In this document: positions 1 to 64,000 of the stretch, one piece after another
Position numbering within the stretch: the stretch's first letter is position 1
Layout of the letters: each line of letters opens with the position of its first letter
From: Leifsonia xyli subsp. cynodontis DSM 46306
Lineage (GTDB): Bacteria; Actinomycetota; Actinomycetes; Actinomycetales; Microbacteriaceae
DNA length: 64,000 bases
NCBI RefSeq assembly: GCF_000470775.1
Contig: NC_022438.1
Coordinates: forward strand, 2,356,001-2,420,000
Direction: 5' to 3'
Translations under genes and position numbers: made by a program
Notes under the pieces: model-generated
Told to the model about the DNA's origin: nothing
Databases searched by the model: none
Seen by the model: only the letters and a program-made list of their open reading frames with translations

Positions 1-1160
1 GGTGGCATGTTTGCCGCCGGAGGTGGTTTTCTGTTGCGCGCCGAAGAGGCGAGAAAGCCAGTCGATGGCGGTCTTGATCCAGCCGATGAACGTTTTGATC
101 CCGCCCACGATGCCGTCCCACACGTCGGATGCGACCTTCGACACCTCTTTCCAATGGGTGACCAGCACGATGATGATCGCGATGATCAAGCCGATGGCGG
201 TAATGACCAAACCGATGGGGTTGGCGGTCATGGCGGCGTTGAACGCCCACTGCACCGCCGTGGCGATCTCCGCAATGGTCCGCCAGGCGCGGATCGCACC
301 GTTCAAGACGAGGATCCCGCCGGCGAGGACGCTGACACCGGCGGCGAGGACGGTGGCGACACCGGTGTTCTTCGACACCCACCCGGCGAGATCGGTCAAC
401 GCCTGGGAAACCCACGTCACCACCGGCAGGAGCACGGTGCCAAGCTGGGCGGACACGTTCTGCCACTGTGCGGCGCTTCGCTGGGCGGCCCCTTCAGCAG
501 TGTTCGCTTCACGGGCGAACTGGCCGGTGGCGTCCCCGGTTTGCTGGGTGAGCAGTTCCAGGATCGCCATGGCCTGCGCCTGCTTGCCCGCCGCCCCGGT
601 CAACCCGGACGCACCATCCGCGGCGAGACGGGCGTTGATATCGGACTGTTTGATCGAGACGCCCGTACTTCTCGATAGGGTCGGTCTCTCTCTCGCCCAG
701 CAGGGCGCTGAGCGCCTCGACAGCATCCGCGGCGGTGCCACCGTAGGTGGCCGAGAGGTCGGCACCTAATTTGATCAAGTCTTTCGTTTTGGGTTCCAGC
801 TGGGAGATGGGTATACCCAGGTTTTTCAGTTGCGCACCCAGGATCGCCGCGGATTGTTGGGCTTGGTTCTGGGACAGGCCCACCGTCTTCCACGCCGACG
901 CCGCCCACTTCTGAATATCGGATGCTTGCTGTTTGAACACGGTGGACACCGCACCCGCGGACTGTTGCATATCGGAGGCGGCATCGGCGGCGTCCTTGCC
1001 GAGGGCCAGTAGCCCCGCACCGGCAACACCAGCGATGAGGGACGCCTTGTCCGAGACCTTTTCTGAAACCGTCCGCGGCGCGCGAGGCAGCCTGGAAGCC
1101 TTTCTGGGCGTCTTTCGCGTCGGAGATGATCCGCACGGACAGGATCGCAGTCTTACTCAC
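1..1160 (-). pseudogene. Phage tail tape-measure protein, partial and frameshifted
   Basis: This is the N-terminal part of a siphophage tape-measure protein, which sets tail length and helps DNA ejection; it runs off the left edge of the window. A GTG start at 1160 follows an AAGGGG-type ribosome site. The N-terminus (SKTAILSVRIISDAKDAQ) and a region with hydrophobic segments (VLAAGVSVLAGGILVL, IGLVITAIGLIIAIIIV) are typical of actinophage tape measures. The reading frame breaks twice: near 1063-1078, where the RAAD frame passes to SEKVSDKASL, and at the CCC run 662-664, where removing one base joins EKYG to VSIKQSD. As written it cannot make a functional protein. It is the last gene of the late operon visible here. 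Confidence 0.8.
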
Positions 1161-1340
1161 ACTCTCACCCCTTTTCAGGTTCGGCCGCGGTCGGTTTCGG
1201 CCGCGGTCGGTGAGGATCGTCAGCACGGTTTGGATGAGCCGGTCGTCGGTTTCGGTCAACCACCGGGCCGGGTCGGTGCCGGTGGCCACGGCGATCTCGG
1301 TCAGAAGCCGGGCGGTGGACCCGGCAGGGTAGGGTCCACC
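1161..1340 (-). pseudogene. Tail assembly chaperone T frame, lost its stop
   Basis: This frame overlaps the 3' end of the upstream chaperone gene in the -1 register and reads TARLLTEIAVATGTDPARW, then LTETDDRLIQTVLTIL, the look of the downstream T part of a phage G/GT tail-assembly pair. GT proteins are usually made by programmed -1 frameshifting and stop just before the tape measure. Here a perfect 16-bp tandem duplication removes the expected TGA, so the frame runs on into the tape-measure start. No perfect slippery heptamer was recognised in the overlap, so the frameshift itself is inferred from gene layout. Confidence 0.5.
1180..1211. repeat. 16-bp perfect tandem duplication
   Basis: TTCGGCCGCGGTCGGT occurs twice back to back (1180-1195 and 1196-1211). 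Deleting one copy puts a TGA in frame at the end of the T frame, ending it before the tape-measure start. The duplication therefore looks like a recent slippage lesion. Confidence 0.9.
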
Positions 1341-1657
1341 CGCGAGGTCACCGCCTCCCCGCGGTCGTCCAGGGCAGGACTGACGTTCTGAATCACGTCG
1401 AGGAACGCATCAACCGTCGGCGTCTTCAACACGCCAGGGGCGGCTGGGTCGCGTTTGATCGCCGACCAGGCCATGAACGCCATCGCGAACAGGGGCGCAT
1501 CGTCCAGGGCAGGCCACCCGGCACGGTCTCGGGCGATCTCGTACCGGGCGGCGTCGCTATACCCGGGACGGCAGACGAGGGTGGCGGCGGGGGCACCGGG
1601 TGGGGCGTAGGCGACGGACAGGCGGGGAAACTCGGCCGAATCGGTGGGCATGGTCAT
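1301..1657 (-). CDS. Phage tail assembly chaperone (G-like)
   Basis: A 118-residue protein directly upstream of the T frame and the tape measure, where siphophages place the first tail-assembly chaperone. It is small and has a central helical region (LFAMAFMAWSAIKRDPAAPG). The assignment rests on size and position between the upstream tail genes and the tape measure, because this family is poorly conserved in sequence. The start at 1657 overlaps the frame-corrected stop of the upstream gene (ATGA). The 3' end overlaps the -1 frame T extension. The frame is intact. Confidence 0.65.
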   Translation of the reverse strand: MTMPTDSAEFPRLSVAYAPPGAPAATLVCRPGYSDAARYEIARDRAGWPALDDAPLFAMAFMAWSAIKRDPAAPGVLKTPTVDAFLDVIQNVSPALDDRGEAVTSRVDPTLPGPPPGF

Positions 1658-2045
1658 ATTCCTTCTACTTTGTTAACCAAACTGTCGAGGTAGCGTTCAT
1701 ACAACGGCACCACACCGGTTGCGAACGCTGGGCAACCTCCGACAGGAACGGGTGCGGTTTGATATGCCGGGCGAACCATCCCCAATGGATCGGGTTCGCG
1801 TAGGGGACGGTGGCGTACCCGGCGCGGATGAACCCCGCCGTTTTGGTGCCGGAGGAGCGGATGCTCGCCGCCAGAGCGCCCGTGCGGCGGGCAACCCGGC
1901 CCCGCACGGCCGTGGCAGCGATGCGGGCGGCAGCAGTGTTGACCTGGGTGAAATCGGCCAGGTCGTCCCCTGCGGCCCGCAACGTGCGACGCAACCGGGC
2001 GAGCCCCTGAACCTGGAGAGCCCCCGCATCGGGTGTGTTCGCCAT
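1654..2045 (-). pseudogene. HK97 gp10-like head-tail/tail-completion protein, frameshifted near 3' end
   Basis: The protein begins MANTPDAGALQVQGLARLRR and carries the pattern of gp10-like tail-completion proteins: a helical N-terminus, a run of RVARRTGALAASIR, then YANPIHWGW and a closing KPHPFLSEV. The annotated frame ends early after an improbable Cys-rich tail at 1665. One base added near 1711-1718 restores PLYERYLDSLVNKVEGI and a stop at 1654-1656 that overlaps the next gene's ATG. The lesion costs only about 20 C-terminal residues, so some function could remain. Its place between the major tail protein and the chaperone is unusual in order but within the head-tail/tail block. Confidence 0.65.
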
Positions 2046-2050
2046 GCCGC

Positions 2051-2473
2051 TCACCCGCCGGTGATCGGGGTGAGGGTGGGACGACCGATCACGGGAAACT
2101 CGAAATCGACCTGCGAGGTGGACCCCACGTCCCCACCGAAGGCGGTGGGGCGAATCTTCAGAACACCCTCGAACTGACGGCCCGACGCGGTGGCCGGGGT
2201 GAACTTGAACGGTTTCGCCTGCCCGGCATGGGTGAAGCAATACTCCTGCACCGACGTTTTCGCACCCAAGTCGGCGTTCAGTTTCCCCTTCACCGTCCAC
2301 GTTTCCGTGTCCGCCCCGGCCACGGTGTCGCCGGAGAGCACGAGCATGTCGTCCTCGCTCTTCACGTCCGGTTCCAGGGTGATCGAGGTCACCTGTGTCT
2401 CGAACACGGTGATGTCGGCGTTGTCGCCGATGATGAATTTGCCGGGGCCGGTCTTCTGCACGGTGGCGGTCAT
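2051..2473 (-). CDS. Phage major tail protein
   Basis: A 140-residue beta-rich protein starting MTATVQKTGPGKFIIGD. It has the small soluble tail-tube profile: alternating hydrophobic strands (FETQVTSITLEP, TETWTVKGKLNADLG) and a C-terminal strand pair (DFEFPVIGRPTLTPI). Tail-tube proteins polymerise to form the central tube of the siphophage tail. It lies upstream of the chaperone/tape-measure genes, the usual place. The frame is intact and a GGAAACC-type ribosome site precedes the ATG. Confidence 0.7.
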   Translation of the reverse strand: MTATVQKTGPGKFIIGDNADITVFETQVTSITLEPDVKSEDDMLVLSGDTVAGADTETWTVKGKLNADLGAKTSVQEYCFTHAGQAKPFKFTPATASGRQFEGVLKIRPTAFGGDVGSTSQVDFEFPVIGRPTLTPITGG

Positions 2474-2491
2474 AACGGGTTTCCTTCTCTG

Positions 2492-2851
2492 TCAGGTGAG
2501 GGTAAGGGTGGTTTGCAGCCCGAGGAGGGGGTCCGGGGACAGGGACGGCAAGGTGAGAGTCACCGTCTGGACGACGCCGGTGATACCGGCCAGCCCGTCC
2601 AAGCCGTCCAACAGCGCGCCGAGGTCGTCCAAAACGATGCGGGAGGTGCCGGTGTCCGGGGTGACGGCAATCGCGTTGACGGTCGCGGTCACCCCACTGC
2701 CGCCCAGCCGGTCGAAGGTGAGAGTGTCCGGGATCAACCACACGCACGGCGGCACCATGTCCCGCGGGTCGATCACGCACGCCACCCCCGCCGCACTCCA
2801 CTTTTCGGCCAGGGCGGTCAGGTCGGTGCCGAGGGTGGCCAGGGCGCTCAT
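2492..2851 (-). CDS. Probable tail terminator / minor tail protein
   Basis: A 119-residue protein starting MSALATLGTDLTALAEKW. It sits directly upstream of the major tail protein and overlaps the preceding connector gene by 4 bases (ATGA at 2848-2851). Size, an N-terminal helix and a beta-rich remainder (VIDPRDMVPPCVWLIPDTL, VQTVTLTLPSLSPDP) fit tail terminators, which cap the tail tube at its head end. No diagnostic motif is known, so the call depends on gene order. The frame is intact. Confidence 0.5.
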   Translation of the reverse strand: MSALATLGTDLTALAEKWSAAGVACVIDPRDMVPPCVWLIPDTLTFDRLGGSGVTATVNAIAVTPDTGTSRIVLDDLGALLDGLDGLAGITGVVQTVTLTLPSLSPDPLLGLQTTLTLT

Positions 2852-3183
2852 CCGACCGCCGGTGACTCGAAACCGTCCAAACCCAACATGCGGGCGATAT
2901 CGGAGTCGTACCGGGCCGTGTAGGAGATCACATCACTGGTGAGCGCCTCCACACCGTTCGGACTGTTGCGCCTACGCAACAGACGCGCGCCCAGCATCAG
3001 AGCGCCGAGAGTGACCGAAGCCGGCCACGCCGTGTCCTCCGGCACGCCCGCCACCACCGGCAGGCCGCCGACATACGCGTTGACGGCACCCACGACCAGG
3101 CTCATATTCTGGTCGTCCGCGGGCACTTTCGACCAGGCGGAAAGCTGTGCAGCGGCCACGCCGCGCTTCTCGCCGACGACCAT
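2848..3183 (-). CDS. Phage head-tail connector (gp6-like)
   Basis: A 111-residue, largely helical protein located immediately after the major capsid gene, where HK97-type phages encode the gp6/HCP1-like connector that docks on the portal ring. Visible elements are an N-terminal helix rich in Ala/Val, a middle segment SVTLGALMLGARLLRRRNSPNG and a short C-terminus ending DGFESPAVG. The stop overlaps the start of the next gene by 4 bases, suggesting coupled translation. The frame is intact. Confidence 0.55.
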   Translation of the reverse strand: MVVGEKRGVAAAQLSAWSKVPADDQNMSLVVGAVNAYVGGLPVVAGVPEDTAWPASVTLGALMLGARLLRRRNSPNGVEALTSDVISYTARYDSDIARMLGLDGFESPAVG

Positions 3184-3187
3184 GCCG

Positions 3188-4236
3188 CTACTTGCCCGCC
3201 GTGTTCACGACTTTGAGGACGGCGCGCGGGTCGTTCACGATGGCGGCGATGTAGGAGAACACGCCCAGATCGATGCCACCGTTCGGGATGTTCAACGCCT
3301 CCACCTGGATCGGCCCCTTCTCGTACGGGGTGTAGGCGCGGGAGTCCGCCGCCAGGATCGTCCCGGACGGAAGCTCCGGGTCGCACTCGAAGGACAAACC
3401 CCCGGCGGTGCCGTTGGTGGTCCCCAGCTGCAGTTCGCCCTGCGAGCGAAGCCACCACGGCACCTCCGATTCCTTCAACGCCGCGAACGCCAACCACTGA
3501 TCGGTGGCCATGCTGATGATGTCCAGCCGCGCCCCCAAGGTGACGGCGGCGACGCCGAGACCGGCGAGGGTCTGCGCGAACGTGGCACCGGGCGCGACGG
3601 TGGTCGCCGCGGTCAACAGCTCACTCACGAGCCACGCCTCGGTTTTGCGTTTGTAGTCGTCCATCGCTTAGGCGAGGGTTTGGGTGATGAACGCCCCGTC
3701 ACCCAAATCAATGAACGCCCGGTCGAAGTCCCACCCGCCCGCACGGCGTACCGCGTCCGCGGACACCGGCACCGTCTTGATCGAGGAGGAGGGGATCGCC
3801 GCCGGGGCTCCCGCGTACGCGGTCAATAGTCGGCAGGGTCCCCAGATCGATCTTCCACCCCTGCACCTTCAGCGAGGACAACGGTTGCGGGGAACCCTTG
3901 TCGAAGAACGGGCGCACCGCACGGGACGCCTGCCACAACTCGTCCACCCACTGCGGGCGGGTGATCGTCGCCATCCCAGCATCATTGGCGGGAAGAACGT
4001 CATTCAACGCCGCCGTCAACAGCTGCGGGGGCGTGCCCCGCCGGTACCCGTCCGCGAACGCCGCCGACACCCGAGCCAGGGACAGGTCCCCACCGGTCGA
4101 AGGCACAACCTGCGCCGCCTGCACCGCCTGCGCGGTCGGGGCGGCGGTAGGGGGTGTTCTCCCGTTCGCGCGGGGCGGGCTGGGCCGGGGTGGCGGCCTG
4201 TGGGACGGTTTGTGGGACGGCTGGTGTGGGGTTCAT
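3188..4236 (-). pseudogene. HK97-type major capsid protein, three lesions
   Basis: The capsid shell protein, split into three frames. The first segment starts at ATG 4236 (MNPTPAVPQTV) after a CAGGAG ribosome site. The frame breaks at the G5 run 4150-4154, then continues as QAAQVVPSTGGDLSLARVSA. It breaks again near 3821-3824 (LPTI to TAYAGAP) and meets an in-frame TAA at 3668-3670 just before MDDYKRKTEAWLVSEL. The last segment to 3188 has the QWLAFAALKESEVPWWL and GGIDLGVFSYIAAI features of the capsid C-terminus. A nonsense codon plus two indels make this gene dead. Other frames show no better solution. Confidence 0.8.
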
Positions 4237-4764
4237 GTTGTTCTCCTGGGTGGGGGTTTGGGCGGCGGTGACGGTGGTCACGCGGGCGTCCGGGTAGGCG
4301 GGCAGGGTGACGAGGGAGACCTCTCGGAGGGTGGCGGCGGACACCAGGAGGGTGTCCCCGTCGGCGGCGTAGGCGTAGTCGGTGATCATCGCCCCGACCG
4401 ACAGGCCGTCCCGGGAACCGTTCTTCGCCTGGACGAGAGCGGTGTCACCGTCATGACCGGGATGCACGGTGAACGTCGCGTCGGCATGGTCGACGCCGTC
4501 CTGGAAGTCGGTCATGTAGCCGACCGCGGCAGCGTATGTGTCGTGTTGGATCAGCAGTTTCACCGCGGACAGGTCGGTGGGCACGGCAAGGGACCCCGCG
4601 GCGAACTGGGTCGGCCCGGTGGAGGCGTGACCGGTCTCACCGTAGGAGACGATCCGGCCGGTGATGGTGCGGGCGGCGGGCGAGGAAGCGGTCACCGTCA
4701 CGGTGAGGGACGCCTGAAGAGGTTCAGGGGTGTGGGACTGACTCGGGTGGGGTGGATTGGTCAT
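4237..4764 (-). CDS. Phage prohead maturation protease (S78-like), in frame with capsid
   Basis: The protease cleaves scaffold and capsid during head maturation. ATG 4764 is preceded by AAGGAAG. Family hallmarks are visible: TGRIVSYGETGHASTGP at the start, the catalytic His in LLIQHD, the catalytic Ser in DGLSVGAM, and REVSLVTLPAYPDA at the end. There is no stop codon between the protease and the capsid ATG at 4236: the same frame runs on through QTPTQENN into MNPTP. The capsid ATG has its own ribosome site, so the region could yield both a fused and a separate capsid. The end given here is the last codon before that ATG. The upstream portal stop overlaps this start by 4 bases. Confidence 0.75.
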
Positions 4765-5923
4765 GGGGTGGGGTCTTCCTTCGGCGTGTCGGGGTTCTCC
4801 TGCGGGGTGTCGCCGCGCAGCGGAACACTCTGTCCGGCCTCGATGAGGCGGCACTCGTCGGGGGTGTAGATTCCCGCGGCTATGGCGGACTGGTAGCCCT
4901 GCATGCGCGCGTTGAAGTCACCGGCGATCAGGGCTGCGGTGACCGCCGTGCATTCCTGTCCCTGCGGGAGCACGTCCGGCAGGGTGAGGCGGGAGGTGAT
5001 CGCGTCCACGTAGGGTTGCAGGGTGTAGTCCAGGAGTTCGCGGGATCGGGCGGGCACGGTGGTGTAGTTCATGCCGTTGCCTTCCACGGACACGTCCACC
5101 GCCCAGGCGGGCAGGTTGCAGGCGCGCGCCACGTCCAGGGCGGACTGGGTGTGCGCGGCGATCATCAACTGCTCCGGGGCCTGCCCCATCGTGGTCGCGT
5201 TCACGGTGGCGTTGGTGAAACCGACACCACCGTTCTCGCCCGTGCGGGCGGCGACCCACCGGGCGATCAGGGCGTCGATCTGCTCCTGCGGCATCGGGGG
5301 TCCACCGGTTTGGTGCAAATGGATCGAGGGCACCGGGTTGCGGTAGGCGCGCGTCGTGGCCCGCTTCAACGCAATCGCGTCCCGAATGTCCTGCGCCGCA
5401 GTGTGCAGGATGCCCTCGTGGGGGCATCGACGCGAATCCACTCACCAGGCTTCACCCGCCTGGAATCCACCGCCAGCAGGGTCCCCGCCCCATCGGTGCG
5501 GGCCTGCCACTCGGGCACCCACGCGAACCGGGACGGGTAACCGGTAGCATACCGTTCGGTGATCTCCAGGAACGCCCGCCCGTGGAACAGCAACGCATCG
5601 ACGATCCATGCCAGTGTGATCGGGCGGGGCCGTCCGGCCTCGATCTGGGAAACCCAGCCCGGTTGCCCCGGGATCGGGATTCCGGTTTTCGTCACCTGCA
5701 ACGGGAACCGGGCGATCTGCTGGCAGATCAGGTTCCGGGCGCGGGCGATGACCGGCACCGACATCGCCTCCCTGCGTCCGACCGGCATCGTCTCGGTCCC
5801 GAACAGCTCACCCAGGGTGAGGCGGGTGAGAACATCGTCATCCCGCCACGGCGAGGCCGCCGGTGCCATCAGGGACGACTGCCGAAGACCGGCCACCACC
5901 CGAAACGGACTGAGAATTCCCAT
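4761..5923 (-). pseudogene. Phage portal protein, frameshifted
   Basis: The portal forms the dodecameric ring through which DNA is packaged. The N-terminal half (MGILSPFRVVAGLRQ, then VPVIARARNLICQQIARFPL and DALLFHGRAFLEI) is typical of HK97-type portals. The C-terminal half resumes in another frame as EGILHTAAQDIRDAIALKRAT and runs to 4761. The break lies at the G5 run 5420-5424; one additional base rejoins RVDAP to HEGIL. The ATG at 5923 was chosen over an upstream TTG (5938) because it begins the conserved domain. The stop overlaps the protease start (ATGA). Confidence 0.8.
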
Positions 5924-5961
5924 ACCCACCACCCTCAATGCGACCCCCTACACGGGGCGAA

Positions 5962-6177
5962 TCAGCGGCGTTTCCGCTGCCTGCGCCGGTACTGCTCGCG
6001 AGCGCATTCCGCGTTCGTGACGCCGGGGTGGATGGTGTGTTCGTGGCGGACGGCGACGTCGTGGAATTCGCCGCGGTCCATGGCGAAACCGTGCCAGTAG
6101 GGGCATGCGTGGCAGCGCACGACGATCAGGCTCGCGGACTCGTCGCACCAGGTGTAGTCGGTGGTTTTTCGGGGCAT
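5962..6177 (-). CDS. Small Cys/His-rich phage protein between portal and terminase
   Basis: A 71-residue protein starting MPRKTTDYTWCDESA. It has a CHACPYWHGF segment (CxxC with a nearby His), a further Cys near the N-terminus and a basic tail (YRRRQRKRR). This pattern suggests a small metal-binding or nucleic-acid-contacting protein, but no family is recognised. It occupies the short interval between the large terminase and the portal gene. The frame is intact and an AAGGACACCC stretch precedes the ATG. Confidence 0.6.
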   Translation of the reverse strand: MPRKTTDYTWCDESASLIVVRCHACPYWHGFAMDRGEFHDVAVRHEHTIHPGVTNAECAREQYRRRQRKRR

Positions 6178-6246
6178 GGGGGGTGTCCTTCTTTAGACGA
6201 ATCGGAAGATCGGTTCGGCGGGGATGGGGTCGCCGTGGTCGTAGGC

Positions 6247-7626
6247 TCATAACCCGACCGCGGAGGCTTCCGGGCCGATGATCGCTCCGGTGGAGCGGGA
6301 GCGGGAGAACACTCGAACATCCCCCGACTGGCGCATGACCAGATTCGCGAGACCGGTGGTCAGGGTGCGGGAGCCGTCGTGTTTGAGGGTGCGGGCTTCG
6401 GTCACATACCCCAGCCACGCCTCGCACGCGGTCGCGAAGTCTTTGGGCCCGGTGGTGGACGGTTTCACGTACAGGGCGCCGGACTCGTAGGCGCGCTCCA
6501 GCTCGTCGGTGATCGCCCGGGTCGGCCCACCGTCGTCCGCGGCCAGATGCGCGGGCTGCCAGTGGGCGCACAGGTCGAGCAGGAACGGCACCACCCATGT
6601 GGTCCCGCCGGCGGTGTGCAGGATGCGAGTACACGGGGCCCCGTCGATGTCGCGCCAGGTGGCGCACACCGTCGCCAGCTCGTTCCCGGGAGAAACCGCG
6701 TAGGCGATGGCCAGAGCACGGCGGGAGGGAACCTGGATGGGGTCGGCGGTCAAGGCGGCGAAGTCCGCAGCAGGCACGAGCGGGTCGATGGTTTCGGTGA
6801 GCCGGTTCATGTAGGCGCGCATCCACTCCCCGCGCGGCTGGTTTGCTGCTTCTTTCTCCAACGCGGCCTGGGTGATCGTGTTCCCCAACGCCGGATGGAA
6901 CACCCACCATGTTTTCGGTTCGTAGGGGTCCGCACCGTCGGGCATCGCCCACTCGGCGTAGAACATGTTCGGGTCTCCGGAGCGTCCGCGTTCCACGTAC
7001 TCGTTCATGAACCCGGACTGTGCCGTGCCCTGGGTTCTGATCATCCAGATTTGCGATACCCCGTCCAGGGTGGACTGTGCGGGGCCGATAGCGCCCATCA
7101 GCTCCCCACCACGGACCGCATCGTGCTTCCAAATCTCGTCCAACGTCACCAGGTGCGGTGTCTCGCCGTGGATCGCGGACGGGGAGGGGGCGAACAAATG
7201 CACACCCGACCCGTTGGCGACGGTGATCGACTCGGTGCCCTGCGCCCGCCGAATCTTGAACAAAGACGCCAACGGTGAGGCCCCCACCAGCTCGCCGAGG
7301 TCGGTGAAGCGGGCGCGGGCGTCTTTCCCGGTCTGCGCGGTGAAAAACGCTTTGACCCCCGGGCGGGTCATGATCCGATGCAACTGCACCGGCCCCACCA
7401 GCGTGGTCTTCCTCGACTGGCGCGGCACCGTGACCAACACGATCTTGTACTTGTACGACCCGTCCGGATTCTTCTCCGTCGCCCCCCTCGCCACGATGCG
7501 CTGCCACGGCATCAACGGTTTCCCCAACGCCGCGGCAAGCTTTCCGATCTGATGACCCTCCGTGGCCGCGGCCGGATCGAGCGGGGTCAGGAACCGGGGT
7601 TCAGGAGCGAACACCGTCAGCCGCAT
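6247..7626 (-). CDS. Phage terminase large subunit
   Basis: The ATP-driven DNA packaging motor and nuclease. The Walker A-like site is TVPRQSRKTTL (about residue 67), the Walker B is LVTLDEIW, and a motor coupling segment RTQGTAQSGF follows. The nuclease half has acidic motifs such as LAADDGGPTRAI. It has about 459 residues, normal for the family, with no visible lesion, one of the few intact large genes of this prophage. Start 7626 (MRLTVFAPEPRF) is preferred over an ORF extension to 7668, because the extension lies wholly inside the small terminase gene. It overlaps that gene's stop by 26 bases. Confidence 0.9.
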   Translation of the reverse strand: MRLTVFAPEPRFLTPLDPAAATEGHQIGKLAAALGKPLMPWQRIVARGATEKNPDGSYKYKIVLVTVPRQSRKTTLVGPVQLHRIMTRPGVKAFFTAQTGKDARARFTDLGELVGASPLASLFKIRRAQGTESITVANGSGVHLFAPSPSAIHGETPHLVTLDEIWKHDAVRGGELMGAIGPAQSTLDGVSQIWMIRTQGTAQSGFMNEYVERGRSGDPNMFYAEWAMPDGADPYEPKTWWVFHPALGNTITQAALEKEAANQPRGEWMRAYMNRLTETIDPLVPAADFAALTADPIQVPSRRALAIAYAVSPGNELATVCATWRDIDGAPCTRILHTAGGTTWVVPFLLDLCAHWQPAHLAADDGGPTRAITDELERAYESGALYVKPSTTGPKDFATACEAWLGYVTEARTLKHDGSRTLTTGLANLVMRQSGDVRVFSRSRSTGAIIGPEASAVGL

Positions 7627-7944
7627 CGTCCTGCAACAGGGCGGCGACAACCTCGTCCAGTGCGTCACGGCGGGTGGCTTCCGGTTGCGGCAGCGACGCC
7701 AACACCTCGTTCATCACCCGTAGCAGGTTCGCCCGCCCGCTCGGGGCACCCCGCCCGGTCGAGGAATCCAGGTCACGGGCCGTGACCCTCGCCAGCTCAC
7801 ACACACCCGCATGATGCGCCTGCACATACCCCAACCGGGTCAACTCATCAATCTGCGCCACCACCATCGCCTCCAGACCCCCACGGCCGGGACGAAAGCT
7901 TCGAAACCCGGGAGCGTCACGGATTCAACCGCATCACCACTCAT
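7601..7944 (-). pseudogene. Phage terminase small subunit, frameshifted
   Basis: The small terminase recognises phage DNA ends and loads the large subunit. The start (MSGDAVESVTLPGFEAF) and the body (QIDELTRLGYVQAHHAG, then ARVTARDLDSSTGRG) are in different frames. Restoring one base in the C5 run 7878-7882 joins VPAVG to GLEAMVVAQIDEL. An internal ATG at 7867 could still produce an 88-residue C-terminal part, so residual expression is possible. It lies directly upstream of, and overlaps, the large subunit gene. Confidence 0.7.
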
Positions 7945-8020
7945 CGCTCTCATTCCTCTCGGATCACTTTTTTTCAGGACGTTTCGGGGGGATACGGACA
8001 CGCTGCGCGGGATGTCCCGG

Positions 8021-8329
8021 CTACTCGACAGTAAAAAAATCCCGCCCGTCCTCAACGATCTCCTCCCCCGTCACCGCACGATTCCCCCGCGCCTCGTTAC
8101 ACCGCCTGTGCGCCGGGGCAAGATTCAACACGTCGTACACGGCACCCCCCTTCGAGCGGGGCACCACGTGATCGGCCGTATCCGCACCCGGGAGACCACA
8201 CAACCAACACGTGTCCCCATACGTGGCAAGCGTCAACGCCACGAACTGCTGCGCACGACGCCCACCCCACCCCGGCTGCGAAACCCCCGGCTCCGCCACC
8301 ACACCCGGACCACGACCCAGCCCACTCAC
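8021..8329 (-). CDS. HNH endonuclease
   Basis: A 102-residue HNH nuclease of the kind that sits next to terminase genes in HK97-like phages and is often needed for packaging. The ββα-metal site is visible: CWLCG (first CxxC), ADHVVPRSKGG (catalytic His pair region), DVLNLAPAHRRCNEARG (Asn, His, second Cys). The GTG start at 8329 overlaps the upstream TGA (GTGA), so translation is probably coupled; longer upstream extensions overlap the neighbouring gene and were rejected. The frame is intact. Confidence 0.88.
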   Translation of the reverse strand: MSGLGRGPGVVAEPGVSQPGWGGRRAQQFVALTLATYGDTCWLCGLPGADTADHVVPRSKGGAVYDVLNLAPAHRRCNEARGNRAVTGEEIVEDGRDFFTVE

Positions 8330-8622
8330 CACACACCACCATCCGGGTCGAAACGGGCGGCCTCGAACACCTGGAACACCGGCCGCGGATGGGTGCGCCA
8401 ATGCTCGACGAGCTCCGCCGACGCATACGCATACGCCCGAGCGGCAGGACCAAGGAACAAACTGTAGGGGTCGATACCCAACCGCCTCCCCCAAGCGTTC
8501 AACATCGCACCCCGCGTCTCCTCCTCCGCCACCACATACGCCGCCTGCCGCACCACCTCGAACTCCTCACGCAGGCCACGCCACCGCGACACGGCGAACC
8601 CGAACACCGGCGAGGTCACCAC
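8326..8622 (-). CDS. Conserved phage protein upstream of HNH gene
   Basis: A 98-residue soluble protein beginning MVTSPVFGFAVSRWRGLREE and rich in helices (FEVVRQAAYVVAEEE, AARAYAYASAELVEHWR). No catalytic motif is seen and the function is unknown. Its GTG start overlaps the stop of the gene before it, and its stop overlaps the HNH start, so it belongs to the same tightly coupled operon. It may assist packaging, by neighbourhood only. Confidence 0.65.
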   Translation of the reverse strand: MVTSPVFGFAVSRWRGLREEFEVVRQAAYVVAEEETRGAMLNAWGRRLGIDPYSLFLGPAARAYAYASAELVEHWRTHPRPVFQVFEAARFDPDGGVW

Positions 8623-8936
8623 ACACCACCCGATACCCTGGGGCCGTGCCCACCATCGACGCCACCCGGCTTGCCCTTACCCTCACCCTCGTCCTGGCCG
8701 CGGCCGGTCTGATCACCGTGCTCGGCATCCTGATCCAGTTCGCGATCATCCGCACCGCCGTGCTGTCGGCTCTGCGCCAACACGCCCACGAGAACCGCGC
8801 GCACCCGCCCGGCACGGGCACGCCGCCGCTCACCCAGCAACAGACCGTAACCACCCCAGGCCAGGACCACGAACAGCAGCAGCAGCCACCCCGGCGTCTC
8901 CAGATCGGGGACACGCTCCAAACACGCCGCGATCAC
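8616..8936 (-). CDS. Small phage membrane protein, unknown function
   Basis: A 106-residue frame with one clear transmembrane segment near the N-terminus (GWLLLLFVVLAWGGYGLLL) followed by a basic stretch and a charged, low-complexity tail. Start and stop overlap the neighbouring genes by 4-7 bases, which supports it being real. An opposite-strand frame here also has a hydrophobic stretch, but it does not fit the operon. The function is unknown. Confidence 0.5.
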   Translation of the reverse strand: MIAACLERVPDLETPGWLLLLFVVLAWGGYGLLLGERRRARAGRVRAVLVGVLAQSRQHGGADDRELDQDAEHGDQTGRGQDEGEGKGKPGGVDGGHGPRVSGGVW

Positions 8937-9241
8937 CGCCGCACCTCCCGCCGCGCCAACCGGTCCGCGTAGATCGCGTCCATATCCACCCGGTCATACC
9001 CGACGAGCAGCCGTCGGCCCGCGACCAGCCAGGGACCCGCCATCCCGTCATGCCCGCCCGTGGCCACCAACACGGCCACGAACCGGACCTGCGCCGCGGC
9101 ACGCCGCCGCTGATCCTCCGCCACAATCGTGGAAGCACGGTCCGCAGCCGCGTCCAAACCGCGGGCGGTGTGCCGCAACGACGCCACCACCACCCGGCGG
9201 TCCGCCTCAGCCGAGGTCGAAGACCTGCTGAACATACTCAT
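8933..9241 (-). CDS. Phage hypothetical protein
   Basis: A 102-residue soluble protein starting MSMFSRSSTSAEADRRVVV, with a helical N-terminal half (SLRHTARGLDAAADRAST), a glycine-rich middle (VATGGHDGMAGPWLVAG) and a charged end (MDAIYADRLARREVRR). No family is recognised. The chosen ATG lies inside the 3' end of the upstream gene, and the stop overlaps the GTG of the next gene, consistent with the coupled chain seen from 8326 to 10,047. Confidence 0.55.
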   Translation of the reverse strand: MSMFSRSSTSAEADRRVVVASLRHTARGLDAAADRASTIVAEDQRRRAAAQVRFVAVLVATGGHDGMAGPWLVAGRRLLVGYDRVDMDAIYADRLARREVRR

Positions 9242-9449
9242 CACGATTGGTTTTCCTTCCAAGGTCTGCGGCCATCCAGGCCAACTCTTCCCGGGTGTAG
9301 ACGCGGCCCGGGGCCACCACCTGCCCGGTCCGGCTGGTAAACCGCCCATCACACCGGGCACCACACCCATGACGACACCACCCCGACGCATCCCACCCAT
9401 GCCGGGCACCCACCGGCCGATACGGCGCACACCGCATCGCCTGCCTCAT
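9207..9449 (-). CDS. Small Cys-containing phage protein
   Basis: An 80-residue protein with three cysteines spaced GWCRHGCGARCDG and a conserved-looking second half (VYTREELAWMAADLGRKT). The Cys cluster could bind a metal, but it does not match WhiB or a standard zinc ribbon. The ATG at 9449 overlaps the stop of the upstream micro-gene (ATGA). No specific function can be assigned. Confidence 0.5.
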   Translation of the reverse strand: MRQAMRCAPYRPVGARHGWDASGWCRHGCGARCDGRFTSRTGQVVAPGRVYTREELAWMAADLGRKTNRDEYVQQVFDLG

Positions 9450-9550
9450 CGCCCACCCCCACGACGGCGGACACTACCGACGCTGAACCAGTCCCACACC
9501 ACAGCGACACCCCACACGGCCGCGATCAGGGGAAGGATCAAGGCGGGCAT
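9446..9550 (-). CDS. 34-residue phage membrane micro-protein
   Basis: A very short gene, MPALILPLIAAVWGVAVVWD and then a basic tail ending RRRGGGR. It is a single predicted membrane span. Both ends overlap neighbours through ATGA junctions (9446-9449 and about 9547-9550), the same coupling used by the rest of this run, which is the main reason to accept such a small frame. Function unknown. Confidence 0.5.
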   Translation of the reverse strand: MPALILPLIAAVWGVAVVWDWFSVGSVRRRGGGR

Positions 9551-10047
9551 CACCGGGGCACCTCGCAGTCCGCCCGATAGCACATGCAGGCCCCGGGGTA
9601 TGACGACGAGGGGCCATGCATCACGATCCCCTCGCCGCCACCGGAGACCCGGACGCCGTTCGCAAACTCGCCGTCGCCGTGCTTCATCTTTCCGACGCGA
9701 TCAAGAGCATCGCCCGAGAACTCGACAAGCCCAGGTCCTGACCAATCGCAGTCGGCTCGATAGCACTGACACTCCCCATACGGCGTCGGGCCATGTCCAG
9801 CCCGCCCCACGGCGACACCCGTCTCCCTCACCGCGTTCGGCGGGTTCACATCCACGCCCGCCAGCAGTTGGGCCGACACGTTCGCGAGGTGCTTGGACAC
9901 CTCCGCATCGGTGATGTCGTCGGCGGTGACGATCTCAGCTGCGGCGCGTTTCCTCCCGTGACTGTCCGTCTCGATATCGAACACGACAGTGATGGCATGC
10001 TCCCGCGGGTTGATCCTCTTGATCCGGGTCAGGTATTTCGTGATCAT
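9550..10047 (-). CDS. Phage protein with duplicated CxCYRADC motif
   Basis: This is the first gene of the minus-strand run. ATG 10,047 (MITKYLTRIKRINPREH) follows a purine-rich AAGAAGAAAAC leader; an upstream extension to 10,134 looks non-coding. The N-terminal 60 residues are basic and beta-rich (TVVFDIETDSHGRKRAAAEIV). The C-terminal half carries the same motif twice, GECQCYRADC and GACMCYRADC, about 55 residues apart, the second at the very end. Paired Cys motifs may form a metal site. No family is recognised. Confidence 0.6.
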   Translation of the reverse strand: MITKYLTRIKRINPREHAITVVFDIETDSHGRKRAAAEIVTADDITDAEVSKHLANVSAQLLAGVDVNPPNAVRETGVAVGRAGHGPTPYGECQCYRADCDWSGPGLVEFSGDALDRVGKMKHGDGEFANGVRVSGGGEGIVMHGPSSSYPGACMCYRADCEVPR

Positions 10048-10536
10048 CGGTGTTTTCTTCTTCCTGCTGTTTGGTGAGTGTTGGGAGCGGTGGGCCCCCC
10101 ACAGCCGAATGGGCACGGTTTTTAGGCGCGCCACATCAGCAGAGAGGGACCCACCGCGGGGTGCTGCTCTTCGGAGCCGCGCCGGTCGCTATCGGGCCAC
10201 CACCCCTTTCGGGACGGTCAGGGCCGGGATGTGTGACAGAGGATTCATCTGGGGTGCGCCGCCCGGGCCTGTCTTTATCAGCGCGCTCTGCCACTCGTGG
10301 TCACTTTTGGTAACGCGGGTACAGCTCCGCGGGTCCCACCCCTACACGGGGCGTAGTGTCGTACCTGTTTCAGCCATATTCAGTTATCCCCTTCCACGAA
10401 GAAACAGGAGAACCACGAGGATGACGTGAAATCACATTTTTGTGCATGGATCATCTGATTGCGATCTTGCGACCAGAGACACGCATTTGGAGCGGCGTGT
10501 CGAGAAATTGGTTATCTCCGTACTACCCTGGGCATC
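10048..10536. other. Phage control intergenic region without a gene
   Basis: About 490 bases separate the minus-strand operon from the plus-strand XRE repressor. No credible coding frame is seen on either strand. It should hold the divergent promoters. It contains CCCCTACACGGGGCG (10,347-10,361), a hairpin-like word also found at about 5945-5959 just upstream of the portal gene. AT-richer stretches lie at 10,370-10,400 and 10,430-10,460. Confidence 0.5.
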
Positions 10537-10863
10537 ATGACAATCACGACGACTCCGGGGATCGATGCCCTACACAAGCGACTTCGCATGGCACGCATCG
10601 GCGCAGACCTGGAGCAAGCGGATATCTCTGAGCGACTGGGCGTCGCACGCAACACCGTGAGCAACTGGGAGACGGGGCGCTCGGAGCCCTCCGCAACCCA
10701 CTTCGTTCAGTGGGCGCTCATCTGCGGTGTCCCGCTCGAATGGCTGGGGGCCATTAACGATGAAACCCCCGCCGAAGCGGGGGTTTCACATGATGGTGCG
10801 CCACGAGGGATTCGAACCCCCAACCTTCTGATCCGTAGTCAGATGCTCTATCCGTTGAGCTAG
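10537..10863 (+). CDS. XRE-family phage repressor-like protein running into the tRNA
   Basis: The helix-turn-helix is clear at residues 12-65: LRMARIGADLEQADISERLG, then VARNTVSNWETGRSEPSA. ATG 10,537 (MTITTTPG) was chosen as the last start before the domain. It points away from the minus-strand genes, as a phage repressor would. The frame has no stop after the folded domain: it passes through the tRNA terminator hairpin and most of the antisense strand of tRNA-Arg, giving a tail that is tRNA-derived (GIRTPNLLIRSQ). The natural C-terminus was probably elsewhere before integration, or ends at this junction by design. Confidence 0.8.
   Translation: MTITTTPGIDALHKRLRMARIGADLEQADISERLGVARNTVSNWETGRSEPSATHFVQWALICGVPLEWLGAINDETPAEAGVSHDGAPRGIRTPNLLIRSQMLYPLS
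10763..10786. terminator. Rho-independent terminator hairpin beside tRNA-Arg
   Basis: A perfect 10-bp stem, AAACCCCCGC with loop CGAA and GCGGGGGTTT, followed by T residues on both strands. It lies 7 bases past the 3' end of tRNA-Arg and would end its transcript; it also lies inside the XRE frame on the other strand. Confidence 0.85.
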
Positions 10864-10869
10864 TGGCGC
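10794..10869 (-). tRNA. tRNA-Arg(ACG)
   Basis: The reverse strand folds into a cloverleaf: acceptor stem GCGCCAC/GTGGCGC, anticodon stem TCTGA/TCAGA with loop CTACGGA (anticodon ACG), T-loop GGTTCGAATCC, discriminator A and an encoded CCA. The 3' end faces the prophage, the usual orientation for tRNA attachment sites. Confidence 0.95.
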
Positions 10870-11016
10870 ATGCTCCATGCGTACTCGCGCGGAACGGATT
10901 AGAGCCTACATGACCGCATCGGAGACCGCCAATTGACGCGGAAGGGGTGGCGGGACGCTTCTGAAGCCGGCCGAATCCGGCGACCCTTCGCGACGCGACA
11001 GCCGTAGCATGAAGGC

Positions 11017-11301
11017 ATGGTCACCGAGTTCAGCAACCAGAAGGACGCCGGGCGGTACGAGATGCGGGTCGACGTGGAGTTGGCCGGCTTCGTGGACTAT
11101 CGCGTGCTGGACGGTGAGATCTCGCTCACGCGCACGTTCACCGTCCCGACGTTCCGCGGGAAGGGCCTCGCGGCGAAGCTGGTCGAGTACGCCGTGGACG
11201 ACATCGCCAGGAGCGGAGAGCTGCGGGTGGCGCCGATCTGCCCGTACATCGCCAAGTGGTTCGATGCGCATCCCGAACACTCGGGGCTGCTGCGGCGTTA
11301 G
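11017..11301 (+). CDS. GNAT-like small N-acetyltransferase (YjdJ type)
   Basis: A 94-residue protein of the short GNAT family. The acetyl-CoA loop is visible as PTFRGKGLAAKLVEYAVDD (the R/QxxGxG/A pattern), followed by a short strand and the closing CPYIAKWFDAHPEH that is typical of this subfamily. ATG 11,017 has an AGGCATGG context with no strong ribosome site. It is monocistronic downstream of tRNA-Arg. The substrate is unknown; these small enzymes are usually of uncertain target. Confidence 0.85.
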   Translation: MVTEFSNQKDAGRYEMRVDVELAGFVDYRVLDGEISLTRTFTVPTFRGKGLAAKLVEYAVDDIARSGELRVAPICPYIAKWFDAHPEHSGLLRR

Positions 11302-11309
11302 ACCGGGCG

Positions 11310-11692
11310 ATGCGGGAGGCCGGGGAGAGACGCGCGGCGCGAGCCGTGCGCTTCGGGGGCGCGGACACGCTCGCGATCCGGTCTGAGCCTGTGCGCGCCC
11401 CCCGGGGCAACGAGGTCATCGTACGGGTCACCCACGCGGCGATCGGGGCCACGGATGTGACGGCTGTCCAGGGCCGATACGTCCTCCAGCCGTTCACCAG
11501 GCTGGTGCCGGGGTACGACTTCATCGGAGTGCTCGAAACGGAATCGGCGATGTCGGCCGCGCTCGGGCTGCGGAAGGGCAGGCGCGTCGCCGGGGTCCTG
11601 CCGGGCATGGGCGCTCAGGCGACCCGGCTGGTGGTCACGCCGAAGACGCTGGTCGCCGTGCCCGAGAGCCTCGGTTCGGCGGTCGCCGCGAC
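11310..11692 (+). pseudogene. Zinc-type alcohol dehydrogenase/quinone oxidoreductase, 3' truncated
   Basis: Only the N-terminal GroES-like domain of an MDR-family oxidoreductase remains: RFGGADTLAIRSEPVRAP, then EVIVRVTHAAIGATDVTAVQG, LVPGYDFIGVLE, and a segment LVVTPKTLVAVPESLGSAVAAT. The NAD(P)-binding domain is missing. After about 11,692 the sequence changes to unrelated DNA and then the IS481 element, so a rearrangement or IS-linked deletion removed the 3' half. The start at 11,310 is 9 bases past the GNAT stop. Confidence 0.75.
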
Positions 11693-11696
11693 ACTG

Positions 11697-11757
11697 GCCC
11701 GATCGCGATGCCGAGGCCGAGCGCGGCCTCGTAGAGAATGATCGCGGCGGAGGTCCC
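11697..11757 (-). pseudogene. Scrap of an MFS transporter gene
   Basis: The minus strand reads TSAAIILYEAALGLGIAIGP, the pattern of a transmembrane helix with the GxGxxxGP motif of MFS antiporters. Only about 20 codons remain, wedged between the broken dehydrogenase and the IS481 element. It points to deletion of intervening host DNA. Being so short, the call is tentative. Confidence 0.4.
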
Positions 11758-11760
11758 GCT

Positions 11761-12759
11761 CTAGGTGTGTTTCTCAGGGACGTTGGTCAATCTGCTGATG
11801 GGTGGCTGGCTGCCGATGGCGGTGTGGGGCCTGTGGTGATTGTAGGAGTGCAGCCAGGCCGGGAGTGCGTTGCGGCGGGCTGATTCGGAGTTGTAGTGCC
11901 GGGCGTATGCCCAGCCGTCGGCGAGGGTGCGGTGGAAGCGTTCGATCTTGCCGTTCGTCTGCGGATGGTAGGGCCGGGTGCGTTTCGGTTGGATGCTGAG
12001 CTCGGCGCAAGCGTCGCGCCAGGCGTATGAGCGGTATGCGGAGCCGTTGTCGGAGAGCACCTGTTCGACGGTGACGCCACGGCTGGCGAACCAGCCGACC
12101 GCTCGACGCAGAACAGCGATTGCAGTGGCGGCGGTTTCGTCGTCGTGGATCTCGGCGTAAGCGACACGGGAGTGATCGTCGATGACGGTATGAACGAACG
12201 CTGTGCCGGTGATCATGTCGCCGGTGATCCCGTGTTTCCCGGTCCGCTTCGCGGTGATGGCCTTGTTCCGCTCTCCCTGGAGACGTCCGACGTAGCGCCA
12301 GCCGCCACCGTCGGGGATGTTGCCGAGTTTCTTGATGTCGACGTGGATCATCGATCCGGGATGCTCGTGCTCGTAGCGGCGGGCGGGTTCGCCGGTGCGG
12401 ACGTCGACGTGGCTGGGCCGATTGATCCGGCACCGGGAGAGGACCGTGTGAACGGTCGAGGCGGGCATGCCGAGCTGGGCGCCGATACCGACTGGTCCCA
12501 GCCGCTTCTTCCACCGCAGATGCACGACCTTGCGGACCAGTCTTCGCGGGGTCTTGTTCGGGCTGTGATGCGGCCGTGACGAACGGTCCAGCATTCCCGC
12601 CTCGCCCATCTCCACGTAACGACGAGCCCATCGGTCCGCGGTGCGTCAGGACACTCGGAAGTAGGTCGCCGCCGCAGCAACGGACCAGCCGTCGTCGACG
12701 ACTTGGCGGGCCAGGCGGAGGCATTCGCGAGGAGTCAAAGCAGCATTAGCGTGGGTCAC
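11761..12759 (-). pseudogene. IS481 transposase with premature stop
   Basis: A GTG start at 12,759 lies 5 bases after AGGAGG. The HTH region (TPRECLRLARQVVDDGWSVA) is cut by an in-frame TGA at 12,646-12,648, just before RTADRWARRYVEMG. The rest is intact: an rve catalytic core with DIKKLGN, VIDDHSRVAYAEI, LSDNGSAYRSYAWR and KRTRPYHPQTNGKIERFHRTL, i.e. the DDE residues. An internal ATG at 12,615 could make a protein lacking the DNA-binding N-terminus. The lesion is a substitution and not an indel. Confidence 0.85.
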
Positions 12760-12801
12760 GAGGACCTCCTAAGTCATCGAGTGCAGGGAAACTAGACAGC
12801 C
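11761..12801 (-). mobile_element. IS481-family insertion sequence, inactive
   Basis: A single transposase gene fills the element. The right end probably lies at about 12,801, where TGTCTAGTTTCCC (read on the minus strand) starts 5' of the transposase. The left end is not resolved, because only a few bases separate the stop from the broken neighbours; no convincing target duplication was seen. Confidence 0.7.
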
Positions 12802-12844
12802 CCACTCTCGACCGGGAGGTCCTCACCCATCTATCGCGTCACAC

Positions 12845-12872
12845 CTCAACCAACGTCCCTGAGCAGCACAAC
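12845..12872 (+). pseudogene. 3' scrap of a second IS481-type transposase
   Basis: The plus strand reads STNVPEQHN, matching the transposase C-terminus at 11,761 (LTNVPEKHT) in inverted orientation. ACCAACGTCCCTGAG is identical at 12,849-12,863 and, reversed, at 11,773-11,787. The stop of the neighbouring HAD gene falls in this scrap. Confidence 0.5.
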
Positions 12873-13538
12873 CTAGACCCCGGCGACGAGGCCGGTGCTC
12901 CACTCTCCTCCGGCCTCGGTGACCGAGAGTTCGCCCGCGTAGTCGAGGAGCCGTCCGAGCCCCCTGCTCGCGGCGGACTCGTACACGCCGACGACGACCA
13001 CGCGCGCGCCGGAGGCGACAGCGGCGGCCAGCCCGGCCGGCGCGTCCTCGAAGGCGAGGCAGGATGCGGCGGGAACGCCCAGTTTCTCGGCCGCCAGCAG
13101 GTAGGCCTGCGGGTCGGGCTTGCCGCGCACGACATCCTCCGCCGCCACCAGGACAGGCGGGACCGGGACACCCGCCGCCGCCATCCGGGCGACGGCCAGC
13201 TCGCGCGGTGCGCTGGTGACCACGGCGACGGGGGCGCCCGCGTCGATCAGCGCGGCCAGGAGAGCCCCGGCTCCGGGCACCTCCACGATGCCCTCGGTGC
13301 GGGCGACCTCCTCGGCGACAAGGGCGGAGAGGAGCTCGCCGAGCTCGGCGGGGGAACGCTGCGGGAGGAAGCGCGCCAGGGTGTCGATCGCCTGGCGGCC
13401 GTGCGCGTACCCTAGGATCTCGGCGGGGTCGAGGCCGTTCGCCCGGCTGAACTCGGTCCACACCGCCTCCACGACGGGGGTGGAGTCGACGAGAGTGCCG
13501 TCCATGTCGAAGAGGAATCCGGCCGCGGTCAGCTGCAT
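12873..13538 (-). CDS. HAD-family sugar phosphatase / beta-phosphoglucomutase-like
   Basis: A 221-residue HAD hydrolase. Motif I is FDMDGTLVDS (nucleophile and acid Asp), motif II is VVTSAPREL, the motif III Lys is in VVRGKPDPQAYLLAA, and motif IV is FEDAPAGLAAA. A helical cap domain lies between motifs I and II. This layout is shared by sugar-phosphatases and beta-phosphoglucomutases; the substrate cannot be told. The TAG stop lies at the edge of the IS481 scrap, so the last few residues may not be original, but the core fold is complete. Confidence 0.85.
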   Translation of the reverse strand: MQLTAAGFLFDMDGTLVDSTPVVEAVWTEFSRANGLDPAEILGYAHGRQAIDTLARFLPQRSPAELGELLSALVAEEVARTEGIVEVPGAGALLAALIDAGAPVAVVTSAPRELAVARMAAAGVPVPPVLVAAEDVVRGKPDPQAYLLAAEKLGVPAASCLAFEDAPAGLAAAVASGARVVVVGVYESAASRGLGRLLDYAGELSVTEAGGEWSTGLVAGV

Positions 13539-13683
13539 GCCCCCAGCGTAGAGGGCGCGCGTGGACGGGACGGTCAGCCTCCGGCCGGGCGGGCGTTCTG
13601 CGCGGCGGGAAGGCCGACGGACGCACGGCCGGCCGCAGGGGCGCCGGACCGGTCGGTCCAGCGCCCTCTGCGACGCGGTTGGT

Positions 13684-13857
13684 TCAGTGTTTGAACGCGT
13701 CCTTGACTTTCTCGGCGGCGTTCTTGAGGTCGGCCTTCACCTGGTCGAGCTTGCCCTCCCCTTCAAGCTGCTCGTCGCCGGTGGCCTTGCCCGCGGCTTC
13801 TTTCGCCTTGCCTCCGGCATCCTCGGCCGCGTTCTTGATTTTGTCGTCGAGTCCCAT
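13684..13857 (-). CDS. CsbD-like stress protein
   Basis: A 57-residue, highly charged helical protein: MGLDDKIKNAAEDAGGKAKE and a second copy-like half ending AEKVKDAFKH. Lys/Ala/Glu repeats and the GxxKEAAGKATGD segment are the CsbD family pattern, whose members rise under general stress but have no known mechanism. An AAGGACGAG ribosome site precedes the ATG. It is monocistronic and convergent with the HAD gene region. Confidence 0.9.
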   Translation of the reverse strand: MGLDDKIKNAAEDAGGKAKEAAGKATGDEQLEGEGKLDQVKADLKNAAEKVKDAFKH

Positions 13858-14010
13858 GACCTCGTCCTTTCGCTTGCTCGGTGATCGTTCTTCCTCTGGG
13901 ACGCTCCCACGCGGGTGGGCGCTCTTCCAGCCTCCACACTCCGGGCTGATTTTCAACCCCCCATAGCCTCCTCTTCCGGCCCGCGTACGGGACGAAGAGA
14001 ATGGAGCACT

Positions 14011-16317
14011 GTGAGCACCGATCTCCCCCGGAACACCTACCGCCTCCAGATCACCCCCGAGTTCACGCTCCGGGACGCCGCCCGGACGCTCGGCCAGCTG
14101 GCGCGGCTCGGGGTGGACGCGGTCTACCTGTCGCCGCTGCTGCAAGCCGAACCGGGCTCCGCTCACGGCTACGACGTGACCGATCCGACCCGGGTGGACG
14201 CGGAACGCGGCGGTCCGGACGCGCTCCGCAAGTTCGCAGACAGCGTACACGCGCACGGGATGCGCGTGGTCGTGGACATCGTCCCCAACCACCTCGGCGT
14301 AGCGACGCCGGCGAACACAGCCTGGTGGTGGGACGTCCTGGCGGGCGGGCCGGAAGCCGGGCACGCGGGCTTCTTCGACATCGATTGGGCGTTCGGCGGT
14401 GGGCGCGTGCGCATCCCGGTGCTGGGCGAAGGCGCGGACGAGCTGGACAAGCTGAGGGTGGAAGACGGCGAACTGCGGTACGGGGAGCACCGCTTCCCGA
14501 TCGCGGCCGGAACGGAAGGCGGTTCGCCGCGCGAGGTACACGAACGGCAGCACTACGAACTCGTCTCGTGGCGACGGGCGGACGCGGACCTGAACTACCG
14601 GCGCTTCTTCGCGGTGGACACGCTCGCCGGTGTACGCGTGGAGGACCCGCGCGTGTTCGGGGAGACGCACCGTGAGATCGGCCGGTGGCTGCGCGAGGGC
14701 CTGGTGGACGGGCTGCGCGTCGACCACCCCGACGGGCTGCGCGACCCCGGCGCGTACCTGGAGCGGCTGGCGGAACTCGCCGGCGGGAGGCCGGTCTGGG
14801 TCGAGAAGATCCTGGAGGGCGACGAGCGCATTCCGGCCTGGCCGATCAGCGGGACCACCGGGTACGACGCGCTCGGGGCGGTCGACCGGGTGTTCATCGA
14901 CCCGTCCGGCGAGGAGCCGCTGACCGCGCTCGCGGAGGAGGTGGACGACCGGGAGGAGAGCCGCGACTGGCCCGCGCTCATCCACCGCCGCAAGCGGTCC
15001 GCGGCCGACGGCATCCTGCGTTCAGAGGTACTGCGGGTGACGCGCGAGCTCACGACGGCCGGTGCGACGGCCGATCCCGAGACGCTGGCGGATGCGGTGG
15101 CCGAACTGGCCGCGGCCTTCCCCGTCTACCGCAGCTACCTGCCGTTCGGGCTCGGCTATCTGACAGCGGCGCGGGATGCGGCGCTCGCCGCCCGACCGGA
15201 CCTCGCTGAGGCGCTGGAGGAAACGACTGGGCTCCTGAGCCGCGCCGGCTCCGGCCCGGCCGAGCGCTTCCAGCAGACGACCGGGGCGATCATGGCGAAA
15301 GGTGTCGAGGACAGCGCGTTCTACCGGGTCTCCCGGCTGGCCTCGCTCGCCGAGGTCGGCGCCGACCCCTCCGCGTTCGCGCTGACCGTGGAGGCGTTCC
15401 ACCGCCTCCAGGCCGACCGGCTCGTGCGCCTCCCGCACTCGCTGACGGCGCTGAGCACGCACGACACCAAGCGCGGCGAGGACACCCGCGCGCGCATCGC
15501 GGTGCTCGCGGAGCTGCCGGAGCAGTGGAAGCGGTTCCTGACCGCGGTCCGCGAGCGGGTCGCGATCGGCGACGGCTCGCTGGAGAACCTGCTGTGGCAG
15601 TCGATCGTCGGCGCGTGGCCAGCCTCCCGGGAGCGGCTGCGCGCCTACGCGCTGAAAGCAGCGCGCGAAGCGGGAGCGAGCACGTCTTGGGCCGATCCGG
15701 ACGCGGACGCCGAGACGGCGCTCGCCGGGCTGGTGGATGCCGCGTTCGACGACGAGCGGGTCCGCCACGAGGTGCTCGCGATAACCTCCCGGGTGGAGGC
15801 GCCGGGAGCGAGCAACGGACTCGGAGCGAAGCTCGTGCAGCTGACGATGCCGGGCATCCCGGACGTCTACCAAGGCTCGGAGCGCTGGGAACGCTCGCTG
15901 GTCGATCCGGACAATCGCCGGCCGGTCGAGTTCGACGTCTCCGCCGGGCTGCTCGCACGCCTGGACGCGGGCTGGCTGCCGGAGGTCGACTCCTCGGGGG
16001 CGGCGAAGGTGCTGGTCACCTCGCGCGCGCTGCGGCTGCGCCGCGACCGGCCCGAGCTGTTCGCGGAATACCGGCCGATGGCCGCCGAGGGGCCGCGAGC
16101 AGGCCACCTGCTCGGGTTCGACCGCGGCGGCGCGACGACCCTGGCGACGCGCCTCCCGGTCGGTCTCGAGCGCGCCGGCGGCTGGGGGGAGACGACCGTC
16201 GAGCTCGGAGACGAGCCACTGCGCGACGAACTGACCGGCCGCGAGCATCGCGGCCGGGTCAGAGTCGCGGCGATCCTGTCGCAGTATCCGGTCGCTCTGC
16301 TGGCGGTGCCGCGATGA
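14011..16317 (+). CDS. treY: Maltooligosyl trehalose synthase
   Basis: Converts the reducing end of malto-oligosaccharides to a trehalosyl (alpha-1,1) unit. It is a 768-residue GH13 enzyme, the normal length. Visible GH13 regions are [22 protein letters not shown] (nucleophile Asp), VEKILEGDE (acid/base Glu) and [14 protein letters not shown] (transition-state Asp). The start of the fold [16 protein letters not shown] is typical of TreY. GTG 14,011 follows GGAGCACT. The stop overlaps the treZ ATG by 4 bases. No lesions were found. Confidence 0.96.
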
Positions 16318-17996
16318 GCGACCGCCGGTTCCCCGTGTGGGCGCCGAGGGCGAACGACGTGGCGGTCGTGGCGCCGGCGCTCGGGACGTTCGCGCTCACC
16401 GCCGCCCCCGACGGCTGGTGGCGGCTGCCGGAGCCGCTCGACGCGGGTCCCGAACCGCTCGACTACGGATTCGTCGTGGACGGGAGCGGCCCGCATCCCG
16501 ACCCGCGCTCCCGGCGCCAGCCGAACGGAGTACACGCGCTCGGCCGCGAGTTCGACCCCGCCCCGGTCGAGCCCTGGCCCGGACGCGAGGCGACCGGCGC
16601 CGTCCTCTACGAGCTCCACCTCGGGACTTTCACACCCGAGGGTACTCTGGACGCGGCCGCCGAACGGCTCGACCACCTCGCCGGCCTCGGCGTGGAAGCG
16701 GTCGAGCTCCTCCCGGTCAATGCCTACAACGGGCCGTACGGCTGGGGCTATGACGGTGTGCTCTGGTACGCGGTCCACGAGCCGTACGGCGGACCGGAGG
16801 CGTACCAGCGCTTCGTCGCAGCCTGCCACCGCCGCGGGATCGCAGTGATCCAGGATGTCGTCTACAACCATCTGGGCCCGAGCGGCAACGCCCTGCCCGT
16901 CTTCGGCCCCTACCTCAGCGAGGGCCGCACCACCTGGGGAGCATCGGTCAACCTCGACGGAGCGCTCTCCGACGAGGTCCGGCGTCACATCCTGGACAAC
17001 GCGGCCTACTGGCTGCGCGACCTGGGCGTGGACGGGTTGCGGCTGGACGCGGTGCATGCCCTCCAGGACTCCCGCGCCGAGCACATCCTGGAAGCGCTCG
17101 CCCGGCAGACCGAACAGTTGCGCGAGGAGACCGGCCGCCCGCTGACGCTCATCGCCGAGAGCGACCTCAACGACCCGCGGCTGATCCGCTCGCGGGCCCG
17201 GCACGGATACGGGCTCGACGCGCAGTGGAACGACGATGCGCACCACAGCATCCACGCGAACCTCACCGGCGAGACCTTCGGCTACTACGTCGATTTCGGG
17301 TCACCGGACGCGCTGGTGAAGGTCTTCGAACGCGGGTTCTTCCACGACGGGACGTACTCGGCCTTCCGCGAGCGCCACCACGGCCGGCCGCTGGAGGCCG
17401 ATCAGCCGCACTCGCAGCTGGTCGCCTTCAGCCAGGACCACGACCAGATCGGCAACCGCGCTGCGGGCGACCGGCTCAGCGCGACCCTCGACGACGGACG
17501 GCTCGCCGTCGCGGCGGCGCTGACGCTGCTCGGCCCGTTCACGCCGATGCTGTTCATGGGCGAGGAATGGGCGGCCGGGACACCGTGGCCATTCTTCGCC
17601 TCGCATCCGGAGCCGGACCTCGCGGAGGCGACCCGCAGCGGACGGATCGCCGAGTTCGCCCGGATGGGCTGGGACCCGGCCGCAGTGGCCGACCCAATGG
17701 ACCCGGCGACCTTCCACGCGGCGAAGCTCGACTGGAGCGAGCGCGACAGCGAGCGCGGAGCCCGGATGCTGGACTGGTATCGCACTCTGACGCGGCTGCG
17801 GCGGACGATGCCGACGGACGCGAGAGCGCGGGAGGTGCGGTTCGCGGACGGCGTGTTCTCCTTCGTGCGCGAGAGGACGCGGGTGACCGTCGGCCTCAGC
17901 GGGGGCGGTCTCCCGCACCCGGACGGGACGGAGGCCGTGCTGGCGAGCTTCGGGGACGCGGTGCTGGTGACGCGCGTCTCCGCCCATTCGGCATAG
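16314..17996 (+). CDS. treZ: Malto-oligosyltrehalose trehalohydrolase
   Basis: Releases free trehalose from the product of TreY. It is a 560-residue GH13 protein with an N-terminal CBM48-like domain ([16 protein letters not shown]) and catalytic barrel motifs: [37 protein letters not shown] and [11 protein letters not shown]. The [15 protein letters not shown] stretch is typical of TreZ. Its ATG sits inside the treY stop (ATGA), so the two are translationally coupled. The frame is intact. Confidence 0.96.
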
Positions 17997-18074
17997 CGGC
18001 CGCCGACCACCGTGTCAACGACTTCACGGGAGACGATCGACGCCGTAATCTGTCGCTCTACCGAACGGAGCCCT

Positions 18075-20114
18075 GTGACCGACCCCCTATCGTCGCCGTA
18101 CCCGCTCGGCGTCACCCTTCTCTCCGGCGGCGCGAATGTCGCCGTCTACAGCGAACGCGCCGACCGCGTCACCGTGTGCGTGTTCGGCGAGGACGGCTCT
18201 GAGACGAGAACCGAGCTCACCGACCGCACCGGGCACGTCTTCCACGGCGTTGTGCCCGGGATGGCCGCCGGCGCGCGCTACGGGCTGCGCGTCGACGGCC
18301 CGTGGGACCCCACCGGCGGTCAGCGCTTCTCCCCCGCCAAGGTGCTGCTGGACCCGCACGCGCGCGCGATCGTGGGCGCATGGGACCTGAGCCAGGCCGA
18401 CTTCGGGCACCAGCTTCGGCATCCCCGCCGCCGCGATGACACGGACGGTGCGGGTCACGTCGCGCTCGGCGTCGCCACCGACCCGGGTTTCGACTGGGGC
18501 GATGACAGGCCCCCGCGCATCCCGCTGGGAGAGACAGTCATCTACGAAATGCACGTCAAAGGCTTCACCAAGCGGATGCCCGGCGTGCCCGAGGAACTCC
18601 GCGGCACGTACGCGGGGCTCGCCAACGAGGCCGCGATCGACTACCTCAAGCGGCTCGGCGTCACCGCTGTCGAGCTCCTGCCCGTCCACCAGTTCGTGCA
18701 AGACTCGCACCTGCTCGAGAAGGGGCTCCGCAACTACTGGGGCTACAACTCGATCGGCTTCTTCGCCCCCCACAACGAGTACGCGGCGACGGGCGCGATC
18801 GGGCAGCAGGTCGACGAGTTCAAGGGAATGGTCAAAGCCCTGCACGCCGCAGGCATCGAGGTGATCCTGGATGTCGTGTACAACCACACCGCGGAAGGCA
18901 ACCACCTCGGTCCGACACTGAGCCTCAAAGGCATCGACAACCCCTCCTACTACCGCCTGGTCGAGGGCGACGAGCGGCACTACTTCGACACCACCGGGAC
19001 CGGAAACAGCGTCAATGTGAGCCATCCCGCCGCCCTTCAGCTCATCCTGGACTCCCTCCGCTACTGGGTGGAGGAGGTGCATGTCGACGGCTTCCGCTTC
19101 GACCTCGCCACCGCGCTCACCCGGCAGGGCGGCGAGGCCAGCCTGCACAGCGCGTTCCTGACGCTGGTGCAACAGGACCCGACGCTCAAGCCCGTCAAGC
19201 TCATCGCCGAGCCGTGGGATGTCGCCGGCTACCAGCTGGGCGGTTTCCCGGCGGACTGGTCGGAATGGAACGGCCGGTTCCGCGACGACGTCCGCGACTT
19301 CTGGCGCGGGACGGAGGGGATGCTGGCCACGCTCTCGCAGCGCGTGCTCGGCAGCCCCGACCTCTATGAGGACTCCCGCCGCGCCCCGCTGTCCAGCGTC
19401 AACTTCGTCACCGCGCACGACGGCTTCACGCTCGCCGACCTCACCTCCTACGAGCAGAAACGCAACGAGGACAACGGCGAAGACAACCAGGACGGCGAAT
19501 CCGACAACCGCTCGGCCAACTACGGCGCCGAGGGACCGACGGACGACCCCGGCATCCTGGCGGTCAGGCTGCGGCAGCGCAAGAACTTCCTCGCCACCGT
19601 GCTCCTCTCGGCCGGCGTGCCCATGATCCTCGGCGGCGACGAGATCGGGCGCACGCAGCGGGGCAACAACAACGCCTACTGCCAGGACGGCGAGATCTCC
19701 TGGTTCGACTGGGCGGCGGCCGACGAGGAGCTGCGCGCCTTCACCGAGCGCCTCATCCGCCTCCGCCGCACCGAGCCCGCACTCCGGCCGGAGTGGTATC
19801 GGCGGGCGCCGGAGGCGGGCGGGCGGGATGTCGTGCGCATCCTGCGCGCCGACGGCGAACCGTTCGCAGCCGAGGACTGGGAGGACCCCGAAGCCCGCTC
19901 GATCGCCTTCGAGCTGCGTCATGAGGGCGCCGACACATTCCTGCTGCTGCTCAACGCCGCCGCGAACGGTGTGAAGTTCACCCTTCCCGCGACCGCCGAC
20001 GGACCCTGGTCGCTCGAGCTCTCCAGCGACCCCGGGCTGGAACGGGCCGGCGGCGAGAGCGTCATCGCCGGCGAGATCTCATTCGCCCTCCTCCGCTCGT
20101 CGATGAGGGCTTGA
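18075..20114 (+). CDS. glgX: Glycogen debranching enzyme (GlgX/TreX)
   Basis: Hydrolyses alpha-1,6 branches, providing linear glucans for TreY. It is 679 residues long, with an N-terminal CBM48 (YPLGVTLLSGGANVAVYSER) and GH13 motifs VILDVVYNHTAEGN, VDGFRFDLATAL, LIAEPWDVAGYQ and TAHDGFTLADL. NNNAYCQDGEISWFDW is characteristic of GlgX/TreX. GTG 18,075 was chosen as the start of the conserved domain. It lies 78 bases after treZ in the same direction, completing the three-gene trehalose route from glycogen. Confidence 0.95.
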   Translation: MTDPLSSPYPLGVTLLSGGANVAVYSERADRVTVCVFGEDGSETRTELTDRTGHVFHGVVPGMAAGARYGLRVDGPWDPTGGQRFSPAKVLLDPHARAIVGAWDLSQADFGHQLRHPRRRDDTDGAGHVALGVATDPGFDWGDDRPPRIPLGETVIYEMHVKGFTKRMPGVPEELRGTYAGLANEAAIDYLKRLGVTAVELLPVHQFVQDSHLLEKGLRNYWGYNSIGFFAPHNEYAATGAIGQQVDEFKGMVKALHAAGIEVILDVVYNHTAEGNHLGPTLSLKGIDNPSYYRLVEGDERHYFDTTGTGNSVNVSHPAALQLILDSLRYWVEEVHVDGFRFDLATALTRQGGEASLHSAFLTLVQQDPTLKPVKLIAEPWDVAGYQLGGFPADWSEWNGRFRDDVRDFWRGTEGMLATLSQRVLGSPDLYEDSRRAPLSSVNFVTAHDGFTLADLTSYEQKRNEDNGEDNQDGESDNRSANYGAEGPTDDPGILAVRLRQRKNFLATVLLSAGVPMILGGDEIGRTQRGNNNAYCQDGEISWFDWAAADEELRAFTERLIRLRRTEPALRPEWYRRAPEAGGRDVVRILRADGEPFAAEDWEDPEARSIAFELRHEGADTFLLLLNAAANGVKFTLPATADGPWSLELSSDPGLERAGGESVIAGEISFALLRSSMRA

Positions 20115-20288
20115 GCGAGCCGTCCGCGGTCCCGTCTGTGCTGAGACCTGTCGCTGAGGGAGGAGTTCTGGCACACCACGCCGGGGAGTGGCAGGAAACG
20201 GAGGACATCGAGAGCGATCAGGAGGGGGGTGTCCTCCGTTTCCGACAGGACGCGGGGGCGGAAAACCGGGCGGAAACCGGGGCGGGGG

Positions 20289-21014
20289 TCAGCGGTGCCA
20301 GGCCGATGCGGGAGCCTGGACGATCTCGACGGGGCGGGTGCTCCAGTGCGCGCCGTTCGCGTAGTGGCTCGACGCCCACGGCGAAGCCCAGATGGCAGCG
20401 GCCGTCGCGTCCGCGTTCGTCCCGGCCTGCAGGCCCGCGACGATGCCCGGGTAGCCTTGTTGCAGGTTCTTCGCGCAGTACTCGGCGGCGCTCACGAGGT
20501 CAGGGTAACTGCCGAGACCAGCGCCGCCGCCGGAACCGTAGCCGTTGTTCAGAGGGTTGTTGCGGTTCCACCAGTCCGGCGGGCCGTTCTCCTGCCGCAT
20601 CCAGCGCAGCATCACGGTCACGTTGGCGTCGGTCATCGGCCAGTCGCCCACGATGAGCACCAGCTTCGCCCACGATTCGTTCGTGCCGATCTGGACGAGA
20701 CTCTGAATGCCGTCCGTCGCCCCGGACGACTCCCGGTTCGCGACCGGCGCGGCGAGCGTCGCGGCGGTGAAGAGGTACTGGTCCTTGTCCTGGCTCTGCG
20801 GCGCGGACCCGCCCGGAGCCACCGTCGTGGCGGGTCCGATCTGGAGGGCGCAGTCTGTCGGGACGATCGAGAAACCGCAGATGAGCCCGATCACGGCGAG
20901 CGTGACACCGATCCGGTGCCGCAGCGGCACCCGGCACGGCTGTGCGTGCAGGGCGACGGGACGGCCCGCCACGCGGCGGCCGCGGCTCCGTGGGGTGGCG
21001 GATGGGAGCTGCAT
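20289..21014 (-). CDS. Secreted or membrane-anchored protein with lysozyme-like features
   Basis: A 241-residue protein. After a basic N-terminus (MQLPSATPRSRGRRVAG) comes one hydrophobic segment, IGVTLAVIGLICGFSIVP, a signal anchor or signal peptide. The exported part has MLRWMRQENGPPDWWNRNNP and NNGYGSGGGAGLGSYPDL, then AAEYCAKNLQQGYPGIVAGL. The W..RNNPLN pattern recalls phage endolysin/glucosaminidase-like proteins, so a peptidoglycan role is possible but unproven. ATG 21,014 was preferred over a long upstream extension that lacks protein-like composition. Confidence 0.7.
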   Translation of the reverse strand: MQLPSATPRSRGRRVAGRPVALHAQPCRVPLRHRIGVTLAVIGLICGFSIVPTDCALQIGPATTVAPGGSAPQSQDKDQYLFTAATLAAPVANRESSGATDGIQSLVQIGTNESWAKLVLIVGDWPMTDANVTVMLRWMRQENGPPDWWNRNNPLNNGYGSGGGAGLGSYPDLVSAAEYCAKNLQQGYPGIVAGLQAGTNADATAAAIWASPWASSHYANGAHWSTRPVEIVQAPASAWHR

Positions 21015-21208
21015 ACCCGACCGAGGGTACCAAAGCCCGTGATGGCAAGGAGCCCGGCAGGGAAGCGCCGCCCTCGGCCGGAAACACCCCGGAAGCGCGA
21101 CAACGACCGCGGGGCCGCGCTGGCCGGGGACAGCCTCACTGAGGGTTTTCACATACTCGCCGAGTGTTTTCCAATCACCCGGCGGAACCTGTCCGATAGC
21201 GTCTCCGC

Positions 21209-21886
21209 GTGCCCAGACCTTCCGTTGAGTCCGCCCGCCTCCGCGTGCCCGCGCACTGGATCGTGTGGACAACCGTCCTGTTCGCCGTCACATTCGCGCT
21301 CGGCTTCGCTGCGAAAGCCGTTCCCGCCCTGCGGTTCGGCGACGTGGTCGTCGCCGTCAACGCCGTCTCCTCCCCGGCCCTCGACCGGGTGGCGCTCCTG
21401 GCCGACCTTCTCGACCGGCCGACGGTGGCGGCGGGGATCCTCGCGGCGGTCTTCGTCGTCCTTCTCTTCGTCACCGGCTGGCGCCGCGCGCTCGGCGTCT
21501 GCGTGGCGACCGGATTCGGCTGGCTGACGACGCTCCTGGTGAAGGCGGTCGTCGCCGAGCCCCGGCCGAGCACCGCGGAGCTGACGCACCCGCTGCATAT
21601 CAGTCCGGCGACCCTCAGCTACCCGAGCGGTCACGTCGTGTTCGCGGTCGCGGTGGTCACCGGGCTCGTGCTCGCGTGCCGGCGCACCGGCCCAGCCGTG
21701 GCGGTCGGGGTGGTCGGCGGCGCGATCGCACTCGTCGTGGGCTGGGCGCGCCTGTATGCGGGCGTCCACTACCCGACCGATATCGTGGGCGGCATCCTCA
21801 ACGGGATCGCCGGGGTGCTGCTGTTCGCCGGGCTCTGGAACCTTCCGTTCGGACGGCGGCAGCCGCGCTCAACAGCGGAGCAATAG
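21209..21886 (+). CDS. PAP2-family membrane phosphatase
   Basis: A 225-residue integral membrane protein with about six hydrophobic spans. The three PAP2 motifs are KAVVAEPRP, YPSGHVVFAVAVV and RLYAGVHYPTDIVGG, with the catalytic His residues present. Members dephosphorylate lipid phosphates such as undecaprenyl pyrophosphate or phosphatidic acid. GTG 21,209 is the start. It is divergent from the secreted protein at 20,289 and stands alone. Confidence 0.9.
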   Translation: MPRPSVESARLRVPAHWIVWTTVLFAVTFALGFAAKAVPALRFGDVVVAVNAVSSPALDRVALLADLLDRPTVAAGILAAVFVVLLFVTGWRRALGVCVATGFGWLTTLLVKAVVAEPRPSTAELTHPLHISPATLSYPSGHVVFAVAVVTGLVLACRRTGPAVAVGVVGGAIALVVGWARLYAGVHYPTDIVGGILNGIAGVLLFAGLWNLPFGRRQPRSTAEQ

Positions 21887-21906
21887 CGGCGCAGCGGTGG
21901 CGGCCG

Positions 21907-22515
21907 TCAGCAGACGGACAGCTCCGCCAGCAGCACCCGGTCCTCGCCGGACTCCCAGAACTCGAACCGGTCGACCGCCAGGCCGGACGGCCCCGCCATC
22001 TCCGCCAGCCGCTCCGGAGAGTCGAACAGGTCGTGGTGGATCGGAAAAGGCTGTCGGCATCCGCCGCCGTGTTTCCAGGCATCCATCGCGGCGAAGGTCG
22101 CGGTCACCGCCCGGCCTCCGGGCCGCAGCACGCGCACCCACTCGGCGAGCGCCGCCCCGGGCCGCGAGAAGAGGTAGAGGCCGGTCACACAGGTGACGAG
22201 GTCAGCGCTGGCGTCGGGGAACGGGAGCACGGTCGCGTCCGCTTCGATCAGCTCCGCCGACGGCAGGACGGCCCGCGCGACGGCGAGCATCCCGGGCGAG
22301 AGGTCGAGGCCGGTCAGCCGCAGCGACGGCAACCGGCTGTACAGCGCGCGGAGGACGAGGCCCGTCCCTGTCGCAACGTCCAGCACATCGTGGATACCCC
22401 CGAGCTCCGCGAAAGCGGCGACCCGCTCAGCGAGGGCGGTGTGCATCGAGCTGCGGTCGTATTCGGCCGAACGCTGATCGAATCGCAGACGGATGGCATC
22501 CAGATGCTCCATCAC
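21907..22515 (-). CDS. Class I SAM-dependent methyltransferase
   Basis: A 202-residue Rossmann-fold methyltransferase. Motif I is VLDVATGTGLVLRAL, the acidic loop is LTGLDLSPGMLAVA, ADATVLPFPDASADLV is motif II/III, and RVLRPGGRAVTATF follows. The layout is that of the UbiE/Methyltransf_11 group, which act on small molecules. The substrate is unknown. It is convergent with the PAP2 gene, 20 bases apart. Confidence 0.88.
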   Translation of the reverse strand: MMEHLDAIRLRFDQRSAEYDRSSMHTALAERVAAFAELGGIHDVLDVATGTGLVLRALYSRLPSLRLTGLDLSPGMLAVARAVLPSAELIEADATVLPFPDASADLVTCVTGLYLFSRPGAALAEWVRVLRPGGRAVTATFAAMDAWKHGGGCRQPFPIHHDLFDSPERLAEMAGPSGLAVDRFEFWESGEDRVLLAELSVC

Positions 22516-22596
22516 AGCAGAGTACCGGCCGGCGCGGCGAGGAAGGACAGCTCAGCCGGAGCACCGGCGCCTGGCGGCTCTGCGACGCAGAGCGCG

Positions 22597-23178
22597 TCAG
22601 TCGTCCCCCCGCACCGTGGCGAGCACCCGCCACAACCGCTCGATATCGTCCGGCAGAGCGTCCAGCCGCCCCCGTTCGTCCGCGATCGCGTACGCACCGA
22701 AGAGTGCCTGGATGGCGACAGCCGACACTTCCCGCGGATCGGCCCCCGCCAGTTCACCGTCTTCGACGGCCTGAGTCACGAACATCGTGACCAGATCGGT
22801 CCAGCTGTCGCACGAGTTGCCGTCGACGGCCGGCCGCAGCGTCGTCTGACTGAGCTTCATCGCCGCGCGCATGCGGACATCCGCCGCGTACGCCACGCCC
22901 ACTCGCTTCGTGATCTCCACGGCTGCGGCGATGCCTCGCACGCCGGAGCCGGTCACATCGGAGACGATCGCGGGCCAGTCGCCGTCCCCGCCCGCCACAA
23001 GAGCCCTCGCAAGGTCAAGTTTCGAACGGAAGTGGAAGTACACCGCCCCCTTCGTCGCGCCGGTCCGCTCGACGATGCGTTCGAGACGCGCACCCTCGTA
23101 GCCGTGCTCATCGAACTCAGCGGCAGCGGCGTCCAGGATCGCGGACCGGGTCCGTTCGGCACGTTCCTGTTTCGGCAT
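22597..23178 (-). CDS. TetR-family regulator, gamma-butyrolactone receptor-like
   Basis: A 193-residue repressor. The N-terminal HTH is RTRSAILDAAAAEFDEHGYE and then RIVERTGATKGAVYFHFRSK, a pattern very close to ArpA/ScbR-type receptors of actinobacteria. The C-terminal ligand domain contains MRAAMKLSQTTLRPAVDG, and a Trp (DSWTDLVTMFV) in the region where the butyrolactone receptors keep a ligand-contact Trp. ATG 23,178 starts the conserved part. No synthase (AfsA) gene is in the window, so the ligand is unknown and the receptor idea is inference. Confidence 0.85.
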   Translation of the reverse strand: MPKQERAERTRSAILDAAAAEFDEHGYEGARLERIVERTGATKGAVYFHFRSKLDLARALVAGGDGDWPAIVSDVTGSGVRGIAAAVEITKRVGVAYAADVRMRAAMKLSQTTLRPAVDGNSCDSWTDLVTMFVTQAVEDGELAGADPREVSAVAIQALFGAYAIADERGRLDALPDDIERLWRVLATVRGDD

Positions 23179-23395
23179 TCTAGAAACGTACCGTGGATCG
23201 TCGCAGAAATGCCTGCCCGGATGGCAGAATATGCGCCTGGTCTCCTCGGCACCGCCGACGCGGTCCCCGTCGCCGCCGGGCGGACAGCGCGGACCGAAGA
23301 GGTCGCCGTCCGGGTGGACGGGAAAGCTCTCTCGTCCGCTCTGCCCTGCCTGCCCGAGACCCATCCTTCCCCCGGCCGCGAGGAGAGGATGAGGC

Positions 23396-24073
23396 TCAGT
23401 CCACGGACACGGCGAACAGATGCGCCGCGATCTCATGAGGCAGTTCGATACGGCCGTCCTCCCCGTCGATCTCCACGAGGATGGACGGTCCGCGCCGTTC
23501 GACCGCGACGCGCCGGCCGGGGAGCAGGCCGAGGGTGTGGAGGTCGCCCAGGGCCTCCACGTCCGCTTGCAGAGGTTCCCCGATCCAGGCGATCGTCGCG
23601 TCGCTGCGGCCCTCTCGCGAGGTGGCGACCTTGACGAGGTTGCGGGCTGCGTCCGGCGGGAGGTTCCCGGCTAACCGGTTGCCGTAGGGTGTCGTCTCCG
23701 GCGAGTCTAGCAACCGGTCGAGCAGGGCTTCGACGCGGTCGCTCATGACATGCTCCCAGCGACAGGCCTCCTGATGCACCTGCTTCCAGTCGAGCCCGAT
23801 CACGCGGTCCAAGAAGACTTCCGCGAGCCGGTGCTTGCGCATGACAGACATCGCCCGCGCGCGTCCGCGGTCGGTGAACCGCAGCTGCCGGTCAGCCTCG
23901 ACCACGAGCAGATCGTCGCGCTGCATCCGAGACACCGTCTGTTGCACGGTGGGTCCGGAATGCCCGAAACGCTCGGCGAGGCGGGCCCGCATCGCGACGG
24001 CGCCCTCCTCCTCGAGCTCCAGCACCGCCTTGAGGTACATCTCGGTCGTGTCGACCAGATCCTCCGCCTGCAT
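23396..24073 (-). CDS. ideR: Iron-dependent repressor, DtxR/IdeR family
   Basis: A 225-residue metal-dependent repressor. The winged HTH includes RLAERFGHSGPTVQQTVSRM. Metal ligands match DtxR: Met in TTEMYLKAV, His and Glu in HRLAEVFLD, His in HQEACRWEH and the CxxEH in ACRWEH (Cys, the iron-type ligand). A C-terminal SH3-like domain (LGLLPGRRVAVERRGP) is present. A DtxR-box lies just upstream of the ATG, suggesting autoregulation. Full family length, intact frame. Confidence 0.93.
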   Translation of the reverse strand: MQAEDLVDTTEMYLKAVLELEEEGAVAMRARLAERFGHSGPTVQQTVSRMQRDDLLVVEADRQLRFTDRGRARAMSVMRKHRLAEVFLDRVIGLDWKQVHQEACRWEHVMSDRVEALLDRLLDSPETTPYGNRLAGNLPPDAARNLVKVATSREGRSDATIAWIGEPLQADVEALGDLHTLGLLPGRRVAVERRGPSILVEIDGEDGRIELPHEIAAHLFAVSVD

Positions 24074-24095
24074 CCCGCCTCCGATCTCGCTCGGT

Positions 24096-24113
24096 AAGGC
24101 AAGCCTAACCTAC
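24096..24113 (-). promoter_or_regulatory. DtxR/IdeR iron box upstream of ideR
   Basis: Read on the minus strand the site is TAGGTTAGGCTTGCCTTA, close to the 19-bp DtxR consensus TTAGGTTAGSCTAACCTAA. It lies about 23-40 bases before the ideR start codon, where bound repressor would block its promoter. Confidence 0.75.
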
Positions 24114-24229
24114 CGAGACGGCACTGTTCGGGAGGGCGGCGTCTCCTCCGGGCGCGGCGAGGCGCCTCCGCACACTTCAGCGATGGCGATGCCCCGCAGC
24201 CCTCCCCAGAAGCGCTCGTATCCGATCGG

Positions 24230-24871
24230 TTAGGTGCCCCCGATCTCGTGCGAAACCGGGCTCGCGAAGGTCGCCGCGATCGCGCGGTCCTCGTCTGGCG
24301 ACGGCGTCCCGTCGCGGGCCGCGGACTGGAGCGCGCGGTAGACAGTGGCCCGCGAGGTGCCAAGCTCCTCCGCGATCTCGCGGACGGAAGCGCCCTGATC
24401 GCGCAGCGCGAGCGCCCGCTCGACATTCATGTCGGACAGGGCGCGCGGACGGCCGCCGAGGCGACCCCGCGCCCTCGCGGCATACACCTGCACCAGTGTC
24501 CGCTCGCGGATCAGATTGCGCTCGAGATCGTTGAAGGCCGAGATCGTGCGGATGATCGCCGCCCCTTCCGTCCCCCCGGTGTCCAGTCGCTCGGCGAGGG
24601 TGAGCACAGCGACGCCGCGCTGGGCGAGCAGTTCGAGCAGCGAGAGCACGGACGGGGAGGTGCCGCCGAGGCGATCCAGACGCCACACCACCAGCCGGTC
24701 GCCGCGTCCGAGCGCATCGAGCGCCCGCGCGAGCTCCGGCCGCCGGGGGCTCGAGGTGTTCAGGCTGATGTCCTCGAAGATCGTCCCCGCACCCTGCTGG
24801 CGCAGCAGGTCCCGCTGGAACTCTGCGCTGTGCTCCAACGGCCCCACGAAGATGTATCCGAACACGGCCAT
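24230..24871 (-). CDS. Serine recombinase-like protein lacking catalytic residues
   Basis: A 213-residue relative of resolvase/invertases. The overall plan is kept: an N-terminal catalytic-type domain with RLVVWRLDRLGG and AFNDLERNLIRERT, then a C-terminal Hin-like HTH (LRDQGASVREIAEELGTSRATVYRAL). But the usual YxRVS at the N-terminus reads FGYIFVGPLEHS: the catalytic Ser is Gly and the neighbouring Arg is Phe. The DRLGR motif reads DRLGG, losing a second active-site Arg. The frame is intact, so this may be a DNA-binding protein derived from a recombinase. Confidence 0.85.
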   Translation of the reverse strand: MAVFGYIFVGPLEHSAEFQRDLLRQQGAGTIFEDISLNTSSPRRPELARALDALGRGDRLVVWRLDRLGGTSPSVLSLLELLAQRGVAVLTLAERLDTGGTEGAAIIRTISAFNDLERNLIRERTLVQVYAARARGRLGGRPRALSDMNVERALALRDQGASVREIAEELGTSRATVYRALQSAARDGTPSPDEDRAIAATFASPVSHEIGGT

Positions 24872-24966
24872 CCGCGACCACCGCTTCCGCTGTCCTCAAA
24901 GTTGTCCGAATCGTAGCACCGGACTCTGCGGGCTAAGGGGACTGCTGCCGGTTCAGGTGGATCCAA

Positions 24967-26328
24967 TCAGACCTGTTCGAGGGGGGTGTCCCGTGTCTCT
25001 TTGGCGAAGAGATAGGTGATGGCGCCGACGAGGAAGCAGATTCCGAAGAAGGCGAAGCAGGGGGCGATGACGGCCAGGGTCACGGACTGCTTGACGATGT
25101 TGCCGCCGATGGCCGCGCCCATGATGAGAGGTCCGATGATCTTCGCGGTGGCTCCGGTTCCGTAGCCGAGGCCGAGGCCGGTGGAGCGGGCCGAGGTGGG
25201 GAACTGCTCCGCTCCGAAGGGGTTGAGGACACCGAAGGCTCCATCGCCGAAAGCCATCGCGATGGTGATGCCGGCGAAGAACATCCACGCGTTTCCCGCG
25301 GAGGCGACGGCGAGGAAGCAGCCGGCGGCGCCGAGGAGCCCGTAGCCGAGCATGACGTAGCGGCGGCCGATGACGTCCGCGAGCCACGCCGCAGACAGCC
25401 GCCCGAGGAGATCGGCGAGAGAGACGACGATGAAGAGGTTCGCGACAGTGTCAGCGAAGAATCCGAAGCCCTCCCCGAGGAGGGTCTGACCCCAGGATTG
25501 GATCGCGAAGCCGCCCATGATGAAGCTGAACGATCCGATCGTCACGACCAGCAACGACGTGAGGTAGGTCGAGAACAGCACCCGGTAGGTGGTGTTCTCG
25601 GCTGCCGGCTGGTGCGCGGGCAGGGCGCCGACCCGGTCGACGGGCACCTGCAAGGCCCATGCCAGCGAGGCCCGTGCGTCTTGTTCGCGACCACGGCTCT
25701 GGAGGAACCGCGGCGACTTGGGGACGAACGCCAGCCAGATCAGCAGCAGTGCCGGGATGCACCCCAGCAGCACGAGCATGCGCCAGTCGGCGCCGACCGC
25801 CTTCTGCGCGAGCGAGCCGATCAGCAGACCTACGTGGATGAACACGGACCCGAGTCCGGCGAGGAAACCTCGCTGTTTGCGGGGGACGAACTCCTGGACA
25901 TAAGGGACCGAGACGATGTTCAGTCTTCCCACCCCGATGCCGACGACGATGCGGAGGACGGCGAGGACGATCCACCCCCCATCCGGGGTGAGCAGTGTCA
26001 ACGCCGTGCCGGCGACGAACACCGACACACAGCATACGAACGTTCATTTCCGTCCGATCCGGTCGCCGAAGTGCCCCCAGAAGATCGCGCCGATCACGGT
26101 GCCCAGGCCCGCACAGGCGAGGATGGCGCCGGCCTCGAACCCGGTCAGCTTCCACGGTTCGGTCAGCAGCGACACGATGAAACCGACGAGGAACAGGTCG
26201 AAGAACTCGGCGAGGTTGCCGAGGACGACCACCCCGATGATGCTCCATTGGTTGCGGGTGAGCGGGCGGGTGTCGATCTGCGCGTATGCGGTGCGGGTGT
26301 CGGAATCTGCGGCGAGATGGTCAGACAT
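24967..26328 (-). pseudogene. MFS sugar/organic-acid transporter with in-frame stop
   Basis: A 12-span MFS permease of the sugar/metabolite-H+ symporter kind. The start at 26,328 follows GAGGAGAAC. Spans 1-2 and the loop motif GHFGDRIGRK are intact, then an in-frame TGA at 26,044-26,046 interrupts; the same frame resumes directly with TFVCCVSVFVAGTALTLL. A CGA-to-TGA change would explain it. The remainder includes the second-half motif ADVIGRRYVMLG. It is the last gene of the ula-like operon and presumably imported the substrate. Confidence 0.85.
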
Positions 26329-26360
26329 GGTGTTCTCCTCGTTGAGTGTGACGTCCGGAG

Positions 26361-27311
26361 TTACCGGACGATGTCTGTGGTGTGTGGGATATCGAGGTCG
26401 GGAACGGCGATGTGGGTGAGGTCGCCGTGGTGGGTCAGGGCGAAGGATGCGGCGCGCTGACCACATCCGATCCCTGCGAGCAGGTCACCGGCGAGCAGGC
26501 CGTGGATCGTGCCTCGACGAAGGCGTCGCCGGCGCCGGGGCGGTCGACCACGGGGACTCGCTCGACGTCGAACTGACCTTCACCGATGTCCCCGCTGGAG
26601 ACGTAGACGCCGTTGACCTGGTCCGTCGAGATGACGTGCCGGCTGCCGAACCGGTCCCGAAGGGCTCGGGCCGTCTCCGGCCCCGTGCCCTCGATGCCGA
26701 AGACGGCTTTCGCGTCGGTGCGCGAGCAGAACAGCATTGCCGCCTTCTCAGCGATCGGCGCCAGTGTGCGGGCGGCCTCGTCGCCGGACCAGAGCGAAGT
26801 GCGATGGTTGACATCGAGAATCACCTCGATGCCCCGTTCATCGGCCTGGTCGACCAGGCGATACAGCACCGCCGCTGTGGTCTCGGTCAAAGCCGCAGTG
26901 ATGCCGGTGACGAAGACGGCTTTCGTGTTCAGCAGAGCCTCCCAGTCGTAGTGGTCGGCCGTGGTGGTGCGGAACGGGGTGTTGTGCCGGTCGTAGAGGA
27001 CCTTGCCGGGCATCGGGGACTCGCCCGGCTCCATGAAGTAGAGGGCGACGCGCCCGGTGGGGGTGCGGATCACATGCGAGGTGTCGACCCCCACGCTTCG
27101 GTACTCCTGAAGGACTCGATCGGACAGATCCCCGATGAGCAGGACCGTCGACCAGGCGGTGCGGCGACCGAGCTGGGCGAGAAGCCCCGCTACGTTGGCC
27201 TCACTGCCGGCGGCGGCCATGCGCAGGTCTCTTGCCGAGGCCAGCCGATCGCCATGGGCGACGGTGAGGCGGAGCTGTCCTTCCCCGATTCGTGGTGAGG
27301 TCGTACATCAT
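26361..27311 (-). pseudogene. PfkB-family sugar kinase, two frameshifts
   Basis: A ribokinase-like carbohydrate kinase, presumably phosphorylating the imported sugar acid or lactone. The start MMYDLTT (27,311) leaves frame at the TT pair 27,289-27,290 and the body begins IGEGQLRLTVAHGDRL in another frame. The middle carries GSEANVAGLLAQLGRRTAW. The PfkB signature DRPGAGDAFV is present, but at the CC pair 26,512-26,513 the frame shifts again; restoring one base gives GTIHGLLAGDLLAGIGCGQR to a TAA at 26,361. Both lesions would prevent a normal product. Confidence 0.8.
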
Positions 27312-27343
27312 GCGCTCACTCCGCTGCTCGCCTGGCGAGTGCC

Positions 27344-27980
27344 TTAGCGGGTGTGATAGCGGTGGTAGTTCGCTTCGATCTCGGCGTCCGGCAGGACCTC
27401 CACTGGCCCGAGACGCTCCGCGATCGCAACCGTGCGGGCCACGTCTTCGACCAATCACAGCGGCCTGCAACGCCTTCTCGATACTGGCGCCGATGGTGAA
27501 CACGCCATGCTGGCGCATCAGGATGGCCGGCGACCGGCCGATGCGGGAAAGCATCTCGCGCCCGATCGCGTCCCCACCGATCGGCGCATAGCCGCCGCAC
27601 GGCACCGGTCCTCCGAACTCGTCGGCGATCGCGGTCATGCAGCAGGGGATCTCCCGCCCCACCGCGGCGAACGCCGTGGCATAGGTGGAGTGCGTGTGGA
27701 CGATGCTGTTCACATCGTCTCTGCCGCGGTAGATCCCCAGGTGCGACGCGGTGTCCGACGACGGCCCGTGCTGCCCTTCGACGACTCTGCCTTCGACGTC
27801 GACGACCACCATGTCCGCAGGAGTCATCACATCATATCGCACGGCGGAAGGCTTGATGACGATGACCCCGGCTTCGCGGTCGCGCGCCGAGAGGTTGCCT
27901 CCCGTCCACGCCACAAGGCCCGCGCGAGCGAGCGCAAGGTTCCCCTCGCACACGTCTTTCTTCAACTGCTCAAGCATCAT
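27344..27980 (-). pseudogene. Class II aldolase / ribulose-5-phosphate 4-epimerase (UlaF/AraD-like), frameshifted
   Basis: An AraD-type zinc enzyme. Phosphate and metal site motifs are present: TGGNLSARDREAGVIVIKPS, SSDTASHLGIYR, and the His pair in SIVHTHSTYATAFA, with the third His in RQHGVFTIG. Near the CC pair 27,451-27,452 the frame breaks; removing one base gives VEDVARTVAIAERLGPVEVL and the typical ending EANYHRYHTR at 27,344. About 36 C-terminal residues are lost, including the final Tyr/His region. Function by context: L-ribulose-5-phosphate 4-epimerase. Confidence 0.82.
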
Positions 27981-28926
27981 CGCTCCTCACCGTTCGTCGC
28001 GGCCGACGCCGCTCGTCATGGACCACGGGGATGCCGGCGTCCGCCAGCCACAGAGCGACGAGATCCCGCGAACGGGCCGCCACGACCGCCGAGTCGTCGG
28101 CATCGTCGTTCCACATCTCCAACATCAGCCGCCCGCACCAGTCCTGTCTGGCCAGTTCGCTGAAGGCGACGTCGAACTGCGCGATTCCCTCACCGAACGG
28201 CACACGCCGCGGTTCGCCCACACGCACATCTTTCACATGCAGTGCGACCATGCGCCCCGCGCCGACGGCGAGCTCGGCCCGGGTGTCCAACTGCTGCTCG
28301 GCCAGATTGCCGATATCGGGATACAGTTGCAGCCACGGTGACCCGATCTCCTCGACAACCCGCATGGCGGCGCCGATCGAGGTGATGTCGTGGCCATCGA
28401 CGTTCTCTATCCCTAGGATCACTCCTTCTCGCGCGGCCAGTGCCACCGCCTGTGCGAGCACGTCGACCCACCGCCGCCGTTGCCCCTGGTCCGGCTCCTC
28501 GTAGTAGGCGTAGTAGCCCACGACCTGCAACACGGACATGCCGAGGTCGTGTGCCAGGCGAATGCCGTCGCGGTAGATCGCAGCAGCCTCGGCACGCACC
28601 GCCGGATCGGCGGAGCCCGGGCCGATGCCGCGATGCGCCGACAGGCACAACCCTCCTAGCCGCACGCCGGCATGGGCGGCGCTGTCGCGCACCTGACGCC
28701 GCAACGACGCGGGCCACGCGAGTCGGGCCCGTCGAGACGGGGTCTCGTCGACGCTCAGGTCCACGAAAGAGAATCCGGCCCCCGCCGCCTCTGCGAAGAA
28801 CCGGTCCCAATCCCGGGGAGAGCGCGGATTCCTCAACGCCTTCTCGTATATCCCGAGGCTGACAGCCGAAGAGGACCGTGAAGACTCCACACCCGGAGCG
28901 GATGCGTCCACGACGACGGCCATCAT
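27970..28926 (-). CDS. L-xylulose/ribulose-5-phosphate 3-epimerase (UlaE-like)
   Basis: A 318-residue TIM-barrel sugar isomerase/epimerase. The start of the fold is LGIYEKALRNPRSPRDW, very close to UlaE (GIYEKALP type). Likely metal ligands are Glu in ILGIENVDGHD, Asp in LQLYPDIGNLAEQ, His in LHVKD and Glu in LMLEMWND. The frame is intact. It overlaps both neighbours (27,970-27,980 and 28,923-28,926), showing operon coupling. A basic C-terminal tail (HDERRRPRRTV) follows the domain. Confidence 0.85.
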   Translation of the reverse strand: MMAVVVDASAPGVESSRSSSAVSLGIYEKALRNPRSPRDWDRFFAEAAGAGFSFVDLSVDETPSRRARLAWPASLRRQVRDSAAHAGVRLGGLCLSAHRGIGPGSADPAVRAEAAAIYRDGIRLAHDLGMSVLQVVGYYAYYEEPDQGQRRRWVDVLAQAVALAAREGVILGIENVDGHDITSIGAAMRVVEEIGSPWLQLYPDIGNLAEQQLDTRAELAVGAGRMVALHVKDVRVGEPRRVPFGEGIAQFDVAFSELARQDWCGRLMLEMWNDDADDSAVVAARSRDLVALWLADAGIPVVHDERRRPRRTVRSDDA

Positions 28927-29588
28927 CGCTCCCAGGCCTTCGCGATGGCCGCTCTCATCGCGGCTGCCGAATGCCCGGGGTCGTGAGAGCTGGTGATCTC
29001 TCGTCCGACGATGACCACCCCGACAGGAAGACCGGCGAATCCCGGAAGATCGGCAGCCGTGAACCCGCCGGTGACGCTCACCGTGAACCCCAGCTCAGCG
29101 AGCTCGGTCACTCTGTCCAGATCCGCGGTCGTCCACTCGAGCGTCCCCGCGGCTTCGCGGTCACGGGATCGTTTGACGATCGCATGCTCGACTCCCGCAT
29201 CTCGCCACGCCCGTGCGCGGTCGAGGCTGTAAAGGTCGTCGTTGGTCTCGACCTGGACCTGCCCGTCGAACTCCGCCGCTGCGGCGACGACCTGGCGGAT
29301 CGTCGTCAAAGACGCACCGGCGACGCAACTGACCCAATCCGCCCCGGCTTCGAAACAGTGGCTGGCGATGAGGCCCCCCGCCTCCGCGATCCGGACGTCG
29401 GCGAGGACGGTCTTGTCAGGGTAGAGCGCGCGGACCTCGCGGACGGCGCGCAGCCCTTCACCGAGGATCAGGATCGTGCCGCACTCGATCACATCGACCT
29501 CCCCGGCAGCGCGGCTGAGCGACCGCAACGCCGAGGGAAGATCGAGGACGTCCAGAGCCAGCTGGAGAAGCGGGGCGGGGAGGCTCAT
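28923..29588 (-). CDS. 3-keto-L-gulonate-6-phosphate decarboxylase-like (UlaD family)
   Basis: A 221-residue member of the OMP-decarboxylase suprafamily. It matches UlaD closely along its length: LQLALDVLDLPSALRSL, EVDVIECGTILILGEGLRAVRE, CFEAGADWVSCVAGA, GFTVSVTGGFTAADLP. In the active site, however, the canonical DxKxxD is DVRIAE, so Lys is Arg and the last Asp is Glu, and the HRSR motif reads KRSR. The Glu of the QxE strand (VQVETND) remains. The frame is intact. The reaction may therefore be shifted within the family. Confidence 0.85.
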   Translation of the reverse strand: MSLPAPLLQLALDVLDLPSALRSLSRAAGEVDVIECGTILILGEGLRAVREVRALYPDKTVLADVRIAEAGGLIASHCFEAGADWVSCVAGASLTTIRQVVAAAAEFDGQVQVETNDDLYSLDRARAWRDAGVEHAIVKRSRDREAAGTLEWTTADLDRVTELAELGFTVSVTGGFTAADLPGFAGLPVGVVIVGREITSSHDPGHSAAAMRAAIAKAWER

Positions 29589-29592
29589 GCAC

Positions 29593-30589
29593 TCACCGCT
29601 TCCCGCGCATCGCGAAGAATCGCTGGCCGTTGCCCATCAGCAGCTTGTCGACGTACTCCGCAGAGAACCCCTCGGCGAGCATCCGCGGCCCGTCGACGCT
29701 GGCGTTGAAGTCGACGCCGCTGACGGCGCCATACGCCTTCTGATAGGAGCGTTTGCCGGAGTCCGTGCCCAGGAGCAGACGGTCCTCGAAACCTGCCTCA
29801 CCAAGCTGGCGCATCTGCGCGATCCGGTTGGAATCGGGCTGGTACTTGATCCGGTACGTGCCGTCGAGCTCCAGGTACACACCCTCATCGAGAATCTGAC
29901 GCAGATAGAACACATCGGCGTTGCGCTGGATGTGACCGCACGCGATCCGATCCGGCGGGACCCCCATACGCGTCAACTCCTGGGCCTGTTCGAGACCGCA
30001 GGTCCCCGCCGTGGTGTGGGTGTTGATCGGCGCCCCCGTCTCGATCGACGCGAGAGCAGCAGCCTGCATGCACTTGCGCTCGAACGGCGTGATCGCGCCA
30101 TAGGCCGTCGCCACTTTGATGCAGTCCGCCTTGTACGATGTGCGCTCCACGATCGGACCGGAGTAGTCGTGGCGGTCGATGCCTTCTTCGATGTCCGCGA
30201 TCAGCAACTCGGCGATCGTGTCGACGCTGTACCGGTTCACCCAGTGCGACTGCGTCTCCAGGTACACATGCTCCCGATGGAACCCCGTCACCGCGATCAC
30301 CGTGAGCCCTTCCACGGCCCGCGCCACTTCGGCCAGACGTTCCAGGTCCCGCCCGCAGTTCGCCGGGCACATGTCCACGACGGTGCCACCGGCCGAAGAC
30401 CACCTCTTCGAGGCCTCGACGAACGAGGTGGCCTCTGCGATGGCCTTCGGGACATCGTCGAGCTGATGATCCTTGTCCAGATAGACCTCACCCGCGCCGA
30501 CCCGAATGAGATGGTCATGCGCGTTGACCACACCCAGCGTGACCGGATCGACGTCCCCGGCAATTGTGCGGGCGAAAGGGCTGCTCATC
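29593..30589 (-). CDS. Phosphotriesterase-family lactonase
   Basis: An amidohydrolase-superfamily barrel. ATG 30,589 follows AGAGGAGATC. The binuclear metal site is complete: HDH in VVNAHDHLIRVG, the bridging Lys in DCIKVATAYG, His in INTHTTAG, His in IACGHIQRNAD and the catalytic Asp in LLLGTDSGKRS. Many bacterial members in sugar operons hydrolyse phosphorylated or free furanose lactones and not phosphotriesters. Being the first gene of a ula-like operon without a PTS or UlaG, it is the best candidate to open an aldonolactone such as L-ascorbate. The frame is intact. Confidence 0.85.
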
Positions 30590-30718
30590 TGATCTCCTCT
30601 GATGACTCGCTTCACGGGGCTGGTGATGTCCTAGTGGGAAGCCCGCCTCGTCGCCTCGTGCGACGTTGCCCTCGATGACACGAACGTTAGGGGTCCTCCC
30701 CTGTCGTGCGCAGCGCAC

Positions 30719-30734
30719 TGATGCACATCTGTTC
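30719..30734. promoter_or_regulatory. Candidate SorC-regulator operator, copy 1
   Basis: TGATGCACATCTGTTC lies in the divergent region between the lactonase gene and the regulator gene. The same 16 bases recur with one mismatch at 30,804-30,819. Spacing is 85 bases, about eight helical turns, compatible with looping. Confidence 0.5.
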
Positions 30735-30803
30735 GCTGACTGCGGGAAGGGAGAACGGAAGACGAGCGCGATTCTCGGGTCTGCTCCAGCAGCTCGCCGA
30801 CTA

Positions 30804-30819
30804 TGATGCACATATGTTC
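30804..30819. promoter_or_regulatory. Candidate SorC-regulator operator, copy 2
   Basis: TGATGCACATATGTTC, one mismatch from copy 1. The core TGCACATATGTTCA is a near-perfect palindrome and contains the regulator's ATG (30,814), suggesting autoregulation. No ribosome site precedes that ATG. Confidence 0.5.
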
Positions 30820-31774
30820 ATCGCAGACGATGCACAGGTCGACCGTCAGCACGCCGTGAAGCTGGTGGAAATCGCACGAATGTACTACGAGGGCAATCTC
30901 AGCCAGGCGGAGATCGCGTCCCGCGTGGGATACTCACGCCCCACCATCTCGCGACTGCTCTCCGAAGCGCGCGACCGCGGAGTGGTGCAAGTCCGCATCG
31001 TCCGCCCCCGAACGGGTCGTGGCCCTCGAGCAGGCTCTGACCGAGCGCTACGGCCTGTCCCACACACGGATCGCCGACCCCCTCGATGCCATGTCCGTTC
31101 AGCCGCAGGTCGCGCGCTGCGCCGCGGACCTGATCGCGAGCGAATGCCGCCTGGACAGCGTGGTGGCCGTGTCCAACGGACGCTCGGTCTCCTCGACCAT
31201 CGCCGCCCTGCCCGATCTTCACCTGCCACGGACACGAGTCGTGCAGATGATCGGCAGCACCCCCTATTCGGACATGATGCACGACTCCAGCGAGACCTGC
31301 CGCCAGATAGCCCTCAAACTCGGCGGCAGCCTCGTGACCCTCCCCACACCGCTCATCGTTTCGAACGCCGCCGCCGCACGGTCGCTCATGAGCATACCTC
31401 AGGTGCGGTCCGTGCTCGCGGAGTCCGCGCGCGCCGACATCGCTCTCGTCGGGGTCGGCGCCGTCCACGATGGATGCTCCGGCAGCATCTTCTCGGGCGT
31501 CGAATCAGCAGGCCTGGCAGCACAGCTCATCAGAAGAGGCGCCGTCGCCCACATCTGCGGGCACCATATCGACGCCACCGGCGCACATGTGGAGACCAGC
31601 CTGTGCCACCGCACCATCGCTGTCACACCCGAGACCCTCCGCGCCATCCCGCTCGTGGTCGCCGTCGCCTGGGGCGCAGACAAGGTCCCCGCGACCCGCG
31701 CGCTCCTCGCCGGCGGATACCTCCACGCGCTGGTCACCGATCGCGATACCGCCATTGCGCTCGCATCCGACTGA
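30814..31774 (+). pseudogene. SorC/DeoR-type sugar-binding transcriptional regulator, frameshifted
   Basis: The N-terminal HTH (KLVEIARMYYEGNLSQAEIA, then SRVGYSRPTISRLLSEARDR) is in one frame. The sugar-phosphate-binding domain (RVVALEQALTERYGLSHTRI through VVAVAWGADKVPATRALL) is in another. The break is at the C5 run 31,005-31,009; a sixth C would join VRP to PERVVALEQ. It is divergent from the operon it should control. As read, only the DNA-binding part would be made, which could act as a constitutive or dominant variant. Confidence 0.82.
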
Positions 31775-31883
31775 TCCCCCGTGCGCCGCTGACGCCAGCC
31801 GGCGACCGTCTTTCCGCGCTTCAGGGCGAAGAGCCGTTTGTCGATCGCGGCCTCGATCTGCGCGGCCGGCCGCTCACGCAAGA

Positions 31884-32095
31884 ACCGGCATCCCGATCGA
31901 CCAGATCGCCGAATGGCTGGGCGACGACCCGCGCACGATGCTCAAGGTCTACGCGCATGCCTTCGACGAGCAGCAGACGATCAGAGGGCCTCGTCGCCTC
32001 ACCGAGCTGGGAGGAACCACCACAGGAACCCCGCACCATTCCTGGGAACGTAAACGACCGCCGCAGACGACATGGTTTCCAACCAGGAAACTGGC
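31884..32095 (+). pseudogene. Tyrosine integrase C-terminal remnant 1
   Basis: The plus strand reads GIPIDQIAEWLGDDPRTMLK and VYAHAFDEQQ, the pattern around the catalytic His/Trp and Tyr of phage integrases (the WLGH-type helix and the VYAH segment). Everything upstream of it is gone. It points into, and ends at, the 3' end of tRNA-Ser(GCT), the usual relation of an integrase to its attachment site. It is a relic of an integrated element. Confidence 0.65.
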
Positions 32096-32183
32096 GGAGA
32101 CGGAGGGATTTGAACCCTCGGTCCCCTTATGGGGACTCCACCTTAGCAGGGTGGTGCACTAGGCCTGACTATGCGACGTCTCC
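32092..32183 (-). tRNA. tRNA-Ser(GCT)
   Basis: The reverse strand has acceptor stem GGAGACG/CGTCTCC, anticodon stem CCACC/GGTGG with loop CTGCTAA (anticodon GCT), a long class II variable arm (GTCCCCATAAGGGGAC) and T-loop GGTTCAAATCC. CCA is encoded. The 3' end faces integrase remnant 1. Confidence 0.95.
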
Positions 32184-32690
32184 TCGTGTCCCTGCCGGGG
32201 CAGACACACGTCAGCCATTATATCGGACGTTTCCGCTCGGTTCGGACACGGATCTCCCCGGGGCCGGGACACGGCCCGCAGCTCCCGGATGCGCGCCTCC
32301 GGTCGGCCGCGTCACCGTCCTGAAAGGGAGACCGCAGGAGCGACAGCGCCGCAGGTCCTCGACAGCGAACCGACCGCTCCGGCCCGTCAGGGGTGGGGCT
32401 CGACCCGATCCTCTCCTCCGGACGCCGTGACCGATATGACCTCGGTCCCGTCGGTCCCAGCCGACCAGATAAATTTGACATTTACAATTAGTAATGGCGG
32501 TTCCATAGACGCCGTCCATCTATTCGGTATTGTCGGCGCCGATAAATTCAACTAGGCAGATGGAGGCGCATCCTCAACGGAGCATCGCGAACGACAGACT
32601 GCCGGACGGCGACGGGCTGGTTGGCTGCGAGCGTGTTCGAGGGCGGGATGCGCTGCGATCGTCACGACATGCTGCTCGTGCTGACCGCAA
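32184..32690. other. Decayed interval with no recognisable gene
   Basis: About 500 bases between tRNA-Ser(GCT) and the second integrase remnant. No frame on either strand has protein-like composition over more than a few dozen codons. GC drops locally at about 32,465-32,560 (for example AAATTTGACATTTACAATTA), suggesting leftover foreign DNA. Confidence 0.5.
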
Positions 32691-32960
32691 CACGCGGCCA
32701 GCTGGTTCGTTCAGGCAAAAGTCCGTGCCGATGTTCCCTCGGAACTCACGCTCCACGACCTCCTCCAGCCCAGCTATTGCATCTAACCGAACGTCAAGGC
32801 AATCCAACGAATGCTCGGGCACGCTTCAGCGGTTATGACGCTCGATACCTACACCGACCTCTTTGACGACGACATCGACGCCGTAGCCAAAGCACTCGAT
32901 ACAGCTCGCACGAACTGGGATATGGGCAAAAAGCTCGTAGAACCAAGAGACACTCCCGAG
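32691..32960 (+). pseudogene. Tyrosine integrase C-terminal remnant 2
   Basis: The plus strand reads WFVQAKVRADVPSELTLHDL, then after a corrupted stretch with an in-frame TAA, NVKAIQRMLGHASAVMTLDT and YTDLFDDDIDAVAKALD. These are the HDLRHT region (now HDLLQP, catalytic Arg lost), the LGH box and the catalytic Tyr segment of phage integrases. The remnant ends about 30 bases from the 3' end of tRNA-Ser(TGA). It is not alignable with remnant 1 beyond family motifs, so these are two different elements. Confidence 0.75.
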
Positions 32961-32988
32961 AATTCAACGATCTCGGGGAATCTCACAG

Positions 32989-33073
32989 CGGAGGGCGTGG
33001 GATTCGAACCCACGAGACATTTCTGCCCACCAGTTTTCAAGACTGGCTCCATCGGCCGCTCGGACAGCCCTCC
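32989..33073 (-). tRNA. tRNA-Ser(TGA)
   Basis: The reverse strand has acceptor stem GGAGGGC/GCCCTCC, anticodon stem CCAGT/ACTGG with loop CTTGAAA (anticodon TGA), a class II variable arm and T-loop GGTTCGAATCC. CCA is not encoded here, unlike the other two tRNAs of the window. Confidence 0.95.
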
Positions 33074-33106
33074 CGGCCGCCGAGGTGCCGGCGGCCTCGC
33101 GCGAGT

Positions 33107-34348
33107 CTAGCGAACCTGGCTGGGGCTTCGGCGTCCGGTGAGGAACCAGTTGGCGGCGGCCGCGGTGAAGACGACCAGGGCGGAGAGCGTGGGGACCAGC
33201 AGGGCAACCTCGGTTCCGGCAGCCGCGGCGAGGGCTCCGACGAGGGCGGAGGCCACGGCCTGGCCGACGATCAGGGCCGAGCCGAGCATGGTCATGACGG
33301 TTGCCGAGCGGCCGAGGGGGCTGCGTTCGGCGCCGAGACCGTACTGGGTGACGAGGGTGGGGCCGACGCCGAAGCCGGCGAGGAGGAGCACGACCAGCAT
33401 TCTCGGCACGGTCGTTGTGAACGGGAGCGCGATCGTGGCGGCGACCAGGAGACCGGCGAAGGTCAGCCAGCGAGCGCGCAGGCTGAACCGCAGCGGTGCC
33501 CAGGCGACGCCGAGCGCGAGGACGGCCGAGCCGAGACCCATGACGCCGTAGATCAGGCCGGCCTGCTCGGGATGCCCGAAGCGGGTGAGGAAAGCCGTGA
33601 GGGCGGTGAGGGTCGAGCCGAAGAAGAAACCCATCCCGAGAACACCGACGACGAGGAGGAGGGCCGGGCGGAACAGCAGGGAGGCCGGGGCCTGGCGCAC
33701 CGCAAGGCCGTCGGGCGCAAAGGGGCGCGTCGCTCCGCTGGGGTGGAGGGCGAAGGCGGTCACGAACACGAGTGCCAGCACCGCGGCAGCGATCACGGGC
33801 ACGGCCGGGTTCAGGGTCGTGGCGAGCAGGCCGACGATGAACGGGCCGAACACGAACACAATCTCGTCGACCGCCGATTCGTACGCCATCGTGCCGTTCG
33901 GCACCGGCGCGTGCCGATCGGCCGGGAGCATGCGCTCGATGATGCCGACCAGACGGCTCCGCGACATCGGGGAGACCTGCGGGGCGGTCGCACCGATGAC
34001 GAACGCTACGGCCAGCAGCGCGATGTCCGGCGCGGAGCTGAAGGCGATCCACGCCATCCCGAGCAGCGCCAGACTGTTCAGCATCCCGGAGACCAGCACC
34101 ACGCGCCGCTGCCCGATCCGGTCGGCCAGCGCGCCGATGAGCGGCCCGAACAGGGCGGTTCCGATGCCGGCCATCGCCGAGGTCAGACCGCCGAGCGCGA
34201 GTTCACCGCGTGCGGCGACGACCAGGGTGAGCACGCCAACGACCATCATCGCGTACGGCAGCCGGGCCAGCAGGGCGACCGGGAAGTACGACACACCGAC
34301 TGCCCGGACAAGGGCCGCAGGGCGCTCCTCCGTCTCGGTTCTCGTCAT
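33107..34348 (-). CDS. MFS transporter
   Basis: A 413-residue membrane protein with about 12 spans. Motif A-like loop ALADRIGQRRVVLVSGM lies between spans 2 and 3. The second half starts with LLFRPALLLVVGVLGMGFFFG. Composition and length fit drug or metabolite exporters, but no substrate motif is recognised. Start 34,348 (MTRTETEERPAALVRAVGV) follows GAGAGCCGAG. It lies downstream of, and in the same direction as, the LCP gene. The frame is intact. Confidence 0.88.
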   Translation of the reverse strand: MTRTETEERPAALVRAVGVSYFPVALLARLPYAMMVVGVLTLVVAARGELALGGLTSAMAGIGTALFGPLIGALADRIGQRRVVLVSGMLNSLALLGMAWIAFSSAPDIALLAVAFVIGATAPQVSPMSRSRLVGIIERMLPADRHAPVPNGTMAYESAVDEIVFVFGPFIVGLLATTLNPAVPVIAAAVLALVFVTAFALHPSGATRPFAPDGLAVRQAPASLLFRPALLLVVGVLGMGFFFGSTLTALTAFLTRFGHPEQAGLIYGVMGLGSAVLALGVAWAPLRFSLRARWLTFAGLLVAATIALPFTTTVPRMLVVLLLAGFGVGPTLVTQYGLGAERSPLGRSATVMTMLGSALIVGQAVASALVGALAAAAGTEVALLVPTLSALVVFTAAAANWFLTGRRSPSQVR

Positions 34349-34488
34349 CTCGGCTCTCTCTTCCCCGGCGAACCGGGGGCGTCTGGTGCCGCCTTGGTCC
34401 ACCGGAGAGAGCCGGCGCGAGGTAGATACACGAAGGTGCGGGGAAGGAGGCCCGGAGAGCCGCCCTCCCCCATTGTGCCGGAGGGAGG

Positions 34489-35742
34489 CTAGTCCTGGAA
34501 GGGCTTGGAGCAGGTGACCTGCGCGGCGGTCTGGCCGTGGACAGTGGACGGGAGCTGGACGGAGGCGTCGGCCGCGGCGGTCGAGCCGTCGGCCGGGGCC
34601 GGTGTGGCGGTCTCGGCCGGCGGCGTCTGCGCCGGCGTGCCGGGGGCGGCCTCCGAGCCAACGCCCGTGTCGCCGGTGAGGGAGATCGGCCGGTCGTTCT
34701 GCAACGCGGTCATGAGGGTCTCGGCCGCGTCGGTCGTCGGGGCGACACCGCCCTCCACATAGTGATTCGGGTACTGCACGAACACGACCTTCGAGATGTC
34801 GATGCTCTTCAGCGCCATCGCCATGGAGGCGATGGTGGTCACATTGTTGAGGCTGTCGGAGAGCGTGATGTTGCTCGTCGCCGCTTTCGCCAGGGCGTAG
34901 ACCCTGACCGGGTTGGCGAGGGTGTCCGCGCTCTTGATCTGGCGGACCAGGGCCGAGAGGAACACCTGCTGGTTGCTGATGCGGCCGAGGTCGGAACCGT
35001 CGCCGACGCCGTGCCGGGTGCGCAGGAACGCGAGCGCCTGGGCGCCCTGGAGCGTGTTGTCGCCCGCTTTGACGTTCAGACCCGTGTAGGGGTCGACGAT
35101 ATCGCCGGCGACACAGACGTTCACGCCGCCGACCGCGTTCGACATCTCGATCACGCCGTCGAACTCGATGACGCCCGCGTAGCCGATCTGCAGGCCCGTG
35201 AGCTTCTCGACGGTGAGCACGGTGCAGGCGAGGCCGCCGTAGCTGAGCGTGTTGTTGAGCTTCTGCCGGCTCATGGCGTCGAAGCTGCCGCCCCTGGGGT
35301 CGGGGCACGATGGGATGGCGACGAACATATCGCGGGGGAAGCTGACGACAGTCGCATTCTTGTGGTCCGCGGAGACGTGCAGCAGCATCGTCACATCGTT
35401 GAGGTTCTCCCCCCGTTCGCCGTAGGCCTGGTTGCCGCCTCCGGAGTCGCTGCCGGCGAGGAGCACGTTGAACGAGCCGTCCATCGCGCCGAGCTGCGGG
35501 GTGACCGCGTTGCCCTTCGCGTCGACGAGTTTGACCGAGGGCTTGATGCTGCCGACGATGTCCATCGCCGCGTACGCCGCGACACCGACACCACTGGCCG
35601 CGCCGACGGCGAGCACGGCGGCCAAGAGCGCTGCGAGGGTCTTGAACGGGCTGTGCCGCTTCAGACGACCGTGCCGGGCCATCGAGAGACCGGGCGCTTT
35701 CTCCTGCGCCCGCGCCTGGGCGCGGGTGGAGGTCTCGTTCAT
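34489..35742 (-). CDS. LytR-CpsA-Psr (LCP) cell-wall glycopolymer ligase
   Basis: LCP enzymes transfer lipid-linked glycopolymers to peptidoglycan outside the cell. It is 417 residues long: a cytoplasmic N-terminus, one membrane span (LAALLAAVLAVGAASGVGVAAYAA), then the LCP domain with LLAGSDSGG, VVSFPRDMFVAIP and FLRTRHGVGDGSDLGRISNQ, which include the conserved Asp and Arg residues that bind pyrophosphate. A Pro/Ala/Thr-rich C-terminal tail follows from about residue 355. An AGGAGTGA ribosome site precedes the ATG. The frame is intact. Confidence 0.93.
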   Translation of the reverse strand: MNETSTRAQARAQEKAPGLSMARHGRLKRHSPFKTLAALLAAVLAVGAASGVGVAAYAAMDIVGSIKPSVKLVDAKGNAVTPQLGAMDGSFNVLLAGSDSGGGNQAYGERGENLNDVTMLLHVSADHKNATVVSFPRDMFVAIPSCPDPRGGSFDAMSRQKLNNTLSYGGLACTVLTVEKLTGLQIGYAGVIEFDGVIEMSNAVGGVNVCVAGDIVDPYTGLNVKAGDNTLQGAQALAFLRTRHGVGDGSDLGRISNQQVFLSALVRQIKSADTLANPVRVYALAKAATSNITLSDSLNNVTTIASMAMALKSIDISKVVFVQYPNHYVEGGVAPTTDAAETLMTALQNDRPISLTGDTGVGSEAAPGTPAQTPPAETATPAPADGSTAAADASVQLPSTVHGQTAAQVTCSKPFQD

Positions 35743-35850
35743 TCACTCCTTCTCATCGGGGTCCGGGGGACGGGTGAGACCACGAGGCGCACACCGTCTG
35801 TCAGTCTGACATATCGACCTGGCAATGCTCTGGATGAGAGGACGTCCTGG

Positions 35851-36665
35851 TCAGAGGCTGTCGAGGAGGGTGGCCACACCATCCTCGACGACAGCGCCGG
35901 TGACAGTGCGCGCCGCCTCCTTCACCTCGGCGGGCGCCTGCCCCATCGCCGCGCTCCACCCCTCGGCGCCCGCCCACCGCAACAGCTCCAGGTCGTTGCG
36001 GCCGTCGCCGACCGCCACGACGTTCGCGAGCGGGATGTCCAGCGCACGGCGCACGCGCTCCATCGCTGTCGCTTTGTTCACGCCGTCCGGCGAGATGTCG
36101 AGCCACGCGGTCCAGCCGATCGCGTAGCTGACGCGGTGCAGGCCCATCTGTTCGCACAGATCGCGAGGAACTCTTCCTCGTCGTGGTGCGGCGACACGAC
36201 GACGACGCGGGTCGCGGGATGCCGGGTCAGCTCCTCGAAGGAGACCTGCTCAGCGTTCACCAGCTCCCAGTCGATCATTCCCTCGGTGTAGCGGCGGTAG
36301 CCGGTCGGGTCCTCGACCATGAAGCTGCCCGAGGGCAGGTGCGGCCGGATGGTGCGCAGCACCGGGGACGGATCGAATGTCTCGATGAACTCACGCCGAT
36401 AACCCTCTTCGAGGGTTTCATCTGCTCTCATTGTCAGAGCGGCGTTCGCGCACACGACGAACTCGCTGGTCAGCCCGAACTCCTCATGGATGGGCCGCGC
36501 GGTCTCCCAGCTGCGGCCCGTGGCGAGCATGACCTCGTTTCCAGCGTCGCGGACGCGGGCGACAGCCTCCCGCACGGCCCGCCCGACGGTCCCGTCCTCG
36601 TGGATGAGCGTCCCGTCCACGTCGAGCGCGATCAGGAGGCGGTCGCTCCCGGCTGTGCGCGTCAT
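35851..36665 (-). pseudogene. Cof-type HAD phosphatase, frameshifted
   Basis: Motif I (ALDVDGTLIHEDG) and II (LATGRSWETARPI) and the Cof-type cap are in the first frame, to EEEFLAIC. Motif III/IV (DGVNKATAMERV and VVAVGDGRNDLELLR) are in a second frame that begins EQMGLHRVSYAIGW. The break is near 36,153-36,154, where one more base would give CAEQMGL. The ATG overlaps the serS stop (ATGA). The Lys/Asp pair of the second half cannot be translated with the first, so activity should be lost. Confidence 0.8.
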
Positions 36666-37927
36666 TTTCCGATCGGCTCCAGGGTCTCGAGCCCGCCCAA
36701 GTAGGGCCGCAGCGCCTCCGGCACGAGCACCGAGCCGTCTTCCCGCTGGTGGGTCTCGAGGACGGCGACGATCCAGCGCGTGGTGGCGAGCGTCCCGTTG
36801 AGGGTCGCGACCGGCGCGGTCTTGCCGCTCCCGGTCCGATAGCGGGTCTCGAGCCGCCTGGCCTGGAACGTGGTGCAGTTGGAGGTCGAGGTGAGCTCGC
36901 GGTAGCGGCCCTGGGTCGGTATCCACGCCTCCACGTCGTACTTGCGCGCCGCGCTGGAGCCCAGGTCTCCGGCGGCGGTGTCGATGACGCGATAGCTGAG
37001 GCCGAGGGCCTGCATCATCTCCTCCTGCCAGGCGAGCAGCCGGGCGTGCTCCGCCTCGGCGCGCTCCGGAAGCGTGTAGACGAACATCTCCAGCTTGGTG
37101 AACTGGTGGACGCGGATGATGCCGCGGGTGTCCTTGCCCGCCGAGCCCGCCTCCCGCCGGTAGCAGGTCGACCAGCCGGCGTAGCGCAGCGGCTCCGTCA
37201 CATCGAGGATCTCGTCGGCGTGGTACCCGGCGAGCGCGACCTCGCTGGTGCCGGTCAGGTACAGGTCGTCGTTCTCGAGGTGGTACACCTCGTCGGAGTG
37301 CTCGCCCAGGAAGCCCGTGCCCTGCATGACCTCCGGCTTGACCAGCGTCGGGGTGATCAACGGCACGAACCCGTTGGCGAGCGCCTTGTCGAGCGCCAGG
37401 TTCATGAGCGCGATCTCGAGCCGCGCGCCGACGCCACGCAGGAACGAGAAGCGCGCGCCGGAGACCTTCGCCCCGCGCGCCATATCGATCGCGCCGAGCA
37501 GCTCGCCGAGGGCCAGGTGGTCACGCGGCTCGAAGCCGAACGCCGGAATGCCGCCGACCTCCTTGAGCACCGCGTAGTCGTCCTCTCCACCGCTCGGGAC
37601 GCCCGCAACGATCGGGTTGCCGATCTTCCTCAGCACGCCCTCGAAACGCGCCTCGGCGGCGGCGGCGACCTGCTGGGCCTCCTTGACGCGGCCCGCGAGC
37701 TGCTGGGCCTGCGCGACCAGCTCCTTCTTCTCCTGTTTGGGCGCCTGCGCGACCCGCTTGCCGAAAGCGTTCTGCTCGGCGCGGAGCTCGTCGAAAGCCG
37801 TAATCGCGGTACGGCGTTCGATGTCCGCCTGCAGGGCTTCGTCCACCAGCTGCACGGAGCCGCCGCGCGCCTCCTGCGAACGACGGATGACATCGGGATG
37901 CTCGCGGAGCAGGACTGGATCGATCAC
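36662..37927 (-). CDS. serS: Seryl-tRNA synthetase
   Basis: A class II synthetase of 421 residues. The N-terminal antiparallel coiled coil that holds the tRNA-Ser long arm spans about residues 28-105 ([20 protein letters not shown]). Class II motif 2 is [20 protein letters not shown] followed by [10 protein letters not shown]. Motif 3 is [18 protein letters not shown] 37,927 begins [13 protein letters not shown], the conserved N-terminus. No lesion. Its two natural substrates in this window are tRNA-Ser(GCT) and tRNA-Ser(TGA). Confidence 0.97.
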
Positions 37928-37963
37928 GGAGCCCAGCCTATCGCCGTCGGGTACCGTGATCTC

Positions 37964-38956
37964 ATGGCGGATGCTGCGGGGGTGGAGGGCAGAACCGTCG
38001 CCGTGGTCTACAACCCGGTGCGCATCGACGTGCCCCGCGTCCGCGCGGCGGTCGAGTCTGCCGCCGAGCGCGCGGGCGATGTCGAGCTGCTGTGGCTGCC
38101 GACCACAGCCGAGGAAGGCGGCCAGACTCAGACCCGGCATGCGCTGGAGCGCGGCGCCCAGCTCGTGCTCGCCGCCGGCGGGGACGGCACGGTCCGCGCG
38201 GTGGCGGAGGCCATGCGGGAGGGGGACGCCACCCTCGGGATTCTCCCCTCGGGCACGGGAAACCTCCTGGCGCGCACCATCGGCATCCCGTTCGCGAACG
38301 TCGAGGAGGCCTGCACGATCGCCTTCGAGGGCGCGACCCGGCGCATCGACATCGGTGTCGCCACGGCCGAGCGGGAGAACGGCCAGCGCGACGAGTACGC
38401 CTTCCTGGTGATGGCCGGTGTCGGCATCGACGCGCAGATGATCGCGAACACACGACCGGAGCTGAAGCGCCGGCTGGGCTGGCTCGCGTATGTGGACGCC
38501 GGGTTCCGCGCGCTGCCCAAGGCGCAGAAGCTGCGCCTGCGGTTCCGCCTCGACGACGCCCCCGAGCGCTCGGCCGAGGTGAGCACCATCCTGGTCGCGA
38601 ACTGCGGCACACTGCCCGGCAACATGGAGCTGATCCCGGACGGCTCGGTGGACGACGGGATGCTGGATGTCGCGCTCCTGCAGCCCGCCTCTGTCTTCGG
38701 CTGGCTGGCGATCTGGCGCAAAGTCACCTGGGAGAACCGCGTGCTCCGGCACAGCGCGCTCGGCCGCCGCATCATCCGGTTCACCGACCGCGCGGTGCGC
38801 ACCCGGCTCAGCTATCTGCGTGGCGCTTCCGCTCAGCTGCGCACCGAGCGGCCGGAGCCGTTCGAACTCGACGGCGACGCCTTCGGCGAGGTCGTGTCGC
38901 TGGACCTGCGGGTGGACGAGGGCGGGCTGCGGGTGCGGGTGCGGGTGCGGGGCTAG
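37964..38956 (+). CDS. Diacylglycerol kinase-like lipid kinase
   Basis: A 330-residue DAGK_cat family protein. The nucleotide site is [18 protein letters not shown] and the second glycine loop is [17 protein letters not shown]. The C-terminal beta domain includes [20 protein letters not shown]. Such enzymes phosphorylate diacylglycerol or other lipids at the inner membrane face. It is divergent from serS (36 bases) and its stop overlaps the convergent pheA stop. The frame is intact. Confidence 0.9.
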
Positions 38957-39936
38957 CGGCCGGCGTCGTCGACGAGGGAGGCCAGCCACTCCCGCGCCTC
39001 CGTGAACACACTGTTCCGGTAGCGCTGGTCGAAGTCGACGCCCACGCCGTCAGCGCGCGGGTAGGAGCCGAGGAAGAGGACACCCGGACTGAATCGGCGC
39101 AGACCGAGCAGGGCGTCGGCCACGCGCTCGTCGCGGATGTGGCCATCGGCGTCGATGACGAAGCGGTACCGTCCGAGGGCGTCGCCGATCGGGCGGGACT
39201 CGATCAGGCTCAGGTTGATGCCGCGGGTGGAGAACTGTTCGAGAAGCTCGAGCAGTGCGCCGGGACGGTCGTCCGGCAGCTCGGCGATGAGACTCGTCTT
39301 GTCGGCGCCGGTCGGCGCCGGGACGGAGTGCGAGGTGCTGACGAGCACGAACCGGGTGACAGCGTTCGGGTCGTCGCCGATGCTCTCGGCGAGTACGGCG
39401 ACGTCGTGGTGGTCCACGATCCCCGGCGGGGCGATCGCGGCGTCGGCGCTGCCGCCGGCTCCGCCCCCGAAGAGAGAGGTCGCGGCCGCGACGTTGCTGG
39501 CGGCGGGCAGATGCCCGTGCTCGGGCAGGTTCGCGTCGAGCCACCGGTGGCACTGGGCATAGGCGACGGGATGCGCGTTGATCGTCCGCACATCGCCGAG
39601 CGTCGTTCCGGGCCGGGCGACGAGGACGAAATCCACCGGGACGAGGTATTCGCCGACGATCCGCAGACCCGGGACCGTGGCCAGCGCATCCTGCGCCACC
39701 GACACACCCCCTTCGATAGAGTTCTCGATCGCGATCATGGCCGCGACGCTGCGCCCGGCGACCACATCCGCCAGCGCCTCCCCCACATTGGCGACGGCCC
39801 GCCAGCGCTTCCCGCGGGCCTCCGGAACCTGTGCGAGCGCGGCTTCGGTGAAAGTGCCCGACGGTCCGAGAAAGCTGTAGACCTCGTCGACGGAGGCGAG
39901 AAGCTCGGCAGAGGGTTCGGGGGCGGCACTCGACAT
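38953..39936 (-). CDS. pheA: Prephenate dehydratase
   Basis: Makes phenylpyruvate in phenylalanine synthesis. It is 327 residues long. The catalytic domain runs from [15 protein letters not shown] through [12 protein letters not shown] to AVTRFVLVS, which holds the conserved TRF. The ACT regulatory domain is [20 protein letters not shown], with [17 protein letters not shown], where the ESRP motif binds phenylalanine for feedback control. It is divergent from pgm. The frame is intact. Confidence 0.95.
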
Positions 39937-40005
39937 GGCGCTCAGCTTACCGAGAGCGGCTCCTGCCCCTCCCGGCGGCCCGCGCGCCGTGGAAGCATAG
40001 AGGAC

Positions 40006-41625
40006 ATGGACCCCCGAGCAGGCACCCCCGCACAGCCCTCCGACCTGATCGACATCGACGCCCTGCGGCGCGCCTACTACAAGCGGAAGCCCGATGCGGG
40101 CATCCCCGGACAGCGGGTGGTGTTCGGCACCTCCGGCCACCGCGGGTCCTCCCTCGACACGTCTTTCAACGAAGATCACATCGCGGCGACCACCCAGGCG
40201 ATCGTGGAGTACCGCGCCGCGCAGGGCATCACCGGGCCGCTCTTCATCGGCGCGGACACACACCTGCTGAGCGAGTTCGCGACCGCGACCGCGCTGGCCG
40301 TGCTCGTCGGCAACGAGGTGCGCGTGCTGGTGGACGAATTCGGAGACTGGGTGCCGACCCCGGCCCTCTCGCACGCGATCATCGCGTACAACCGCGCGGG
40401 CCATCCCAACCGGGCGGACGGCATCGTCGTCACACCCAGCCACAACCCGCCCACCGACGGCGGCTTCAAGTACAACCCGCCCCACGGCGGCCCCGCGGAC
40501 ACCGACGCGACCAGCTGGATCGCGAAGCGCGCCAACGAGATCATCGCGAACGGGATGCGGGAGGTGCGGATGGCGGAGCCCAGCGGCGTCGAGACCTACG
40601 ATTTCCGCGGGAAGTACGTCGACGACCTCGAGAGCGTCATCGACATCGCGGCCATCCGCGACAGCGGCATCCGAATCGGCGCCGACCCGCTGGGCGGGGC
40701 GAGCGTCACCTACTGGAAGGCCATCGCGGAGACCTACGGCCTGAACCTCGAGGTCGTGAACCCGGCGGTCGATCCTGCCTGGGGCTTCATGACGCTGGAC
40801 TGGGACGGCAAGATCCGGATGGACCCGTCCAGCCCCTCCGCGATGGCCTCGGTGGTCGCGCGCAGCGGGGACTTCGACACCCTGACCGGGAACGACGCCG
40901 ACGCCGACCGGCACGGCATCGTCACACCCGACGACGGCCTGATGAATCCCAACCACTACCTCGCGGTGGCGATCGACTACCTGTTCCGCACTCGCACCGG
41001 GTGGCGGAAGGACGCCGCGGTCGGCAAGACCCTCGTCTCCTCCTCGATCATCGACCGTGTGGCCGAATCACTCGGCCGCCGCCTCTGGGAGGTGCCGGTC
41101 GGCTTCAAGTGGTTCGTTCCGGGCCTCATCGACGGAACGGTCGGCTTCGGCGGAGAGGAGAGCGCGGGCGCGAGCTTCCTGCGCTTCGACGGCAGCGCGT
41201 GGACGACGGACAAGGACGGCATTCTGCTCTCCCTGCTCGCCAGCGAGATCCGCGCGGTGACAGGCAAGTCGCCCTCGCAGCTCTACCGCGAGCTGACCGA
41301 GCGCTTCGGCGACCCCGTCTATCAGCGGGTGGACGCACCGGCCAGCCCGGAGCAGAAGGCGGCGCTGTCGAAGCTCGACGGCGACGCCATCGCCGCGACC
41401 GAACTGGCCGGAAAGCCGATCGCCGCCAAGCTCAGCCGCGCCCCCGGCAACGACGCCCCGCTCGGCGGCGTGAAGGTCGAGACGGCGACAGCCTGGTTCG
41501 CGGCCCGCCCGAGCGGCACCGAGAACGTGTACAAGATCTACGCGGAGTCATTCGCGGGCGAAGGGAACCTGCGCGAGGTGCAGGAGCAGGCCAAGCGGAT
41601 CGTCGGGGAGGCGCTGGGCGGGTAG
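40006..41625 (+). CDS. pgm: Phosphoglucomutase (alpha-D-glucose type)
   Basis: Interconverts glucose-1-phosphate and glucose-6-phosphate, linking glycogen/trehalose and wall precursor metabolism. It is 539 residues long. The phospho-serine loop is VVTPSHNPPTDGGFKYN, the metal loop GNDADADRHGIV, the sugar-binding GFGGEESAGASF and the phosphate-binding RPSGTENVYKIY. FGTSGHRGSSL near the N-terminus is typical of the Pgm group. The frame is intact. Confidence 0.97.
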   Translation: MDPRAGTPAQPSDLIDIDALRRAYYKRKPDAGIPGQRVVFGTSGHRGSSLDTSFNEDHIAATTQAIVEYRAAQGITGPLFIGADTHLLSEFATATALAVLVGNEVRVLVDEFGDWVPTPALSHAIIAYNRAGHPNRADGIVVTPSHNPPTDGGFKYNPPHGGPADTDATSWIAKRANEIIANGMREVRMAEPSGVETYDFRGKYVDDLESVIDIAAIRDSGIRIGADPLGGASVTYWKAIAETYGLNLEVVNPAVDPAWGFMTLDWDGKIRMDPSSPSAMASVVARSGDFDTLTGNDADADRHGIVTPDDGLMNPNHYLAVAIDYLFRTRTGWRKDAAVGKTLVSSSIIDRVAESLGRRLWEVPVGFKWFVPGLIDGTVGFGGEESAGASFLRFDGSAWTTDKDGILLSLLASEIRAVTGKSPSQLYRELTERFGDPVYQRVDAPASPEQKAALSKLDGDAIAATELAGKPIAAKLSRAPGNDAPLGGVKVETATAWFAARPSGTENVYKIYAESFAGEGNLREVQEQAKRIVGEALGG

Positions 41626-41651
41626 GCCCGGCGGCTCGTGCCCGGCCCCGC

Positions 41652-42460
41652 CTAGTACTCCGTCCCGCCCGGCAGGCCGAAGAACTCCTCGAGTGTCGTG
41701 ACACCGGTCGCGTGCAAGTGCGTCGCGAGGGGAATGCCGATGTACCGGTAGTGCCACGGCTCGAACATGAACCCCGTCACGGCCACCTTGTCCGCGGGGT
41801 AGCGGAGCAGGAAGCCGAAGCGCCAGGCGTTCGCAGCCAGCCACTCGCCCTGGGGCGTCTGGGCGAAACACGCGGACAGGGAGCACTGGGCGGGCACCGC
41901 GCTGATGTCCACGGCGAAGCCGATCTGGTGCTCGCTGTGGCCGGGCCGGGCCGGGCCGTACCGGCGTCCGCGGAGGCCACACCGCTGCGGGCGGCTTCGT
42001 AACCATAGACCCGCACCTGGGAATCGTACGAACGGTAGGCGCTCTGCACGGAGAAGTCGAGACCGGCCTCCGCCTTGCCTGCCTGGAACAGTGCGACCAG
42101 GGCCGTGGCAGCCTCCGCCCGGAGGGGCTGCCGGTTGACGAAGGTCACATCCGGGTACACGAGATCCGGCGGCTCGTAGGCGATCGGGTTCAGCGGACGC
42201 GACTTGTTGACGACGACCCAGCTGCTGACAGGGTCGTCGGTGGACTGCGCGGTCTTGTCGAAACCGACGGCGGCCGGGGTGGGAGAGGCGGACGGCAGCG
42301 GGCGCGGGGATGCGGCGTCCGGACCGGAGGGGCGGCGCTCGCCGTTCGCACCCTTTCCGCCGCGCGACACAGCTCCGCTGCCGGCGCACCCGGACACGGC
42401 CATGACGAGCGCGACGGCACCGCCGAGCAGCGCGCGTCTGCGAACATCCCCCGTCTTCAC
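41652..42460 (-). pseudogene. D-Ala-D-Ala carboxypeptidase (VanY, M15B), repeat-slippage frameshift
   Basis: An exported lipoprotein-type peptidase: signal ALLGGAVALVMAVSGCAG (lipobox at Cys), Pro/Ser linker, then SAYRSYDSQVRVYGYEAA of the VanY domain. The frame then breaks in a four-copy run of the 5-bp unit GGCCG (41,939-41,958). With three copies the frame reads ARPGHSEHQIGFAVDISAVP, bringing in the zinc His/Asp, and continues to the catalytic EPWHYRYIG at the C-terminus. The gene is a pseudogene at present, but one that could revert by slippage. Confidence 0.85.
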
Positions 42461-42494
42461 AGAACGAGCTTAGCCGCTGCCACCTTGTGGGACG

Positions 42495-43388
42495 TCACCC
42501 TGCCAGGCTCCAGAAGTGGCCGGAGCCGCCCGGGTGGTCGACGGTGATGGTCTGGTCGAGGTCGCGGTAGTCGCTGTCCTCGTTGTGACCGACCATCAGG
42601 ATCTTGATCTGGCCGTGTACACGCTGCACACCGGAGACGATCTGGACGTGATCGAGCGAGTAGTCGCCGCTCCAGTCGAACATGACGATGTCACCGAGCT
42701 TGATCTTGTCGCGCTGATCGAACGAGTACTCCGTCAGGCCGAGCTGCGCGGCGTTCTCTCGGAGATAGTCGTCCATGGCCGGGACGTATCCCCAGGAAGA
42801 GCTCCAGTCGTCTCCGGCGTCTTTGTTGTACCACTCGGAGTTCATCGTCCAGCCGCGGGCGATGAGAGTCTGGCTGACGAAATTGGCGCAGTCTCCGCCG
42901 ACCGGGTTGAGGTCGCCGTACTCGGCGGTGTTGTAATCCTTCCAGTACGTCATCGCGTAGGAAAGCTGCTTATCCACGGGCGTCTGCACCCGGTAGTCGT
43001 ACGTCTTCGCACCGGTCGAGATCGCTTTGCCGGTCTTGTCCGTGATCGCGATCGGCACAGCGCCGGGGGCGAACCCCTGCGCGGCCGGCACGGTCGCCAC
43101 GATCTTGTCCGCGGAGTCCTTCGTGACGGTGGCCCGCTGACCGCCGATCTCGATATGAGCCACCTTCCCCAGGTTGACGCCGGTGATCGTCACCGTGCCG
43201 CCGGAGACGCTGCCGGCCACCGGCTCGATCGCCGAGACCGTGACAGAGGCGGCGCTGTGGGTCACAGCTGCTTTGGCGACGGCCTTCGCCAGAGAAGACG
43301 GCTCGCCCGCGCAACCGGTGAAGGCGAGCGCGGCCATCATCGCGACGGCGGAGACGAGGAGGATTCGTGTGCGGTGGAGAGAACTCAT
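42495..43388 (-). CDS. Secreted amidase-like lipoprotein with IPT/TIG domain
   Basis: A 297-residue exported protein. The N-terminus has a lipoprotein signal (SAVAMMAALAFTGCAGEPS, Cys about residue 26). An IPT/TIG Ig-like domain follows (SAIEPVAGSVSGGTVTITG to about residue 130). The C-terminal domain has NPVGGDCANFVSQTLIARG and LDHVQIVSGV, with Cys, His and then the GHNED segment, the pattern of the amidase_6 (NlpC/CHAP-like) proteins that cut peptidoglycan or peptides. It sits 34 bases upstream of the VanY pseudogene. The frame is intact. Confidence 0.85.
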   Translation of the reverse strand: MSSLHRTRILLVSAVAMMAALAFTGCAGEPSSLAKAVAKAAVTHSAASVTVSAIEPVAGSVSGGTVTITGVNLGKVAHIEIGGQRATVTKDSADKIVATVPAAQGFAPGAVPIAITDKTGKAISTGAKTYDYRVQTPVDKQLSYAMTYWKDYNTAEYGDLNPVGGDCANFVSQTLIARGWTMNSEWYNKDAGDDWSSSWGYVPAMDDYLRENAAQLGLTEYSFDQRDKIKLGDIVMFDWSGDYSLDHVQIVSGVQRVHGQIKILMVGHNEDSDYRDLDQTITVDHPGGSGHFWSLAG

Positions 43389-43687
43389 GCGACCTTAGGA
43401 GAGTTTCGGAGGTTCGAGGCGGCGCGAACAACGCTACTCCGACGAGCTTTGCGCACCACCGGCACAGCGGGGGAACAGCGCCGCCCATCGCGGACGTTGC
43501 CCGAGAATAAAGGCATTATTAGCCACGTTCGCTCTTGGCGAACAGGGCTGCGTGAGGGCGGCTCGCGTTGCCGAAATAGTCGCACTGGGTGTAACTTTGC
43601 AGCCTGCGCAAAAATATTTGCTCTCCACGCCGCCGTGACGGCCGCATCGCCGGACGTCGCGATTCACGACTCTCGACTCGGGGACCC
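43389..43687. other. Intergenic region between divergent genes
   Basis: About 300 bases between the amidase-like gene and the broken exporter. No coding frame is convincing. It should contain both promoters; an AT-rich patch (ATAAAGGCATTATTAG, about 43,508-43,523) is the most promoter-like part. Confidence 0.4.
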
Positions 43688-45704
43688 ATGTCAAGCCAAG
43701 CACCAACGGCCAGCGCCGCTCCCAAGCCGATCATGACCCAACGGCAGATCCTCTTCGTGATCTTCGGGCTCATGGCCGGCATGTTCTTCTCCGCCCTCGA
43801 CCAGACCGTCGTCGACACCGCCATCCGCACCATCGGCGACGACCTGCACGGCCTCAGGCAGCAGGCCTGGGTGACCACGGCATACCTCATCGTCTCCACG
43901 ATCGCGACCCCGATCTACGGCAAGCTGTCCGACATCTTCGGCCGTCGCCCGCTGTTCATCTTCGCCATCGTCGTCTTCATCCTCGGGTCGTTCGCGGCCT
44001 CTTTCTCGAACTCGATGATCGAGCTGGCCGCATTCCGCGCGATCCAGGGCCTCGGCGCCGGCGGCCTGATGTCGATGCCGCTCGCGATCATGGGTGATAT
44101 GCTCGCCCCCCGCGAACGCGCCAAATACCAGGGCGACTTCCTCGCCGTCTTCGGCATCTCCTCGCTGATCGGCCCCTGGTCGGCGGCCTCTTCGCCGGCG
44201 CCGACCAGATCCCCTAGATCGCCGGCTGGCGCTGGGTGTTCCTCATCAATGTGCCCATCGGCGTCCTCGCACTGTTCATGGTGCTCCGCTTCCTGCACCT
44301 GCCGAAGAACGCGCCCGCATCGGTGCGCATCGACTGGTGGGGCGCCGCAGCGGTCATCGTCGCGCTGGTCCCGCTGCTGCTGGTGGCCGAAGAGGGCCGC
44401 GACTGGGGCTGGGACAGCGCTGGTGCGATCGCCTGCTACGTGATCGGCGCCGTCGGCATCCTCGCCTTCATCCTCATCGAGATGAGGATGAAGGACGACG
44501 CGCTCATCCCGCTGACGCTGTTCCGCTCCTCCACCTTCTCGATGGCGACCATCATAGGCGTGTTCGTCGGCTTCGGGATGTTCGGGGCGATGCTGACCAT
44601 CCCGCTCTACCTGCAGCTCGTGCTCGGCGCGAACCCGACCGAGTCCGGCTTGCAGATGCTGCCGATGATCCTCGGCCTCATGATCTCCTCGATCGCCTCC
44701 GGCCAGATCATCAGCCGCACCGGCCACTACCGGCAGTTCCCGATCATCGGAACGGCGATGCTCGCGAGCGGCTTCCTGTACCTGACGTTCCTCAAGAGTA
44801 CGACAGCTCGTACTGGTTCATGGCGGGCGCGATGCTCCTCATCGGCCTCGGACTCGGCCAGCTGATGCAGACGCTCACGATCACCAGCCAGAACTCGGTC
44901 GGCCCGAAGGACATCAGCGTGGCGACCAGCGCCTCCACGTTCTTCCGCCAGATCGGCGGAACGCTGGGGACCGCGGTTCTGCTCTCCCTGCTGTTCACGG
45001 TTTTCCCGACGAACCTGCAAAACTCGCTCGCCGCCACGTCCACCCTGTCCAACGCCCTCGACGCCGCCCTCGACCCCTCGGTGGCGAACGCCCCGGCGAA
45101 CAAGGGGATCATGGACAAGATCTACAACAGGATCGTGGAACCGCTTGAGGAGAACGCCCAGGCCGGGGCGCGCGCAGCGGGCGTGAAGCAGCTCGTCGCG
45201 CAGGGCGTCCCGCTGGACATCGCCGAGCAGAGAGTCCCGGCCGCGCCGATCGACTTCTCGAACGCCGAGGCGCGCAAAATCGTTGTCGAGAGCGCTGTGC
45301 CCGAGGTCCAGACACAACTCAAGAAGTCCGCTCCGAGCAGCTCGAACACCTCGGAGATCGACGACACTTCCTTCCTCACCAATGCCGACCCACGGCTCTC
45401 GAAGCCGTTCCTCCAAGGCTTCAACGCCTCGGCGGTCACGGTCTACTGGGTCGGGCTCATCGTCGTGCTGATCGCCTTCGCTCTGTCGCTGTTCTTCCGG
45501 ACCCCGCCGTTGCGGGCCAAATCGGCGCTGCAGGAAGCCGCGGACGCCAAAGCCGAGAAGGACGCGACCGAACGCGAACAGGAGGAGCACGCGGATGCCG
45601 GCGTCCTCGCGAACCGCGCCGCGGAGACGTTCGGCGCGCTGGTCGAGCCCGGCGCCGACACCGCTTCGGTGCGCGCTCAGCGCCCGCAGACGGCAGGCGA
45701 GTAG
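43688..45704 (+). pseudogene. DHA2-type (EmrB/QacA) drug exporter, three lesions
   Basis: A 14-span MFS exporter. Motif C-like ALDQTVVDTAIRTIG and motif A GKLSDIFGRRPLFIFA are in the first frame. The frame breaks at the C4 run 44,173-44,176, an in-frame TAG (44,215-44,217) follows where GADQIPWIAGWRW would be expected, and a third break lies at about 44,792-44,798. The last part (FMAGAMLLIGLGLGQLMQTL to 45,704) is open. A nonsense codon plus two indels show a long-dead gene. The start 43,688 follows GGGACCC without a strong ribosome site. Confidence 0.88.
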
Positions 45705-45717
45705 CCCACCCGGGAAC

Positions 45718-47025
45718 TCACGACGGCCGCCTTCCCCCGGGACGGCGGCCGTCGCCGTCCGCGAGCCGCCGCAGAGCGAACGGTGCCGCGACGCCGTGAA
45801 GCAGGATGCTGCCCACCACCGTGAGCACCGTCACGCCCAGAACATCCCCGCTGTCGTTCTCCGGCAGCTGGTTGAAGGCGAGGAGGCCGAACACGATCGA
45901 CGTGGTGCCCCGCGGCCCGAGCAGCCCGAGAAAAGCGCGCTCGCGCCAGCCGAGCGGTGAGCCGAGCATCGCGAGGAAGACCGGCAGAGCCCGGAATATC
46001 GTGAGCGCCAGCAGTGCGATGACCAGCAGCCGCCAGTCGATCCCGTCCACGATCACGGCGGTTGTCATCCCGCCCAGGATGAACCAGACGAAGTTGGCCG
46101 CGACCGTGCTCGCCTCTTCCACCAGCAGCAGTTCCTCGTGCGGCACCGAGCGCAGCCCGGTCTTCCGCGTCCGGGCCACGCGGAAGACCACACCGGCCAC
46201 GAACGCCACGACGAACCCGTTGGCGCCGATGTCGTGCAGCGTCGCCACACCGAACGCCAGCAACGGCGCGAGCAGCGTGACGAACCGGATACCGGTGGCG
46301 TCCGCCCAGCCGCGGCGGGACGCCCAGCGGGTGAGGAACCCGAGCGCTCCGCCGAGGACCAGCCCGACGACGATCGCCAGAACCGTGGCGGGGACTGCTC
46401 CCAAGAACGCCTGCAGGAAGTCCGCGATGTTCTTCTCGAGGTGTTTCCCGTCCATCCCGGCCTCGTTCCCCGTGTCGACGATGCGGATGAGGGCGGGCAG
46501 AGCGACGGCGACGGCCAGCGACATGCCGAAAACCGGCGAGATCAGGCCGTCGTTGTAGCCGCCCTCGACGTTGAGGATGCGGCGCACGCGGGCCGGGATG
46601 AGCTGCGAGCGCAGGAGAGCCGTCGCCGGAGCGAAGTCGATGGGCATCACGATGCAGGCGATGACGACGAGCACGAAGATCCCGGTCGTGGGCAACAGCC
46701 ACACCCCGACGGCAACCACCAGTGCGAGCGAGAGCGGCAGCGCGATGAGCACCAGCCGCACGAGAGAGCGGCCCTCGCCGCCGAAGAGACCGCCACGCAC
46801 CTCGCAGGCGTCCACGAAGAGCAGGACCGCCAGGATCAGCTCCACGACACGCTCGGCTATGTCGCTGTCGATGGCCGCCGTGAACGCGGGCACATCGACG
46901 AGGACGACGATCGCCCCCAGCGCGGCGAGCGCGGCCGGGCCGGCGATGCCGGTGCGCTCGAAGCGGCGCGCAACGAGAGACCAGAGAACGACAGCGGCGA
47001 AACCGACGAGGATGATGACGGGCAC
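45718..47025 (-). CDS. CPA1-type Na+/H+ antiporter
   Basis: A 435-residue membrane protein with about 12 spans. The ion-binding ND pair is in LNVEGGYNDGLISPV. Other conserved stretches are CIVMPIDFAPATALL and FVWFILGGMTTAVI, with LGLLGPRGTTSIVFGLLAF near the end (the conserved Arg region). It exchanges protons for sodium or potassium at the inner membrane. It is convergent with the broken exporter. The frame is intact. Confidence 0.9.
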   Translation of the reverse strand: MPVIILVGFAAVVLWSLVARRFERTGIAGPAALAALGAIVVLVDVPAFTAAIDSDIAERVVELILAVLLFVDACEVRGGLFGGEGRSLVRLVLIALPLSLALVVAVGVWLLPTTGIFVLVVIACIVMPIDFAPATALLRSQLIPARVRRILNVEGGYNDGLISPVFGMSLAVAVALPALIRIVDTGNEAGMDGKHLEKNIADFLQAFLGAVPATVLAIVVGLVLGGALGFLTRWASRRGWADATGIRFVTLLAPLLAFGVATLHDIGANGFVVAFVAGVVFRVARTRKTGLRSVPHEELLLVEEASTVAANFVWFILGGMTTAVIVDGIDWRLLVIALLALTIFRALPVFLAMLGSPLGWRERAFLGLLGPRGTTSIVFGLLAFNQLPENDSGDVLGVTVLTVVGSILLHGVAAPFALRRLADGDGRRPGGRRPS

Positions 47026-47159
47026 CCGGACCTCCGTTTCGGTGAGCGCCCCGCCCGGCCTGGAGGACTGCGGCCCCAGTCTGTCATCGAGCGGACTCCG
47101 CAGTCGCGCTCATCGCCCGTGATCTCGGGATCGCCCCGGCTCTCTGCCCCGCCAGCGGA

Positions 47160-47984
47160 TCAGGCCAGCGCGCGATAGAGCCGGTTCCCGATGACGGCGA
47201 TGAGGAGTCCCGTGGTCACGATCGCAGCGACGCCACCGGCGTAGGCGATGAACAGGTGCTCCGAGCCCGCCTGCGCCGAGAAGTAAGTCGCGGCCAGCGC
47301 AATGACCGCGGCGACCGCGCAGACCACGGCGATCCAGAACGGCGGCCACAGCTTCGAGCGTACGGGCGGGTCGGCCGGAGGAAGCCGCAGCGCCGCGAGG
47401 ACGACCCCGGCGGCGCACCCCCAGAAGGCGATCACCAGCATCGCGGCCACCACATCGCTCGGCCGATGCCACTGCTCGACCAGTGTCGAAGCACCGGCGA
47501 CGATCGTGAAGACCGAACCGATCACAGCCGCGAGAGGCCGGTAAGCCGGGGCGGTGACGAGGAACACCACCAGCGCGGCCGAGCCGGCGACGGAGGTGTG
47601 GCCGGAGGGCAGGGAGTTGGAGAGGCCGATGTCCACGCCCTTCTCCGGACGGGACAGGATGGCGTACTTCAGCACCTGCGTACACACGTTGGCCGCCAGC
47701 GCCGCGCCGACGGCCACGGCGAACACCGTGCCGTTGCGCCGGACGAGCACGATGGCAAGCGCGATCACGACCCCGATGACGACGGCCGCGACCGGCAGGA
47801 CCTCGAGGAAGGTGGAGGCGAATTCGATCAGATCGCCCTTCCAGACATCCGCCCCGGTGAAGGCGCTCTCATCGATCACCTGGCCGATGTAGCTGCGGAC
47901 GAACAGGAGATAGACGCCGGCGAACAGGACCGCGCATCCGAGTGCGCCCACGAAGAAAGGCAGGGCGCGAAGCGTAGGTCGCAT
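47160..47984 (-). CDS. PAP2-family membrane phosphatase
   Basis: A 274-residue protein with about six spans. The PAP2 motifs are KYAILSRPEKG, NSLPSGHTSVAGSAAL and EQWHRPSDVVAA; the third keeps the His but differs from the usual SRxxxxxHxxxD by having Glu-Gln-Trp before it. ATG 47,984 (MRPTLRALPFF) was chosen over a start nine codons upstream because the hydrophobic segment begins here. The lipid substrate is unknown. It is the second PAP2 protein of the window and shares only motifs with the first. Confidence 0.82.
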   Translation of the reverse strand: MRPTLRALPFFVGALGCAVLFAGVYLLFVRSYIGQVIDESAFTGADVWKGDLIEFASTFLEVLPVAAVVIGVVIALAIVLVRRNGTVFAVAVGAALAANVCTQVLKYAILSRPEKGVDIGLSNSLPSGHTSVAGSAALVVFLVTAPAYRPLAAVIGSVFTIVAGASTLVEQWHRPSDVVAAMLVIAFWGCAAGVVLAALRLPPADPPVRSKLWPPFWIAVVCAVAAVIALAATYFSAQAGSEHLFIAYAGGVAAIVTTGLLIAVIGNRLYRALA

Positions 47985-48037
47985 AGTCACCCACCCTCCC
48001 ACACGCGGACCGCGAATCGCCAGGACACCGGCCGCGG

Positions 48038-48976
48038 TCAGCCCACGAACCGTACCGGGCGCACTGCGGCGGCGAATCGCTCACGCATCACCGCGACAGC
48101 GTCCGGACTGCTGTCGACCAGCAGGAAGCGCCGGCCCAGCCCGGCGGCGACCGCGCCCGTCGTTCCGCTGCCGGCGAAGAAGTCGAGAACCCAGTCGCCC
48201 TCGCGGCTGGAGGCCTGCACGATGCGGCGCAGGATGCCCTCCGGCTTCTGCGTCGGGTACCCAGTCTTCTCCCGCCCGGTCGGCGACACGATCGTATGCC
48301 ACCAGACATCGGTCGGCAGCTTGCCGAGCTCAGCCTTCTCGGGCGTGACCAGCCCGGGCGCCATATACGGCTCCCGGTCGACCGCGGTGGAGTCGAAGAA
48401 GTAGCCGCGCGGGCTCTTCACGTAGACGAGGATGGTGTCGTGCTTGGCGGGCCAGCGGTTCTTGGCCTTCGCCCCGTAGTCGTAGGCCCAGACGATCTCG
48501 TTCAGGAAGCATTCGCGGCCGAACAGCGCGTCCAGGAGCACCTTCGCGTAGTGGGCCTCACGGTAGTCGAGGTGGAGGTACAGCGTGCCGTCGTCGGCGA
48601 GGACCCGCCACGCTTCGATCAGACGCGGCTCCAGAAACTGCCAGTAGTCGTCGAAGCGGTCGTCATAGCTGAGCAGATCGCCCTTGATCCGCTCATAGCT
48701 GCGGCCTTTGAACCCGATCACACTGCCGCTCTCGGAGCGCACGGACGTGGTCCGCTGCCGCGCCTGCGGCCTTCCGGTGTTGAATGGCGGGTCGAGGTAG
48801 ATGAGCCGGAAGGCGCCGTCCGGCAGAGCAGTCACGACGCTCACGTTGTCGGCGCGCACGACGGTGTCCGGTGCATCGGGATGCCAGAGCGGCGCAGTGT
48901 CCGCTGAGTCCGCGGCTGTCCTGACAAAGGGGTCAGCGGTCCTGAACTCGGATTCAGCGGGGGCGGATTCGAGCAT
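48038..48976 (-). CDS. Site-specific adenine/cytosine-N4 DNA methyltransferase (beta-type order)
   Basis: A 312-residue N6-adenine or N4-cytosine methyltransferase. The catalytic motif IV LIYLDPPFNTG comes first and the SAM motif I VLDFFAGSGTTGAVAA last, the beta-class order. YPTQKPEGILRRIVQASS before motif I is typical of this family. ATG 48,976 (MLESAPAESEF) was chosen; a longer upstream frame looks non-coding. No restriction enzyme gene is adjacent, so it is probably an orphan. The recognition sequence cannot be deduced. Confidence 0.9.
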   Translation of the reverse strand: MLESAPAESEFRTADPFVRTAADSADTAPLWHPDAPDTVVRADNVSVVTALPDGAFRLIYLDPPFNTGRPQARQRTTSVRSESGSVIGFKGRSYERIKGDLLSYDDRFDDYWQFLEPRLIEAWRVLADDGTLYLHLDYREAHYAKVLLDALFGRECFLNEIVWAYDYGAKAKNRWPAKHDTILVYVKSPRGYFFDSTAVDREPYMAPGLVTPEKAELGKLPTDVWWHTIVSPTGREKTGYPTQKPEGILRRIVQASSREGDWVLDFFAGSGTTGAVAAGLGRRFLLVDSSPDAVAVMRERFAAAVRPVRFVG

Positions 48977-49176
48977 GAGCCCATTCTTCCTCACCCAGGG
49001 AGAGCACGACAGCAATAAGTCCTTCCCACCACCCGTCGCAAACGGAGGAGATCTCAGCCGGTGACCGGCAGACAACAGGGAACGGAGGAGAAAGCGAGCG
49101 CTGGCGGCCGAATCTCCTCCCTTTGCGACAGGACAGGCTGGGACGACGGGGCGGACAGACCCCCGGACCAGACTCC

Positions 49177-49539
49177 CTAACCGCGGGTGCGCCGCGGGGG
49201 GAGGGGCGCGCGCCCCGAGTCGCCGGGCGCGCGGCCCTCGGCACGCTGGCCGCGGCCGGCCGCACCGAGGTCGATGCTGATCTTGCCGCCCTCCCAGATG
49301 CCGGTGCCGCCATCACCGGCAAGCGGCGCCGGAGCGGGCAGCAGCGAGTGCCGGTCCAACTCCTGCTGGGCCTCGTGCCGGGCCGGTGCGAAGATCTCGT
49401 CGAACGAGCCGCCAACAGCACCACCGATGGTCCCCGAACCGCGGCGGGACTTGTCCGACAGGTCGATCAAACCCAGCTTCACGGCCACGACGATCGCAAC
49501 CACGATCGCTCCGACCGCGATCAGGACCCAGAAATCCAC
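49177..49539 (-). CDS. Small membrane-anchored hypothetical protein
   Basis: A 120-residue protein with one N-terminal membrane span (FWVLIAVGAIVVAIVVAVKL) and a hydrophilic remainder, GSGTIGGAVGGSFDEIFAPA and then HEAQQELDRHSLLPAP. No enzyme motif is seen. The last 30 residues are low-complexity and basic. Similar short anchored proteins are common in Microbacteriaceae; the function is unknown. Confidence 0.65.
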   Translation of the reverse strand: MDFWVLIAVGAIVVAIVVAVKLGLIDLSDKSRRGSGTIGGAVGGSFDEIFAPARHEAQQELDRHSLLPAPAPLAGDGGTGIWEGGKISIDLGAAGRGQRAEGRAPGDSGRAPLPPRRTRG

Positions 49540-49752
49540 TCATCAAGGGTAGCGGAGAGTCCCGGCCGGTCTCGGCAGGTTCACAGCGGATTCACGAATT
49601 GCGGCGACCCCGGCAGGACGAGCGGGCGACCGGTGCGGATGCGGCCCGGCATCCGCCGAGTGCGGCACACCCCGCTCAGCAGGACCGGGTGAGCACCGTG
49701 CCTGCCGATCGGGAGGCGCGGTCGCATAGCCGCCACGACGGGAATCACCGCA

Positions 49753-50802
49753 TCAAGGCACTCGATAGAGCCATTCGTCCGTGTCGAACTTCTCCCGCAC
49801 GAGCCGTTCGGCCGCAGCGTATTCCGCTTCGGTGATATCCCCGTCCTTCGCGCCGGAGAAGACCCGGAAAGTCAGCTTCAGCTGCTCGATGATCTCCGCA
49901 CGGCTCAGGCCGGTCTGACTCCGCAGCGGGTCGACACGTTTCGCTGCGCTCGCGATGCCCTTGTCGCTGATCTTCTCCCGGCCGATCCGGAGCACCTCGG
50001 TCATCTTCCGGCCGTCGATGTCGTAGCTCATCGTGACGTGGTGCAGCACAGCGCCAGAGCCCAGCCGCTTCTGGGCCGCACCGCCGATCTTGCCTTTCGG
50101 ACTGGCGATGTCGTTGAGCGGGACATAGCTGGCGTCGATTCCGAGCGACCTCAGCGCGACGATCGCCCACTCGTCCAGGAACGCATAGCTGTCCGCGAAG
50201 CTCATCCCCTGCACGAGGTCTGCGGGCGCGTAGATCGAGTAGGTGATGACCGAACCGGCCTCCATGAACATCGCACCGCCGCCGGTGATGCGCCGGACGA
50301 CCTGGATGCCGTACTTCTCCGCGTTCTGCGGGTCCACCTCGTTCCTCACCGACTGGAAGCTGCCGATGACGACCGCCGGCTCCTCCCACTCCCAGATCCG
50401 CAGCGTCGGTCCGCGGCGGCCCTCCCCGACCTCCGCGGTCAGCACTTCGTCCAGAGCGAGGTGCGTCCGCGGCGACAGCGGCTCGGGATGCACGATCTCC
50501 CAGTCGTAGTCGCGCCAGTTCGTCGCGCGGGCGAGCGCACGGCGGATCGCGACAGCGACCGCCTCCGGCGAGAAGCCCAGCAGCAGAGCGCCCTCCGGCA
50601 GCGCCTCCTTCACGGCGGCAGCGATCGTCTTCGCATCGGCCTCGGCCGACAGGCCGTTCACGGCGCCGTCGATCGCCTCCAGCGCCAAGTCCGGCTCGAG
50701 GAAGAAATCGCCAGCCAGTCGGAACCCGCTGATCGTGCCATCCACGACCTCCAGGTCGACGACGACGAGTTTGCCCCCTGGAACCTTGTACTCACCATGC
50801 AT
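49753..50802 (-). CDS. lplA: Lipoate-protein ligase A
   Basis: Attaches lipoate to E2 subunits and the glycine cleavage H protein. It is 349 residues long, in a two-part arrangement with a lipoate-ligase accessory domain first (KVPGGKLVVVDLEVVDGTIS, about residues 1-85), followed by the LplA catalytic domain: TLRIWEWEEPAVVIGSFQSV, VVRRITGGGAMFMEAG (lipoyl-AMP loop) and SPKGKIGGAAQKR (catalytic Lys). The frame is intact and it is monocistronic. Confidence 0.92.
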   Translation of the reverse strand: MHGEYKVPGGKLVVVDLEVVDGTISGFRLAGDFFLEPDLALEAIDGAVNGLSAEADAKTIAAAVKEALPEGALLLGFSPEAVAVAIRRALARATNWRDYDWEIVHPEPLSPRTHLALDEVLTAEVGEGRRGPTLRIWEWEEPAVVIGSFQSVRNEVDPQNAEKYGIQVVRRITGGGAMFMEAGSVITYSIYAPADLVQGMSFADSYAFLDEWAIVALRSLGIDASYVPLNDIASPKGKIGGAAQKRLGSGAVLHHVTMSYDIDGRKMTEVLRIGREKISDKGIASAAKRVDPLRSQTGLSRAEIIEQLKLTFRVFSGAKDGDITEAEYAAAERLVREKFDTDEWLYRVP

Positions 50803-50831
50803 GGCCCCAGCTTAGAACCGTGCGGAGAGGA

Positions 50832-51685
50832 CTAGACCCGGGCCGGGAAGCGGGCGTCCAGCCACGCAGTCAGGTCGGCGAACACCTCTTCGCGGTTCGT
50901 CTCGTTGTAGATCTCGTGGCGCGCGCCCGGGTAGACGATCGTCGTCACGTCGGACAGACCGGAGCGGTGGCGGTAGGCGGACTCCAGCTTGCGCACCGAT
51001 GCGGCGCCGCCCAGCGGATCGTCGTCGCCCACCTGCAGGAGGAGCGGCAGGTCATGCGCGAAGCTCCGCGCTGCGGACGCCCGAGCAGCCGGGCGGCATC
51101 CGCCAGCCCGAACAGCTTCTGCAACGGAACCCCTGTCGTCAACAGGTCCGCGGCGAACGCCTCGGCCACCGCCGGGTCCCGGCTGAGCCACTCGGCGCCG
51201 GTGGCGCCGAGATGCGTGTGCCGCTTGTTGAGATCGCCCGAGTTCATCGACCCGAGGACGCGGTAGGCCGTGCCGGAGAGCACGGCCGCGTCGTACTTGT
51301 CGCTGTGGCCGTTGAGCACCATCTGCCCCATGAGCGAGCCCCAGCTGTGGCCGATGAGGACGAGCGGCAGGCCCGGGCTCTCAGCGCGGATGCGGCCGCC
51401 GAAATCGCGCAGATCGCGAACGGCCGCCCGCACCCCGCCGGGGCCGAGGCGGCCGAGGCGGGCAGTGTCCCCGTTCCACTGCGCCATCCCCGTGCGGCCG
51501 TGGCCGCGGTGGTCGTCCGCGTAGACGGTGTACCCGTGCGCCGCGAGCCGCCCGGCCAGCGCGGCGTACCGGCCAGCGTGCTCCCCCACGCCGTGCGCCA
51601 GCTGGATGACGGCGCGCGTCTCCTGGGCGGGATAGACATCGTAGAAGATCCGCAGGCCGTCGTCGGCCCTGTAGTCGTGCTCCAT
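50832..51685 (-). pseudogene. Alpha/beta hydrolase (monoacylglycerol lipase-like), frameshifted
   Basis: The first frame carries the oxyanion segment LAHGVGEHAGRYAAL, YADDHRGHGRTG and the nucleophile elbow LIGHSWGSLMGQM. Near 51,066-51,073, in a CGCG stretch, the frame breaks; removing two bases gives QRSFAHDLPLLLQVGDDDPL, which holds the catalytic Asp, and YPGARHEIYNETN with the catalytic His, to the stop at 50,832. The triad is therefore split over two frames. It resembles the membrane-lipid hydrolases of the MGL group. Confidence 0.82.
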
Positions 51686-51720
51686 CGGCCCATTCTGCCG
51701 CAGCGGCCCACGAAGAGATT

Positions 51721-51752
51721 TATTTAGAAAAACTAATTTGCTAGGCTAAATA
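51721..51752. promoter_or_regulatory. Likely MarR operator/promoter
   Basis: An AT-rich inverted repeat, TATTTAG (51,721-51,727) and CTAAATA (51,746-51,752), lies immediately before the marR ATG in an otherwise GC-rich region. MarR proteins typically bind such palindromes in their own promoter. Confidence 0.6.
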
Positions 51753-51755
51753 TCT

Positions 51756-52187
51756 ATGAGAGCCCGTCTCTCCACCCACGATCTCAGCAGCACGCTGCGT
51801 GTGGCCGTCGCGCGCCTCTCCCGCCGCCTCCGCGCCGAAAAGGAGGACGACAAGCTGAACGACACCCAGACCTCCACCCTCGCTTTCCTCGTGCGCGAAG
51901 GCTCGGGCACGATCGGCCGGCTGAGCGAGCACGAGCACGTCAAGCCCCCCTCCATGAACCGCACCGTCAACCATCTGGAGCACGCCGGCTACATCGAGCG
52001 CACCGCGCACGCGGACGACGGCCGCAAAGTGGTCGTCGTCCCGACGCCATCCGGACGCCGGCTCGTGGAGGAGACCCGCCGCCGCCGCGACGCCTGGCTG
52101 CACCAGCGGCTGAACGCCCTCAGCACCGACCAGCGCGCGACCCTGGCCGAGGCCGCCGCGATCCTGCGAGAGCTCGCCGACTCGTGA
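51756..52187 (+). CDS. MarR-family transcriptional regulator
   Basis: A 143-residue winged-helix regulator. The recognition helix region is LSEHEHVKPPSMNRTVNHLE and the wing follows as RTAHADDGRKVVVVPTPSG. A C-terminal dimerisation helix closes the protein. Its stop overlaps the GTG of the downstream MFS gene, so the two form a classical MarR-exporter pair. A palindromic AT-rich element lies just upstream, consistent with autorepression. The frame is intact. Confidence 0.92.
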   Translation: MRARLSTHDLSSTLRVAVARLSRRLRAEKEDDKLNDTQTSTLAFLVREGSGTIGRLSEHEHVKPPSMNRTVNHLEHAGYIERTAHADDGRKVVVVPTPSGRRLVEETRRRRDAWLHQRLNALSTDQRATLAEAAAILRELADS

Positions 52188-53491
52188 GCGCGATGTTCCG
52201 CTCCCTCGCCGGGGTGAACTACCGCATCTGGGCCGCCGGAGCGCTCGTCTCCAACATCGGCACCTGGATGCAGCGCACGGCCCAGGACTGGATCGTCCTC
52301 ACCCAGCTCACCCAGAACAACGCCACCGCCGTCGGCTTCGTCATGGCCCTCCAGTTCGGGCCGCAGCTGCTCCTGCTCCCCATCACGGGATGGGCAGCCG
52401 ACCACCTCGATCGGCGCAGGCTGCTCCTGGCGACGCAGGGGGCGATGGGGGCGCTCGGCCTCGTGCTCGGCCTCCTCACCGTCACCGGGGCCGTCCAGCT
52501 CTGGCACGTCTACGCCTTCGCCCTCGCGCTCGGCGTGGTCGCCGCCTTCGACGCCCCCGCCCGCCAGACCTTCGTCTCCGAGCTGGTCGCCGGGCCGAAC
52601 CTGTCGAACGCGGTGGCGCTCAACTCGGCCTCGTTCAACGCCGCCCGGCTGATCGGCCCGGCCATCGCCGGTCTCCTCACCGCCGCCATCGGCGCGGGCT
52701 GGGTCTTCCTCATCAACGCGGGGACCTTCGGCGCGGTGCTGCTCTCGCTGACCCTGCTGCGCCGGGAACAGCTGTATCGCACCGAGCGGGCCAAACGCTC
52801 CCCGGGCAGCCTCATCGACGGGTTCCGCTACGTGCGACAACGCCCCGACATCCTCGTCATCCTGATCATGGTGTTCCTGATCGGAACCTTCGGCCTCAAC
52901 TTCCCGATCTTCATCTCGACCATGTCGGTGAGCGTGTTCCACCGGGGCGCGGGCGAGTACGGCGTCCTGTCGTCGGTCATGGCGATCGGCTCCGTCGCCG
53001 GTGCGCTGCTGTCCGCCCGGCGCGAGCGGCCGCGAGTGGCGCTGCTGTTCGCCGGCGCGGCCCTGTTCGGAGTGGGATGCGCGATCGCAGCGGTCATGCC
53101 CGTCTACGGACTCTTCGCCCTCGCACTGATCCTCATCGGCGTCTCCGCGCAAACGCTCATGACCACCGCGAACGGCGCGGTCCAGCTGACGACGGACCCG
53201 GCGCTCCGCGGCCGCGTCATGGCCATCTACATGGCGATCTTCATGGGTGGAACTCCTCTCGGCGCCCCCATCGTCGGCTGGGTCGCCGACGCCTTTGGCC
53301 CACGCTGGGCGATGGGCGTCGGTGCGGCCAGCGGCTTGGCGGCGGCCCTCGTGGGCATCGTCTACCTCGTGAGCCACCGCGGGATGCGGCTGCGGTTCGA
53401 CGGCATCCGGCCGCGCGTGACGATGGACACGCGCGAGCGGCTGCGCGAAGAGCTGGAAGGAGCCGAAGCGACGGCCACGCGGGCGTCATGA
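52184..53491 (+). CDS. MFS exporter (DHA3 type) controlled by MarR
   Basis: A 435-residue membrane protein of the EntS/DHA3-like group. RIWAAGALVSNIGTWMQRTA at span 1 is typical. Motif A is GWAADHLDRRRLLLATQG, and FDAPARQTFVSELV with NAVALNSASFNAARLIGPA follows. The second-half motif RGRVMAIYMAIFMGGTPLGA is present. GTG 52,184 is coupled to the marR stop. The substrate is unknown (drug or siderophore). The frame is intact. Confidence 0.9.
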   Translation: MSAMFRSLAGVNYRIWAAGALVSNIGTWMQRTAQDWIVLTQLTQNNATAVGFVMALQFGPQLLLLPITGWAADHLDRRRLLLATQGAMGALGLVLGLLTVTGAVQLWHVYAFALALGVVAAFDAPARQTFVSELVAGPNLSNAVALNSASFNAARLIGPAIAGLLTAAIGAGWVFLINAGTFGAVLLSLTLLRREQLYRTERAKRSPGSLIDGFRYVRQRPDILVILIMVFLIGTFGLNFPIFISTMSVSVFHRGAGEYGVLSSVMAIGSVAGALLSARRERPRVALLFAGAALFGVGCAIAAVMPVYGLFALALILIGVSAQTLMTTANGAVQLTTDPALRGRVMAIYMAIFMGGTPLGAPIVGWVADAFGPRWAMGVGAASGLAAALVGIVYLVSHRGMRLRFDGIRPRVTMDTRERLREELEGAEATATRAS

Positions 53492-53500
53492 CCGCACAAT

Positions 53501-53544
53501 CCGTTTAGCAGACAGCCGAACCCCGTTTAGCAGACAGCCGAACC
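53501..53544. repeat. 22-bp perfect tandem repeat
   Basis: Two identical 22-bp units lie at 53,501-53,522 and 53,523-53,544, starting CCGTTTAGCAGACAG. They follow 9 bases after the MFS stop. Each contains TTTAGCAGAC; no obvious hairpin is seen. Confidence 0.9.
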
Positions 53545-53953
53545 GCTCAAAGCCGTGAGACTCGGCACCTTTCCACAATCCTCAAGCGTGCCTACGGGAA
53601 TCGCGTCACGCGAACGGCCTTCCTCACGCAGGACCGATCCTGACAACCTACCGATGACCCACAGAATCCTTCATATACCTTCACGGCAGAACCATCCCAG
53701 CCGATTCTATCCGTCATCTCTCGAATCGTTTCAGCGGAGCCCGCTTCGGCCTGCTGTCAGGCGAAACGCTATCACCCCAGACGACCGTTGCCTGGAGCGC
53801 ATACGAGCCCAAAGCGAGCCGGGATCCGTCTTCGTCGCTAACATTCTCCGGAGTGGGAACGTCCCATCCGGCACATGTCACGACGAAATCCGAACCGGGG
53901 GTTCCCCGGCTACGCAATGAATTTTTAATCCGCGTTGAAGACGACCCGTGTCT
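53545..53953. other. Decayed region between MFS and RHS locus
   Basis: GC falls across this interval. A 67-codon minus-strand frame (53,714-53,917) has protein-like stretches (DFVVTCAGWDVPTPENVSDE, SYALQATVVWGDSVSPDSRP) and may be the tail of a lost secreted protein, but no start signal or family is recognised. The rest holds nothing identifiable. Confidence 0.35.
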
Positions 53954-54385
53954 TCAATTACCGCTTTTCCGTGAATATAAGCCGTAAGACCACCCGAGCA
54001 TAATTCCGATTATTGCACCCGAGATGAGCGGCAATACGAACCATGGTCCCGCTATTGGAAGAAAAGGCTTAAGTGCAGCCAGCAAAAGAAAGCTCCCAAC
54101 ACATCCTCCTGCACCAACAATAGCGACTCGTGTTCTATCCGATTTTATCCGCCTTCCGAAGTAGGAAGAGTAGAAAGCGGTCACCGCTCCACCAAGACCG
54201 GCCATAACCCCTAAGGGCATCCAGAGCATAATTAAATATAAAAGACTCCACGATGATATCAGTGCCAGAAATGGTCTGGAGGCAAAAAAGAGGGATCCGA
54301 TAAAAATTACACTCAGTGTCATTGAGCCGATAGCTGGGCCTAACAAAGCGAAGAAGCAGCCTAATCTGAGTTTACGATTTATCAT
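53954..54385 (-). CDS. Polytopic membrane protein, candidate immunity factor for the RHS toxin
   Basis: A 143-residue protein with four or five hydrophobic spans (LLGPAIGSMTLSVIFIGSLF, SLLYLIMLWMPLGVMAGLGG, AIVGAGGCVGSFLLLAAL, LPLISGAIIGIMLGWSYGLY). Its GC content is far below that of the chromosome. The ATG overlaps the stop of the RHS tip by 4 bases, the arrangement seen for toxin-immunity pairs of polymorphic toxins. The frame is intact although the toxin gene is broken. No family is recognised; the immunity role is inference from position. Confidence 0.6.
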   Translation of the reverse strand: MINRKLRLGCFFALLGPAIGSMTLSVIFIGSLFFASRPFLALISSWSLLYLIMLWMPLGVMAGLGGAVTAFYSSYFGRRIKSDRTRVAIVGAGGCVGSFLLLAALKPFLPIAGPWFVLPLISGAIIGIMLGWSYGLYSRKSGN

Positions 54386-55352
54386 TTTTCACCATACTTA
54401 AGAATCGCGCCGCGCAATAGAGTCGACTGAGTCGACCAGGTCACTTTAGCGAAGCCGATGTCTATTCCTCTCGTCACAAAATAATTAGCGCCGTGAGCGT
54501 TCGCGATTTGATCAAGAAATTTCTCACCTTTGCGATCAACAACCCGAAACTCAATAGTAGAGCCAGGAGCATCGAAGTAGTCGTTCGAAACTACGGTGAA
54601 CTTGACACTATTATCCGTTGTCGCGATTTTCACCGTACCTGAAGCGTCACCCAGGTGGCCACCGCTATTAACGGCGTCTACCAATCGGCATGTTTCACCG
54701 GAAACAAAATGAAGAACATCCTTCAATAGTGAAGAGAAATATCTCACCCGGATGTTCTTTAAATATTTTAGCAATTTCCTTAGTGGAATACTTCTCAAGA
54801 CCTACACCAAGCCAATTCTTGTAATGATAGGAATATGATTCCGTCTGCCACGGCACGCGGGAAACTGGTGGCTGTGGAACAGGTGAAGGAAGTGCCCTGG
54901 GCGAAGGAAGCAACTTCGACCCGGTACCACCAGATCCGGGTTTACCCGTTCCTCCTTTGCCGCTGCTGGTCGGTCCGTTAGCCTTATAAGGATTGGCACT
55001 CGAACCATAAGTGTATTCTTCGGCAGCAGCAGCCGTTCCCCATTTCTTCAGGAATTGATACTGCGCAGTTGACTTCGGATCAAAGCCGGGAGCCCACGGG
55101 ATCAGTCCAGATGGGTCGCTCTTGGTGACGGGGTTGTTGTGGGAGTAGGAGTACCCGTTGTTCTGTTGCGGGTCGTTGAGGTCCAGGACCGGGTCCACCG
55201 AGAGGAACTTCCCGAGCGCCGGGTCGTAGGCTCTCGCACCTAACTGGGTGAGCCCAGTGACCGTGGAGGTGGGCTTGTTCAAATACCCATGCCCACTCCC
55301 CCAAACAGTCGGCGTTCCCCTAGTGTTTCCATACGGATCCGCGAACCGCCGA
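54382..55352 (-). pseudogene. RHS protein, 3' part: core end and low-GC toxin-like tip
   Basis: Downstream of the IS30 element the RHS frame resumes RRFADPYGN and TPTVWGSGHGYLN, then the core hallmark QLGARAYDPALGKFLSVDPV with NNGYSYSHNNP and DPSGL (about 55,105). A Gly/Pro-rich linker follows, then a variable tip. The frame breaks at the A4 run 54,706-54,709; removing one base joins GEIFLFTIEGCSSF to VSGETCRLVDAVN. The tip ends STLLRGAILKYGEK at 54,382. Its GC content drops sharply, typical of exchanged toxin cassettes. The toxin class is unknown. Confidence 0.75.
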
Positions 55353-56630
55353 GGTGGGTTCTAACAGTGGTCGCAACACCGGCTAGTTTCGGGAGTTGTT
55401 ATGACACTTGTAAGGACGTCGCAGAAGATGACCGGGCCGGCACCGATGTCGGCCGAGCGTGCATGATATATCGAGTTGTGGCGGCAGGGAATGAACACCT
55501 CCGAGATCTGCCGGATGCTCGGGATTCGCCGCAAGCTGGGCAACAACTGGCGGAACGGGTGGAAACATCGCGACCTGGTCACGGGCAAAGTGCGTTACTA
55601 TCCGCCGATCGATGAGGTTCCGGTGGTGACGACGGTCTCGGCCCGGTTCTTATCGGAGGACGAGCGGGTGAGGATCGCCGACCAACTCAGGACGGGCGCG
55701 AGCATCCGCAGTATCGCAGCCGACCTGGGACGAGCACCGTCGACAATCAGCCGGGAAGTGCGCCGCAATCGCGGGATCACTGGGGAAGTATCGACCGTTC
55801 CATGCGCACCGGCTCGCGAGGAGTCGCCGTGCCCGTGACCGGCCGGGGAAGATCGCCTCCAACCCCCGATTGCAGCAGGAGATCCGTGGGCTGTTGAAGA
55901 AGTATTGGAGTCCCGTTCAGATCTGTCAGCACCTGCGTCAGCAGCATCCTGACGATCCGAGCATGCGCGTGGTGCATGAGACGATTTACCGCGACCTCTA
56001 CGACTACCGCGGCGGCGCACTCCCGCGCGAACTCTGCCGAATGCTGCGCACCAAACGCGACAGACGCAAAGCACCCCGCGTGATCGCCCGGCGCAGGATC
56101 CGATTCAACGCTGCGCTCACGATCCATGACCGTCCGTTCGCGCCCACGGACCGCAGCGTCCCCGGAGCCTGGGAAGGCGACCTCATCATGGGGCTCGGCA
56201 ACCGTTCGGCGATTGCCACACTCGTCGAGCGAACGACCCGGTTCACTCTCCTGTTGCCTGTTGACGCTGTCAACAGATCCGAGAGCCTCCGCGATCAGCT
56301 CGTCCCTGCTCTCGCGGCGCTCCCGCCCGAACTACGCCGCTCAATCACCTGGGACCAGGGCTGGGAAATGGCGAGACATGAAGAGATCAGCCGCGCAACA
56401 GGAACGAGAATCTACTCCTGCGACCCGCACTCGCCCTGGCAGCGCGGCAGCAACGAGAACACGAATCGGCTCTTGCGGGACTACTTCCCCAAACGCACCG
56501 ACCTCAGAACACACACCCCGAAAGAGCTCGCCCTCGTCGCCGCCGAACTCAACAACCGACCCCGCAAAATCCTCGGCTGGAAGACCCCGAACACCCTCTT
56601 CAAGTGTTGCGACCACTGTTAGAACCCACC
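55353..56630 (+). mobile_element. IS30-family insertion sequence inside the RHS gene
   Basis: Perfect 27-bp terminal inverted repeats at 55,353-55,379 and 56,604-56,630 (both begin GGTGGGTTCTAACAGTGG from the outside) bound a 1,278-bp element with one transposase gene. The right repeat contains the transposase stop. No clear target duplication is present, and about 80 codons of RHS sequence expected at this point appear to be missing, so insertion was accompanied or followed by deletion. Confidence 0.85.
55401..56622 (+). pseudogene. IS30 transposase, stop codon and frameshift
   Basis: ATG 55,401 (MTLVRTSQKMTG) is followed by an in-frame TGA at 55,464-55,466, then YIELWRQGMNTSEICRMLGI, the HTH, continues in the same frame. 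A second HTH RTGASIRSIAADLGRAPSTI precedes a frameshift at the GGGG run near 55,786-55,789; removing one G gives KYRPFHAHRLARSRRA. The catalytic core is intact: WEGDLIMGLGNRSAIATLVE, SITWDQGWEMARH and DPHSPWQRGSNENTNRLLRD (DDE). The element cannot move itself as written. Confidence 0.85.
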
Positions 56631-59600
56631 CCCACCTCCGGACCCGTCTGCAACAACACATTCCCCTCCGCGTCATACACCCGCGACTGCACACCCTCCT
56701 CAGTGGTAACGGTAGACAGCTTCCCCGACTCATCCCACGACAGAGCCTGCCCCGGACGGGCCACCGTGTTCCCGGACGCATCATAGGCGTACTCACCAGC
56801 ACCGATCACCGTAGCCGCATGCGGACGCACCCCACCCGCCGCCGGATAAACGTAGGCGGTGGTGGTATCCCCACCCGCGGTGTGGGTCGTGGTCGAGGTC
56901 CGGTTCCCCGTCGCCGCGTCCACCCCATAACTCGTCCAATACGCGGCTGGACCCCCCAACCCCGCCACACTCGGACTCGCCCCGCAGTCCCCACTAGCGG
57001 GCGTCCACGCCTCGGTCAGCTGCTGCAACCCGTCATAACCGAAACACTGCGTGTCCGCCGCGACCCCTGCCCGCTCACTCGTGCTCGCGATCTTCACAAT
57101 CCCACCCACAGCATTCCGGGTGATCCGCCGATCCGCCTCCCGCACATACCCACCCACATACGACGTATCGATACTCTGATTCACCAACCCCGTCCCCGGG
57201 TCGTACCCGAACCCGGTATACAGCATCTTCCCCGAACTCCCCCGCCTGATCTGCGACACCTGACCCGTCGGCGTATACGACACGATCCCGTACATCGTCG
57301 AACCCGAAATCGAGTCCAGATTCCCCACCCCGTCATACACGTAATACAACCGCTCCTGCGACAACCCCCCGATCGCCGGCAACGTGATCTGGGACACCTC
57401 CCCCGTCGTCTGCGTATACAGCGTCGACACCTTGTAGGCCGTGGTGGGGGTGGGTGCGCAGTCGCTGCTCTTCGGCGTCCACGCTTCGGTGAGCTGGTGG
57501 AGGTAGTCATAGCGGAAGCACTGCGTATCCGCGCCGGCCGCGCCGGTGGTGGAAGAGGTCGGTTTGCCCTTAGCCAACGTGTCGAACGACCACGACGCCA
57601 GCAACGCACCACTGGTAGAATCGGAGTATTTCGCCGTCTTCCGGTTCAACTGGTCATACGTGTACGCCAACACCTGCCCGCGCGCGTCCGTGGTGGACAG
57701 CACATTCCCCGCCAGATCATAGACACTCACCGTGCGACCGGAGTCCGGGTCGTCGGCGACAACCTGGTTGCCTTTCAGGTCGTACTGCCACGCCCACCTA
57801 TTGCCCGCAGGATCGACCATGCCGGTCATCTTCCCGCCCGGGTTGTACTCATACGTGGTGGCCAACCCGGCACCAGCGATCCCCGCTCCCTGGTACTGGA
57901 CCAGCTTCGTCTTCTCCCCCCGCGAGTTCGTGAACGTACTCGTCGGGGTGCCCCCAGCCGGTGGCACCATATCGGTGCGATCCGCCCCCGGATACGCATA
58001 CCTCGTCCGGGACGTCTCATCCCCATACGTATACAGAACACTCGCGGTAGTCCGCCCCGCCGCATCGAACACCGTGTCCGTGCGGGAAGGCACCTGAGCC
58101 ATACTCGTCGGCACGAACAGCTTGCCATTCGGCGCCTCGGTCGCCCAATACGGCCTCGTGGTCGACACCGTCCGACCCTGGGAATCATAAGCCGTGTCCG
58201 TGTTCACCCCACCGGAACCGACCGCGGGCGCCTGCGACTGCACCAGACGGCCGAGACCATCGACCACCTCGATCGTGGTCTTCGTCCCACCCGGGATCAG
58301 CGTCTTCGTCGTCACCGTCGATGCCTGCGTCTGCGACACCCCATAGGCGAACGCGCTCGACGGGGAGGAGGCGTTGTCCGCCTGCGCCCGGTTCGGGAGC
58401 CAGACTGCGGTGCGGCGGCCGAGCGCATCGTACGTCGCCGAGGTGACCTTCCCGTTTTCATCCGTCACTGACAACTCCGCGCCGCGTGCCGGATCCAGCA
58501 CCGTGCTCGATACCCACCCGACCGGATTCGTGGTCTCCACCCTCGTCGTCGGGCCCCCCGTAGTGGCGGGCGTGTAGGCGGTCTTCGACACCCGCCCCAA
58601 CACATCCGTCACCTCAACCGGCCGCCCCAGGCCGTCGTACACGCTCGTGGAGGCGACCGTCCACGTCTTCGCCGCACCCGACATCTCGGTGACCGCCTCG
58701 GTCATGGTCACCTCCCCCCGCGTCGGCGCCGCACCGACCGCGGCCCCGTCGTAGGCGGTGCGGACTCCGCTGATCAGCCGATCCGCACCCACCGTTCCGG
58801 ACTGATCACACGCCCCGGAGGTGGTCAGCACCTCGGAAACTGAACCGACCAGGTTCGCCGCCGCGTTCACCGCCGCATACACCGTCGTCGCACACGTCGC
58901 AGGCGCGTCACTGGACACCACCTGCTGCGTCACCGACAACCCCCACGCCCCCGCGAACGCCGTGGACGACGTCGTCGTCCGGCTCCCCCCAGTGGACACC
59001 GGCTCGCTGGTCACCACCGTCGCCTCACCGGTATACCACGCGGAATGGTAACCATTGCTCGCCGTCGCCGCCGACATCCACGGCGTCGTCGTGGTCGACA
59101 CCACCGGACCCCCCCACCCCCAACGTGGTCACCTGCTCCCGGACCCGCCCCGCAAAGGGACGCTCATCCGGCACACCCAACACACTCACGGCTTTCGCGC
59201 CGCCCGCGGGGGCGGCGCGGTCGCCGTTCAAGCCGCGGAAAAAGGTGTACTTCGTCACAGCCTGCCCCGCCGGATTCCCCGCACTCCCGACCCGCACCTC
59301 GGTGGAATCGAACCCAGCGAAAACCGACCAGGAGCGCTTGTCCGCCGCAGACAGCGGGGAGTCGTTGTACCGCCACGCCGGCGTGCCATACAGGTAGGAC
59401 TTCTCAACCGCGGGAGACCCCGCACCACCGTGTTCGGGTTATCGATCACACTCGTGACCACATACTTATGGAACAGATCCTGCTGAACTGCTTGCGGCGG
59501 CGTCACCGCCGGACTCCACCACTGCGAGTAGCAGCGTTTCGTATTATTCTGCGGATTCGCGAAAATCGCCGCCCGATCCCCCGGCACACACTCCTGCCCC

Positions 59601-61761
59601 GAATAATTCACGCTCACCGTCGCACCCAGCTCGGTCTTGATCGAAGAGATCCGCCACTTATCCAACGGCACCAACCCGTCGATCGCCCACACCCGATTCT
59701 GCATCGTCGTCCCCGCAAAACTCACGGTCGGCTCCGTCAGTGACGTGCCGTTGCTGTAGCCGGTGTGGGTGATGCTGTCCAGCCACAACGCCGCCGACGT
59801 GCCATCGCCGGGGGCGGGGAACGACTGCTTGAGCTCCTAGGAATCCACATCCTTGTACGACCCACCCGTGAGGACCTGGGTCTTCACGCTGGCGAGCTTC
59901 GAGGTGGTCCAGAACGTCGGGGAAATCTGGGTCGCGCACGAACCCGAGGTGCAGAGCTGGTCGAACGGGACATCCGGATACGCCGCCGCATTCACCGGCT
60001 TCACCGCGTTCCCGGCTGTCGGCTGGGCCATGCACGACTCACCACCCGGATCCGAGCAGCGACCATTCCTGTCATAGGTGTCATAGGAGAAGAACACCTT
60101 CCCGCTGGCCGCGTTCGCCCCATAGACGGTACGGTGCTGGAGGTCAGGCCGTACTCGATGTGCTCCAACTCACCGCCCCGCGTATAAGCGGTCGCCGTCG
60201 ACCCGTTTTTGGCGTAGAGGTTCGTTTGCGCGTTGTAATAGAACGCCTCCGCATTGCCGTGAGTGTCCACCACGTAGTCGAGGTTCCACCGCCACCCCAA
60301 GGTGCAGGACGACGCCGCGTGACACGGCTCCCCGACATCGTTCCCGAACACCGGAACACTCCACGCACTATTCGTCACCGGCTTCCCCGCACTCCAGCCA
60401 GGAAGCTGATTCAGGCCGAAGAAATACTGGGTCCCGTCCGTGGTCGTCATCTGCCAACACGCCGTGTCCGAGGTGCCATTCGCGGCACACAGTCCACCCT
60501 TGAGCTCCGTGAAGCGAGTGCCGTCATCATTGCCCAACCGGTACTGATTCGACCCCGCAACCTGGATCAACTCACCCGAATGCCCCGCGAACGACACTGA
60601 CGCATTCGCGTTCTTCCAACACAGGTCCCCACTCGTCCTCACCGCACCACTCGGCCCATCATCCACCGCACACCCCACATAAGAACGCTCGATGAACCCA
60701 CCCCCCGCCAAAGACCACCCCTCACCGACCGCCGACGGCTGATTATTCGTCGACCCCGTCAACCCATCCACCGACTGCGAATCATACGACAACGAAAGAT
60801 CCGGAGAAGGACCAGCCGCAACCGGCGGCACCCGCAACGGATACTCCCACGTGAACGTCCCCGTCTGCGCCGACACATCCCACTCACTCGACGGCCTCAA
60901 CGACGTCGCCGTGAAATCCCCCGTCCCCCTCCCACCAACCGGCGCCGCCAACGGTATCAACAACACCGGCGCCGAAGACAACACCGGCGCAAGCACCACA
61001 TCCCCACCCTTCGCCTGGACAGACGAGGGGACCGAGTCGGCTGCCTCCACCACCGCCTTCGCGGACTCCGGCGGCTTCACCCCGTCCACCTGCACCCACC
61101 GGGCACGCGAAGCATAATCCGCACCAAACACCGCATCCAACAACCGCGACGGAACACGCACCCCCACCGACGCCTCACCCTTGCCCCCATCCACCCGCTT
61201 CAACTGAACGACCGGGCCGGACACACCGAGCTTCTTCGCCCGCTCAGCACTCAAAAACCGTGCCTCAACCTTCCCCGCACTATCCCTCGCCGCAGCCTTC
61301 GCCTTCCCCTTACGGGAGACATCGAGTTGCTTCCTCGCATCCCGAACCGCAACAGGATCCCCCGCCGCAGCCACCGCCACCCCCGACCCACCCAACTCAC
61401 GCCACGCACCATCCACCACCGTGGCCCGACCACCACCAACAGAATCGACAACCACCGCACCCAAACCCGCCGAACCATCAGTGACAACCTCATACACCCC
61501 CGACAACGCCTCAGCAGACACAACTGGCGCCGACACCGGAGAAACACCACCCCCAACCTCGACCCCCGACGCCAGAGAACCCTTCACAACCTTCTCCGAC
61601 ACCAACGGAACCGGCCTCTCACCAGCAAACACCGGCACACCCTGCACAATCGCCACCACCAACGCCGCAACAGTCGCAACACCGATCGCAGCACGGCGAC
61701 CAACCACCCCACGGCGACCAACCACCCCACGGCGAATAGAACGAGAAGAATCACGCTTCAT
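56631..61761 (-). pseudogene. RHS/YD-repeat wall-associated protein, 5' part
   Basis: A giant secreted RHS protein (WapA-like), about 1,700 codons here. ATG 61,761 is followed by basic residues and a signal segment AAIGVATVAALVVAIVQGVP. A SpvB/TcaB-like region (SLSYDSQSVDGLTGSTNNQP, GWSLAGGGFIERSYVGC) precedes many YD repeats (TYDALGRRTAVWLP, YDLAGNVLSTTDARGQ, YEYNPGGKMTGMVDPAGN). Lesions: a 5-bp duplication ACGGT at 60,126-60,135; TAG at 59,837-59,839; indels at the C4 59,418-59,421 and the C7 59,109-59,115. From about 59,100 to 56,631 one long frame is open, then the IS30 element interrupts it. Confidence 0.85.
61695..61730. repeat. 18-bp tandem repeat in the RHS signal region
   Basis: CGGCGACCAACCACCCCA occurs twice in tandem. 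It encodes a repeated GVVGRR just before the hydrophobic signal segment, adding positive charge without breaking the frame. Confidence 0.75.
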
Positions 61762-61804
61762 TAGGAATCTTTCTGAACTCAACGAAATCACGCAGGAAAA
61801 CAGG

Positions 61805-64000
61805 TCACGGTTGGGGGACAGGACGCTGACGCAACGTCGAATCCGGCAACGCAGCCGGATACACAGAGACATCTGCGACAGCGCCATCGAAGAACTGCGT
61901 CGGAATCCCACCGGTGAGAGCCGAGCCGACCACGACAGCGCCCAAAGCCGGAACATCATCCACCGGAAGCGAGAAGAACACCCGGTTCACAGTGAGGACA
62001 TCATCCGCGTAAACCACAATCCCCAACTGCCGATTCACCGCATCCCAGACACCCGAAACCGTCACGAAACCCGGTGTGGTCGAAACCGCCGGTCCCGTCA
62101 CGCACTTCGTCACCGCCGTGGGGCCCTGGGCGCGCAGACAGAACTGCCAATTCATTCCCGCCTGCAAAGAGAACCCTGAATCACTCACCCCGCTCCCCGA
62201 GACAACCGCCTGCGCCTCCGTCTGCCCCGACGTCTTCACCCGCGCCGAGACCGTGAACGATTTCGTCGTGTCCACCACACCCGGAGCGGTGGCCGTCGGC
62301 TGATACTTCGCCAGGAACCCCCGCGAGCCCTCGTTCACCGCCCCAGAAGGACAGGCAGAAGTCGTTGTCGTGAAGTAGTCGTTCCCCACCCGGCAGCGGA
62401 AGATCTCCACCGCCGTGTACCCGGCCGGCAGCGCCGAGGCCGAGGCCCACACATACCCGAGAGGCCGCCCCGTTGGACCAGCGCCGTCGCAGTTCGCGGC
62501 GCGGGAGAGCATGTTCCCCGCCCCATACGCGCACGCATACAGCACCTGCGTCCCGGACGGCTGCACAGCACCGGAACCGTACCGGGCAAGCTGCCCGATG
62601 GTGGACTCAAGGACGAACCCCGGCAGGGAAGCAGCGTCCTTCTCTGTTGCGTGCCCCCCACCCGGCTTCGCATAACCGTTCAGCGAAACCATGCCGAGGA
62701 ACCTCAGCTGTGGGTCCTCACCGTCCGCACTCGCCCACCCGGCATTCCCGCCGACCGGAATCGACGCCGCTCCGACCCGGTCCGTCAAGGTCATCGCATC
62801 CACATCATCCGCACTCCAGACGTGACCGGTCGACAGATCCGGCAGTTCCGCCCGAACCTCCAGCCCCGCCGCGGACGCCTTCGACACCGAATCGTACGAA
62901 ACGTTCCCCGCCCTGTCGTATGCGGCAACCCACAACGTCGAGAGGTCCTCGACCGGAGCGACCCGAATCGTCGTCCGTCCCGACGGATCCGCACAGACAA
63001 CACGCACCGCGCCCGCCTGTCCCAGCCCACAATCCGGCAACGCCGACGTGTAACTGGTCACCGGCGCGGCAGGGCTCATCACCGGCCTACCGCCGTTGGT
63101 CCACCACACCTGATACCCGGCGATGGCGGGTTCCGCAGCAGTGACCACCACATCGAGCGGGCTGCCGACCGTCGCGCCCACCGCATCCACGCTCACCGTC
63201 GGCAGTGCCGGTTTCGTGGAATCCGCCACGAAATAGCACCTCGGGGAAGCAGCCGAATAGTTGATCGTGTCGAAGCCCACCGCCGACCACGCGTATTTCT
63301 CCCCGTCCACCAAACAGTTCGCCGGGATCGTGTACGTCAGGTTCGCGCCCTGAGCCTGGAAAGCCGTCCCCGGGACATCCTGCACCCCATTGGACAGCCG
63401 CGTGATCGTGAAGATCGCCGCCGTGTTCTGCGGGTCCGGGTCCGTCACCGTGACCCCGATCGTCACCGGCGCGCCACCGTAAACATAGACCGGATTGTTC
63501 GCATCCGTGCTGCAGGACCGTGCGGGAGCCGTGAACGCAGGAGCGGCTGGCGTGTTCGGGCGTGAGTTGTACGTCACGATCAACTGGGCATCCCACCGGT
63601 AATGTTTACCGGTGAGGGAGCTGCCCTCATTCTCCGCCCGCAGCGCGAGAGTCTGATACGGGAGCCCCGCGGCAGCAGCATCCTGAATCGCGACAGTGGC
63701 CGAGAAACCCACCCACTGCGGGTCCCGCTGGCACGGACCACCGACGTTGTAAGCCTGCCCGTCGATCGCCCGCACCCACTGCCCCGGGTCGGAATTCCAG
63801 GTGAAGCCGACACCGGAGGGCCCGTACTGCCACAACTGCATCCACGTGCTCGCACAACTGTTCGCCCACGTCTGAACGACATTGAAACGAGCGTTCTGAA
63901 TCGCCTTCCCGGCAAGGAAACTCGTATCGAACCGGTAGAACGCCCGAGAGAGGTAGCCGACACCGCCCTGGACCCCGTAGCCGGCGCTGTTCTCCGGCGG
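61805..64000 (-). CDS. Secreted LamG/DNRLRE-type protein upstream of RHS, partial
   Basis: The frame is open to the right edge, so the N-terminus is outside the window. At least 731 residues. The first visible part (YLSRAFYRFDTSFLAGKAIQ, then NVVQTWANSC and VRAIDGQAYNV) looks like the DNRLRE beta-sandwich found in cell-surface proteins of actinobacteria. Ig-like stretches follow (VTIGVTVTDPDPQNTAAIFT). The C-terminus is LamG/concanavalin-like (SFTVSARVKTSGQTEAQAVV, MNWQFCLRAQGP, VSGVWDAVNRQLGIVVYADD). It stops 43 bases before the RHS start and is probably its co-exported partner. No lesion is visible. Confidence 0.8.
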   Translation of the reverse strand, partial: PPENSAGYGVQGGVGYLSRAFYRFDTSFLAGKAIQNARFNVVQTWANSCASTWMQLWQYGPSGVGFTWNSDPGQWVRAIDGQAYNVGGPCQRDPQWVGFSATVAIQDAAAAGLPYQTLALRAENEGSSLTGKHYRWDAQLIVTYNSRPNTPAAPAFTAPARSCSTDANNPVYVYGGAPVTIGVTVTDPDPQNTAAIFTITRLSNGVQDVPGTAFQAQGANLTYTIPANCLVDGEKYAWSAVGFDTINYSAASPRCYFVADSTKPALPTVSVDAVGATVGSPLDVVVTAAEPAIAGYQVWWTNGGRPVMSPAAPVTSYTSALPDCGLGQAGAVRVVCADPSGRTTIRVAPVEDLSTLWVAAYDRAGNVSYDSVSKASAAGLEVRAELPDLSTGHVWSADDVDAMTLTDRVGAASIPVGGNAGWASADGEDPQLRFLGMVSLNGYAKPGGGHATEKDAASLPGFVLESTIGQLARYGSGAVQPSGTQVLYACAYGAGNMLSRAANCDGAGPTGRPLGYVWASASALPAGYTAVEIFRCRVGNDYFTTTTSACPSGAVNEGSRGFLAKYQPTATAPGVVDTTKSFTVSARVKTSGQTEAQAVVSGSGVSDSGFSLQAGMNWQFCLRAQGPTAVTKCVTGPAVSTTPGFVTVSGVWDAVNRQLGIVVYADDVLTVNRVFFSLPVDDVPALGAVVVGSALTGGIPTQFFDGAVADVSVYPAALPDSTLRQRPVPQP

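Follow-up and report, generated by a model that had tools for sequence, protein, structure and literature searches.

What would a ula-like gene set do in a genome that has neither the ascorbate PTS (UlaABC) nor the lactonase UlaG, and in which order would its enzymes act? The characterized fermentative ascorbate route imports the vitamin via a PTS. The window analysed here, a stretch of 64,000 nt from Leifsonia xyli subsp. cynodontis DSM 46306, was proposed in an earlier note to encode a different route, in which a free lactone is imported, opened by a PTE-family enzyme and only then phosphorylated. We consider it likely, with a probability of roughly 0.65, that the locus is a decaying copy of an operon for L-ascorbate catabolism without a PTS, whose permease, kinase, lactonase, decarboxylase and two epimerases act in that order.

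The gene set and its decay

All seven genes were recovered where the earlier note had placed them. A SorC/DeoR-type regulator (30841-31771, plus strand; SorC sugar-binding domain PF04198 and LsrR/DeoR-type matches at 31019-31774) is divergent from the minus-strand genes of a PTE-family lactonase (29593-30615; PF02126), a UlaD-like 3-keto-L-gulonate-6-phosphate decarboxylase (28923-29588), a UlaE-like L-ribulose-5-phosphate 3-epimerase (27970-28926), an AraD/UlaF-like L-ribulose-5-phosphate 4-epimerase (27311-27980; initially located at 27201-27980), a PfkB-family kinase (26364-27289; previously 26435-27220; PF00294) and an MFS permease (24967-26310; previously 24967-26466; PF00083/PF07690). 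The AraD/UlaF-like protein scored above the cut-off of NF005123 (260.4 against 251 bits) and the UlaE-like protein above that of NF009689 (227.7 against 200 bits), the latter falling slightly under the cut-off of NF009688 (312.1 against 317 bits). The UlaD-like protein reached 219.9 bits with NF009832, below the cut-off of 250. These domain and NCBIfam matches, together with conservation in relatives, support the earlier claim of a PTS-free ula-like set with a UlaD/E/F lower pathway, as homologues of all three proteins occur together both in the window (UlaF broken) and in relatives.

The breaks in the window copy were not spelled out previously. Alignment to an intact relative (L087) placed the regulator in two frames (pieces 30841-31008 and 31010-31771, with a change near 31009), and likewise the AraD-like protein, which shifts frame after about residue 175 of 222, and the kinase, which does so after about residue 265 of 316. 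The permease aligned in one frame through a single in-frame TGA at 26044-26046. PTE, UlaD and UlaE each aligned in one frame over almost their entire length. The window operon is a relic, a partly broken and decaying copy of an operon that is intact in other actinobacteria. With four of the seven genes broken, it might be regarded as a pseudogene cluster without any function in this organism. We think this very unlikely: the three whole genes mean that single enzymes could still be produced, and decay in the window offers no rival explanation for the intact relatives.

Conservation and the UlaG exception

In 24 of 33 related actinobacterial loci, all seven genes have open frames and lie no more than 8 kb from the PTE gene, the intact form that the earlier note had suggested looking for, and 14 of these share the exact gene order of the window. 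A set this constant is beyond chance. Across the 33 loci, PTE and UlaD were present in all, UlaE and PfkB in 31, SorC in 30, MFS in 28 and AraD in 27. At least one gene was absent nearby in nine loci, two of which lacked both epimerases, and these incomplete sets count against an ascorbate operon.

Compared with the E. coli ula operon (ulaG, ulaABCDEF), the window shares the UlaD, UlaE and UlaF homologues of the lower pathway but differs in the active-site pair of UlaD, and the UlaABC PTS and UlaG are replaced by a permease, a PfkB kinase and a lactonase of the PTE family. Neither EIIC-GAT (the UlaA family, PF03611) nor UlaG gave a match at E 0.001 in the organism's own genome of 2,686,418 bases, and E. 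coli UlaA, UlaB and UlaC had no match at 1e-8 in 39 fetched loci. Away from the operon, EIIC-GAT was found in 9 of 21 genomes. UlaG was not found in 34 of 35 genomes, a rarity that counts against the ascorbate reading. The exception is locus L049 (genome G210), where kinase (5299-6249), MFS (6271-7632) and UlaG (7657-8712) follow one another on one strand, the last with a score of 579 bits, where the equivalog cut-off is 306.

According to the earlier note, intact relatives with a PTS or UlaG would speak against its proposal. One of the 33 loci does carry UlaG, and no UlaA match was seen in the fetched stretches. UlaG acts on L-ascorbate-6-phosphate, and we read its presence in L049, along with PTE relatives beside a PTS outside the actinobacteria, as strengthening the ascorbate reading and not as refuting it. 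However, as L049 holds both UlaG and PTE, the PTE enzyme may not be a plain substitute for UlaG.

The lactonase, the kinase and the order of steps

The best solved relatives of the PTE protein are 3msr/3ovg, and its predicted model is nearest to these and to the lactonase Lmo2620. The model has a mean pLDDT of 79.6, with stretches 1-9, 41-50, 253-256 and 290-300 under 50, for which reason we claim no side-chain geometry. At alignment positions that we take to be phosphate contacts, each of the 34 distinct operon PTEs reads R-K-Y-K-Y; the signature of the mycoplasma enzymes is K-K-Y-R-Y, a difference of two conservative swaps. The presumed binuclear metal ligands are complete in 33 of the 34, the other (L052) being cut off by a contig end; the window PTE has both features, as expected of a phospho-furanose lactonase. 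Overall identity to the mycoplasma PTE is only about 36-37%, and scores of 237.6 (window) and 232.4 bits with NF045706 lie below its equivalog cut-off of 630, against 686.3 for the M. gallopavonis protein. An identity as organophosphate hydrolase or quorum-quenching lactonase was rejected on account of the nearest relatives; in addition, the K-Y...Y pattern occurs in none of 27 PTE rows from the same bacterial family (L006-L032).

In three mycoplasma records (L106-L108), PTE heads an annotated ascorbate PTS operon in UlaG's place (PTE-UlaA-UlaB-UlaC-UlaD-UlaE-UlaF), and UlaG had no match there. This operon, with its phospho-furanose lactonase (MS53_0025 type), resembles the window in combining a PTE lactonase with UlaD, UlaE and UlaF, but differs in its PTS uptake, the lack of an annotated kinase and a Lys/Asp UlaD. 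In a Listeria record, too, a PTE relative is next to a PTS of the ascorbate type, but the 16 features displayed do not include a UlaD, which counts against an ascorbate operon.

From these observations we infer the following route for the intact relatives. The permease would import free L-ascorbate, and the kinase would use ATP to phosphorylate the 6-OH, giving L-ascorbate-6-phosphate. The PTE-family enzyme, doing the job of UlaG elsewhere, would open the phosphorylated lactone to 3-keto-L-gulonate-6-phosphate, which UlaD is predicted to decarboxylate to L-xylulose-5-phosphate; UlaE and AraD/UlaF would then epimerize this to D-xylulose-5-phosphate, and the SorC regulator may sense a pathway intermediate. 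The route from ascorbate to D-xylulose-5-phosphate can be closed with the operon genes without a redox step. If it is true, the permease and kinase route would offer actinobacteria, Bifidobacterium and Corynebacterium included, a way of using vitamin C, the kinase step would be a new enzyme activity and the PTE-family gene would gain a better annotation name.

The ascorbate-type substrate of the earlier note is thus retained as a probable one, while its order, in which PTE would act first, on free ascorbate or a related lactone, and 3-keto-L-gulonate would be the substrate of the kinase, appears unlikely. Some observations speak for it. LyxK probably phosphorylates 3-keto-L-gulonate in the E. 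coli operon yiaKLMNO-lyxK-sgbHUE, which resembles the window in coupling a kinase to SgbH/U/E without a PTS; it differs in its TRAP-type transporter, YiaK reductase and LyxK kinase, the lack of an annotated lactonase and an SgbH that keeps Lys/Asp. Moreover, the best solved relatives of the intact operon kinase are 2-keto-3-deoxygluconate (KDG) kinases (2afb, 123 bits; 1v19), which act on an open-chain sugar acid, and their common D-R and N-x-R-x-x-L-W motifs are kept in 33 of 33 rows (32 loci, L087 twice). The kinase might therefore phosphorylate the opened acid. Its best NCBIfam score is under the cut-off (202 against 440 bits). Phosphorylation before ring opening is nevertheless most likely, because PTE is nearest to phospho-furanose lactonases, carries the phosphate-contact signature in every operon and stands beside a PTS in the three mycoplasma records (its relative doing so in Listeria), and because UlaG follows the kinase and permease in L049.

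The UlaD active site and the substrate

Lys64 and Asp67 are catalytic in KGPDC, and K64A and H136A mutants occur in the titles of KGPDC structures. In the window UlaD, Lys64, Asp67 and His136 (numbered as in E. coli UlaD) are replaced by Arg, Glu and Lys, a change missed by the earlier note. Arg/Glu occupies 64/67 in all 34 operon UlaD rows, which is consistent with one origin, whereas the divergent L035 has Arg/Arg and the remaining 17 tree rows Lys/Asp. Decay confined to the window was rejected as the cause, since all 33 relatives share the change. The KGPDC fold and Glu33, Asp62, Glu112, Arg139, Thr169 and Arg192 are retained, and the predicted model is nearest to KGPDC 1kv8. An identity as 3-hexulose-6-phosphate synthase was also rejected: positions 112 and 139 are Glu and Arg, as in KGPDC, whereas in HPS-like rows the first is Asp and the second, where aligned, Ile or Leu. 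The Arg/Glu UlaDs offer a natural experiment on the active-site residues that the superfamily really needs, and if they act as proposed, its motif is less fixed than thought. We put at even odds the fuller proposal of an actinobacterial PTS-independent vitamin C pathway comprising an undescribed PfkB-type ATP-dependent L-ascorbate 6-kinase, a PTE-type ascorbate-6-phosphate lactonase and a UlaD in which Lys/Asp was exchanged once for Arg/Glu.

The exchange could, however, mean a different substrate, and so counts against ascorbate: a pathway of the same kind might serve another sugar lactone or sugar acid, to which UlaD has adapted. The co-occurrence of UlaG and PTE in L049 would fit, as would the mycoplasma relative, whose reported activity is on pentonolactone-5-phosphates, not ascorbate-6-phosphate. 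That PTE, UlaD and kinase score below their NCBIfam cut-offs also weighs against ascorbate. We nevertheless find another substrate improbable. UlaE and AraD indicate L-xylulose-5-phosphate, and the retained KGPDC positions argue in the same direction. The conserved gene set, UlaG in L049, the mycoplasma PTS context, the PTE signature and the PTE and UlaD models all favour ascorbate. So does the finding that, in 34 of 35 genomes, E. coli UlaD matches nothing but the operon UlaD at 1e-10; no second Lys/Asp KGPDC was seen beside it in the 35, barring a second, weaker match (31%) in G213. YiaK had no match, and among 20 loci no further recurring neighbour family resembled a dehydrogenase, to the extent that members were annotated; the substrate should therefore have the oxidation level of 3-keto-gulonate from the start. 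The only extra recurring family lies in scattered places in 8 of the 20 loci, and one of its members is an ABC ATPase.

The operon in the window genome and its relatives

The genome that carries the window is a single contig of 2,686,418 bases, compared with 3.7, 3.8 and 4.2 Mb for three genus-mates (the family sample covered 85 genera), and the G+C content of the window averages ~67%. On the minus strand, the operon (24967..31774) encodes a PTE-family lactonase, UlaD, UlaE, AraD/UlaF, a PfkB kinase and an MFS permease, with a SorC-type regulator divergently placed on the plus strand. Alignment to the intact reference operon L087, from a genome of the same taxonomic order, left PTE, UlaD and UlaE each in a single frame. 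The regulator, AraD and PfkB were each spread across two frames, and the permease contained an in-frame TGA. The pathway as a whole most likely cannot run in the window genome. A serine recombinase (resolvase) gene (24230-24871, minus strand) lies immediately downstream of the broken permease.

The seven-gene set described in the earlier note was recovered intact elsewhere in actinobacteria. Among named genomes, 17 loci matched the PTE protein at 70-78% identity, and additional genome searches gave further loci. Named sources, several of them metagenome-assembled, include Corynebacterium, Dermabacteraceae, Bifidobacterium, Bombiscardovia, Flaviflexus, Cellulomonas, Microbacterium, Arachnia and other Propionibacteriaceae. 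The comparison set of 33 loci excluded the window, the divergent locus L035 and the repeat loci L004, L005, L058 and L088; PTE and UlaD were present in 33, UlaE and PfkB in 31, SorC in 30, MFS in 28 and AraD in 27. All seven genes lay inside 8 kb in 24 of the 33, with reading frames open except for stops at the extreme alignment ends. Fourteen of these full loci share the window gene order; AraD follows the permease in six and is on the opposite strand in two, UlaE and AraD come last in L096, and the kinase and permease precede the regulator in L049. Three of the nine incomplete loci (L041, L045 and L052) stop close to a contig edge, and L041 also lacks the regulator despite coverage of 10 kb upstream.

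The seven-gene set is rare. UlaD matches were found in 44 of 396 phylum-wide genomes, exceeding 50% identity only in the window genome and G348, and PTE matches below 1e-50 in 16/396 genomes of the order and 6/394 of the class, both counts including the window genome. With two lactobacillus rows left out, the 34 UlaDs formed 27 clusters at 90% identity. Two family-f120 loci (L091 and L094) keep PTE, UlaD, PfkB and MFS, with no UlaE or AraD match across the 19 kb examined. Notably, the pathway is also kept in a reduced genome of 927,303 bases (G015; L033:3817-9598), as PTE-UlaD-UlaE-AraD-PfkB followed by a different MFS.

The PTE-family lactonase and UlaG

The best solved relatives of the PTE protein were the Mycoplasma synoviae amidohydrolase (3msr/3ovg) and next the Listeria lactonase 3pnz, and a structure model gave the same nearest relatives as the sequence search. 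In three mycoplasma records, a PTE relative annotated as phospho-furanose lactonase heads the order PTE-UlaA-UlaB-UlaC-UlaD-UlaE-UlaF, with no UlaG match within these records (one of them, W01, only 409,935 bases). Since the PTS delivers a phosphorylated product, the mycoplasma PTE should act downstream of phosphorylation. In the M. synoviae enzyme, phosphate is contacted by five residues, Lys217, Lys244, Tyr245, Arg275 and Tyr278, which match the M. gallopavonis sequence with the correct spacing (27, 1, 30, 3). Each of the 34 distinct operon PTEs has Arg, Lys, Tyr, Lys and Tyr at the corresponding positions. Among 40 comparison rows, this exact signature occurred once, in L058, a repeat of operon locus L089; a close form occurred in six more (the three mycoplasmas, L105, L109 and L110). 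In a Listeria record (L109:4187-7903), a PTE with R-K-Y-R-Y stands immediately behind an ascorbate-type PTS, with no UlaD annotated close by. On a Deinococcus aetherius plasmid (L110:3449-9479), a PTE with R-K-Y-R-Y adjoins an FGGY kinase, two oxidoreductases, a KDPG-type aldolase and a sugar isomerase; this group may form another phospholactone pathway.

The earlier note read neither a UlaABC PTS nor UlaG in the window operon; among the relatives, one locus carries UlaG. E. coli UlaA, UlaB and UlaC had no match at 1e-8 in the 39 loci searched; of 21 genomes searched for EIIC-GAT proteins, 9 encoded them outside the loci. Searches for UlaG were negative in 34 of 35 genomes, several of which are drafts and part of which were searched without their own positive control; the same query found G210 in two other searches. 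The G210 locus, L049, is a single metagenome-assembled case with the order kinase, MFS, UlaG, then regulator, PTE, UlaD, UlaE and AraD, and its UlaG scored 579 bits, where the equivalog cut-off is 306. UlaG is a lactonase acting on ascorbate-6-phosphate, and its position behind the kinase and permease suggests that the kinase makes this compound. A kinase also adjoins UlaG on Levilactobacillus brevis plasmid pBRV522 (L145:2161-7858), where FGGY kinase, UlaG, UlaD, HAD hydrolase and PTS IIC are consecutive. On a Lacticaseibacillus paracasei plasmid (L142:1595-8286), UlaD, UlaE and UlaF are accompanied by a fructose-type PTS and a phosphogluconate dehydrogenase, and that stretch has no UlaG in its annotation.

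An Arg64/Glu67 variant of UlaD

All 34 distinct operon UlaDs carry Arg64 and Glu67 (E. coli UlaD numbering). Lys and Asp occupy these positions in E. coli UlaD, SgbH, 28 of 28 HPS-like (3-hexulose-6-phosphate synthase-like) rows, three mycoplasma UlaDs and five further rows of the 3-keto-L-gulonate-6-phosphate decarboxylase (KGPDC) type. As the mycoplasma enzymes keep Lys/Asp, having the PTE lactonase is not in itself tied to the Arg/Glu change. At position 136, 25 of the 38 Arg/Glu rows (repeats included) have Lys and the other 13 have His; titles of solved structures record KGPDC mutants K64A and H136A. A maximum-likelihood tree built from 52 rows, including 7 of the 28 HPS-like rows, put the Arg/Glu rows to the same side of one branch (support 95/80; seen in 96% of 200 bootstrap trees), with a long-branch warning from the tree tool that included L034 and L035. 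A single Arg/Glu exchange would therefore suffice for this tree, which does not prove one origin. Besides the operon UlaD, 34 of 35 genomes had no second match to E. coli UlaD, so the variant is presumably the enzyme at work in its genomes.

The divergent operon L035 (G085; L035:1450-10181) comprises SorC, MFS, PTE, UlaD, PfkB, an added split transketolase, AraD and UlaE, and its UlaD has Arg64/Arg67 and Ser192.

Kinase, transporters and the order of steps

The intact kinase is nearest to 2-keto-3-deoxygluconate kinases and scores far under every equivalog cut-off; GAGD is present in all 33 kinase rows, from 32 loci. The usual MFS was not found at 1e-20 in G015 or G069. The neighbouring MFS of G015 has the galactonate transporter subfamily as its closest match (249 bits, cut-off 395), and a peptide-type ABC transporter lies beside the operon in G069; we infer that these alternatives serve the pathway. 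Both genomes retain the kinase, which fits uptake of a free compound needing phosphorylation afterwards.

We propose that permease, kinase, PTE lactonase, UlaD, UlaE and AraD/UlaF would act in that order, converting L-ascorbate to D-xylulose-5-phosphate without a redox step. The earlier note had placed ring opening of the free lactone before the kinase. That reverse order is possible, because the 2-keto-3-deoxygluconate kinases related to this enzyme act on open-chain acids. The lower pathway is that of E. coli ula and of yia/sgb, and the PTE lactonase in place of UlaG is common to the mycoplasma and actinobacterial operons. The actinobacterial operon differs in combining entry by permease plus kinase with the Arg/Glu decarboxylase.
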